From the NCBI GenBank assembly GCA_903907925.1, contig CAIVQB010000108.1, positions 1 through 45,797 on the forward strand: a stretch of DNA of 45,797 bases, read 5' to 3'. The DNA is from an uncultured Verrucomicrobiota bacterium (GTDB taxonomy: Bacteria; Verrucomicrobiota; Verrucomicrobiia; Limisphaerales; UBA9464). Position 1 is the stretch's first letter; the number at the start of each line of letters is the position of its first letter. Made by a program: the position numbers and the translations under genes. Below, in pieces: positions 1-45,797 of this stretch. The notes beneath the pieces are model-generated. The model was given only the letters and a program-made list of their open reading frames with translations. It did no database searches and was not told the DNA's origin.

Positions 1-1
1 C

Positions 2-139
2 CGGCACTTTGGCGGCGATCGGCTGACTTCCATCCGGGTGGTCGTCGCCACGTCGATGGTGGGTTTCTTCACCATTCCGTTCTGGTTGAAGGTCGGAATG
101 AAAGTGGTGGGGCTGACTGTAGCTGGAATTGAAAATTGA
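2..139 (+). CDS. C-terminal end of a membrane protein, probably an AEC-family permease (partial)
   Basis: The window opens inside a gene; 45 codons remain before a TGA at 137-139. The end contains a hydrophobic segment (VATSMVGFFTIPFWLKVG) that looks like the last transmembrane helix of an auxin-efflux-carrier (AEC) type permease. In that family the final helix is preceded by a short Gly-Asp-rich loop and has a conserved TxP-like kink. The assignment rests on this fragment alone, so another polytopic transporter is possible. The gene is co-directional with pgm, whose ATG lies about 75 bases downstream. Confidence 0.5.
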   Translation, partial: RHFGGDRLTSIRVVVATSMVGFFTIPFWLKVGMKVVGLTVAGIEN

Positions 140-213
140 TAGTTTGAAATTTAAAATTGAGCCTGGGCTCCCGGCTTGGCTCCGGGCGGATCTCTCCCGT
201 AAGATCCGCGCCC

Positions 214-1854
214 ATGGCCACGCATCCCCTCGCCGGCAAGCCGGCCCCGAAGGAATTCCTCGTCGATCTCGCCGCCCTAGAGCGGGCCTATTATTCGATC
301 CAACCGAATCCAGCCGATCCGAATCAACGGGTCGCCTTTGGAACCAGCGGCCACCGCGGAAACCCGTTCGAAGGTTCCTTCAACGATGCCCACATCGCCG
401 CCATCACCCAGGCGGTGTGCGAGTTCCGTCAACGGCAGGGTGATCGCGGTCCGCTCTTCATGGGTCGCGATACTCATGCCGCCTCGACCCCTGCGGAACA
501 GACGGCGCTCGAAGTGCTGGCCGCGAACGGTGTCGAGACCCGCATCGCCGCCGACAACGGCCCGACCGCCACGCCGGTCGTCTCCCACGCCATCCTCACC
601 GCCAATCGGGGACGCTCCGCCGGACTCGCCGATGGACTCATCATCACCCCGTCGCACAACCCACCGCAGGATGGTGGATTCAAATACAACCCACCCAACG
701 GTGGTCCGGCCGACACAGATGTCACTGGCTGGATCGAAACCCGCGCCAACGAACTCCTGACGCAGGGCAATCAGGGGGTCCGCCGGGTCTCCAGCGCGGC
801 CGCGCGCGGGGCGGCAACAACTCGACTTCACGATTTCACCTCAGCCTACGTCGCCGATCTCGGTGCGGTGATCGACATGGAAGCCATTCGGAAAGCGGGC
901 CTGCGGATCGGTGTCGATCCCCTCGGTGGCGCGTCGCTGCCGCTGTGGAAACCGATCGCCGATCGTTACGGACTGAACCTCACGTTGGTCAACGACCGGA
1001 TCGATCCGACCTTCAGCTTCATGACGCTCGATCATGACGGGAAGATCCGCATGGATTGTTCGAGTCCGTACGCGATGGCCGGATTGGTCGGACTCAAGGA
1101 CCGGTTCGACATCGCCTTCGGCAACGATCCCGATGCCGACCGTCATGGCATTGTCACCCGCAGCGCGGGCTTGCTGAATCCCAACCACTATCTGGCGGTC
1201 GCCATCCGCTATCTCCTCACCCACCGCCCCGACTGGCCCATCACCGCAGTGGTGGGCAAAACGCTGGTCAGCAGCAGCCTGATTGACCGGGTGGTGGCCG
1301 GGTTGGGTCGGCGATTGATGGAAGTCCCGGTTGGATTCAAATGGTTCGCCCCGGGCCTCTTCGACGGCACCTGTGTGTTCGGCGGCGAAGAGAGTGCCGG
1401 AGCCAGCTTCCTGCGGCGGGACGGCACTGCGTGGACCACCGACAAGGACGGAGTGATTCTCGGACTGCTGGCAGCGGAAATTACAGCGGTGACCGGCCGC
1501 GATCCCGGCCAGCACTACGCCGAACTCACCGCGAGCTATGGCGCTCCGAGCTACACCCGGCTCGATGCACCGGCGACATCCGCGCAGAAAACGAAACTCA
1601 AAAAGCTGTCACCCGAGGCCGTCCAGGGAACCACGCTCGCCGGTGAACCCATCGTCGCCAAACTCACGGCAGCACCAGGCAACGGAGCCAGCATCGGTGG
1701 ATTGAAGGTGGTTTCGGAAAACGGCTGGTTTGCCGCCCGGCCGAGCGGCACCGAAAACATCTACAAACTCTACGCCGAAAGCTTCCGCGGTGACGAACAC
1801 CTGCAGCGCATCGTCACCGAGGCCCAGGCCCTGGTGAGCGACGCGCTGCGATAG
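214..1854 (+). CDS. pgm: Phosphoglucomutase, alpha-D-glucose-specific
   Basis: Interconverts glucose 1-phosphate and glucose 6-phosphate in the cytoplasm, linking glycolysis to glycogen and cell-envelope sugar synthesis. The protein is 546 aa from the ATG at 214, the same length as E. coli Pgm, and aligns with it from the first residues ([11 protein letters not shown] against MAIHNRAGQPA). A TTG 19 codons upstream is therefore unlikely to be the start. The catalytic phosphoserine loop is ITPSHNPP with Ser147, the metal loop is [10 protein letters not shown] at 303-312, the sugar loop is GGEESAGAS, and the C-terminal phosphate-binding loop is [11 protein letters not shown]. There is no recognisable Shine-Dalgarno sequence. 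It is the last gene of its strand run and converges on the transglutaminase gene with a 25-base gap. Confidence 0.97.
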
Positions 1855-1879
1855 CGGTGCTGGCGGGTTAGCGCCGGGT

Positions 1880-4800
1880 TCACTTCGCCGTTTGGCGCAG
1901 GTCGAGGGTGAACGGGAATTCGCGGTTCACCGCTTCCTCCGGCGGAAGGAACTTGCCCTGGGTGTGGCCTTGAACAAAGAACCGTCCCAGGCGACGACTT
2001 TCCGCTTCGTAGCTGTTCACCGGGAAGGTGTCGTAGCTGCGTCCGCCCGGATGGACCACGTGATAGGTGCAGCCGCCCAGCGACCGCTGATTCCAGCGAT
2101 CCCAAAGGTCGAATACCAGCGGTGCATGGACGCCGATGGTCGGTTGCAGACATTGATGCGGCTGCCAGGCGCGATAGCGAACACCCGCTACCGCTTCGCC
2201 GTTCGTTCCGGTTGAATGCAGCGGAACACGACGCCCATTGCAGGTGATGGCAAAGCGATCGCCGGCCAGTCCGGTCGCCTTCACCTGGAGACGTTCCACC
2301 GAACTGTCGACATAGCGTACCGTTCCTGCGCCCGACGGTTCCTCGCCGAGCACGTGCCAGGGTTCCAGGGCGGTTCGCAATTCGACCTCCACGTCCCGCT
2401 GGACGAAGTCGCCGATGCGCGGATAGCGGAATTCAAAGTGCGGCGCGAACCAGTCGAATTCGAACGGATATCCCGAGGCCCGCAGATCCTTCAGCACATC
2501 GCGGAAATCGGTCTCGCAGAAATGCGGGAGCATCCAACGATCATGGATGTCGGTGCCCCAGCGGACCAAAGATCCGGTGTAGGGCGTCTGCCAGAAACGC
2601 GACACGAGTCCACGCAACAGCAGGTGCTGCGCGAGGCTCATCCGCGCGTGCGGTGGCATTTCGAAGGCCCGCATTTCGATCAGGCCCATTCGCCCGCTGG
2701 CGCTGTCCGGTGAATAGAGTTTGTCGATGCTGAACTCGGCGCGATGGGTGTTGCCGCTCGAATCCAGCAGCAGATTACGGAAGAGCCGGTCCACCAACCA
2801 CGGGGGTGCCCATTTTCCGGTCTCCGGCAGTTGCTGGAAGGCCAGTTCGAGTTCGTACAGGGAATCATTCCGCGCCTCGTCGACGCGCGGCGCCTGACTG
2901 GTCGGTCCGATGAACAACCCGCTGAACAACCAACTGAGCGACGGATGATTCTGCCAATAAGACAGCAGCGAGCGCAGGAGGTCGGGTCGGCGCAGGATCG
3001 GTGAATCGGCGGGCGCCTCGGCGCCGAGCAGGATGTGATTGCCGCCGCCGGTTCCGGTGTGGCGACCGTCCATCATGAACTTTTCCGTACCGAGCCGGGT
3101 CTGGCGCGCCTCCTCGTACAACACCGTGGTCCGCTCCACCAACTGGTCCCAAGTCTTGCTGGGATGCAGATTGACCTCAATCACGCCGGGATCGGGCGTG
3201 ACTGCGAGGCGTTCGAGTCGAGGATCGCGGGGCGGCGCTTCGCCTTCCACCACCACCGGCATCTTCAACTCCGCCGCCGTGGCTTCAATGGCCGCGACGA
3301 GATCGAGATATTCCTCGGTGGATTCCACCGGCGGTAGAAACACGTGCAACCGGCCGTTGCGCGGTTCCACACACAATGCGGTCCGGATGATCCACGGCGC
3401 ACTCTGCAGCGGTTGGGGCGGGCGACTCGGATCGTCGTTGGTTGCACCCGGAGTTGGGCCCTTCGCGGGACGCGGACCCGATCCTCCCTGGAGGCGTTGA
3501 CCGGGTCCCTGTCCGGGCGCGAGGGGCAAGGCCGCCGCGCCACCGGCCGCGGTCACGAAACGCTGACCGGTCGATTCTGGAGCCGGCCGATAGGGAAATT
3601 CCGACGGCAACGGTGGCAGCTTTTGAAAACGGTCCGGCGGGAATTGCCAGGGAAACTCGTTCTCAGCCACCCAGGGAATGGAATCGATCGGCAGGCGAAG
3701 GCCCATCGGCGAATCACCCGGGATCAACCACATGATGTCTTCATCCCGCAGGAACCAGGCGCCGGAATTCCAGACCCGTTTTCCGGTGTCTTCGGTGCAG
3801 CGCAGCGGCAGGGCGTAGCCGACCACTTCGCCAAGTCCCTGCTGGAAGAGCCGGGCTATGCGTTCACGTTCCTGACGATCCTTCAAACGGGATTCCTCGG
3901 GCGTCACGTTGGCCGGCAGCCGGCGTTCCTTCCACGTGTAGTAGAAAACATCCTCGTACGCGGGTAGCAGGTGATCGGGAGTCACGCCCAGCATGAGGGC
4001 GAGGCGTTCAGCGAGCAGACGGGCTTCTGCCGCACCGTGGCCGTAATCCTTCGATTCATCGGCAATGAGGGTGTCGTCCTTCCACACCGGAACGCCGTCT
4101 TTTCGCCAGGAGGCTGCCAGCGCATACCGCGGCAGCGGTTCGCCGGGATACCATTTGCCCTGTCCGTAGTGGAGCAACGCACCCGGACCAAAGCGCTGAC
4201 GCAACCGCTTGATCAGCGCGCCCGACAACGCCCGTTTCTTCATCGAAACGGCGGTGAAATTCCATTCCGGTCCGTCCGGATCATCCACTGAAACAAAGGT
4301 CGGCTCGCCGCCCATCGTCAATCGCACGTCGAGCCGTTCCAGATCTTTGTCGATCATGTGGCCCGCCGTATCGATCCGCTTCCACTGCTCTTCAGTGTAC
4401 GGCAGCGTCACCCGGGGCGTTTCCAGGATCCGGGTGAGCGACATCTCATGGTGCAATGTCGTTTCACACTTGTCGACCGCTCCGGAAACCGGCGCCGCCG
4501 TGGCGGGCTCGGGAGTGCAGGACAGCGGGATGTGGCCTTCGCCGGCGAGAAGTCCCGAGGTCGGATCAAACCCGATCCATCCGGCACCCGGGATGAAGAC
4601 CTCGCACCAGGCGTGGAGATCGGTGAAATCGATTTCCGTGCCGCTGGGTCCATCCAGCGATTTCTGATCCGGGGTCAACTGGATCAGGTAACCGGACACA
4701 AACCGTGCAGCCAGTCCAAATGACCGCAACACCTGGACCAGCAGCCAGGATGAATCACGGCACGAACCCGAAGCCAGGGTCAGGGTTTCCTCGGGGGTCT

Positions 4801-5425
4801 GGACGCCCGGCTCGAGGCGGATGGTGTAGCTCACATCCTTCTGCACCCGTTGATTCAAGGCCACCAGCAGGTCGATGGTACGGATCTTCTTCGGAACCGC
4901 GACGGCGGCCGGAAGTTGCCCGGCAACCGGGAGGTGCCCGCCGGCTTCGGGATCCGCGGGATGTTCCGACACCGGCACCGGCGCCGGGGCCGCCGCTTCC
5001 GGGTGCCCCAGAATTTCGGCCTTCAGCTTCGCCACATAGGCATCGAATTTCGGGGAAACCGGTGAGGCCACGCGGAACGCCGCCAAGTCTTTCTGCAGCG
5101 TCGGTTCATAGACAAACGGGAAGTCGGTCGCCGCGTCCTCGATGAAGAAATCGAACGGATTGAGGACCGACATCTCGGCTACCAGTTCGACCTCGATGCA
5201 CAACTCCTTCGTCCGATTGGGGAAGACGAGTCGCCCGTTCCAGTTGGCGAAGGGATCCTGCTGCCAGTTCAGGAAGTGGTCCGCCGGGCGGACCTTGAGC
5301 GAATAGCTGAGAATCTTGGTCCGGCAATGCGGTGCAGGACGTAGCCGGACGATATGCGGGGAATGCCCCACCGGGCGGTCGTAGGTGTAGTGCGTCTTGT
5401 GGTGCAGTGCGACGTGAATGGCCAT
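1880..5425 (-). CDS. Transglutaminase-like protein with C-terminal DUF2126 region
   Basis: Large protein of 1181 aa from the ATG at 5425 (MAIHVALHHKTHYTYDRPV), which is the usual beginning of the bacterial transglutaminase-like N-terminal domain. An open frame extends 72 codons further upstream but is not protein-like. The order is an N-terminal beta domain (about 1-150), a transglutaminase core with a complete Cys-His-Asp triad (Cys222 in SGSCRDSSW, His271 in LHAWCEVF, Asp287 in GFDPTSG), then DUF2126 (from about 340, LTMGGEPTFV and GQGKWYPGEPLPRY). A Pro/Gly-rich linker splits the DUF2126 part. Relatives usually sit beside circularly permuted ATP-grasp and alpha-E proteins and are thought to act in peptide ligation or cleavage. 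None of those partners is in this window, so the substrate is unknown. Confidence 0.9.
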   Translation of the reverse strand: MAIHVALHHKTHYTYDRPVGHSPHIVRLRPAPHCRTKILSYSLKVRPADHFLNWQQDPFANWNGRLVFPNRTKELCIEVELVAEMSVLNPFDFFIEDAATDFPFVYEPTLQKDLAAFRVASPVSPKFDAYVAKLKAEILGHPEAAAPAPVPVSEHPADPEAGGHLPVAGQLPAAVAVPKKIRTIDLLVALNQRVQKDVSYTIRLEPGVQTPEETLTLASGSCRDSSWLLVQVLRSFGLAARFVSGYLIQLTPDQKSLDGPSGTEIDFTDLHAWCEVFIPGAGWIGFDPTSGLLAGEGHIPLSCTPEPATAAPVSGAVDKCETTLHHEMSLTRILETPRVTLPYTEEQWKRIDTAGHMIDKDLERLDVRLTMGGEPTFVSVDDPDGPEWNFTAVSMKKRALSGALIKRLRQRFGPGALLHYGQGKWYPGEPLPRYALAASWRKDGVPVWKDDTLIADESKDYGHGAAEARLLAERLALMLGVTPDHLLPAYEDVFYYTWKERRLPANVTPEESRLKDRQERERIARLFQQGLGEVVGYALPLRCTEDTGKRVWNSGAWFLRDEDIMWLIPGDSPMGLRLPIDSIPWVAENEFPWQFPPDRFQKLPPLPSEFPYRPAPESTGQRFVTAAGGAAALPLAPGQGPGQRLQGGSGPRPAKGPTPGATNDDPSRPPQPLQSAPWIIRTALCVEPRNGRLHVFLPPVESTEEYLDLVAAIEATAAELKMPVVVEGEAPPRDPRLERLAVTPDPGVIEVNLHPSKTWDQLVERTTVLYEEARQTRLGTEKFMMDGRHTGTGGGNHILLGAEAPADSPILRRPDLLRSLLSYWQNHPSLSWLFSGLFIGPTSQAPRVDEARNDSLYELELAFQQLPETGKWAPPWLVDRLFRNLLLDSSGNTHRAEFSIDKLYSPDSASGRMGLIEMRAFEMPPHARMSLAQHLLLRGLVSRFWQTPYTGSLVRWGTDIHDRWMLPHFCETDFRDVLKDLRASGYPFEFDWFAPHFEFRYPRIGDFVQRDVEVELRTALEPWHVLGEEPSGAGTVRYVDSSVERLQVKATGLAGDRFAITCNGRRVPLHSTGTNGEAVAGVRYRAWQPHQCLQPTIGVHAPLVFDLWDRWNQRSLGGCTYHVVHPGGRSYDTFPVNSYEAESRRLGRFFVQGHTQGKFLPPEEAVNREFPFTLDLRQTAK

Positions 5426-5692
5426 GGATAGTAGATTGGTGCCGGCATACGCCCGGGCGGCGGGGTTTGGGATACCCGCGGACGGAGGGTGTCGGAGCGG
5501 GCCGGCTCCGCAATTGTAAATTCCAAGCTCCTCACGGCTCGCGATCGGTGATTCCAGCTTTCCGGCGGCCACCGAGCCGGCTAAACCCTGCCTATCGAGA
5601 CCCGATCCGCTCATCTTGCAACAGTCGCCGGCGTCGCGCATTCCGGCGAAATCTCCAACGCCGGGCAGCTTCGATGGCTGTGGCGGGGACTG

Positions 5693-6733
5693 TTGTTTGT
5701 CGGGTTCTGGACCCTGGTCGGACTGGCCTTCGCCGGTCAGATGTACTTGATCCGGTCCAGGACAGGATCACCGGTGAGCTGGGTTTTCGCCGTCACCCGA
5801 TCGCTCGCAGATTGGTATGTCTTCGCCGTCCTGTCGCTGCCCGCGATCGTCTTCGCCAGCCGGTATCCGTTGGGCTGCGCGCCCCTGCCGTTGCTGGCGG
5901 CGGTTCATGGCGTCGCCAGTCTGGTGTTTTCCCTGGTCTGGATGTTGTTCCGCGCAGCCCTGGCCGTCCCGTTGGAAGGTAGTCCGTTCACCGAAACTCT
6001 CCGACACGCCCTTCTTGCGACTCTCTTCTTCAACCTGCTGGTGTATTGGGTGGTGATCGCCGTCGCCCACGCCGCCTCGTTCTACCAAAGCCTCCGGGAG
6101 CGGGAACTCCGGACGATGGAACTGGAACGTCGAGTGACCGAAGCGCGGCTGCTGGCGCTGCAGATGCAGCTCAATCCTCATTTTCTTTTCAACGCCCTCC
6201 ACGGCGTCAGCGCGCTGATGTACCGCGACGTCGATGCGGCAGACCGGATGCTGGTCAAGCTCAGTGGACTGCTGCGTCACGCGCTCGATCGAACGGACGC
6301 CCAGCAGGTGCCATTGCGCGATGAACTGGCCTTTCTCGACCGATACCTCGAATTGGAACAAATCCGCTTCGGCGGCCGCCTTACCGTCCTCCACGAACTG
6401 GAGGAGGCCACGGCCAATGCGCTGGTGCCCAATCTCGTCCTGCAGCCTCTGGTCGAGAACGCGTTGAAGCATGGCGTGGAGCCGCAGACCCGGCCGGGGA
6501 TCATCACCCTGCGCTGCCGGATCCTCAACGGCACCCGCCTCCGGCTGGAGGTCGAAGACAACGGCCGCGGTCTCGCCCCGGGTCAAACCGCCGCGGGCGG
6601 AATCGGAACCGCGAACACGCGGAACCGCCTCGAACAACTCTACGGCCGCGCCGCCTCGGTGGAATTCACCCCCGGCACCGACGGCGGCCTCCGCGTCATC
6701 CTAGAATTCCCACTGGAACTGGCCGAAGGCTGA
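5693..6733 (+). CDS. Sensor histidine kinase, LytS/YehU type (His_kinase, PF06580-like)
   Basis: Membrane sensor kinase of about 346 aa. Four hydrophobic segments fill residues 1-130, followed by a charged helix (LRERELRTMELERRVTEAR) typical of a coiled-coil linker. The phosphoacceptor box is QLNPHFLFNALHG with His163, the ATP-binding N-box is PLVENALKHGV with Asn256, and the G-box is EDNGRGL. This is the architecture of kinases that pair with LytTR response regulators, but no regulator lies next to it here. The start is uncertain. TTG at 5693 is the first accepted start codon, yet the frame stays open and protein-like (GQLRWLWRGLL) back to a stop at 5582 with no ATG, GTG or TTG. Either a CTG start or a sequence error upstream is possible. 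Confidence 0.88.
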   Translation: MFVGFWTLVGLAFAGQMYLIRSRTGSPVSWVFAVTRSLADWYVFAVLSLPAIVFASRYPLGCAPLPLLAAVHGVASLVFSLVWMLFRAALAVPLEGSPFTETLRHALLATLFFNLLVYWVVIAVAHAASFYQSLRERELRTMELERRVTEARLLALQMQLNPHFLFNALHGVSALMYRDVDAADRMLVKLSGLLRHALDRTDAQQVPLRDELAFLDRYLELEQIRFGGRLTVLHELEEATANALVPNLVLQPLVENALKHGVEPQTRPGIITLRCRILNGTRLRLEVEDNGRGLAPGQTAAGGIGTANTRNRLEQLYGRAASVEFTPGTDGGLRVILEFPLELAEG

Positions 6734-6917
6734 CGCGATTTGCGGCCAAAGGGGAGGAACCGAACGCACAAACAAGGAATTAGCGCCGACTACCGACATC
6801 CCAAGTGTCACCCAATTCTCCATCATTGTTTCCATCGAGAGGAATTTCCGCAGCAGCATGCACGGCAACGATTGGTGCATCCGAACCCATCGACTTTCGC
6901 CCTAGTCCTTCACTCCG

Positions 6918-8903
6918 ATGAGTCCGTTCTCATTCTACTGCAGGCTAACCGAGATCATCTTCCGAGTTGCCGGATGTCGTCGGCTTTTGCCTGCCGCAAA
7001 TCGGCCCTTACCGATCGTTGCGACAGCAATGCTGCTGGTGCTCGTGTCACTCGGGTCCGCAGTGGCATTGGTGGCCATTGGCGCCGCGATTTACTTGGGG
7101 CTGGATGACGATCCATGGAATTGGGATTCACTCGCAACCTTCCCGCACTGGATCGTTTATCTGGCACTCGGACTGGGCGGCCTCATCGGCGCAGTTCACA
7201 CCATTATTTCGGCCGTTTCGTGGAATCGCCGGGCCAACCGTCTGAAGACTCTTGGCGAAACCGCATGCCCTCCAACACCTCATTGGATTCTTCGATGGAT
7301 CATCGGCGGGCTCTACCTGTTCGTCTTCTCACTGCTCCTTCCATTCGTTCTCTTTCATGCCATCGAAAACGTCCGCGGGGAATGGGCCTGGCGAAGCACT
7401 CGGATTTCCCTCCTGGCTTGTGGTGAACGTCTGGAGCTAAAGGACATCGTCCCGCCCCAGGGTCCACTCGACCAAAACTTTGCCAGCCTCCCGCTGTTCG
7501 CTGACTTGATGGATTACGAAAAAGACCACGAAGGAGGTCCGACACGTTGGCGCAACACCAATGCCCAAAACCGATTCAATGTCTTTGCCCTGCCCACCTC
7601 CGTTCTCGCCGATCGAAAGAAAACCAACGGACTCGTGGATCGAACTCCAACCACGCTGCACGAATGGGCCGACGCCTTCCGGATCGCGACAAACCAGCAC
7701 CACAATTCAATAACCAACGGCAGGACGAGGGGATCAACTTCTCCGAAGAAACGCGCCTCCGAACAGCAGTTTCCCGATTACCCGGTTGCCGCTCCAGACG
7801 CAGACGACGCGACAGTGGTTCTCACTGCATTGTCGATCGCAGATTCAGAACTGGCACCGATTCGCGAAGCCAGTAAAAGGCCCAATTGCCGCTTCAACGT
7901 GCATTGGGCAGAGGGCCCGGCGCTGGAGTTTCCCCATCTGACAAAACTGAAACGGTTGAGCCAGTATTTGGACCTGCGGGTTCAGGCGGAGTTGGCGAAG
8001 GGCCGCGCCGACGACGCGTTTGTCGATGCCCAATGCGCGTTTCGAGTTGCCAATGCCTTCGCTGAAGAACCGCTGCTAATCTCCGCCCTGGTGCGAGTCG
8101 CGCAGTGCAGTATTGCGGGACAAACGATCTGGCACGGAATCGCCTCCCACCAATGGTCTGACGTTCAGCTTCAGGAATTCCAGCGACTCTTCAATGAACT
8201 CGACCTGTTTCCCGGCCTGATCACCTCGCTGGAGGGTGAACGAGCCTGGTCATCCCTAACATTTGATTCCTGGACAACCGATCGAACCCGGTTTGTCCGC
8301 GAGTTTTCGATGTACCTCGACACCGCAAAGCTTCTCGGCTCGTTCGATTTTCCTGACAGGCAGCGTTGGTTAGTCCAGGGAGTGCCGGCAGGCTGGATTC
8401 GGCAAAACCAAGCCGCCAACGCCCTGATGGTTCAAGGCCGTCTGGATAGAACCCGCTACCTTGCCACGAATTCGTTCGCGGCAGGTTTCTTTGACGCGCT
8501 TCGAGAATCGAACATTTTGACCGACGTCAAGTTAGGCGAAATCCAACAGCGGAAAAGCCCCTACGAAATGATGGCTCTGATCGAATTCAACGGATTCACC
8601 AAAACAGACATTCGAGTAGTCCGAGCTAACCAAACGGCAAGGATGGCAGCGGTCGGTTGCGCTCTCGAACGTTACTACCTGGAATTCGGGCGCTACCCCG
8701 ATTCGCTTGCAGAATTAGCGCCGAGGTTTGTCAAAGAAACTCCCCAGGATTTGGTCGACGGGAAGCCCCTGCGCTACAGCCGGACCCCGAGCGGACTGTT
8801 CAAATTGTGGTCGATCGGCTCCGACGGGAAGGACGATGGCGGCCTGACCCGTTCTTCAACGAAACTTGACGGAAAGATCCTCGACTGGGTTTGGCCGTAT
8901 TAG
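6918..8903 (+). CDS. Membrane protein of unknown function with pseudopilin-like C-terminal segment
   Basis: A 661-aa protein starting at ATG 6918. I do not recognise a named family. Three hydrophobic stretches are visible at about 32-60, 76-102 and 124-148, followed by a long soluble part rich in helices. The last 80 residues (ERYYLEFGRYPDSLAELAP, then DGKPLRYSRT and LWSIGSDGKDDGG) resemble the C-terminal half of type II pseudopilins (GspG), where a RYP...L..L pattern and a Gly-Asp-rich calcium loop occur. Large proteins of this layout are common and multicopy in Verrucomicrobiota, so a paralogous family is likely, but this is from general knowledge and not from the window. It converges on the CRTAC1-like gene with a 36-base gap. 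Confidence 0.75.
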   Translation: MSPFSFYCRLTEIIFRVAGCRRLLPAANRPLPIVATAMLLVLVSLGSAVALVAIGAAIYLGLDDDPWNWDSLATFPHWIVYLALGLGGLIGAVHTIISAVSWNRRANRLKTLGETACPPTPHWILRWIIGGLYLFVFSLLLPFVLFHAIENVRGEWAWRSTRISLLACGERLELKDIVPPQGPLDQNFASLPLFADLMDYEKDHEGGPTRWRNTNAQNRFNVFALPTSVLADRKKTNGLVDRTPTTLHEWADAFRIATNQHHNSITNGRTRGSTSPKKRASEQQFPDYPVAAPDADDATVVLTALSIADSELAPIREASKRPNCRFNVHWAEGPALEFPHLTKLKRLSQYLDLRVQAELAKGRADDAFVDAQCAFRVANAFAEEPLLISALVRVAQCSIAGQTIWHGIASHQWSDVQLQEFQRLFNELDLFPGLITSLEGERAWSSLTFDSWTTDRTRFVREFSMYLDTAKLLGSFDFPDRQRWLVQGVPAGWIRQNQAANALMVQGRLDRTRYLATNSFAAGFFDALRESNILTDVKLGEIQQRKSPYEMMALIEFNGFTKTDIRVVRANQTARMAAVGCALERYYLEFGRYPDSLAELAPRFVKETPQDLVDGKPLRYSRTPSGLFKLWSIGSDGKDDGGLTRSSTKLDGKILDWVWPY

Positions 8904-8939
8904 CGGGGAAACGGATCTAACTCGGAATCCGGATTGGGA

Positions 8940-11354
8940 TCAGTTTCCGCCGCCGACCGCCGCTGCTGCGGGGGCCATCGCGTGCGCAGGATGACGGGTG
9001 AGGTCGAAGGTGATCTTTTTGACGGCCCAGGGTTTTGCGGCGGAATCGCCCTCGGTGAGGGTGTAGAAATGGTCCCGTTCGACGCCGGGCACGGTTTGAG
9101 TGATTCCAGTGGCCGGCCAGAAGACTTCGATGGAACGGATCGCCGTGGCATCTCCGAGGCCCATTTCCGCGCGGAGCGGATTCGCCCCAAAGCTCCCCCC
9201 GGTGTTAACCCATTTGTAAACCGCCCGCGGGCCGCTGGGGGAATCGACGTTTACCTTGATCCGGGAGCCGATGCCGGCGCGGTTGGATTTCCGGCCCTCG
9301 ATCTTGAGCGTCAGCCAGTGATTGCCGGGAAAGCCCGGATTCAAGAACAACACCTTGCGGTAGTTGTCCCCAGAAAACGCACCGCCCATGTTCATGAAAA
9401 CGTCCTGATCGCCGTCGTTGTCGATGTCGGCGAACGCGCACCCATGACCCTTCTGCAAATGCCCGGTGTGGGTGGCGGTGGTGACATCCTGGAAGAACTT
9501 TCCGCCGGCGTTCCTAAACATGCGGTTTGGGACCAGCGTGAGAAGATCCGGATCACCGGTTCCGAGGTAGAAGTCGGGGAAGCCGTCGTTGTCGAGATCG
9601 CCAAAGTTGCTGCCCATGGCGTGCAGGACTTTGTCGAGATGCGCCTCCTTCGAAACGTCGGTGAACGTCCCGTCGCCGTTGTTGCGATACAACTTGGAGT
9701 GCTCGCCTTCGGAGGGCAGGCCGAGGTAATCAGCGACGATGTCGCCCACGTGCCGGATGCGGTACCCGGCGATGAACAGGTCCGGCTTGCCGTCCTGGTT
9801 GTAGTCAAAGAACCAGGTGGGGAAACTGAATCGCGGCCCCGGCACGCCGGCCTTTTCGGTGACATCCTCAAAGCTCCAGCGGCCCGACTTCGGGTCCGCT
9901 CCGGCCATCGGGCCTCGGTTTCGGAACAGTCGGTTCCCACCATCGCGCAGGGAAAGGTACAGGTCCGGCCGGCCGTCGCCGTCGTAGTCGGCACTCGCCA
10001 CCGCCTTGACCCATCCGACAACAGCCACGCCGTTGGTAAGCGCACATTCGGTGAAGGTGCCATCCCCGTTGTTGTGGAAGAGTTCGCAGGGGTTCACATC
10101 ACTTGGAACGCCCGCCTGAGTTTCATTGCCGATGAAAACATCGATCCAGCCGTCGCCGTCGTAGTCGAACCAGGTCGCAGTCTGGGTCGGGTGGGCGCTC
10201 AGCATCCCCGACTCTTCGGTGACGTCGGAAAAGGTTCCGTCTCCGTTGTTGCGCAGAAGGGAGTGCGGCAAATGCCCCTCGGTCCCCAGCCAGGCACCGC
10301 GGAGGATCAACACGTCGACAAAGCCGTCGTTATTGTAGTCGGCGGAAATCATGTTGAGCCCGCCCCAAAGTCCGTCCAGTCCGGCTTCGTGGGTCCGCTC
10401 GGTGAACTGCCCGTTGCCGTCATTGTGGAAATACCGCAACGGCGAGCGCAGTCCCCACGAAGAAATCAACACGTCGAGAAAGCCGTCGTTGTCGAAATCC
10501 TCAATCACGACTCCGCCGCCCAGTTCATCGACGTCGAGTCCGAGCGAGCCGGCGACTTCCGGGAACTTTGGAAATGGGATGTCCGAGGCGAACACCTCGG
10601 GTCCGATCCGCCAGCGTTCCGGCACCTTGTCCGGCCATTCGCCGAGGGTCATGTGGGCGATGTTTAACAGCCAGCGCGCCCGGAGATCGTCCGGCACTTC
10701 GTTTAGCAAATTGGTCAGGACGGGAATGGCGGTCATTGAACCGCGCGGGAGCGTGTGAAATCCGCCGGAGCTGAGTGGAAACAGGCAGGCCTCCGAGGTG
10801 TGATTCGCGAGGCAGTTTTCCTGTTCCCCGATCCGGATGGCGGACAGCGCTTCGCCGAGTTTCATGCCGAGCACCTTGTCCGGATTCGCGTAAGCGGGGA
10901 CCTCGGTGTAGAAGCGCTCGAGAAGGCGAAATTGACGCATCGCCCGTTCGCTCTGACCCGATTGGAGCAGTTCGTTGGCGTAGAGCGAGCCCTGGCGGTC
11001 GATGACCGGATAGTTCGTCGATCCCCGGAGCATCGCGCCGTAGCCTTGCGCTCGCTCGCGGCTCAGGAAGCGATTCCTGCCGGGATTCGCCTGGTCCGCG
11101 AGTTGCCGAAGGCGGGCGACCATCTTGCGGGTCCCGTCCGAAGTAACCGGATTCGTTGCGATCAAAACCGGCACCACCGCGGTCGACGCATTGGTGCCGC
11201 CCCCCGCCACTGCAACCGTTTCAATCCCCCTCAAACCCAGCACAATGACAAGAACGTGCAGAAAATTAGCAGCTTTTGAAACCTTTGGGCCGGAGGCACT
11301 TTGGGGGTTCGATTCCTGTCCTTTTCTGGCGACGGCAGACCTTCGATCCGGCAA
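8940..11354 (-). CDS. CRTAC1-like secreted protein with FG-GAP/VCBS repeats and ASPIC/UnbV C-terminus
   Basis: Up to 804 aa. At least seven calcium-binding FG-GAP/VCBS motifs are visible, for example DFDNDGFLDVLISS, DYNNDGFVDVLILRG, DYDGDGWIDVFIG, DYDGDGRPDLYLS, DYNQDGKPDLFIAG, DLDNDGFPDFYLG and DIDNDGDQDVFMN. They should fold as a beta-propeller. The last 100 residues match the ASPIC/UnbV domain (RAGIGSRIKV, then LRAEMGLGDATAIRSIEVFW). The N-terminal 230 residues are helical. A hydrophobic stretch (FLHVLVIVLGLRGIETVAVA) looks like a signal peptide, so the product is probably exported. The start is unclear: TTG 11354 is the outermost start codon, but the first 25 residues look non-coding; CTG 11261 or GTG 11243 would start within the signal region. 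Such proteins are common in PVC bacteria; the ligand is unknown. Confidence 0.88.
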   Translation of the reverse strand: MPDRRSAVARKGQESNPQSASGPKVSKAANFLHVLVIVLGLRGIETVAVAGGGTNASTAVVPVLIATNPVTSDGTRKMVARLRQLADQANPGRNRFLSRERAQGYGAMLRGSTNYPVIDRQGSLYANELLQSGQSERAMRQFRLLERFYTEVPAYANPDKVLGMKLGEALSAIRIGEQENCLANHTSEACLFPLSSGGFHTLPRGSMTAIPVLTNLLNEVPDDLRARWLLNIAHMTLGEWPDKVPERWRIGPEVFASDIPFPKFPEVAGSLGLDVDELGGGVVIEDFDNDGFLDVLISSWGLRSPLRYFHNDGNGQFTERTHEAGLDGLWGGLNMISADYNNDGFVDVLILRGAWLGTEGHLPHSLLRNNGDGTFSDVTEESGMLSAHPTQTATWFDYDGDGWIDVFIGNETQAGVPSDVNPCELFHNNGDGTFTECALTNGVAVVGWVKAVASADYDGDGRPDLYLSLRDGGNRLFRNRGPMAGADPKSGRWSFEDVTEKAGVPGPRFSFPTWFFDYNQDGKPDLFIAGYRIRHVGDIVADYLGLPSEGEHSKLYRNNGDGTFTDVSKEAHLDKVLHAMGSNFGDLDNDGFPDFYLGTGDPDLLTLVPNRMFRNAGGKFFQDVTTATHTGHLQKGHGCAFADIDNDGDQDVFMNMGGAFSGDNYRKVLFLNPGFPGNHWLTLKIEGRKSNRAGIGSRIKVNVDSPSGPRAVYKWVNTGGSFGANPLRAEMGLGDATAIRSIEVFWPATGITQTVPGVERDHFYTLTEGDSAAKPWAVKKITFDLTRHPAHAMAPAAAAVGGGN

Positions 11355-11520
11355 GTGTGGTTAGAGAGTGCCGTCGTTTCATTCGGTTACAACCCTCCAT
11401 TCGCCGTCGGACGTGGGGGCGTGGTTCCACCCGTGCCCCAATCCATCGCGAATCGGGCGGAAGGATTAGACCGTGCTGCGATCCGCGAACAGCGGCCACT
11501 TTTCGCGCAACAAAGACGTA

Positions 11521-11550
11521 GATGGAGCGTGGGTGGAATCGGGCCCTCCA
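11521..11550 (+). repeat. Hairpin repeat, family B, copy 1
   Basis: The 30 bases share the core GGGTGGAATCG and the ending GCCCTCCA with the copy at 21261-21290, matching at about 25 of 30 positions. In this copy the stem is partly decayed. The similarity also extends weakly upstream when both are read as protein on the minus strand. This suggests a longer, diverged element rather than an isolated hairpin. Confidence 0.55.
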
Positions 11551-11578
11551 TGAGAAAATATGGGTACCGAACGCGGGT

Positions 11579-11623
11579 CCTTGGGCGATGCCCAAAGCTG
11601 GTATGGGGCGGGCCTTTGACCCT
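11579..11623 (+). repeat. REP-like palindromic repeat, family A, copy 1
   Basis: A 45-base unit made of two hairpins: CCTTGGGC-GAT-GCCCAAag followed after 12 bases by GGGCC-TTT-GACCCT. It matches the copy at 27817-27861 at 41 of 45 positions in the same orientation. Both copies sit between genes near a divergent start. The form is that of REP/BIME sequences, which are usually mobilised by REP-associated tyrosine transposases; no such transposase is in the window. Confidence 0.7.
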
Positions 11624-11723
11624 GGGGAGCGGTTCCAATGGGGCACCCGAACCATCGCTGGCCCGCTCTGGCTGAATCGACTAGGATTGTTGCCCGTCAG
11701 CCTTTGTCACTGCGTCCTATCGG

Positions 11724-14700
11724 ATGACCGCCACACTTATTACCCGTCGCTGGCCCGCGCTCCTCAGTGGAGTGCTCGGCTTGCTGGTTGGATCGGCGCA
11801 TGCGGCGGGCCTGAGCGACCCGGAGTTTTTCGAACGGCAGATCCGTCCCCTTCTCGCGAATCATTGCTGGGAATGTCATGGAACGACCGGCACGGCAGGC
11901 GGCGGACTCCGTCTGGACACCGCGGAACACGCGGTCGCCGGTGGACAACACGGACCGGTCTGGTCCCAGACCGCACCCGAATCCAGCCGAATTCTTCAAG
12001 CGCTCCAAGGGCCACACCCAAAGAGTTCCGGCATCCCCCTGAACGGCGTCCCGAAATCCGCCGCCGCCGACCTGCAACGCTGGATCGCGGCCGGCGCCCG
12101 TTGGCCAGCGGTGCCGGCACCATCCTCTCCCACCACCGCCAGCGCTTTGATTCCGGGTGCCTTCCACCTTGAAGAGCGAAAACAGCGCCTGCCTTGGATT
12201 TGGGCGAAACCACAGGCTGTAACGCCGCCGACGGTTCACCTGCCGGCTTGGTCGGCTCATCCTGTCGACCGCTTCGTCCTGGCGCGTCTCGAAGCTGCCG
12301 GACTGCAACCCGCCGCCCCGTGCGATCCGTCCACCTGGCTCCGACGGGTCTCGTTTGCAGTGACGGGGCTGCCTCCGTCGATTGCCGACATCGAAGCCTT
12401 CCTGTCCGATCGATCCGAAAACGCCCGGGAACGCGTGGTGGATCGTCTGCTCGCATCACCGCGATTCGGTGAACGCTGGGCGCGTCATTGGATGGATCTG
12501 GTCCGCTATGCCGAATCCCGCGGGCACGAAGGCGACTACGTCATTCCGAACGCCTACGAGTATCGCGACTACCTCATCCGGGCGCTCAACGGCGACATTC
12601 GGTACGATCAATTGATTCGCGAACACGTCGCTGGTGATCTCTTGAGTCATCCCCGGAAGAATCCGGTGGAGGGATTTAACGAATCGGTGATCGCGACCGG
12701 CTGGGCGTTTCTTGGCGAAGAAATTCACGCGCCGGTGGACACCCGACAGGATGAATGCGACCGCATCGACAATCGCATCGATGTCTTCAGCAAAACGTTT
12801 CTGGGGCTGACCGTTTCCTGCGCCCGTTGCCACGACCACAAGTTCGATGCCATTTCCCAAAAGGACTACTACGCCCTCGCCGGGTTCTTCATCAGTTCCG
12901 GTTATCGTCAGGTGCGATTTGAAAACCAGACCCGCGATGCCGCGATCGCCGACCAACTAAACCGCCTGCACCGGGAATCGGATCGGGCCATCCGCGCGGG
13001 TATCGCCGCCGCCGTGTCTCCGGTTCTGGACCGGCTCGGTGATCTCGTGACTGCCGCAACGGCCGTCGCGCGCAAGATCGGCGCCGTGGATGCCGCCGGT
13101 GGGCTTCACTACCATGCCACGAACGAACTTCAGGCCGGTTGGAAGGACGTTGCCTCCGCCGAAGCCGCCGCTGCAAAACTGGACGCAAATCTAGTGAAAC
13201 GATGGACCGCCGGCCTCCTGCGCGCGGCCGCGGGCGCGGATGACGTTCTCCAACCGATCGCCGTCGCTGCCTTCGGGCTTTCATCGAATTCCGCCGGTCA
13301 TCGCGAATCCACTGCTTCGACCAGCCTCGCAAAGGTTCGCGTTCTGGCCGATTACAGTTCTCCAAACCCTCCGGCCTGGGTTGCCGATGGACTCGCCTTT
13401 GGATCCGCACCCACACCCGCCGGAAGTTGGCGTGTCGTGGAAAAAGCCGGCCGTTTCGAACTTCGATTGGCCACCCGAACTGCCGTGGTAACCGATCCGG
13501 TGTGGTGCCAGGTCAAGACCGCTCCTGGAGTCGAAGCCGAACCCACGATGTACGGATCCTGGAACCGTTCCGGACGGGTTCTCCGCGCGCCGAAACAGAT
13601 GCTCGAATCGGGCCATCTCCACTATCTCGTCCGCGGTGGCGGACGTGTCCTGGCATCGGTGGACTCGCAGGTTTTGGTGACCGGACCCATTCACACCGTG
13701 ATGGTGAAGGAATGGCCCACCTCGAAGGAATGGCGCTGGATTTCACAGGATCTCTCGGATTATCAGGGTCACCGGGTCGGACTCGAATTCACACCTGGTC
13801 CCGACGCCGACCTGGAGCTGGCCACCATTGTTGAAGCCGACACTGCACCGCTTACTCCGAACCGTGAGACCTTCCCACTCTCGTCGGACGGCACGGTCCA
13901 CGCCGTCGTTGAATTGTGGTCGCAACATCTCCGGTCTGCCGTCGACAGCTATGCGGCCGGTCACGCGACTCCGGCGGTACTCGATCAGATCGATTGGGAA
14001 GTGTCCCATCCGGACCTCTTTTCGGGTGTCACCAACACGTTTCCGGAGCCGATTCAATCCGCTGTCGCCCAATACTTGACTGCGCGCAAGGCGATCGAGG
14101 GCGGCATTCACTGGGAATCGCGAACGACCGCCGCCCTGCTCGACGGCAATGGCGTGGATGAATTCCTTCTCAAACGGGGATCACCCGGTCGTGCGGAGGG
14201 TGAGGTGCCCCGCCGTTTTCTCGAAGCTGTCGCCGGGCCCAACCCGATCGCCGGACCCACCGCCAGCGGCCGCCAGGAACTGGCCGATGTCCTGACCGAT
14301 CCCGCCAATCCGCTGGTCGCGCGGGTGATGGTCAATCGCGTCTGGCATCATCTCTTCGGCCGCGGACTGGTGCCCACGGTCGACAACTTTGGTTACCTCG
14401 GTGAACGCCCAAGTCATCCGGAATTGCTGGACTACCTCGCGGTCCAGTTCGTCGAAGAGGATCAATGGTCATTGAAACGATTGATCCGGAGGTTGGTGTT
14501 GACCGAGACCTTTGCCATGGACAGCCGGGTGTCCGATCCAGTGGCGGAAGAGAAGGATCCGGACAATCGGCTGCTGCATCGCGCCCATCTGAAGCGACTG
14601 GAGGGCGAGGCGATTCGCGATTCCATTCTCGCCGTGTCGGGCCGGCTGGAGGAACGGATGTACGGCGTGGGAGTCCCGCTGCATCCCTCGCAATTCATCG

Positions 14701-15131
14701 AGGCCCGGGGATTGCGTGCTGAACGCGGTCCACTCGACGGCGACGGCCGCCGCAGCATCTACATCGCGTCCCGGCGAAATTTTCTGCCGATGATGATGCT
14801 GGCCTTCGACACGCCGATTCCGTTCACCACCAACGGGCGTCGAAATGTGTCCAATGTTCCCGCGCAAATGCTGTTTCTGATGAACGATCCCTTCGTCCAT
14901 CAACAGGCGGAGGTCTGCGCCGCCCAACTCCGTCGCAACATGCCCGGAGCAACTCCCGCCGAATTGATCCGCGCCCTGTTCCTGGCCTGTTACAGCCGGC
15001 CGCCGACCGCGACGGAACTGGATCGATGCCTGAAAACACTCGCCGGAATGCCGTCTGGAATCGAGACCGATGGACTGGCCGAGCTGTGTCATGCGTTGTT
15101 CGGCGTGAAGGAATTTGTCTACCTTCGCTGA
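11724..15131 (+). CDS. PSCyt1-DUF1549-DUF1553 protein (Planctomycete-type cytochrome C domain)
   Basis: A 1135-aa exported protein. Residues 1-27 form a signal peptide ending SAHA. A haem-binding CxxCH motif (NHCWECHG, Cys48-Cys51-His52) lies in the PSCyt1 domain, and a second CxxCH (Cys366-Cys369-His370, SCARCHDHKFD) lies in DUF1549. DUF1553 fills the C-terminus (MVNRVWHHLFGRGLV, then FDTPIPFTTNGRRNVSN). Between DUF1549 and DUF1553 are about 350 residues with beta-rich character. The following DUF1501 gene starts 20 bases after the stop, and this two-gene unit is a hallmark of Planctomycetota and Verrucomicrobiota. A role in periplasmic or surface-bound polysaccharide or redox processing has been proposed, but the reaction is not established. 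Confidence 0.93.
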   Translation: MTATLITRRWPALLSGVLGLLVGSAHAAGLSDPEFFERQIRPLLANHCWECHGTTGTAGGGLRLDTAEHAVAGGQHGPVWSQTAPESSRILQALQGPHPKSSGIPLNGVPKSAAADLQRWIAAGARWPAVPAPSSPTTASALIPGAFHLEERKQRLPWIWAKPQAVTPPTVHLPAWSAHPVDRFVLARLEAAGLQPAAPCDPSTWLRRVSFAVTGLPPSIADIEAFLSDRSENARERVVDRLLASPRFGERWARHWMDLVRYAESRGHEGDYVIPNAYEYRDYLIRALNGDIRYDQLIREHVAGDLLSHPRKNPVEGFNESVIATGWAFLGEEIHAPVDTRQDECDRIDNRIDVFSKTFLGLTVSCARCHDHKFDAISQKDYYALAGFFISSGYRQVRFENQTRDAAIADQLNRLHRESDRAIRAGIAAAVSPVLDRLGDLVTAATAVARKIGAVDAAGGLHYHATNELQAGWKDVASAEAAAAKLDANLVKRWTAGLLRAAAGADDVLQPIAVAAFGLSSNSAGHRESTASTSLAKVRVLADYSSPNPPAWVADGLAFGSAPTPAGSWRVVEKAGRFELRLATRTAVVTDPVWCQVKTAPGVEAEPTMYGSWNRSGRVLRAPKQMLESGHLHYLVRGGGRVLASVDSQVLVTGPIHTVMVKEWPTSKEWRWISQDLSDYQGHRVGLEFTPGPDADLELATIVEADTAPLTPNRETFPLSSDGTVHAVVELWSQHLRSAVDSYAAGHATPAVLDQIDWEVSHPDLFSGVTNTFPEPIQSAVAQYLTARKAIEGGIHWESRTTAALLDGNGVDEFLLKRGSPGRAEGEVPRRFLEAVAGPNPIAGPTASGRQELADVLTDPANPLVARVMVNRVWHHLFGRGLVPTVDNFGYLGERPSHPELLDYLAVQFVEEDQWSLKRLIRRLVLTETFAMDSRVSDPVAEEKDPDNRLLHRAHLKRLEGEAIRDSILAVSGRLEERMYGVGVPLHPSQFIEARGLRAERGPLDGDGRRSIYIASRRNFLPMMMLAFDTPIPFTTNGRRNVSNVPAQMLFLMNDPFVHQQAEVCAAQLRRNMPGATPAELIRALFLACYSRPPTATELDRCLKTLAGMPSGIETDGLAELCHALFGVKEFVYLR

Positions 15132-15151
15132 TCCCCTACCCTGATTTCCCG

Positions 15152-16600
15152 ATGAACCCTCAACTCCTCGCCGCCCACGCCGCCGGTCGACGACCGTTGA
15201 CCCGGCGCGAGATGCTCCGGCAATGCGCCTGCGGTTTCGCTGCCACGGCGTTTGCGGGAATGTCGGCATCGCTGGCCCAGGCGGCCGCGGCGAGTTCGGG
15301 AATGCTGCCACGGAAACCCCACGCCCCGCCGCGGGCGCGAAACGTCATCTTCCTCTACATGGATGGCGGCGTCTCGCAGGTGGACAGCTTCGACTACAAA
15401 CCGATGCTGGAATTGCATCACGGCAAGGAGCCGCGCTCGGTGATGGGGCCGCTGGAGAAGACGCAGTTCAACAACATCGGCCGGGTGATGAAATCACACT
15501 GGTCCTTCGCCCGGCATGGCCAGTCGGGTCAATGGGCCAGCACGCTCTTTCCGCAGATCGCGCGGGAGATCGACAGCCTTTGCCTCATCAAATCGATGAC
15601 GTCAAAGTTCCCCGAGCATACCAGCGCGAATTATTTCCTGCATTCCGGCACCGGTCTTCAGGGACGTCCAAGCATCGGTGCCTGGGCGGCTTACGGACTC
15701 GGCACTGAGAATCAGAACGTGCCCGGTTTCGTGGTGTTGAACGGCGGACTCATCCCGTCGGGAGGACTCGACAACTTCAATAGCGGATTCCTTCCCGCCA
15801 CCTATCAGGCGTCGATCCTGGAAGCCAAGGATCCGCCATTGATGAACATCCGTCCGATGGAACACCTGGCCGGATTGCAGCGAACCAAGATGGATCTCAT
15901 CCACGAGTTGGATCAGGAAACCGCGCGGATCGCGGGGCATCCTGATCCGTTGGAATCGGCCATCGCCAATCATGAGCTGGCCGCACGGATGCAGTTGGAA
16001 GTTCCGGAATTGCTCGCGCTTCAAGGTGAATCCGAGGCTACCCGGCAGTTGTACGGAATGGATTCGGACTACGAACCGACACGCATTTACGCCCGGCAGT
16101 GCCTCATCGCGCGGCGGCTCGTCGAGCGCGGGGTGCGGTTTATCGAACTGACCTGTCCGCGCATCTCCGGCTGCGACCGGTGGGATGCCCACAGTGGGTT
16201 GCTGCAGAATCATGGACAGAACGCGCGCGCCGTGGACCAACCCATCCGCGGCCTGCTCGTCGATCTCAAGGCGCGCGGACTGCTGGACGAAACGCTGGTG
16301 GTCTTTTCGGGTGAATTCGGACGCACGCCGTTTGCGCAGGGCGGCGACGGCAGGGATCACAACCAGTTCGCCTTCACCGCCTGGCTGGCCGGCGGGGGCA
16401 GCAAGCCCGGCGTTTCGATCGGCGGCACCGATGAATGGGGTTACAAGGCGATCGATCGTCCGTTCGAGATGCACGATTTGCACGCGACGTTGCTGCATCT
16501 GCTGGGGCTGGATCACACGAAACTCACCTATCGATTTGGCGGACGCGATCTGCGGTTGACCGATGTCTACGGCGACGTGATTGCGGATGCGGTAGTGTGA
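15152..16600 (+). CDS. DUF1501 family protein (alkaline phosphatase/sulfatase-like fold)
   Basis: A 482-aa protein from the ATG at 15152 (MNPQLLAAHAAGRRPLTRRE). The N-terminus carries a twin-arginine-like signal (LTRREMLRQCACGFAATAFA), suggesting export in folded form. Family marks include FLYMDGGVSQVDSFDYKP, HTSANYFLHSGTG, the metal-site segment FSGEFGRTPF and the closing DHTKLTYRFGGRDLRLTDV. DUF1501 proteins belong to the alkaline phosphatase superfamily, but their substrate is unknown. No CxPxR sulfatase motif is present, so the formylglycine-generating enzyme downstream is unlikely to modify this protein in the usual way. It is almost certainly co-transcribed with the DUF1549/DUF1553 gene 20 bases upstream. 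Confidence 0.93.
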   Translation: MNPQLLAAHAAGRRPLTRREMLRQCACGFAATAFAGMSASLAQAAAASSGMLPRKPHAPPRARNVIFLYMDGGVSQVDSFDYKPMLELHHGKEPRSVMGPLEKTQFNNIGRVMKSHWSFARHGQSGQWASTLFPQIAREIDSLCLIKSMTSKFPEHTSANYFLHSGTGLQGRPSIGAWAAYGLGTENQNVPGFVVLNGGLIPSGGLDNFNSGFLPATYQASILEAKDPPLMNIRPMEHLAGLQRTKMDLIHELDQETARIAGHPDPLESAIANHELAARMQLEVPELLALQGESEATRQLYGMDSDYEPTRIYARQCLIARRLVERGVRFIELTCPRISGCDRWDAHSGLLQNHGQNARAVDQPIRGLLVDLKARGLLDETLVVFSGEFGRTPFAQGGDGRDHNQFAFTAWLAGGGSKPGVSIGGTDEWGYKAIDRPFEMHDLHATLLHLLGLDHTKLTYRFGGRDLRLTDVYGDVIADAVV

Positions 16601-16740
16601 ATTGTGAACTTTGGCGGCATGACTGGCCGTCAGGATGCCGGCGCTCCCAGTGGGGTTGGCCGTGAAATCCGGCCCGATTTTCTTTCAACTGAACCACTTC
16701 ACGAAATGACCGCAGCTGCTTCCCATTCCACCACACCCGG

Positions 16741-17790
16741 ATGAAACGACGCGCTTGGATTGTGGGAGGCGGACTAGTGATTTTGGCGGCCAGCCAATGC
16801 TTCGAGAACTTCGCTGGTGAGGCCGTGAAACCGGACGAAACCCCTCCCACGGGAATGGTCCGCATTCCGGGGGGCGAATTCATGATGGGCACCGTGGATC
16901 CGCGGGACAAGGAGTGTGGCGGTCGGGAACCGATGACTGACGCCCGTCCGATCCACCGGGTCCGGGTGGATCCCTTCTGGATGGACGCCACCGAGGTGAC
17001 CAACGGGGAATTCCGCGGCTTCGTCGACGCAACCCATTACGTCACCGTCGCCGAGCGGCCCTTGCGTCCGGAGGAGTTTCCGGGAGTGCCCAAGGAAGAA
17101 CTGGTGCCCGGGTCGGTTGTTTTCACCGCGCCCAAAACACCGGTCCCACTCGACGATTTCCAGCAATGGTGGAGCTATGTCCCCGGTGCGAACTGGCGGC
17201 ATCCCGAAGGCCCAAAAACCGGGATCGACGGGCGCGATTCATTCCCGGTCGTTCACATCGCCTTCGCGGATGCGGAAGCCTTCGCGCGTTGGGCGAAGAA
17301 ACGGCTGCCCACTGAGGCGGAATGGGAATTCGCCGCGCGGGGCGGTCTGTCTGGGGCAACGTACACTTGGGGCGAAGAGCTTCGACCCGGCGGCAAATGG
17401 ATGGCGAACATTCATCAGGGCCATTTCCCCGATCGCGATTCCGGCGCGGATGGTTTCGTGGGAATCGCACCGGTGGGACAGTTCCCGGCCAACGGCTACG
17501 GACTCCGCGACATGGCGGGCAATGTCTGGGAATGGTGCTCCGACTGGTACCGGCCAGACTACTATCAGACCCTCGCCGCAACCGGAGCAGTCGCCGTAAA
17601 TCCGCGGGGTCCGGCGGACAGTTTCGATCCACGGGAGCCCGGTGTCCCAAAACGCGTGCATCGCGGCGGTTCCTTCCTCTGCACCGACGAATACTGCACC
17701 CGCTACATGGTCGGCACCCGGGGCAAAGGCGAACTCAGCACCGGCAGCAACCATCTCGGTTTTCGCTGCGTCCGGGCTGTGGCCAAGTGA
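16741..17790 (+). CDS. Formylglycine-generating enzyme (FGE-sulfatase domain), exported
   Basis: A 349-aa protein with a signal-like N-terminus (MKRRAWIVGGGLVILAAS) and then one complete FGE-sulfatase domain: MVRIPGGEFMMGT, DATEVTNGEF, RLPTEAEWEFAARGG, GNVWEWCSDWY and GFRCVRA. Unlike many SUMF1-like proteins, it keeps both copper-binding catalytic cysteines, Cys314 and Cys319 (GGSFLCTDEYCTRY), with the same five-residue spacing as human SUMF1 Cys336/Cys341. It should therefore be able to oxidise a sulfatase cysteine to formylglycine. No sulfatase is encoded in the window. The gene lies 140 bases after DUF1501 and may be its own unit; that gap holds no clear signal. Confidence 0.93.
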   Translation: MKRRAWIVGGGLVILAASQCFENFAGEAVKPDETPPTGMVRIPGGEFMMGTVDPRDKECGGREPMTDARPIHRVRVDPFWMDATEVTNGEFRGFVDATHYVTVAERPLRPEEFPGVPKEELVPGSVVFTAPKTPVPLDDFQQWWSYVPGANWRHPEGPKTGIDGRDSFPVVHIAFADAEAFARWAKKRLPTEAEWEFAARGGLSGATYTWGEELRPGGKWMANIHQGHFPDRDSGADGFVGIAPVGQFPANGYGLRDMAGNVWEWCSDWYRPDYYQTLAATGAVAVNPRGPADSFDPREPGVPKRVHRGGSFLCTDEYCTRYMVGTRGKGELSTGSNHLGFRCVRAVAK

Positions 17791-17862
17791 AAAGCCTGTA
17801 GTCCATCACTTCCAACGCAGGAAAGAGTCCATCAAGGAACGGCAGGCCAAATCAATGAGCGC

Positions 17863-18282
17863 CTAGCCTGCGACGGCACGAAGTGAGCGGGACTCACAGG
17901 ACGGGTCATGCGGCCAGCACTCGACATGACTCATGCTTAGTCCGGTCCGCCCACCTTGGGTGACCGCAATAGCAATCCCGCAGACATATTTTTCTGCCCC
18001 ATTTGCGTAACTGCCATCTTCGAAGAATGAGAGACGCCCTTCAATGGAATCCAAGCTCTGTTTGACCAACTTTTCGGTGATTACTTTCGATCCTGACACC
18101 TCATATCCATTGATCTTCAGCAGTTTACCTGGACGAAATTTGAAACTAACCTTCTTCGTGCGCTGTCGTTTTGAAGCCAAGCACAGTATTCCGATTCCCC
18201 AGTAACCGCCGATGTCGTTGTTACGCGAACAAAGATATTCGCAAAGCGACCTCGCTACGGAATCCATCTGCCGTTGCTTCAT
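17863..18282 (-). CDS. Hypothetical protein, AT-richer than its surroundings
   Basis: A 139-aa frame from ATG 18282, with no family that I recognise. The sequence looks protein-like (KVSFKFRPGKLLKINGYEVSG, then EKYVCGIAIAVTQGG), with a hydrophobic YWGIGILCLAS patch near the N-terminus and six cysteines. Its base composition is about half G+C line by line, clearly lower than the neighbouring genes, which suggests recent acquisition or weak selection. It sits between the convergent ends of the FGE gene and acs, 36 bases upstream of the acs stop on the same strand. No Shine-Dalgarno sequence is seen. It could also be a chance frame. Confidence 0.5.
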   Translation of the reverse strand: MKQRQMDSVARSLCEYLCSRNNDIGGYWGIGILCLASKRQRTKKVSFKFRPGKLLKINGYEVSGSKVITEKLVKQSLDSIEGRLSFFEDGSYANGAEKYVCGIAIAVTQGGRTGLSMSHVECWPHDPSCESRSLRAVAG

Positions 18283-18318
18283 GACTTATCCGACTATCAG
18301 GATACCGATTCGAACCCG

Positions 18319-20328
<2,010 letters not shown>

Positions 20329-20413
20329 GACGGTTGGAAAGACAGGCCGGGAGTCTGGAAAGTCCGGAGAGACGAGTCAACGACCGGAGCCGAAATTCAC
20401 GAACAGAAACGGT

Positions 20414-20971
20414 TCAATTCGCACCGAGTCGTTCGGTAGCGCTGACCAGCGGATGCAGTTCCTTCCGGCCGTCGCAGAATACCGCCGTCCATTCAGCCAG
20501 GCGGCGTCCCAACAACTGGCATCCCGCGGCAGCCTCCTCGGTCCGAGGTTCGCGCAACGCGACAGCGCCGTAGTGGGCGGTATGCAATTTTGCGGCGTAG
20601 TCGGTGACCCCGAAGGTGAGGAACCCGAAATTCATTAGCACGGTCAGAATCGACTGACAGGCGAGTTCCATCCCACCTCCCCAGCCTCCGGCGCTGGTGA
20701 AGGCGCATCCAATCTTGCCGTCCACCTTCATCCAATACGGGAGCATCGCCTCGTCCCAGAACCGTTTCATCTGCCAGGCCAGCAATCCCATGTTGGTCGG
20801 ACTTCCGACGGCAATTCCATCGCACCAGACCACATCCTCCGGCGTCGCAGCAGCCACGGACCGCAGGCGGACCTCGGTTCCCGGCACGGATTCGGCCCCC
20901 ACCGCCACCAGGCGCGCCATCGCTTCCACGTTGCCGGTGTTGGAATGATACAGGACCAGGATTCGGCTCAT
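20414..20971 (-). CDS. Flavodoxin-like / NAD(P)H:quinone oxidoreductase-like protein
   Basis: A 185-aa flavodoxin-fold protein from ATG 20971. The FMN phosphate loop is YHSNTGNVEAMA near the N-terminus, the second flavin loop is GSPTNMGLLAWQMKRFWDE (about 57-75), and the third is FTSAGGWGGGMELA. This pattern fits the WrbA/flavodoxin reductase superfamily, which reduces quinones or transfers electrons. The protein is slightly shorter than typical WrbA and lacks some of its signature, so I give no gene symbol. The gene is followed 85 bases later by acs on the same strand and preceded by the inverted-repeat element at 21035-21343. Confidence 0.85.
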   Translation of the reverse strand: MSRILVLYHSNTGNVEAMARLVAVGAESVPGTEVRLRSVAAATPEDVVWCDGIAVGSPTNMGLLAWQMKRFWDEAMLPYWMKVDGKIGCAFTSAGGWGGGMELACQSILTVLMNFGFLTFGVTDYAAKLHTAHYGAVALREPRTEEAAAGCQLLGRRLAEWTAVFCDGRKELHPLVSATERLGAN

Positions 20972-21034
20972 GCGCGCGGGATTTCAGCAGATCCAGCCGA
21001 TTCTGTCAGCCCGCTCGCGATTTCGATGGGGATA

Positions 21035-21343
21035 GATCTGGAAAGCATGAAGGCAGGAGGAGCGAGAACGAGAAAGCGGGAAGACGGGAAAACGAGCGAG
21101 TGAGCCAACTGTTCCATTTCAACCTTGGGCATTGCCGAAGTGTTCGCACGAGTCTCGCGTTCACGTGGTCGGGCAGCCTGATCGATCGCGAACCGGATGT
21201 CGAAACCCACCCGGTCGCGAATCCCCCGAAGCAGCGCTTCTTGCTCGGTACAAAAACGAATATGGGGCTCGGGTGGAATCGAGCCCTCCAACGGGAACGC
21301 TGGGAAAATGGATCGCTCCTCCTGCCTTCATGCTTTCCAGATC
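21035..21343. repeat. Element bounded by perfect 31-bp inverted repeats (MITE-like)
   Basis: The left arm 21035-21065 (beginning GATCTGGAAAGCATGAAGGC) and the right arm 21313-21343 are exact reverse complements over 31 bases, 247 bases apart. Neither arm extends further inward or outward. No clear target-site duplication flanks the arms. Inside are a purine-rich run next to the left arm and hairpin repeat B (21261-21290). No gene is encoded inside. The element fills most of the 480-base stretch from 20972 to 21451, in which I see no other feature. It could be a small non-autonomous transposable element or a large regulatory/terminator hairpin. Confidence 0.7.
21261..21290 (+). repeat. Hairpin repeat, family B, copy 2
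   Basis: The better-preserved copy of the 30-base repeat also found at 11521-11550. It forms a perfect 7-bp stem, GGGCTCG paired with CGAGCCC, around an 8-base loop GGTGGAAT, and ends CTCCA. It lies inside the inverted-repeat element 21035-21343. Confidence 0.6.
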
Positions 21344-21451
21344 GAATCTTTCTTCCCCGGAACGACAGAAAAACTCAAGTCCCTAGGGAATTGGTCGATG
21401 CAATCTTTGTTGGCTGGTTCCGGTCAGTTCCGGGAACGCGGCCGACACGAT

Positions 21452-21784
21452 ATGACTTTGGCCCGTCCCTATCGATTCCTTCTCCGTTCAACCCGCCCCA
21501 CGGACCCAGTGCCGCGGGTCGCTGGACCGAGTCGCCGGTCGGCACGGCTTCGGCGGTTGCGGACGCGCCACTACTCTTCGCCCGGTTTCTTCGACTTTCT
21601 CCTGCCGAACTGTCCGCGCTGCATCGAACCGGTGAGCGGATCGCCGACGAAATGTCCTTGCTGCCATGAGACCCTCGAAGGCAATCCGGCCTGGGAGTTG
21701 AGCCGGAAAAACTCGGCCTGGGTGCTCCTGATCGGGCCAATCACGGTGCTCGCCGCGGTGCTCACCGTCTGGCCCCGGACCTGA
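21452..21784 (+). CDS. Small zinc-ribbon protein with one membrane helix (hypothetical)
   Basis: A frame of about 110 aa from ATG 21452; a TTG later in the frame is also possible. The C-terminal 75 residues look real. They hold a four-cysteine ribbon, CPRC-x11-CPCC, which could bind zinc, followed by a hydrophobic helix ([18 protein letters not shown]) that would anchor the ribbon at the membrane. The Arg-rich first 35 residues are less convincing, so the true start may be internal. It lies 84 bases before the Gfo/Idh/MocA gene on the same strand. No function is proposed. Confidence 0.45.
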
Positions 21785-21867
21785 CTCCGGCTCCCGGCCG
21801 GATGACTTCGCGCTTGCCGTGGAGCGCGGTTCCCGAAACCGTTCTCGGGCAACACCGCATTCATTCT

Positions 21868-23019
21868 ATGGCAAAGAAACCCCTTCGCATCGGTCTCATC
21901 GGCTACGGCTTCATGGGCCGGGCCCACTCCAACGCCTTCGCCCAGGTCAATCACTTCTTCCCCCTTGAACACCAGGTGGTCCTGAAGGCCGTCTGCGCCC
22001 GCGACGAGGTCAAGGTCAAGGAATTCGCCGGCAAATGGGGCTATGAATCGATCGAGACCGACTGGCGCAAGCTGATCGCCCGGGACGACATCGACGTCAT
22101 CGACATCGCCACGCCGAACAACAGCCACGCCGAGATCGCCATCGCCGCTGCCAAGGCCGGGAAGGCCATCCTCTGCGAGAAGCCGCTGGCGTTGAACGGA
22201 GCCCAGGCCGAGAAGATGGTCGCCGCGGTGGAGAAGGCCGGCGTGCCAAACATGGTCTGGTACAATTACCGTCGTTGCCCCGCGGTGACGCTGGCCAAGC
22301 AGTTGATCGACGAGGGACGCCTCGGCCGCATTTTCCATTACCGCGCCAAATTTCTCCAGGACTGGACCATCAACCCGGACCTGCCCCAGGGCGGCGCGGG
22401 CCTCTGGCGCCTGGACGTAAAATCGGCCGGATCGGGTGTGACGGGTGACCTCCTCGCCCATTGCATCGATACCGCGCTGTGGTTGAACGGCACGATCGAC
22501 GTGGTCACGGCCATGACCGAAACCTTCATCAAAGAACGCAAACACACGCTGACCGGCAAGGTCGAGAAGGTCGGCATCGATGACGCCAGCGCGTTCCTCG
22601 CCCGGTTCACCAACGGTTCCCTCGCGACCTTCGAATCCACGCGGTACGCCCGCGGACACAAGGCGCTCTACACCTTTGAAATCAACGGCGAGAACGCCTC
22701 GATCGCCTGGGATTTGCACGATCTCCACCGGCTCCAGTACTTCGATCACCGTGACCAGAGCAAGGTGCGCGGATGGCGTTCAGTGCACGTTAGCGACGGG
22801 GATCATCCCTATTGCGGCAATTGGTGGGTTCCGGGACTTCAGCTTGGCTACGAACACAGCTTTGTCCATCACGTCGCGGACTTCATCAAAGGACTCGAAA
22901 CCGGAAAACCGGCCGCCCCGAGCTTCAAGGACGGCCTGGCGACCGACTACGTCACCGACGCGGTCTTGAAATCCGCCAGGACGAAGAAGTGGGAGAAGGT
23001 CAAAAAGGTCAAAGCCTGA
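21868..23019 (+). CDS. Gfo/Idh/MocA family oxidoreductase
   Basis: A 383-aa NAD(P)-dependent sugar or polyol dehydrogenase-like protein from ATG 21868 ([12 protein letters not shown]); an ATG-less extension further upstream is not conserved in character. The Rossmann fold begins [17 protein letters not shown]. The family motif CEKPLALN follows, and the C-terminal substrate domain includes [19 protein letters not shown], which carries the catalytic-type Asp and His. The substrate is unknown. Members in Verrucomicrobiota are numerous and often act on rare sugars. It precedes mtnB by 40 bases on the same strand. This may put it in the same transcript, but it has no known part in methionine salvage. 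Confidence 0.92.
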
Positions 23020-23059
23020 CCGCCGGCTGACCCGCGCCGTCGCGTCATCCTCTGCCCTC

Positions 23060-23698
23060 ATGTCTTCCTCGACAGGAACCCTCCCGGATCCGGTGTCGGA
23101 GTTGATCGACATCGGCCGGGAGTTTCACCGGCGCGGCTGGTCGCTTGGAACGAGCAGCAATTACAGCGTGGTGACCGCGCGGGATCCGTTGCGGCTCACG
23201 ATCACCGGCAGCGGGTTTGACAAAGGTCGACTGATATCAGCGGACTTTGTCGAAGTCGATGGCAACGGGCATGCCACTGCTTCGGTCGGCCCGAAGCCCT
23301 CTGCCGAGACTCTTTTGCACGCGGTACTCGCCCGGGCGGCCGGCGCGGGTGCCGTGCTGCATACCCATTCCGTCTGGGCCACGCTGCTTTCGGAAGCCCA
23401 TCTCTCCGAAGGTTGTCTCACGTTGTCGGGATACGAAATGTTGAAAGGCCTGGCGGGGATCACGACCCACGAAACACGAGTGGACATCGCCATCGTTCCC
23501 AACACCCAAGACATCGCGCGGCTTGCTGCCGAACTCGAGCTGCGTGTGGCGGGTTCGCAGCCGGGCATCCGGCACGGGTTTCTGATGGCGGGCCATGGTC
23601 TCTACACCTGGGGCCGGGATCTCGCGGAAGCCCGGCGCCACATCGAAGTCCTAGAATTCCTGTTCGAAGTCGTCGGCCGTAAACGTCAGTTGCGTTGA
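23060..23698 (+). CDS. mtnB: Methylthioribulose-1-phosphate dehydratase
   Basis: A 212-aa class II aldolase-fold enzyme from ATG 23060. It dehydrates methylthioribulose 1-phosphate to diketomethylthiopentyl 1-phosphate in the methionine salvage pathway. Visible marks are the N-terminal GWSLGTSSNYSVV, the zinc ligands His101 and His103 in LHTHSVWATLLSE, and the third ligand region GHGLYTWGRDLAEARRHIE near the C-terminus. The length and segments match MtnB rather than fuculose aldolase. It is followed 31 bases later by mtnD and then mtnC, so these three form one transcription unit covering consecutive steps. Confidence 0.95.
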   Translation: MSSSTGTLPDPVSELIDIGREFHRRGWSLGTSSNYSVVTARDPLRLTITGSGFDKGRLISADFVEVDGNGHATASVGPKPSAETLLHAVLARAAGAGAVLHTHSVWATLLSEAHLSEGCLTLSGYEMLKGLAGITTHETRVDIAIVPNTQDIARLAAELELRVAGSQPGIRHGFLMAGHGLYTWGRDLAEARRHIEVLEFLFEVVGRKRQLR

Positions 23699-23729
23699 TC
23701 CCCATCCCGATCCTAATTCTTCCACTCGT

Positions 23730-24320
23730 ATGGCCTTCCTTCGCATCCCTTCGGAAAACCGCCGACTGAGCGATCCGGCGGAAATCTCCGCGCATCTCGC
23801 GCCCCACGGCATCTGGCATGAACGCTGGCCGGTCGAGGGCCGGATCCAACCCGGTGCACCGGCTGAGGAAGTTCTGCGCGCCTACGCACCAGAAATCCAG
23901 GTCCTCCAGGAGCGCGGCGGCTACATCACCGCCGATGTGATCGATGTCACGGCCGACATCCCAGGGCTTCAGGCGATGCTCGACAAGTTCAACAAGGAAC
24001 ACACCCACGCCGAGGACGAGGTCCGGTTCATCGTCGGGGGCCATGGCATCTTTCACATTCATCCCGACAACGCCCCGGTGTTCGCCATCGAGGTCGAAGC
24101 CGGCGATCTGATCAACGTGCCGGCGGGAACGAAGCATTGGTTTGATCTCTGCAGCGACCGCAACATTCGCGCGATCCGGCTGTTCCGAGAAAAGGCTGGC
24201 TGGACTCCCGCCTACACCGGCAACACGATCGCTGGGGGATTTCAACCGCTCTGTTTCGGACCCTCGCACCTTCCCGCCGGCGCTGTACGGATGGAAACGC
24301 TCGCCGCGCTGTGGTCATGA
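23730..24320 (+). CDS. mtnD: Acireductone dioxygenase
   Basis: A 196-aa cupin enzyme from ATG 23730. It oxidises the acireductone of the salvage pathway to 2-keto-4-methylthiobutyrate plus formate (Fe form), or to methylthiopropionate plus CO (Ni form). The metal ligands are all present: His91, His93 and Glu97 in EHTHAEDEVRF, and His136 in AGTKHWFDL. The spacing is close to that of the Klebsiella enzyme. The metal actually bound cannot be read from the sequence. The stop codon overlaps the start of mtnC in an ATGA, indicating translational coupling. Confidence 0.96.
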   Translation: MAFLRIPSENRRLSDPAEISAHLAPHGIWHERWPVEGRIQPGAPAEEVLRAYAPEIQVLQERGGYITADVIDVTADIPGLQAMLDKFNKEHTHAEDEVRFIVGGHGIFHIHPDNAPVFAIEVEAGDLINVPAGTKHWFDLCSDRNIRAIRLFREKAGWTPAYTGNTIAGGFQPLCFGPSHLPAGAVRMETLAALWS

Positions 24321-25054
24321 TCGAGTTCCGCGGCGTCCGCATCCTTCTCGATATCGAGGGAACCACCTCCGATATCGCCTTCGTGCGGGATGTTTTGTTC
24401 CCGTACGCCCGACGGGAAGTCGCTCCCTTCCTTGAACGCCATTCCCACCAGACCACAGTTCAATCGGCGTTGAACCAAATGGCGATCGATGCCGGCGCGG
24501 CCGATTTGGCGCATTGGTGTCCGCATCCGTTTCCTTCCCCAGAAGCACAGACCTGGATTGGCGCGGAGGTCGGTCGTTGGATGGATGTGGATTCCAAAAA
24601 GACCGGACTCAAAGCACTGCAAGGCCTGATCTGGGAATCCGGTTATCGCGACGGAAGCTTGCGGGCTCACGTCTATCCCGAAGTCCCGGCTGCGTTCCAA
24701 CGCTGGACCGATGCCGGGTTGTCGCTCGCGATCTATTCGTCGGGCAGCATTCCCGCACAGAAACTTCTCTTCACCCACACGGTCGCCGGAGACCTGACTC
24801 CGTTCCTGTCGGCTTACTTCGACACCACCTCGGGCCCCAAGCGGGCCGTCGCCAGCTATCACACGATCGTCGCGGCAAGCGGACTCGCCCCGGCTGAAAT
24901 GCTTTTTCTCAGCGACATTCCCGAGGAACTCGACGCCGCCCGCGAAGCCGGACTGGGAACCGGACACGTGGTTCGTCGCGGAACCGTAGTCGCCGGCACT
25001 GCGATCCATCCGGTTGTCTCCAGCTTCGACGAGATCAGTGCCGTGCGGGCTTGA
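24317..25054 (+). CDS. mtnC: Enolase-phosphatase E1
   Basis: A 245-aa HAD-superfamily enzyme from ATG 24317. It enolises diketomethylthiopentyl 1-phosphate and removes the phosphate to give acireductone, doing both steps in one protein (the MtnC route rather than MtnW plus MtnX). HAD motif I is seen as LLDIEGTTSD with Asp12 and Glu14, motif II as YSSGSI, and the C-terminal FLSDIPEELDAA supplies the acidic motif. A GTG two codons upstream is an alternative start, but the ATG forms the 4-base overlap with mtnD. The 3' end overlaps the 3' end of the convergent mtnA by 20 bases. Confidence 0.95.
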   Translation: MIEFRGVRILLDIEGTTSDIAFVRDVLFPYARREVAPFLERHSHQTTVQSALNQMAIDAGAADLAHWCPHPFPSPEAQTWIGAEVGRWMDVDSKKTGLKALQGLIWESGYRDGSLRAHVYPEVPAAFQRWTDAGLSLAIYSSGSIPAQKLLFTHTVAGDLTPFLSAYFDTTSGPKRAVASYHTIVAASGLAPAEMLFLSDIPEELDAAREAGLGTGHVVRRGTVVAGTAIHPVVSSFDEISAVRA

Positions 25055-26207
25055 TCGACTTTGGTTTCGATTTCGACCGGCGTCCGGCGGAGGGACGCGG
25101 AGATTTCATCCCAATCGTCGTCTCCGGAAACAGGTGTTTCAATCCGGCCGCAGTAGCCCGACACACGCCCCGCTCGGTGATCAAACCGGTGATGAGGTGG
25201 GCCGGTGTGACATCAAACGCGTCATTGCGGGCCGCAACACCTTCCGGCGTGACCCGGACCTCGGCAAGGCGGCCGGTCGATGAAGCGCCGACGACATGGG
25301 TCACTTCCCGCGCGCTCCGTTCCTCGATCGGAATTTCGCGGACACCGTCTCGGAGCGTCCAATCGATAGTCGTTCCCGGGAAGGCGACATAAAACGGAAC
25401 CCGATGGGCTTTCGCCGCGAGGGCTTTCAAATAGGTCCCGATCTTGTTGGCGGCATCGCCGTTGGCCGTCACCCGATCGGCCCCGACCAGCACCAGGTCG
25501 ACAAGACCCCGTTGCAGCAAATGTCCGGCGGCATTGTCCACCACGACGGTTAGCGGGATTCCGGCCTGACCCAATTCCCACGCGGTGAGGGCGGCTCCCT
25601 GATTGCGCGGACGCGTTTCGGAAACCCAAACGTGAATGGGAATGCCCGCCTCGTGGGCCAGATACATCGGCGCGGTGGCGGTTCCCCAGCCCAACGTTCC
25701 CAGGCGGCCGGCGTTGCAATGGGTCAGAATCCGGACCGGTCCGGTGCCCCGTCTTTTCTTCAAGGCACTCTGGATCAATCGAAGCCCGTGTTGACCGATG
25801 GCGCGATTGGTCGCGATATCATCGGACAACATCCGGGACGCCTCGGCGTACGCAGCGGATGTTCGAACGTTTGGATCCAACGGTGCCAGATGCTCCCGCA
25901 TTGCATCCAACGCCCACCGCAGGTTCACCGCAGTCGGCCGGGTGGCGATCAATAATTCATGGGCTGCCGCCATTCCACGGTCGCTCGAATCCTTCCGCAT
26001 CGCGAGCGCCACTCCAAAGGCGGCCGTGACCCCGATCAACGGTGCTCCACGCACCTGCATGGTCACGATGGCCTCAGCGGCCTGAGCGACGGTGGTCAGA
26101 CGACGGACAACAGTCTCGTGGGGCAACCGGGTTTGGTCGAGAATGCAGACGGTCGTTCCGTCCTTTGCCAGCCACAGCGTTCCGTCAAAGGGTTTTGAAA
26201 CGCTCAT
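25035..26207 (-). CDS. mtnA: Methylthioribose-1-phosphate isomerase
   Basis: A 390-aa member of the eIF2B-alpha/MtnA family, from ATG 26207. It opens methylthioribose 1-phosphate to methylthioribulose 1-phosphate, the substrate of MtnB. The catalytic Cys164 (LTHCNAGRLGT) and Asp244 (GADRVTANGDAANKIGT) keep the 80-residue spacing of the Bacillus enzyme. The RGAPLIGV segment (about 53-60) is also typical. The last 20 residues are a basic Arg/Lys/Ser tail. The gene is transcribed towards mtnC, and the NIL-domain gene ends 39 bases upstream on the same strand, so those two are likely one unit. Confidence 0.96.
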   Translation of the reverse strand: MSVSKPFDGTLWLAKDGTTVCILDQTRLPHETVVRRLTTVAQAAEAIVTMQVRGAPLIGVTAAFGVALAMRKDSSDRGMAAAHELLIATRPTAVNLRWALDAMREHLAPLDPNVRTSAAYAEASRMLSDDIATNRAIGQHGLRLIQSALKKRRGTGPVRILTHCNAGRLGTLGWGTATAPMYLAHEAGIPIHVWVSETRPRNQGAALTAWELGQAGIPLTVVVDNAAGHLLQRGLVDLVLVGADRVTANGDAANKIGTYLKALAAKAHRVPFYVAFPGTTIDWTLRDGVREIPIEERSAREVTHVVGASSTGRLAEVRVTPEGVAARNDAFDVTPAHLITGLITERGVCRATAAGLKHLFPETTIGMKSPRPSAGRRSKSKPKSIKPARH

Positions 26208-26246
26208 CGAAAGCAGGTGACGGCAAACCTCCGCAAACGGTTCGAT

Positions 26247-26525
26247 TCAGCCTTCGATGGTGTTCATTTCCACCGGATCCACCTGAACCTTGTTCCGGCG
26301 AAACCATTTGATCGCGGCGTCAATGATTTTGCCTTCGCCCTCGAGTTCCAGTGCGATCACGCCGACCTCGTTGGTCACGCTCGAATTGCGGATGTTGAAC
26401 ACCAGATCGAACTTGCGGCTCATGCCCCAGATCAACGGCTTGGTGGTGCCCTCGGCGCCGAAGGTCAGCCACAAACGGCGTTTTTCGAGAGCGGGCTTCT
26501 TGGGGCTGACGATTTTCTTTGGCAT
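26247..26525 (-). CDS. Stand-alone NIL-domain protein
   Basis: A 92-aa protein from ATG 26525 (MPKKIVSPKKPALEKRRLWL). After a basic N-terminal tail it is a single NIL domain: RRLWLTFGAEGTTKPLIWGM, then FNIRNSSVTNEVGVIALELEG and a helix AAIKWFRRNKVQVDP. NIL domains are best known as the C-terminal ligand domain of the methionine importer ATPase MetN, where methionine binds and inhibits transport; they also occur fused to ferredoxins. Here it is alone and lies 39 bases before mtnA. That placement fits a methionine-sensing or -binding part in salvage, but this is inference. A frame extending 61 codons further upstream runs into the methyltransferase gene and is not protein-like. Confidence 0.85.
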   Translation of the reverse strand: MPKKIVSPKKPALEKRRLWLTFGAEGTTKPLIWGMSRKFDLVFNIRNSSVTNEVGVIALELEGEGKIIDAAIKWFRRNKVQVDPVEMNTIEG

Positions 26526-26655
26526 GGGTCGGAGGCGTTGGGCGTTTTCGGATGCGGCAGAGCCATTGAAGCGAAAGAGCGGCCGAAGCTCAACCGGAAC
26601 CGCAGTAACATCGGCCCGACGACTCCGAACAACCGGCATCCGGGCCGCGTCGAGG

Positions 26656-27702
26656 CTACGGCTTTCGTCCGGTGAGCACGCCGCAGTGGACCGCCGTGGA
26701 CGCAACACTCGCTTCCGGAATCAACCCTGCCGCACGAAGCCACTCTCGATATTCGCCCGCGCTGTAGGCACGGCCTTCGGTGAGGGAAAACAGGGCAGCG
26801 GAATACAGCGCGACTGGCAGAGGGCCGCCCAGATCTTCAGCGAGAAACACGTCGTGAATCAAAAGCCGGCCTCCGGGTGAAAGCGCTTCCGAACAGCGCC
26901 GCACCAGTATCTCACATTCGGCCACATCCCAGTCGTGCAGAATGTTCGACAGCAGGACCACGTCGGCAAAGGGTAGCGGCGCCGTGAACATGTCGCCGGA
27001 TACCAATTCCAACCGATCCGACACCCCAGCCGCGGTCGAGAACTCCGCAGCCACTTTCAGCACTTCCGGGCGATCCAGCACGGTGGCGGTCAGACCCGGA
27101 TTCGCCTGCAACAGACTGATCGCATACAGACCCGTGCCGCCCCCCACGTCGAGGAGATGCGCAACGCCGCGCAAGTCCAGCACCCGCGCGACATGCGGAG
27201 CCACGTTTTTGGCGCGACCCGCCAGCGCCAGAGTCAGGGCACGCGCCGACGCCTCCTGTTCCATGGCGGAATCCAATCCCTCCCGGAAAATAAACGCGGC
27301 CCCATCCTCGTCTTTCCCTGCTCCGGCGGGTCGATTGGTTCGCAGACGTTCCACCAACGCCAGAACTCCGGGCGCCTTGGCGGCCAGTCCGCAATAGTCG
27401 CCGACGTAGAAATCGCCGTCGGGAACCAGGTGTTCCAACCCCAGCGGGGTCAGTTCAAGGAGCCCATCCGAACGGCGTTGAACCGTTCCCATCGCCCGCA
27501 ACGCCGTCACCAGAACGTTCGCGGACCGCATTGATATCGCGAGATCCGCGGCCAGCACTTCCAGCGACTGGGGCTTGGTCGCCAGTTTCTCAAACACACG
27601 AAAATGAGCCACCGCAGACACCAACAACTCGGTGGCATAGTTCCCACGGGCCAACTCAAACAACGGTGTGGGGTCAGTCTGCGGCAATGCGGTGTGGTTC
27701 AC
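26656..27702 (-). CDS. SAM-dependent O-methyltransferase (acetylserotonin/hydroxyneurosporene-type)
   Basis: A 348-aa protein from GTG 27702, chosen because an AGGA lies 7 bases upstream and because the frame further upstream reads through a REP-like repeat. An N-terminal winged-helix dimerisation domain (about 1-100, LFELARGNYATELLVSAVAHF) is followed by a Rossmann methyltransferase. That domain carries motif I LLDVGGGTGLYAI near residue 185, an acidic end in VLDRPEV, and the family motif LSNILHDWDVAECEILV. This layout is that of plant-type O-methyltransferases (Methyltransf_2), which act on small aromatic or polyketide-like compounds. No biosynthetic cluster is visible, so the substrate is unknown. 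Confidence 0.9.
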   Translation of the reverse strand: MNHTALPQTDPTPLFELARGNYATELLVSAVAHFRVFEKLATKPQSLEVLAADLAISMRSANVLVTALRAMGTVQRRSDGLLELTPLGLEHLVPDGDFYVGDYCGLAAKAPGVLALVERLRTNRPAGAGKDEDGAAFIFREGLDSAMEQEASARALTLALAGRAKNVAPHVARVLDLRGVAHLLDVGGGTGLYAISLLQANPGLTATVLDRPEVLKVAAEFSTAAGVSDRLELVSGDMFTAPLPFADVVLLSNILHDWDVAECEILVRRCSEALSPGGRLLIHDVFLAEDLGGPLPVALYSAALFSLTEGRAYSAGEYREWLRAAGLIPEASVASTAVHCGVLTGRKP

Positions 27703-27709
27703 CCGCGAA

Positions 27710-27713
27710 TCCT
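27710..27713 (-). promoter_or_regulatory. Shine-Dalgarno AGGA for the methyltransferase
   Basis: On the minus strand the sequence reads ACAGGATTCGCGG before GTG, placing AGGA 7 bases from the start codon. Most other genes in the window lack such a motif, so it decides this start. Confidence 0.6.
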
Positions 27714-27816
27714 GTCCGACCCATCCCTCCCCGTCAGCCGAGAAGATGTGCCGCGGAATCCACCCGGAGTTCCGGCTTCGGTCGGTCGCTGGAAGAGGTA
27801 AGCCTTCTACCCAAAT

Positions 27817-27861
27817 CCTTGGGCGATGCCCAAGGCTGGTATGTCGCGGGCCTTTGGCCCT
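27817..27861 (+). repeat. REP-like palindromic repeat, family A, copy 2
   Basis: Perfect first hairpin CCTTGGGC-GAT-GCCCAAGG, a 12-base spacer, then a second perfect hairpin GGGCC-TTT-GGCCC followed by T. It matches copy 1 (11579-11623) at 41 of 45 positions. It sits in the gap between the divergent methyltransferase and GH59 genes. Confidence 0.75.
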
Positions 27862-27973
27862 CCGTCTCCCACTTGCACCCGAGGCCCACCGGCGGCAGCG
27901 TAACCCCATCGTGCCGCGACCACCGCATTCACCCCTGCCTCACCGGGTCGTCCGGCGGGACTGCCTTCTGCGA

Positions 27974-30964
27974 GTGGGCATCGCCGCACGAAGATTGCGT
28001 TGGGTCTTCATCGGGCTGCTCGCCGTTCTGTTCCGCGCCGCGGCGGTCGACATCGTACTCGATGGCGCGCTCCCGGGTCGGGTATTCGAGGGATTGGGCG
28101 GGGTGAGCGCCGGCGCATCGACGCGGTTGTTGATCGATTATCCCCCCGCCCAGCGCGCCGAGATTCTCGACTATCTGTTCAAGCCGGGATTCGGAGCCTC
28201 GCTCCAGCATTTGAAGGTGGAGGTCGGTGGTGACGTAAATTCCACCGACGGCACCGAGCCCAGCCACATGCGCGTCGCGGGCGAGGAAAACTACGAGCGC
28301 GGTTGGGAATGGTGGCTGATGCGCGAGGCGCAGAACCGGAATCCCGATCTGACCCTGGACGCCTTGTGCTGGGGCGCGCCCGGCTGGGTAGGCAGCGGGG
28401 AGTTCTATTCGCCGGAGACCGCCGACTATCTCGCGAAATTTCTCACCGGCGCGCTGCGGGAACACGGGCTCGTCATTCGCACTCTCGGCATCTGGAATGA
28501 AAAACCTTACTCCATCGATTGGATCAAACTGCTAAGGCGTCGCCTCGATGAGACCGGATGGACTGCTGTCGGAATCGTGGCCGCCGATGAATGGGATCAA
28601 CCGTGGCGGATCGCGGGTGACATGCTCGCGGATCCGGAATTCGCCGCTGCGATCCACGCCATCGGCGTTCATTATCCGCATTCGATTGGAAGCCCGTTGG
28701 CGCTGCAGACCGGAAAGCCGCTCTGGGCCAGCGAAGATGGAACGGGGGGCGGCACCGGTGCGAGCCCGTGGGAATCCGCCCGACGGCTGGCCCGGATCTA
28801 CAATCGGAACTATACCGACGCCCACATCACCAAGACCGAGATATGGAGTCCGGTCTCAGCGTACTACGACAGCCTGCCGTACAACGATTCCGGTTTAATG
28901 CGGGCCAACACGCCGTGGTCGGGATTTTACGAAGTGCTCCCGGCCATTTGGGTCACCGCCCACACAACACAATTCGCCAAGCCGGGATGGATTTATCTCG
29001 ACGGCCAGGCCTCCGCCCGCCTGCCGTTCGGCGGCAGTATCGTCACGCTTCGATCCCCGGACGGCAGCGATTTTTCAACCGTGATCGAAACCATCGATTC
29101 CGGCATCGCCCAAACGCTCGTGTTGCACGCCACCAACGGCATTCCACGGGTTCCGCTCCAACTTTGGCGGACCCGCGATGGTGAATCGTTTGCCCATTTG
29201 GAATCGGTACCGGTGACCAACGACGGTTGGAGTTTCACCGTCGACCCGGAATGCATCTACACCCTCAGCACCACGACTGGACAATCGCGCGGCAGCACTC
29301 AGCCGCCCTCGCCACAGCCGTTGGGGCTTCCGTATCAGGATGAGTTTGAGCAGGGCGCGGTTCACAGCCTGCCGGCCGGGTTCATCGATCAGGGAGGTGC
29401 CTTCGAAACCGAAGATCGCGACGACGGCGATGGACGACTGCTGCGCCAACAACTGCAGCAGACGGGGATCGAATGGTATTACCCGCAGACGCAGGCCTTC
29501 ACCCTCACTGGTGACTCCAACTGGACCGACTACGAAGTCAGCGTCCTGGCGCGATTGCCCGTCGCAGGCGAAGCCGCCCTGCTCGGTCGCATCGGACCCA
29601 CTCCGCCGCCGCCTGCAGCGCCAAACGCCTACAGCCTGGTGATGCTCCATTCATCGAATGGAACCGGCGACCGATTCGAACTGCGCGGTCCTTCATCGAC
29701 GCTGGCCACCGGTGCACTCGATCCAATCGGAACGAATTGGCATTCGCTCCGACTCCGACTTCAAGGCGCGTCCATCCGTGCCTGGGTGGACAACCGGGTG
29801 GTCGCCGATCTTCAGGACGCGACACTGGCAGCAGGCCGTGTGGGCGTCGGCAGCGGATGGCATACCGCCGACTTCGATCGACTGCAGGTGCGTCGACTTC
29901 CAAGGGCTGCTCAGAACTTGGCGCGGAATGCGGTCGCGACGGCGTCGAGCACGTGGAGCGGCGACTACACTGCGGATCGGGCCATTGACGGCAATCCCGC
30001 ATCCCGCTGGAACTCGGCTCCGGTCCCGGGCCTGGTGGAGTGGATTCAACTGACCTTCTCCCGGGACACCCGGATCAACCGCATCGAACTGGCCGAATAC
30101 GGCGAACGCATTCGCGCCTACCAGATTCAACATTGGGACGGAAACCATTGGATCACGGATATCACGGGCGATGTCCTGCCCATGCAGGCCACCCTGACGC
30201 TACCGGAGATCACCACGTCGCAGGTTCGACTGCTCGTGACCTCCATGACCGATGCCATCTCCATCGAGGAATTCGGTGTGTACGACGACGTTTCTGGTGG
30301 AACGCCGGTTCGAATCAGCGAATGGATGCTGCACAACGTGACCGCGTTGAGGGATCCCGCGGACGATCGGTTCAAGCCGTGGATTGAACTGTGGAATTCC
30401 GGGAGCCAGCCGGCCGATCTCGGTGGATTCCATCTCTCCGATGATCCGACGGATCCGCTCAAAGGTTCGCTTCCGTCGGGAACAGTCCTGGCTCCCGGCG
30501 AGCGGCGTGTTGTTTGGTGCGGCAGACCGGTGAACATGAGTCCGGTGAACCAGGATCTTCACGTGGACATTCTCCCAATGGAGCAAGGGACCATTGGCCT
30601 CTACTCCCCTGAGGGCAGCCCGGTTGAGGTAATCGATCTGGATCGACAGGAGGTGGATCGTTCGCGCGGCATTTCGGATGCAGCGAGCGATGCGGTGATC
30701 GATCTGATCCGTCCAACTCCCGGCACCGCCAACACTCCGTTGATCGCCCTGCCGGTGAGCTGGGATACCCAGAGATCCCGGCTGGTTCTGGCGTTTCGTG
30801 GGCAGCCCTTCACCTCGCATCGCATCGAAACTTCAACACACGCCGCGGGCGGCGACTGGCAGGAACTCGGCAACCTGGACAGCGATGCGGACGGAGCCTT
30901 TCATCTGCAGGTCTCACCGAGCCCCGTCGACCGACAATTCTTTCGCGCCGTGGAACAACAATAG
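27974..30964 (+). CDS. Secreted GH59 galactocerebrosidase-like glycosidase with discoidin and lamin-tail domains
   Basis: About 996 aa from GTG 27974, just before a signal-like helix (LRWVFIGLLAVLFRAAA); GTG 27911 and TTG 27995 are alternatives. The next 630 residues align along their length with animal galactosylceramidase (GH59): RVFEGLGGVSAGASTRLLID, HLKVEVGGDVNSTDGTEPSH, YERGWEWWLM and WVTAHTTQFAKPGWIYL. The acid/base Glu176 (GIWNEK) and nucleophile Glu254 (LWASEDG) are both kept. The lectin-like domain near residues 440-640 is present too. An F5/8-type C (discoidin) domain follows (ARNAVATASSTWSGDYTADR), then a lamin-tail domain (ISEWMLHNVTAL). It should release beta-galactose outside the cell; the true substrate is unknown. 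Confidence 0.9.
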   Translation: MGIAARRLRWVFIGLLAVLFRAAAVDIVLDGALPGRVFEGLGGVSAGASTRLLIDYPPAQRAEILDYLFKPGFGASLQHLKVEVGGDVNSTDGTEPSHMRVAGEENYERGWEWWLMREAQNRNPDLTLDALCWGAPGWVGSGEFYSPETADYLAKFLTGALREHGLVIRTLGIWNEKPYSIDWIKLLRRRLDETGWTAVGIVAADEWDQPWRIAGDMLADPEFAAAIHAIGVHYPHSIGSPLALQTGKPLWASEDGTGGGTGASPWESARRLARIYNRNYTDAHITKTEIWSPVSAYYDSLPYNDSGLMRANTPWSGFYEVLPAIWVTAHTTQFAKPGWIYLDGQASARLPFGGSIVTLRSPDGSDFSTVIETIDSGIAQTLVLHATNGIPRVPLQLWRTRDGESFAHLESVPVTNDGWSFTVDPECIYTLSTTTGQSRGSTQPPSPQPLGLPYQDEFEQGAVHSLPAGFIDQGGAFETEDRDDGDGRLLRQQLQQTGIEWYYPQTQAFTLTGDSNWTDYEVSVLARLPVAGEAALLGRIGPTPPPPAAPNAYSLVMLHSSNGTGDRFELRGPSSTLATGALDPIGTNWHSLRLRLQGASIRAWVDNRVVADLQDATLAAGRVGVGSGWHTADFDRLQVRRLPRAAQNLARNAVATASSTWSGDYTADRAIDGNPASRWNSAPVPGLVEWIQLTFSRDTRINRIELAEYGERIRAYQIQHWDGNHWITDITGDVLPMQATLTLPEITTSQVRLLVTSMTDAISIEEFGVYDDVSGGTPVRISEWMLHNVTALRDPADDRFKPWIELWNSGSQPADLGGFHLSDDPTDPLKGSLPSGTVLAPGERRVVWCGRPVNMSPVNQDLHVDILPMEQGTIGLYSPEGSPVEVIDLDRQEVDRSRGISDAASDAVIDLIRPTPGTANTPLIALPVSWDTQRSRLVLAFRGQPFTSHRIETSTHAAGGDWQELGNLDSDADGAFHLQVSPSPVDRQFFRAVEQQ

Positions 30965-31006
30965 CAGCGCGGTCACCCCTTCAACCTCTCTCCGTCCACC
31001 CTTCCT

Positions 31007-31450
31007 TCAAGGCACCGACCCCAATCCTGCAATCTTCTCCAGCCGCACCGCATGACGTCCGCCTTCAAACGGTGTTTCGAGGAACAGGCGCACCAGCACT
31101 TCCAATTCGCCGGATTCGATGAGCCGGGCACCCAGGGAGAGAACATTTGCGTCGTTGTGGGCTCGGGTCAGTCGGACCGATTCGCGATTCCATCCGATTC
31201 CGCAGCGGACGCCCTTGATTTTGTTGGCGGCCATCGCCTCGCCATTTCCGGATCCGCCAAATACAAAACCCCGTTCGCATCGGCCCGAAGCGACCGCGCG
31301 GGCGGCGGGAAGGATGAAATCGGGATAGTCGACGGCATCCGTGGAGAAACAGCCGAAGTCGAGGGGGTCGTGTCCCAGCTCGGTCAGGATGGACTTCACC
31401 CGCTCTTTGAACGGGAAACCTGCGTGATCGGTGCCGAGGGCGATTTTCAT
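31007..31450 (-). CDS. rpiB: Ribose-5-phosphate isomerase B
   Basis: A 147-aa enzyme from ATG 31450 (MKIALGTDHAGF); an ATG 18 codons upstream adds a tail not typical of the family. It interconverts ribose 5-phosphate and ribulose 5-phosphate. The active-site loop is FGGSGNGEAMAANKIKG, which has Ser-Gly-Asn-Gly-Glu where the E. coli enzyme has Cys-Gly-Thr-Gly. This places it in the Mycobacterium-type group that uses the glutamate as base. RAHNDANVLSLGARLI and the EGGRHAVRLEKI ending are standard. It converges on the GH59 gene with a 42-base gap and diverges from the M16 peptidase. Confidence 0.94.
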   Translation of the reverse strand: MKIALGTDHAGFPFKERVKSILTELGHDPLDFGCFSTDAVDYPDFILPAARAVASGRCERGFVFGGSGNGEAMAANKIKGVRCGIGWNRESVRLTRAHNDANVLSLGARLIESGELEVLVRLFLETPFEGGRHAVRLEKIAGLGSVP

Positions 31451-31659
31451 GGGAACAGAAAGTGAAGGGGCCGACTGAACATCTCCAACGGCCTGGGTCG
31501 CCATGCTGACCGACCCGGAGCGTCTCCGCCAGCCTGCAAGCCGGGTGATTTGCCTTCACCCCGCGTCGATCCAATGCCCTGAGCCCAACCGGGGGGGTCG
31601 CCGGTCAAATTCAAGACGGGTTTTGCGTTCCCGGCGCGAATCCGTAGCGTTCGCGGGCC

Positions 31660-34230
31660 GTGAACATCGCCAAAGTCCCGTTCGTCGCCGATCGAACCGA
31701 ATCCCTGCCGCAACTGCCGCCGGGAGTGCGGTTGACCACTCTTTCCAATGGGCTCCAACTCATCCTGCGCGAAGATCACAGCGCCCCGGTGACCAGCGTG
31801 CAGGCGTGGAGCCGGGCGGGCAGCATCGACGAAGGCCCGTGGCTGGGAGCCGGACTATCCCATGTTCTCGAACACATGCTGTTCAAGGGCACTTCGACGC
31901 GCGGTTCCGGCCGCATCGATCAGGAAGTGCAGGCCGCGGGCGGCTACATGAACGCCTACACCTCGTTCGATCGGACCGTGTACTGGATCAACGTGCCCAA
32001 CACCGGCACGCGCATCGCCGTCGACATTTTGTGCGACATTTTTCAACACGCCACCCTTCCGGCGGATGAATTGATCAAGGAACTCGACGTGATTCGGCGC
32101 GAGATGGACATGGGCATGGACGACCCGGGACGCCGCTCCAGCCAGCAACTGTTCGAAACCGCCTACACCCGCAGCCCGTACCGGCATCCGATCATTGGTC
32201 ATCTCGACATTTTCAACCGGCTGACCCGCGACGACATCGCCGCCTACTACCGCGAGAAATACGCACCCAACAACTGCTTCCTGGTGGTGGTCGGTGATTT
32301 TGAAACCGAGGCCGTCGTGGAACAGATCCGGACGGCGTTTTCCGGAACCGGCGCGCGGGCGGTTCCGCAACCGGTCCTCCCGGTGGAACCTCGGCAAATG
32401 GCCGCCCGCGAAACCGTGACCGAAGCTCCGGTGGAATTGGGGCACTTCCACATCGCCTGGCATACGCCGGATGTTCGCCACGCCGACACCCCAGCGCTGG
32501 ACGTGCTGTCGACCCTGCTCGGCGGCGGCCGCAGTTCTCGATTGTACCAGGCCGTCCGCGAGAAAGCCGGACTGGCACACTCCATTCACGCCTGGATCTA
32601 CACCCCGGGAATGGCCGGTCTTTTCGGAATCAGTGGTGTTTGTGACGGCGGACAATTCGCCGCCGCCCGGGATGCCGCGGTGGCCGAGGTGGACCGGATG
32701 AAGGAAGACCTCGTTTCTCCGGCGGAACTGGCGAAGGCGGTCAAGCAGTTCACCGTTGCGACTCTTGCCACGCGAAAGACGATGGAAGGTCAGGCCCAGG
32801 ATTTCGGCGGCAATTGGATGGCCGCCCACGATTTGAATTTCAGCGAACGCTATCTGGCGGCGGTGCGCGCCCTGACGCCCGAGCAGTTGCGGGTCGTTGC
32901 CAACACCTACCTGATTCCGTCGAATCAAACTGTCTCCGCCCTGTTGCCGAAGGGATCGGCACCTGCGACCACCTCCGCGACCGAGGTGCGACAGGATCAT
33001 CCGGTGCACAAATTCACCCTGTCCAACGGGCTCCGGCTGCTGGTGAAGGAGGATCATCGCCTGCCGTTCGTGAATCTCCGCGTGGCCTTCCTCGGGGGGC
33101 TGCTGCAGGAAACGCCGGCCAATTCAGGCGTCACCGCTCTGATGACCAAGATGCTGCCCAAGGGAACACCGGGACGGACCGCGGAATCGATCGCCAGCGA
33201 AATCGAAAGCCTCGGTGGAAGTCTCGAACCCTACGCCGGAAATCACACCTTCGGGCTTTCAGCGGAGGTGCTCCGCGAGGATTTCGAGGCCGGTCTCCAG
33301 TTGTTCACCGATGTTCTCCTTCATCCCTCGTTCCCGGCAGATCCGATGGAACGCGAACGCGAGACCCAACTGGCCGGAATCCGCGGACAGCGGGATCACC
33401 TGTTGCAGTGCGCGTTCAAAGCCATGCGACGCGGTCTTTTCGGTGATGCGGGCTACGGTCTCGATGCGCTCGGCACCGAAACCAGCGTTCGCGCCCTCAC
33501 CGACGACGATCTCCGCATGTACCATCAGGCCACCGTCCAACCCGACAACGGCGTGCTCGCGGTGTTCGGAGACGTCCACGCCGAAGCAGTGCGGGGTGCC
33601 ATCGAAACGTCGATGCGCGACTGGCAATCGGCGGGAAAACAGCAGCCGATGCCGGAGGCCACCGCGGCGCGTTCGAAGGGGCGGACCGAGGAAACCCGCG
33701 ACAAGGAACAGGCGGTGCTCGCGCTTGGCTTTCCGGGGACGACTTTTCTTTCGGACGATCGACCGGCCCTCGATCTCATCCAGGAGGCGTGCAGCGACAT
33801 GGGATCGCGCCTGTTCCTCCGGATTCGCGACGAACTCGGGTTGGCCTACTACGTGGGCACCACCCATTTTCCCGGCCGGGTTCCGGGCTACTTCGCGTTC
33901 TACTGCGGCACCGCGCCGGACAAGGTGATCCAGGTGGAACAGGAACTGCGCGCCCAGGCGGAGGCCTTGCGAACGGATGGACTCACTCTCGAGGAACTCG
34001 ACCGCGCCAAGGCCAAGGTGATTGGCCAGCGCAAGATCGCCCGTCAGGACCTCGGCGGCCTCGCCATGTCACTGGCGCTCGATGAGCTTTACGGCCTCGG
34101 ATACACCCATTCCGAGACCGAAGACGCCCGCTATGCCGCGGTCACGCTTGAGGAAATCAAATCGGTCGCCGCGCGTTACCTGCGGCCGGAGGCGGCGTTC
34201 CTGGCGGTGGTCAGCGGCGTTCAATCCTGA
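31660..34230 (+). CDS. M16 family zinc peptidase, tandem (insulinase-like)
   Basis: A 856-aa protein from GTG 31660. The N-terminal half has the inverted zinc motif HVLEH (His68, Glu71, His72) and the third ligand Glu148 (VIRREMD), exactly 76 residues after the second histidine. The C-terminal half begins near residue 445 (HKFTLSNGLRLLVKEDHRLP). It repeats the fold but lacks HxxEH, as in other fused M16 pairs where one half only closes the chamber. No signal peptide is seen, so a cytoplasmic role in degrading short peptides or processing is likely. It diverges from rpiB and precedes ftsH by about 100 bases. Confidence 0.94.
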   Translation: MNIAKVPFVADRTESLPQLPPGVRLTTLSNGLQLILREDHSAPVTSVQAWSRAGSIDEGPWLGAGLSHVLEHMLFKGTSTRGSGRIDQEVQAAGGYMNAYTSFDRTVYWINVPNTGTRIAVDILCDIFQHATLPADELIKELDVIRREMDMGMDDPGRRSSQQLFETAYTRSPYRHPIIGHLDIFNRLTRDDIAAYYREKYAPNNCFLVVVGDFETEAVVEQIRTAFSGTGARAVPQPVLPVEPRQMAARETVTEAPVELGHFHIAWHTPDVRHADTPALDVLSTLLGGGRSSRLYQAVREKAGLAHSIHAWIYTPGMAGLFGISGVCDGGQFAAARDAAVAEVDRMKEDLVSPAELAKAVKQFTVATLATRKTMEGQAQDFGGNWMAAHDLNFSERYLAAVRALTPEQLRVVANTYLIPSNQTVSALLPKGSAPATTSATEVRQDHPVHKFTLSNGLRLLVKEDHRLPFVNLRVAFLGGLLQETPANSGVTALMTKMLPKGTPGRTAESIASEIESLGGSLEPYAGNHTFGLSAEVLREDFEAGLQLFTDVLLHPSFPADPMERERETQLAGIRGQRDHLLQCAFKAMRRGLFGDAGYGLDALGTETSVRALTDDDLRMYHQATVQPDNGVLAVFGDVHAEAVRGAIETSMRDWQSAGKQQPMPEATAARSKGRTEETRDKEQAVLALGFPGTTFLSDDRPALDLIQEACSDMGSRLFLRIRDELGLAYYVGTTHFPGRVPGYFAFYCGTAPDKVIQVEQELRAQAEALRTDGLTLEELDRAKAKVIGQRKIARQDLGGLAMSLALDELYGLGYTHSETEDARYAAVTLEEIKSVAARYLRPEAAFLAVVSGVQS

Positions 34231-34329
34231 TCTTCGTGCCGACCGACTCCCTCCGTTTTTGCCCGGTTTTCAGGGCGGAAACTCGCCTTGCGCCACTCCG
34301 TCCCGGTGTTACGTTTGCCGCAATTCGTC

Positions 34330-36339
34330 ATGCCCGAAGACAACGATAGCAGCCGCGGACCCGGTTCCGGACCCAACATTCAGGCGAGAACCTGGATCGT
34401 CTGGATTGTGATTGCGGCGCTCCTGCCGCTCCTCTTCTTCTTCAACAAGACGAACCAGACCCGCTATCAGTCGATCAGCCACCGGCAACTGCTCGATCTC
34501 GTCCAGTCCAACCTCGTCGTCCGCGCCGAGATCAACTACAGCGCCCAATCCCAGATGCTCCGCGTGGTTCGCGGGGAATACATTTCGCTGGAGGCCGGCA
34601 AGACCAACGCCATCAAGGTGCCGTTCGTCATCGAGACGCGCCTGACTCCGGAGACCGAGGATCGGCTGTTGAACTCCGGCGCCTTTCACGCCGTCGAAAA
34701 CAACAATCTCTTCCTGCAGGTGGTGGTTGGCCTTCTACCCTTTATCCTGGTGGCGGCGATCATCTGGTTCGTCTTTGTCCGCCAGATCAAGGCGGCCGGA
34801 CGTGGTGCCCTGAGCTTTGGAAAATCCAAGGCGCGTCTGCTCGCCAAGGACAAGAACAAGACCACCTTCAAGGATGTCGCAGGCGTCGACGAGTCGAAGG
34901 AAGAGGTCGCCGAGTTGGTCGAATTCCTAAAGGACCCGAAGAAGTTCCAGAAACTGGGCGGGCGCATCCCCAAGGGCATTTTGATGGTGGGACCTCCCGG
35001 AACAGGAAAAACACTCCTGGCCAAGGCGATCGCCGGCGAGGCGGATGCCAGCTTCTTCAGCATCAGCGGATCGGACTTCGTTGAAATGTTCGTGGGTGTC
35101 GGCGCGAGCCGCGTTCGCGACATGTTCGAGCAGGCGCGGAAGGCGACGCCCTGCCTGATTTTCATTGACGAAATCGACGCCGTCGGCCGTTCGCGCGGCC
35201 ACGGGCTCGGCGGTGGCAATGACGAGCGCGAACAAACGTTGAACGCGCTGCTGGTCGAGATGGACGGCTTCGACACCCACGAGGGTATCATCATCATCGC
35301 GGCCACCAACCGCCCCGACGTGCTCGACCCCGCCCTTCTCCGGCCGGGCCGCTTCGACCGTCAGGTGACCGTCAGTCTCCCCGATGTCCGCGGCCGCGAG
35401 GCCATTCTCAAGGTTCACGCCAAAAACGTGAAACTGGACGGCACCGTAGATTTGTCGGTGATCGCCCGTGGAACACCCGGGTTCTCCGGCGCTGAACTGG
35501 CCAATCTTTTGAACGAGGCCGCGTTGATCGCCGCTCGGCAAAATCGCAAGGCCGTCGGCATGGCCGAACTCGAAGAGGCCCGCGACAAGGTCCGCTGGGG
35601 CCGCGAACGCCGAAGCCTCGCCATGACGGACGAGGATAAGAAGTTCACGGCATGGCATGAAGCGGGTCACGCTCTGGTCAATGTCTTGCTGGAGCACACC
35701 CACCCACTTCACAAGGTCACCATTATTCCACGCGGGCAGGCTCTCGGGGCAACCATGTACCTACCCAAGGACGACGTGCTCAGTCGCCGCCGCCGCGAAA
35801 TGCTCGACACGATCGCGGTCACTATGGCGGGACGCATCGCAGAGCAGATCGTTTCAGACGACATTTCGACCGGTGCCTGCGGAGACATCCAGCAGGCCAC
35901 CAGCATGGCAAAAGCGATGGTGATGAACTACGGAATGAGCGACAAACTCGGCATGGTGCTCTACGGTGAAGCCAACGAGTACGTGTTCCTGGGCCGCGAC
36001 ATGATGCGTTCCAAGGAATACAGCGAGGTCACCGCCCAGCAGATTGACGTCGAGATCAAGCGAATCATCGACGAAGGGTATCAGACCGCCAAAACGATCA
36101 TCGAGACCCATCGGGACAAGCTGGAATTGATTGCCAATGCCCTGCTCGATCACGAAACGCTCGAAGGTTCACAGGTGGTCGACATCATCAAGACCGGTAC
36201 ATTCACCCCTCCGCCGGAGAAGCCTAGCAACCTGGAACCTCCCACGGGCGCCCAGGCGGCAACGCCGCTGCCCGAGTTGATAAAGCCGGTGCCTCCCAAA
36301 CTGCCCGGCTTCGGCTCGGCAGCCCCTGCGGCGGCCTGA
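34330..36339 (+). CDS. ftsH: ATP-dependent zinc metalloprotease FtsH
   Basis: A 669-aa membrane protease from ATG 34330 ([12 protein letters not shown]); a TTG 14 codons upstream is less likely. Two membrane helices ([17 protein letters not shown] and [20 protein letters not shown]) flank a periplasmic domain of about 110 residues. The AAA module has Walker A GPPGTGKT at 221-228, Walker [13 protein letters not shown] and the SRH segment [20 protein letters not shown]. The zinc motif is HEAGH at 443-447, and an Asp-rich third ligand region follows ([15 protein letters not shown]). The C-terminal 50 residues are Pro/Ala-rich. It degrades misassembled membrane proteins and short-lived regulators. 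Confidence 0.97.
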
Positions 36340-36404
36340 GAGCGCATCTGAGGGCCCGCTGGCGTTGACCGCCGCGCGTCGGTGAGGCAATCTGCTGAGC
36401 CTTG

Positions 36405-37076
36405 ATGGTCATTGCCCCGTCCCTGCTCGCCGCCGATTTCGGCCGCCTCGAACATGAAGCCCGTCGCGCTGACCGTTCCGGTGCCGAATGGCTTCATCTC
36501 GACATCATGGACGGCCATTTTGTCCCCAACATCAGTTTCGGACCTGAGGTCGTTCGCGTGGTGCGCCCTCATTTTTCAAGGGTGCTCGACGTTCACCTCA
36601 TGTGCAGCCGGCCTGAAATTCTGCTCGAATCGTTCGCTAAGGCCGGTGCCGACCGAATCACAGTTCATATCGAACTCGGCGACCAGGTGACGCCGTTGTT
36701 GTGGAAGATCCGTTCGCTCGGCAAGAAAGTCGGACTCGCCATCAATCCTCCGACCCACATCGGCGCGGTGAAACCCTACCTGTCGCAGATCGACCTGTTG
36801 CTGGTCATGACGGTGAATCCGGGCTTTGGCGGACAACCCTTCATCGAGGAGTGCGTTCCCAAGATCCAGCAGGTGGCCGCCTGGCGGAAGGAACTCGCCC
36901 TCGACTATCGCCTGGAAGTGGACGGCGGCATCACGCTCGACACGGTGGTCGAATCGGCGCGGGCTGGGGCCGACACCTTCGTGGCGGGCACATCCCTGTT
37001 CCGTCACCGCAATCTGGGGGCGGCCGTCCGAAAAATGCGGAACCAGGCAACCCAGGCCGCCGCCGACCTCTTCTGA
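36405..37076 (+). CDS. rpe: Ribulose-phosphate 3-epimerase
   Basis: A 223-aa TIM-barrel enzyme from ATG 36405 (MVIAPSLLAADFG), with a TTG immediately before it. It interconverts ribulose 5-phosphate and xylulose 5-phosphate. Metal and catalytic residues are in HLDIMDGHFVPNISFG and VHLMCSRP; the second half has TVNPGFGGQPFI and LEVDGGITLDT, which bind phosphate and carry the second catalytic Asp. The C-terminal GTSLFRH is standard. It lies 65 bases after ftsH and 49 bases before the EamA gene on the same strand. rpiB, the partner pentose-phosphate isomerase, lies about 5 kb upstream on the other strand. Confidence 0.97.
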   Translation: MVIAPSLLAADFGRLEHEARRADRSGAEWLHLDIMDGHFVPNISFGPEVVRVVRPHFSRVLDVHLMCSRPEILLESFAKAGADRITVHIELGDQVTPLLWKIRSLGKKVGLAINPPTHIGAVKPYLSQIDLLLVMTVNPGFGGQPFIEECVPKIQQVAAWRKELALDYRLEVDGGITLDTVVESARAGADTFVAGTSLFRHRNLGAAVRKMRNQATQAAADLF

Positions 37077-37125
37077 GCCGGGCTCTCCAACGCCCCGCCA
37101 CCGATCCGGTCGGCCGTCGTTCCGC

Positions 37126-38028
37126 ATGATTCCCGCCGCACTCGCCACCCTCCTCTTCGCGCTGTCGTCGGTCGCGGCGCGGCGTTCGATCCATCATCTG
37201 GGGTCGTCGACGGCCAGTCTGGTTCGGATTCTCCTGGCCGCAACGGTTCTCGGAATCTACGCCCACGGATGGGGTGCCGGACTCGGCGGGATCGCCCTGC
37301 CCTGGTTCATCGTCAGCGGCCTGATCGGATTCGGAATCTGCGACACGGCATTGTTTCTGGCCCTGCCGATGCTCGGTGCCCAATTGGCGTCGCTCATGGT
37401 TCAGTGTCTGGCGGCACCCATTGCTGCGCTCACCGAGTGGCTCTGGCTGGGAACCCGGATCGACTCCGAAAACCTTCAAGCCGGCGGACTGATTCTGGCC
37501 GGCGTGGCCATCGCCCTGCTGCCACAACGAGGTCGTAGCGTGCATCCACCCCTGACCCCGAACGCCATTCTCCTGGGCGTGGTCGCAGCGGCCGGTCAAG
37601 GCATTGGCGCCGTCCTCAGCCGCCACGGACAATTGCTGGCCCGGGATTCCGGGCATCCTGTGGATGGACTGTCGGTTGCCTACCAACGCATCCTCGCCGG
37701 CGTGGCGTTCACCATCGGTTGGTGGTTATGGCAACGCGCGCGAACGCCTGTACCCGTCGGCGGGCCGGCGGGGACATCGCTCCCCTGGCGTCGTGCCTGG
37801 CCGTGGGTGATTCTAAACGGATTGAGCGGACCGTGCCTCGGCGTAGCGTGTTATCAATGGGCCTTTCAAACCCATCCGACCGGAATCGTCATGTCCATCA
37901 CCGCCCTGACTCCATTGGTGGTGATTCCCATTTCCTGGGCCGTGGAAGGAATCAAGCCTTCGCCGCGCAGTGTCGTCGGTGGCTGCATTGCCGTGGCGGG
38001 CGCCATCTGGCTCGCTCTGCATCGTTAG
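37126..38028 (+). CDS. EamA/DMT-family transporter
   Basis: A 300-aa protein from ATG 37126 (MIPAALATLLFALSSVAARR) with about ten hydrophobic helices in two EamA repeats. The second repeat begins around ILLGVVAAAGQGIGAVLSRH and closes with GGCIAVAGAIWLALH. Members export or import small metabolites; the substrate here is unknown. The stop codon TAG at 38026-38028 is formed partly by the target-site duplication and first base of the MITE-like element that follows, so the element landed exactly at the end of the gene. The original final residues may have been changed by that event. Confidence 0.9.
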   Translation: MIPAALATLLFALSSVAARRSIHHLGSSTASLVRILLAATVLGIYAHGWGAGLGGIALPWFIVSGLIGFGICDTALFLALPMLGAQLASLMVQCLAAPIAALTEWLWLGTRIDSENLQAGGLILAGVAIALLPQRGRSVHPPLTPNAILLGVVAAAGQGIGAVLSRHGQLLARDSGHPVDGLSVAYQRILAGVAFTIGWWLWQRARTPVPVGGPAGTSLPWRRAWPWVILNGLSGPCLGVACYQWAFQTHPTGIVMSITALTPLVVIPISWAVEGIKPSPRSVVGGCIAVAGAIWLALHR

Positions 38029-38209
38029 AGCCTGTCTGAAAATGAGGAAGGGTCCTGCGGCAAAGGATTTTGTCTTCTGCCGAGGCGGCGAAGCCCGAGC
38101 ATCCCCAAAGTGGGCTGTGAGGGACGAGTCAACGAAGGCAGAAGACAAAAGCACTGCCGCCCGGAGGGTTGACGAGGAAAAGGACCCTTCCTCATTTTCA
38201 GACAGACTC
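38028..38209. mobile_element. MITE-like element with 28-bp terminal inverted repeats and TTA duplication
   Basis: Left arm 38028-38055 begins GAGCCTGTCTGAAAATGAGG. Right arm 38182-38209 is its reverse complement with one mismatch (GAGTCTGTCTG). TTA flanks both ends (38025-38027 and 38210-38212), as expected of a target-site duplication; the adjoining A:T pair makes the arms 29 bp if counted inside the duplication. A second inverted pair, TTTTGTCTTCTGCC at about 38071-38084 and its complement at about 38136-38149, lies inside, so the whole unit can fold into one long hairpin. No transposase is encoded. The TTA duplication and the GAGYCTGTCTGAAAA tips are compatible with an IS5-type family, which is only a guess. 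Confidence 0.8.
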
Positions 38210-38272
38210 TTAGACCAAAGCGAATCCAGAAAGATCTTCCCGGCCCACCGTCCCCATCCCCAGACTGCTCCC

Positions 38273-38788
38273 ATGCGCAAACGCCGCGAGGCCCGAGAGC
38301 GGGCCCTCCAGTTTTTATTTCAGCACGACCTGAATCCGCCGGACAACCTCCAGGTGGCTCTCGACCATTTTTGGGAAACCACTCGTCTCAATTCCCATAT
38401 GGAAAGCCATCCGGGCCCGACGTACGGTTCGGTGGTCGATGTTCCGCCCCCGACTCCCGACGAGATGGCGACCCGCATGTTTGCCGATGCCCTGATCAAG
38501 GGCGCGATCGAACACCGCGATGATGTGGATGCCACCATCAAGAAATACGCCAAGAACTGGGACCTGCACCGCATCGCGGTCGTCGATCGCAACGTGATGC
38601 GGCTGGCCATTTACGAAATGCTCTATCGGGAGGACATTCCGCCGGTGGTCAGCATCAATGAGGCCGTCGATGTCGCCAAAAAATTCTCCACCGAGGACAG
38701 CGGCAAATTCGTCAATGGCATCCTGGACCGCGTGAAGGGGGACATTCTGCGCCCGGCGCGGACCGCCAAGGACGACGCCGGTTCCTGA
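38273..38788 (+). CDS. nusB: Transcription antitermination factor NusB
   Basis: A 171-aa protein from ATG 38273 (MRKRREARERALQFLFQHDL). An open frame extends upstream into the MITE-like element but is not part of the gene. The all-helical NusB fold is marked by the basic N-terminal RNA-binding helix, then AIYEMLYREDIPPVVSINEA and FSTEDSGKFVNGILDRV, the most conserved C-terminal block. It is about 30 residues longer than E. coli NusB because of an insert near residues 40-65 (HPGPTYGSVVDVPPP). With NusE it binds boxA RNA and supports rRNA transcription antitermination. The MITE-like element lies in its leader, so its promoter may have been altered. Confidence 0.95.
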   Translation: MRKRREARERALQFLFQHDLNPPDNLQVALDHFWETTRLNSHMESHPGPTYGSVVDVPPPTPDEMATRMFADALIKGAIEHRDDVDATIKKYAKNWDLHRIAVVDRNVMRLAIYEMLYREDIPPVVSINEAVDVAKKFSTEDSGKFVNGILDRVKGDILRPARTAKDDAGS

Positions 38789-38833
38789 GTCCAATCGGAT
38801 CCTCAACGCGATCCGCCCTTTCGCCACCCGCCG

Positions 38834-39664
38834 ATGTTTGCCGATCTCCATCTTCACACTTTTTTTTCGGACGGCACCTTTTCGCCCGAGGAACTGGCCG
38901 CCCACGCACACGAACAGGACCTGGCGGCCATCGCCCTGACCGATCACGATACCGTCGACGGCTGCCCGGCCACAGCGGCGGCGTGCGGCACTCACGGCAT
39001 CGAATTCATCCCCGGTGCCGAAATTACGGCGGAAATGGGCGGGCAGGAAGTTCACATCCTTGCCTATTGGATCGACACCACTTCCCCCACCTTGATGCAG
39101 CGATTCTCCGAGTTTCAGGCGGTCCGAAGCCAGCGGATCCACGGTATGGTGAAACAGTTGAACGAACGTGGCGTGGCCCTCACGGCGGAGGCGGTGTTCG
39201 CCATCGCCAATTGCAAGGCTCCCGGCCGGCCGCACGTCGCCCGCGCCCTGGTCAGCGGTGGATTCTGCAACGATTTCGACGACGCGTTTGAACGGTATCT
39301 GAAGAAAGGGCGGCCCGGCTGGGTGCCCAAGGCCATGATGCCCGCCGCCGACGCGATCGCGCTGATCCACGCCAGCGGTGGGGTGGCGGTCCTCGCCCAT
39401 CCGGGCCTCTACCGCATGGATCGTTTGGTGGGCGAAGCGGCCGCCGCCGGCATCGATGGCATCGAATGCTGGCATACCAAGCACAATCCGGAGGCCTCAC
39501 GACGTTATCAGAAAATGGCGGCGGAATTGAATCGTGTGGCCACTGGCGGCAGTGATTGCCACGGCAACAGCAAGGGCCAGCCGTTGATCGGCCGGATCCG
39601 ATTGCCCTATGAGCAGGTGAACCGCCTTCGTGAACGCCGGCCGACCCCGTCGCCCGCCACCTGA
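38834..39664 (+). CDS. PHP-domain phosphoesterase
   Basis: A 276-aa protein from ATG 38834. The N-terminal PHP motifs are DLHLHTFFSDGTF, LTDHDTVDG and GAEITAEMGGQEVHILAYW. Later motifs are VLAHPGLY and TGGSDCHGNSKG, which complete the set of metal-binding His and Asp residues. The layout matches the YciV/RNase AM group, which removes nucleotides from 5' ends of RNA or acts on 3',5'-nucleotide bisphosphates. I cannot tell which from sequence alone. It follows nusB by 45 bases and precedes ftsY by 59 bases on the same strand, so an operon nusB-PHP-ftsY is likely. Confidence 0.9.
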   Translation: MFADLHLHTFFSDGTFSPEELAAHAHEQDLAAIALTDHDTVDGCPATAAACGTHGIEFIPGAEITAEMGGQEVHILAYWIDTTSPTLMQRFSEFQAVRSQRIHGMVKQLNERGVALTAEAVFAIANCKAPGRPHVARALVSGGFCNDFDDAFERYLKKGRPGWVPKAMMPAADAIALIHASGGVAVLAHPGLYRMDRLVGEAAAAGIDGIECWHTKHNPEASRRYQKMAAELNRVATGGSDCHGNSKGQPLIGRIRLPYEQVNRLRERRPTPSPAT

Positions 39665-39723
39665 CCGAACCGTTTTCAATTCGACACTCCACCGATTCCT
39701 GACCGTCCTCCGATCGTTCTCCC

Positions 39724-40638
39724 ATGGGTTTCTTTGACAAACTGAAGGCGGCCTTCACCCAGACCACCTCGGCTCTGGCCCACGAGGTTCGCCGCATCGT
39801 CACCCGTTCACCCAAGCTGACCGCCGGGAGTCTGGAAGAACTGGAGGGCGCGCTGCTGCGAGCGGACCTCGGCCTGCCCATGACCCAGCAGATTCTCGGT
39901 GCGGTGAAGCTGGCCTTTGAAACCCAGGGCCGCGCCGGACTGGACTTCATTGAAGTGGCCTCCGGTGAAGTCGCCCAGAGTCTTTCCAAAGGCGACCCGA
40001 TCCTTCACCGGCAACCCGAGGGACTCACGGTGGTTTCCATCGTCGGCGTCAACGGCACGGGAAAGACAACGACTTCGGCGAAGCTAGCCCATCTGGTCCG
40101 TCAACAGGGCGATACCGCGGTGCTGGCCGCTTGCGACACTTTTCGGGCGGCCGCGATTGAGCAACTTCAGATCTGGGGCAAACGCCTCGACATCCCGGTC
40201 ATCACCGGCGGTTACAATGCCGATCCGGCCTCGGTGGCGCACGACGCCATCACCGCCGCGCTGGCCCGGAACGCCCGATGGTTGTTCATCGACACGGCCG
40301 GCCGGCTCCACACCAAGAACAATCTGATGTCCGAACTGCAGAAGATTCACCGGGTGATGGATCGGAAGCTGCCGGGAACGCCCCATGAAGTACTGCTGGT
40401 TCTTGATGGATCGACGGGCATGAACGCGATCAACCAGGCCCGCGAATTTCACAAGGCGGTTCAATTGACCGGCCTCGTCGTCACCAAGCTCGACGGCACC
40501 AGCAAGGGCGGCGCGGTGGTGGCCATCCAACGGGAGCTGGGCATTCCAGTGAAATTCATCGGGGTCGGCGAACAACCCGAAGATCTCCAGCCATTCAACG
40601 CCCGCGAATTCGCCGACGCCCTGTTCGCTGCGCGGTGA
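39724..40638 (+). CDS. ftsY: Signal recognition particle receptor FtsY
   Basis: A 304-aa GTPase from ATG 39724 with almost no acidic A domain, so it is essentially the NG core with an N-terminal amphipathic helix (MGFFDKLKAAFTQTTSALAH) that could bind lipid. The G1 loop is GVNGTGKTT at 108-116, the insertion-box motif is DTFRAAAIEQL, G3 is DTAGR and G4 is TKLDGTSKGG. The C-terminal IGVGEQPEDLQPFNAREFADALF is standard. It docks ribosome-SRP complexes at the membrane for co-translational insertion. Its stop overlaps a possible GTG start of the next gene. Confidence 0.96.
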   Translation: MGFFDKLKAAFTQTTSALAHEVRRIVTRSPKLTAGSLEELEGALLRADLGLPMTQQILGAVKLAFETQGRAGLDFIEVASGEVAQSLSKGDPILHRQPEGLTVVSIVGVNGTGKTTTSAKLAHLVRQQGDTAVLAACDTFRAAAIEQLQIWGKRLDIPVITGGYNADPASVAHDAITAALARNARWLFIDTAGRLHTKNNLMSELQKIHRVMDRKLPGTPHEVLLVLDGSTGMNAINQAREFHKAVQLTGLVVTKLDGTSKGGAVVAIQRELGIPVKFIGVGEQPEDLQPFNAREFADALFAAR

Positions 40639-40661
40639 GAATCGTCATCGGATCCCGTTTC

Positions 40662-41291
40662 ATGAGAATCAGGTTCCAACAGTTCAAACAGGCTCTGACG
40701 CTCCGAATCCTGGAATTGGGGCGGCTGGCGCTATTCCTGGCACTTTCCAGCACCGGTGTGGTGAGTCACGCCGCGCCGACGGGCCCCGCCCAGCCCGCGT
40801 CGCTGCCGGTGATCGGCCACGGATCGATCCAGTGGTCGCAGCCTGCCGGTTGGAATTACACACCGCCGCGGATTGATCCCGAGGGCAGGACCCCGTTGAA
40901 TTTTCGACTTCAGGGGCCCGGAGGCCATCCCACTCTTCTTGTGACCGTGATGTGGGATGGCATCGGCACCAATGCCCTGAAACCGACTCTGGAGCGACTC
41001 GAGTCCGAATTGAAGCAGGCCGCCACCAACGATTTCATCGGTCGTTCCCTGGAGAAATTCGTCACGGTCCGAACAGTCGAAACCGTTTCGCTCCGGGCAC
41101 GCTACGCCACCTTTACCGACGCGGCCCTCTCGGGCAAACCACTGCCCCCGGGCGAAACCCGAAATGCAACGCTGGGCACTTTTCGAACGGGCGAACTCTG
41201 GGGACGATTCATGTTGATGACCAACGACGCCGACGGTGACGAATTTCGCTCCTCGCTGCAGGTTATTCAGTCGTTGCGGGCAACCCCCTGA
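40662..41291 (+). CDS. Hypothetical exported protein
   Basis: A 209-aa protein from ATG 40662; a GTG at 40635 that overlaps the ftsY stop is an alternative start giving 218 aa. The N-terminus is a signal peptide (ILELGRLALFLALSSTGVVSHA). The mature part is a small alpha/beta domain without motifs I recognise (GSIQWSQPAGWNYTPPR, then MWDGIGTNALKPTLERLE and RTGELWGRFMLMTNDADGDE). The pattern of a 'W..P..W' strand followed by a helix and repeated strands resembles PsbP-like or DUF1795-type domains, but this is weak. It lies between ftsY and ribD in a close run of genes. Confidence 0.8.
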   Translation: MRIRFQQFKQALTLRILELGRLALFLALSSTGVVSHAAPTGPAQPASLPVIGHGSIQWSQPAGWNYTPPRIDPEGRTPLNFRLQGPGGHPTLLVTVMWDGIGTNALKPTLERLESELKQAATNDFIGRSLEKFVTVRTVETVSLRARYATFTDAALSGKPLPPGETRNATLGTFRTGELWGRFMLMTNDADGDEFRSSLQVIQSLRATP

Positions 41292-41331
41292 CGCCCGTTC
41301 GCCACCGGCCCAAGGCCCCTCCCTGCCCGCC

Positions 41332-42459
41332 ATGAATCCCAACGACCGAACCTTCATGCTGCAGGCGCTTCGGCTGGCGCGACGGGGTCTCGGGGCAACG
41401 ACACCCAATCCGATGGTGGGCGCGGTATTGGTCCGCAACGGCCGGGTGCTGGGCTCCGGATGGCATCATCGGGCAGGCCTGCCCCATGCCGAGATCGAGG
41501 CATTGAACGACGCCAGGAAGTGTGGGAATTCCGTTCGCGGTGCGACGTTGTACGTCACGCTCGAGCCGTGCTGCACCACCGGGCGAACCCCGCCCTGCAC
41601 CGACGCCATCGTGCGCAACGGAATCCGCCGGGTGGTGGTCGCCACGGTGGATCCGAATCCAGACCACGCCGGGCGCGCCTTTCCCTTGCTCGAAGCAGCG
41701 GGAGTCCAGGTGGAAACGGGCCTGCTCGGCGCGGAATCCAACCGGCTCAACAAGGCCTTTAATCATTGGATCGTCCACCGGACACCGTGGGTGACGCTCA
41801 AGGCCGCGATGACGCTGGATGGTCGGATCGCCACCGCGTCCGGCGAGTCGAAGTGGATCACCGGGGAGGCCGCGCGACGCCAGGGATTGCAGCTCAGAAA
41901 AGCCTCCGACGCCGTGTTGATCGGCATCCGCACGCTGCTCGCCGATGACCCTTCACTGACACTTCGATCGACGACCTCGGGAAATTCGCTCGGCAGCCGC
42001 CGTCGATTCATCCTGGACACCCGGGCGCGGACGCCGTTGACCGCCCAGGTGGTGACCGACGGGTGGAAGGATCAAACCACCGTCATCGTGGGCGAGTCGT
42101 CTTCTGCGCGACGCGTGAAGGCCCTCGAGCAAAGGGTTCGCGTACTGCGGGTGACGGAAACCGCGGGGCGAATCAATCTCGGACCCCTCCTCAAAACGTT
42201 GGGGGCCGAGGGTGTCACCTCGCTGTTGGTCGAAGGTGGCGGCGAAATTCACGCGGCATTTCTTGAGGGCGGTCATGCTCACCGCATCGCCTTCTTCTAT
42301 GCGCCACTGTTGCTGGGCGGAGTCGAGTCGCGGCCCGCGGTGGCCGGAATGGGGTTCGGTCGAAGCACCGGGTTCCCCCAACTCACCGACCTTGCCTGGA
42401 AGCGGTTGGGGCCCGATCTTTTCCTGCAGGCCCGGATCCAATCGAACCCCGCACTCTGA
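41332..42459 (+). CDS. ribD: Bifunctional riboflavin deaminase/reductase RibD
   Basis: A 375-aa protein from ATG 41332 (MNPNDRTFMLQALRLARRG). The N-terminal deaminase has zinc ligands His52 (HAEIEAL), Cys80 and Cys89 (PCCTTGRTPPC). The reductase part starts near residue 155 (TLKAAMTLDGRIATASGESK) and has ADDPSLTLR and the NADPH segment LLVEGGGEIHAAFL. It carries out the second and third steps of riboflavin synthesis from the GTP-derived pyrimidine. No FMN riboswitch (RFN) is recognisable in the 40-base upstream gap. ribE follows 22 bases downstream. Confidence 0.96.
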   Translation: MNPNDRTFMLQALRLARRGLGATTPNPMVGAVLVRNGRVLGSGWHHRAGLPHAEIEALNDARKCGNSVRGATLYVTLEPCCTTGRTPPCTDAIVRNGIRRVVVATVDPNPDHAGRAFPLLEAAGVQVETGLLGAESNRLNKAFNHWIVHRTPWVTLKAAMTLDGRIATASGESKWITGEAARRQGLQLRKASDAVLIGIRTLLADDPSLTLRSTTSGNSLGSRRRFILDTRARTPLTAQVVTDGWKDQTTVIVGESSSARRVKALEQRVRVLRVTETAGRINLGPLLKTLGAEGVTSLLVEGGGEIHAAFLEGGHAHRIAFFYAPLLLGGVESRPAVAGMGFGRSTGFPQLTDLAWKRLGPDLFLQARIQSNPAL

Positions 42460-42481
42460 GGCTCCATAGTCTGCCATTCCA

Positions 42482-43132
42482 ATGTTCACAGGCATCATTG
42501 AAGAAACCGGCATCGTCGAGTCCATCAAACCGGGCGCGAACGGCATCCGTCTGACCGTCCGGGTGAAGGTCTGCGGACGCGGAACACGGACCGGCGACAG
42601 CATCGCGGTGAACGGCTGCTGCCTGACCGTGGTGCGAATTCGGGCGGCGAAGGGCGGCGAAAAACGTTTGGACTTCGACCTACTGCTGGAGACTTGGAAT
42701 CGCACCAATCTCTCCGCCCTCAACGCCGGCTCGCAGGTCAATCTGGAACGGGCATTGGAGGTTGGAGCGCGGCTGGGCGGACATTTTGTCTCCGGACACA
42801 TCGACGGGACCGGCCGCATCCGGCGTTGGGAACCGCGCGGCGCGGACTCTCTTCTTGAGATTGATGTTCCCGCCGCACTACGTCGCTACCTGTTGTTCAA
42901 GGGATCGATCGCCATCGATGGAATCAGTCTGACCATCGCCGAAGTGACCCGCCGCGGACTGATCGTCTGGATCATCCCGCATACCCGGTCGGTAACTGCG
43001 CTGCAGGAACGGGCAGTGGGCGATCGCGTGAATCTCGAAGCCGATCTGCTGGGTAAATTTGTCGAGCGCCTGTTGAAGGCCGAACGGCCGGACAAACCCG
43101 GTCGCCGCGCCACTTCAACGCGAACCCGGTAA
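42482..43132 (+). CDS. ribE: Riboflavin synthase alpha chain
   Basis: A 216-aa enzyme from ATG 42482. It joins two molecules of dimethylribityllumazine to make riboflavin. The family start MFTGIIEETGIVESI is present, and the two lumazine-binding beta-barrel repeats are seen as GDSIAVNGCCLTV (first) and KGSIAIDGISLTI (second), with the dimer-exchange segment GGHFVSGHIDGTG between them. The C-terminus is basic. It is the last gene of the ftsY-exported protein-ribD-ribE run and converges on the secretin gene with only 15 bases between stops. The gene is called ribC in some species. Confidence 0.97.
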   Translation: MFTGIIEETGIVESIKPGANGIRLTVRVKVCGRGTRTGDSIAVNGCCLTVVRIRAAKGGEKRLDFDLLLETWNRTNLSALNAGSQVNLERALEVGARLGGHFVSGHIDGTGRIRRWEPRGADSLLEIDVPAALRRYLLFKGSIAIDGISLTIAEVTRRGLIVWIIPHTRSVTALQERAVGDRVNLEADLLGKFVERLLKAERPDKPGRRATSTRTR

Positions 43133-43147
43133 ATTCCGCTCTCCGTT

Positions 43148-45556
43148 CTACTCTCCGGAATCGGTCTGAACCTTGATCGAATCGACTGGGCGAACGCTTT
43201 TCTTCCGCAGCTTCTGCGCCTCCGCGCGGCTCTTTTCATCCTCTGAGCCAAAGACCTGTTCCAACTGCTGGATATTGCCCGAGCCTTCGCGCTGGTCGCG
43301 CGTGTAGTTGGCGACGTCAATCGGCTTGGGAAGGATGGTGGGACGTACCAGGATCATCAACTCGGTTTTGGAACCGGAGTTGGCCTTGTTCTTGAACAAA
43401 TTCCCGAGCAGCGGAATGTCCTTGAGATAGGGCACGCCCGAGTTGCTGGTGGTCTTGTTGTTATCGAGATACCCGCCCATCAAGATCACGTCGCCGCTGC
43501 GGACCGTCACGATCGATTCCGCATTCTTCTGGTCGGTGGTCGGCGGTGCGCCCGAGGTGGGATTTCCCGCACTCGCCACTCCGGAAATCTCCTGGGAAAC
43601 CTGCATCACCACCAGGTTGTCGGGGGTGATGAACGGTGTGACCGAGAGCGTGATGCCCACCGCAATGGTCGTGTACTGAAAGCTGGCGACGCCGCCGTAG
43701 TTGTAGCCGCCCTGTTGGAACGGAATCTGGCTGCCGACGAAGAACGTCGCGGGAACAGCGTGCGAAGTGATGATGCGCGGGCGTTGGATCACATCGACGC
43801 GGCTGTCGTTGGCGGCCGCATTGACGGTGACATCCCAGTTGTTGCCCAGGAGTGCGGAATAGCCCGCACCGGCACCCGAGGCATAGGTCGTCCCGTTGGT
43901 CAGGGCTCCCTGAAGAAAATTGATCCCGCCACCGAGGTTACCGGCGTCGTTGTTGATGCTGCCGCCGCCGGTGATGGTGCTGTCAAACCGCTTGGGCCGC
44001 TGGCCGGCCGTGACGCCGAAGCTGGAGCCGTTTCCAAGGGCCACGTTCATCACGATTCCCTCGATCAGCACCTGCGGCAGCAGGGTGTCGACCTTCTCCA
44101 GAACTCGTTTGATGGTGGCGAGATCCTTCTTGCTGGCGTAGACGATCAGCGAGTTGGAGCGCAGGTCCGGCGTGATCTGGGCATCGGTCACCAAGGGTTC
44201 CATCTGCGCACCCAACGCACCGGCCCCTCCGCGATTCACGGCATTGTAGCGTCCGGCCAGTGTACCGGCGGCCCCCCCGCGTCCAGCGACGGTCGGACTG
44301 CCGGCGGCCCCCGGTGAAATCACCGTCGCCGCCGTGGCCTGCGGAGTAAATGCGCCGGCCGAATACGCGCCGTATGAAGAACTTCCTCCGTAACCACCCA
44401 CACTGCTACCGTAGCCGGATCCATACCCGGAGCTGCCGCGGATCCCGCTGGAACTTCCGTAGCCGCCCAATCCACCGGCACCACCACTGGCCCCAAAGCC
44501 GCCGCGGCCGCGGCCGCCCAATCCGCCGCCACCGAGCCCGCCCAGACCGGTACCCCCCGCGCCGATGGCACCGCCACCCCCGCCGCCGATCACACTGCTC
44601 ATCGTGGCGTAGATGTCTTCCACCCGGCCGTATTTGATGCTGATCACCTCCAGCACGTAGTCCTGATCCACCTCGACATCCACCTTGGCGAGGATCTCGA
44701 GCATGCGCTTCACGTTGATGGCGTAATCCCGCAGAACGAGGGTCTTGGTGCTCGGAAGTCCGATGATTCCGCCCTGATTTTTGGCAAAGGCTTTCAGGGT
44801 GTCCACCGCCTCCTCGACCGCGATGTGCTTCACCTGAACGATGTGAGTGACGAACTGGCTGGCTTCGGGATAAGCGGCGGAATTGGTGGTCCGGCTGAAC
44901 GCGCCGCCTTCGAGCATTGCCTGCGCGGTGGGCACCGCCAGCACCGCCTTTTCCCCGGTGGGAATCATCGTCACGCCGTTCAACGCGAGAATGGTGTCAT
45001 ACATCTGCAACCGTTCCACGGCGGTCAGCTTCGTTTGCGCATTGAAATCGATTTCCGCCTGGGGAAGGCCCGTGCCCTTGAGAACCGTCCGGCCCGAGGC
45101 TGCCGCGTACTCGTCCAGAAACTGGTTCAGCGGCATTTTTTTAAACGAGGTGACCTGGTCGTCGCCATCAGCGCCACTGGACGCGTCAGCATCGGTACCG
45201 GCCGAAGCGCTCGCCGGAGCCGCACCAGGGGCCGTCGGACGCGCAGCAGCGCCGGCAACGTTCCCAGTTCCCGTGCTGTTGGCAGGATTCGGATTGGCAG
45301 GCACTGGCACGGCACCGTCGGTCCGGCGCGGAAAGGTCGCGGGAATCGACGGCAGGCGCGGAGCTGCGGCTCCGGAGGGAGACTGCGCACCGGGCTGCGT
45401 TGCCGCGGCCGAGCCGGCGGCGACGTTGGTGCCATAAAGTTCCGCCACGGGCCGGCGGGTCGGCAGCGAAGGCGGCGACTGGCGGGCCAACAACGTGCCG
45501 GCGGCGAGGAAGACCAGCGCGGCGCTGGCCATACGGCGGGAGAGAGTCGGTTTCAC
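43148..45556 (-). CDS. gspD: GspD-type secretin with glycine-rich insert
   Basis: An 802-aa outer-membrane channel protein from GTG 45556, with an AGGAT 6-7 bases upstream. A signal peptide (MASAALVFLAAGTLLA) is followed by an Ala/Pro-rich linker (about 30-130) and N-domains that gather around SFKKMPLNQFLDEYAAASGR and VKHIAVEEAVDTLKAF. Then comes a Gly/Ser/Tyr-rich low-complexity insert (about 324-448), and the secretin core with RPRIITSHAVPATFFVGSQ and the signature SGVPYLKDIPLLGNLF. It forms the exit pore of a type II secretion or type IV pilus system. The upstream partial gene, 8 bases away, probably belongs to the same complex. Confidence 0.93.
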   Translation of the reverse strand: MKPTLSRRMASAALVFLAAGTLLARQSPPSLPTRRPVAELYGTNVAAGSAAATQPGAQSPSGAAAPRLPSIPATFPRRTDGAVPVPANPNPANSTGTGNVAGAAARPTAPGAAPASASAGTDADASSGADGDDQVTSFKKMPLNQFLDEYAAASGRTVLKGTGLPQAEIDFNAQTKLTAVERLQMYDTILALNGVTMIPTGEKAVLAVPTAQAMLEGGAFSRTTNSAAYPEASQFVTHIVQVKHIAVEEAVDTLKAFAKNQGGIIGLPSTKTLVLRDYAINVKRMLEILAKVDVEVDQDYVLEVISIKYGRVEDIYATMSSVIGGGGGGAIGAGGTGLGGLGGGGLGGRGRGGFGASGGAGGLGGYGSSSGIRGSSGYGSGYGSSVGGYGGSSSYGAYSAGAFTPQATAATVISPGAAGSPTVAGRGGAAGTLAGRYNAVNRGGAGALGAQMEPLVTDAQITPDLRSNSLIVYASKKDLATIKRVLEKVDTLLPQVLIEGIVMNVALGNGSSFGVTAGQRPKRFDSTITGGGSINNDAGNLGGGINFLQGALTNGTTYASGAGAGYSALLGNNWDVTVNAAANDSRVDVIQRPRIITSHAVPATFFVGSQIPFQQGGYNYGGVASFQYTTIAVGITLSVTPFITPDNLVVMQVSQEISGVASAGNPTSGAPPTTDQKNAESIVTVRSGDVILMGGYLDNNKTTSNSGVPYLKDIPLLGNLFKNKANSGSKTELMILVRPTILPKPIDVANYTRDQREGSGNIQQLEQVFGSEDEKSRAEAQKLRKKSVRPVDSIKVQTDSGE

Positions 45557-45564
45557 GGGAGATC

Positions 45565-45797
45565 CTATTTCTTGGCGGGCTTGTTGGTGGCGGGGGACGC
45601 CGTCGCCCCCTTCGGTTGAACAACCGGTGTCGCCGAACGTTTCGTCGGAGGGGCAACCGCCTTGGGCTTCTTCTGAAAACTGGCGACCAGGGTCATCGTG
45701 GCCTGGAGCCGCGTCTGGGACGGATCCAATCTCAGCCGGTTCAATTCCCGAACCCGGATCATCGAATCACCGGCTCCTAGAGAATGCAGGAACGCCA
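45565..45797 (-). CDS. C-terminal end of a pilus/type II secretion assembly protein (partial, PilO/GspM-like)
   Basis: The frame is open to the window edge, so the gene continues outside. The visible residues (AFLHSLGAGDSMIRVRELNR, then LRLDPSQTRLQATMTLVASFQKK) are a beta-strand pair like the end of a PilO or GspM ferredoxin-like domain, followed by a Lys/Pro/Ala-rich tail. An ATG at 45762 is internal rather than the start. The stop TAG overlaps the Shine-Dalgarno of the secretin gene 8 bases on, so the two are translationally linked. The fit to PilO/GspM is an inference from the strand pattern and context. Confidence 0.55.
   Translation of the reverse strand, partial: AFLHSLGAGDSMIRVRELNRLRLDPSQTRLQATMTLVASFQKKPKAVAPPTKRSATPVVQPKGATASPATNKPAKK

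Follow-up and report, generated by a model that had tools for sequence, protein, structure and literature searches.

A Verrucomicrobiota member of family GH59 that keeps the catalytic residues of animal GALC, lacks its R380 stretch and carries additional C-terminal domains

The animal galactocerebrosidase GALC is the enzyme lost in Krabbe disease, and glycoside hydrolase family GH59 is known mostly from this one enzyme and its disease. The catalytic roles of E182 and E258 in mouse GALC and its contacts to galactose, R380 among them, are described in PMC4445328, and according to PMC5764952 both E182 and R380 shift upon substrate binding. PMC4445328, PMC5764952, PMC5342196 and PMC11739564 were drawn on; PMC8065580, which deals with a GH1 enzyme, was set aside. 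No characterised bacterial GH59 enzyme was found among the titles retrieved in literature searches that covered mostly work outside subscription journals.

The stretch of DNA analysed here, 45,797 nucleotides from an uncultured Verrucomicrobiota bacterium and called the window below, encodes a GH59 protein of 996 amino acids in a frame without a stop codon (Table 1). The GTG start is only probable since the frame is open upstream to position 27668; full-length relatives from genomes of the same order align over residues 2-995 (G456), 5-996 (G522) and 11-994 (G438). Judging from its N-terminus, the protein is probably exported. The Pfam profile Glyco_hydro_59 scored 365 bits against a cut-off of 27 (E 3.8e-109), the lectin profile Glyco_hydro_59_C 43.7 bits against 27 and F5_F8_type_C 57.5 bits against 28.2, while two further profiles stayed under their cut-offs, namely Glyco_hydro_59M (18.9 bits; cut-off 28) and LTD (29.8 bits; cut-off 34.3). 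In the search of the bacterium's own genome, which holds one GH59 profile match, this LTD reached 34.0, or 34.7 together with its neighbours. The phmmer matches of the F5/8C region include the discoidin domains of glucanase and chitosanase entries such as 4zxe and 2rv9. Both the GC content of the gene (0.622) and its GC3 (0.715) lie inside the range of the neighbouring genes. A promoter scan gave no sites, and a single terminator-like site was found within the gene, on the opposite strand, fewer than in shuffled sequences.

Table 1. Features of the GH59 gene and its two flanking genes (positions in the window; residues of the GH59 protein)
Feature	Position	Strand	Basis
Flanking O-methyltransferase gene, bounding the optional GH59 site on the left	26656..27909	-	Pfam
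GH59 gene, GTG start (probable)	27974..30964	+	Pfam, phmmer; full-length relatives
Putative signal peptide, residues 1-24	27974..28045	+	By eye: two arginines, hydrophobic run, AAA before VDIVLDG
GH59 catalytic barrel, residues 38-333	28085..28972	+	Pfam PF02057, 1-294 of 294
Acid/base glutamate E176 (mouse E182)	28499..28501	+	Alignment
Nucleophile glutamate E254 (mouse E258)	28733..28735	+	Alignment
Short turn, residues 371-384; the mouse GALC chain is longer here by 14 residues, R380 among them	29084..29125	+	Alignment, model
GH59 C-terminal lectin domain, residues 472-641, including W501 (mouse W524)	29387..29896	+	Pfam PF21708
F5/8 type C domain (discoidin, CBM32-like), residues 655-766	29936..30271	+	Pfam PF00754; phmmer
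Lamin-tail-type domain (LTD), residues 778-882	30305..30619	+	Pfam PF00932 below cut-off; support from relatives
Tail at the C-terminus (residues 886-996; last residues FFRAVEQQ)	30629..30961	+	Aligned in five full-architecture proteins
Flanking RpiB gene, bounding the optional GH59 site on the right	31007..31504	-	Pfam

A phmmer search against the PDB matched mouse GALC to residues 32-610 of the window protein (E 1.2e-104), the two proteins being 38% identical. An AlphaFold2 model built from a 48-row alignment had a mean pLDDT of 81.1 and was confident over chain residues 1-748; in the LTD tail (model residues 751-973) pLDDT was mostly below 50, and the tail modelled on its own from five sequences also came out weak (mean pLDDT 63.1). 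With this model as query, mouse GALC was found first by Foldseek (E 1.5e-62, TM-score by target length 0.89) and also by VIA-align 2 (Z 54.5, 605 residues aligned at 1.9 A), the next family in the latter search being GH30 (Z 40.8, 400 residues aligned). The barrel, sandwich and lectin domains of GALC are all present, as seen in the fold match and, for the lectin domain, in its profile score. Judged by sequence and model, the window protein is a confirmed member of GH59 in family, fold and catalytic residues. The sequence-only reading had proposed a GH59 protein with both catalytic glutamates, the lectin domain and an added F5/8C domain, and on all these points Pfam, the match to mouse GALC and the alignment agree with it; neither membership of another GH-A family nor loss of the catalytic site was found, mouse GALC ranking above GH30 in the fold searches.

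The pocket residues were mapped in an alignment of 89 rows, which comprised the window protein, mouse GALC, 80 named loci (the best 80 of 240) and seven further sequences. Across all 87 distinct bacterial rows of this sample, mouse E182, E258, W135 and N181 are invariant; T93 is present in 86 of them and W524 in 82. The window protein retains the galactose contacts T93, W135, N181 and W524 (mouse numbering), and carries Ala in place of G48 and Thr in place of S261, two positions that are also changed in 69 and 72, respectively, of the 87 distinct bacterial rows; the G48 contact may be made through the backbone, in which case its change may be harmless. Furthermore, mouse residues 377-390, a stretch of 14 residues including R380, correspond to gaps in all 87 bacterial rows of the best-80-of-240 sample that span the site, the window's included (one row stops short of the site, and the 87 include one duplicate contig). 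The model has a short turn here with pLDDT of about 97, linking its strands 344-349 and 357-364 (numbered as in the model). Mouse C271 and C378 also have no cysteine counterpart in the window protein. The core of the active site is thus that of GALC, except that one of the animal enzyme's contacts is missing across the bacterial sample. Because the R380 stretch is absent, here as in all spanning bacterial rows, the name galactocerebrosidase that had been given to the protein should not be carried over as its function; the genome's single ceramidase match (24.4 bits) is likewise under the cut-off of 32.1.

From sequence and model, the window protein is likely to be an exported retaining exo-beta-galactosidase. 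E254 would attack the anomeric carbon with E176 as acid/base, so that a terminal beta-galactose would be removed with retained configuration; both this activity and the preference for galactose are inferred. The F5/8C domain would probably anchor the enzyme to carbohydrate, and the LTD with the tail may serve as a surface or scaffold module of a kind usual in this lineage. As the R380 stretch is missing, the aglycon site is expected to differ from that of animal GALC, and since a loop with which the animal enzyme holds galactose is absent, the natural target is probably not the lipid cut by that enzyme; substrates likelier than galactosylceramide would be beta-galactosides from glycans or glycolipids of plants, algae or microbes. 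The absence of R380 could also signal a different sugar specificity.

Within the phylum, the GH59 profile matched at E <1e-80 in 8 of 288 genomes, that of the window included. Matches to P0001 of E 1e-90 or better that cover the barrel were found in 17 of 146 genomes of the order, and matches of E 1e-8 or better to the GH59 lectin domain in 28 of 245, with 35 over the curated cut-off. A two-motif scan of GTDB r220 yielded at least 240 GH59 stretches confirmed by tblastn, the best 80 of which are the loci used throughout; together with seven further rows they carry ten NCBI phylum labels. Bacterial GH59 is a broad but patchy branch, and the suggestion that such proteins are uncommon in bacteria is therefore right as to their scatter in the phylum but not as to their spread across GTDB. 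The profile also matched in two of 14 control genomes. Weak hits in the phylum search (E 1.5e-17 to 3.9e-4), which are presumably GH30-like, were not counted as GH59, nor was a partial match of 36.3 bits in G405. Two stretches of viral contigs matched a pattern and neither encodes a relative; four plasmid records matched, three of them in the F5/8C region and one, from Kitasatospora, in the GH59 part. In a second group of bacterial GH59 proteins (L033, L035, L036, L037, L100, L106 and L117) the motifs surrounding the glutamates are altered, several rows reading GCRNE, TEDHVY or TEEHVY.

The full layout of GH59 barrel, lectin, F5/8C, LTD and tail recurs in four genomes of the same order besides that of the window (G456, G338, G522 and G438). 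The LTD proposed from the sequence is weak in the window protein itself, and in three of these four relatives it exceeds the cut-off of 34.3 (47.6 in G338, 48.7 in G522 and 39.7 in G438), the closest relative, G456, staying under it at 30.3. LTD has 31 matches in the bacterium's own genome, distributed over nine frames (up to 3457 amino acids) including that of the window protein, with many of the matches lying in very long proteins, and the LTD with the tail matches numerous long frames across the order; these occurrences mark the two as a module of the lineage, and so common a module is hardly informative on the substrate. Among the best 80 of 240 loci, blastp gave no match to the LTD tail better than E 0.73, and the F5/8C domain matched with E <1e-8 in seven, with one more at 0.001. 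Among 48 aligned GH59 proteins, F5_F8_type_C occurs in nine and LTD only in that of the window. Other bacterial GH59 proteins have other partners. A GH36 alpha-galactosidase is fused to GH59 in one frame of 1335 amino acids (L137:5734-9738, minus strand, on a contig shared with L045), and fragments of a similar GH36 precede the GH59 of L039; in L079:2625-6005 (plus strand) a single frame of 1127 amino acids joins a sulfatase to GH59. Further partners are a ricin-type lectin (L093), NPCBM-associated and F5/8C domains (L096) and Big_2 (L103, L108). Such partners fit decorated galactosides, without fixing the substrate of the window protein.

Two narrower substrate assignments draw on these fusions. 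It is possible, although the odds are against it, that the window protein is an exo-enzyme acting on galactans that bear sulfate or other decorations, or on polysaccharides resembling glycosaminoglycans, as part of a larger degradation set. Besides the fusion in L079, a similar sulfatase lies about 250 bases or less from GH59 in L065, L073, L085 and L110, and at a distance of a few kilobases in L044 and L032, and G338, which has the layout of the window protein, carries a polysaccharide lyase 8 gene and an XylR-type regulator nearby. The sulfatases of L079, L065 and L073 are, however, 82-84% alike and so represent one lineage. The window itself is without a degradation set, the neighbours being housekeeping genes, and no polysaccharide-degradation cluster was seen near its GH59 gene among the proteins scanned; none of the five sulfatase matches in the genome is on the window's contig. 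Around 14 close loci, moreover, the 78 neighbours (two of them GH59) have as their top family an epimerase-type one with four members, and no polysaccharide set is prominent among the 25 neighbour families listed. It is rather unlikely that the protein is a bacterial counterpart of GALC which, as a galactolipid head-group hydrolase, takes galactose off the mono- and digalactosyl lipids of plants or algae, or off other galactosyl lipids. Its family, its fold and most of its pocket residues are those of a lipid-acting enzyme, and the GH36-GH59 fusion of L137 would fit the stripping of first alpha- and then beta-galactose from digalactosyl lipids. That fusion, however, is known from one genome and the fragment in L039, and fits oligosaccharides too; the added module is of a carbohydrate-binding type, no lipase or ceramidase gene neighbours GH59 in the window, and the stretch around R380, mobile when mouse GALC binds its substrate according to PMC5764952, is absent.

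The same order of genes as in the window, O-methyltransferase, GH59, RpiB, M16 peptidase and FtsH, is found in G456, a genome of the same genus. In three further genomes of the genus (G293, G351 and G424) the interval between the O-methyltransferase and RpiB genes measures 46, 328 and 1320 bases and contains no GH59 gene, and a search for GH59 remnants in these genomes gave no match better than E 0.28. With GH59 present in two of the five genus genomes, and in two of the 16 genomes of the same family in the sample, it is seen as one optional gene between O-methyltransferase and RpiB. The loci compared were window 26656-31504, L147, L152, L153 and L154; the interval in G424 seemingly holds an epimerase-like frame (by eye). 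Elsewhere in the window, a protein of 1253 amino acids (1883-5641, minus strand) combines transglutaminase-like domains with a DUF2126 putative amidoligase, and a PSCyt1/PSCyt2/PSD1 protein, a DUF1501 protein and an FGE-sulfatase-type protein are encoded consecutively at 11724-17787 (plus strand). It might be argued from the three genomes without the gene, and from the fact that the copy in G456 is only 56% identical over its length whereas the flanking genes reach 69-87%, that the window gene is decayed or an artefactual call. Such an interpretation is most improbable, as the frame contains no stop, the catalytic residues are kept and residues 1-748 are modelled with confidence; the divergence is, moreover, uneven, the barrel being 73% identical to that of G456 and the last 110 residues 38%.

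Two trees were calculated, a first, quicker one without L031 (a duplicate contig), L034 and L118 (both cut short), and a second one of 60 rows, for which 33 of the 89 rows were dropped (mostly near-copies, and also the long-branch L091 and L103) and four were added. In the 60-row tree the window protein and that of G456 pair with support of 100/100, and the two group with those of G338, G522 and G438 at a moderate 84/86; this group of five is placed inside a Verrucomicrobiota-Lentisphaerota group (89/81, not starred). Mouse GALC stands on a long branch and its placement is unsure; in the first tree it joined a Bacteroidota row (95 SH-aLRT), a pairing flagged as long branches meeting. The window protein probably falls within a bacterial GH59 lineage of Verrucomicrobiota type and does not look like a recent animal import. 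Acquisition of the gene from an animal or another eukaryote by horizontal transfer, although the protein bears full-length similarity to mouse GALC and the gene is optional in the genus, is very unlikely. In AU tests with one animal sequence and long branches, neither a joint clade of window and mouse (p 0.351) nor one of window, G456 and mouse (p 0.099) was rejected; yet the identity to mouse GALC is below that to many bacterial rows, which reaches 51% in the first set and, in the tree alignment, 65% for the closest, G456. The R380 stretch, C271 and C378 are missing as in bacteria, five genomes of a single order share the layout, and the composition is ordinary. Together with sequence identity and composition, the architecture and the lack of the stretch speak for ordinary bacterial descent, and in trees that contain a single eukaryotic sequence the question raised earlier, transfer or an old bacterial clade, leans towards the latter.

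A broader scenario may be put forward tentatively. Bacterial GH59 proteins would be old and widespread exo-beta-galactosidases without the R380 stretch, and animal GALC a derived form that gained the stretch on turning to sphingolipids; in the Verrucomicrobiota branch, represented by the window protein, F5/8C and LTD modules would have anchored the enzyme to glycans or the cell surface, and other lineages would have fused an alpha-galactosidase or a sulfatase to GH59 to clear decorations first. The window protein is one ordinary member of this bacterial set, which keeps the core of GALC in the absence of the R380 stretch. The set is thus a natural comparison for the role of that stretch and a warning against labelling bacterial GH59 proteins as galactocerebrosidase, and the GH36 and sulfatase fusions are leads to their substrates.

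In comparison with the known systems, the three-domain fold and both glutamates are common to the window protein and animal GALC (mouse structures 3zr5, 4ccc and 5nxb), whereas the R380 stretch, C271 and C378 belong to the animal enzyme alone of the two and F5/8C and LTD are additions of the window protein. The GH30 xylanases and glucocerebrosidase share with it the (beta/alpha)8 barrel and the sandwich part but not the GH59 lectin domain, at 15-18% identity and over only about 337-400 residues. In the other bacterial GH59 proteins (the best 80 of 240 loci and the matches in the order and phylum), the pocket residues and the missing R380 stretch are as in the window protein. Among those with its full layout, the protein of G338 differs in having two F5/8C stretches, and those of G456, G522 and G438 are 42-56% identical to it by tblastn.
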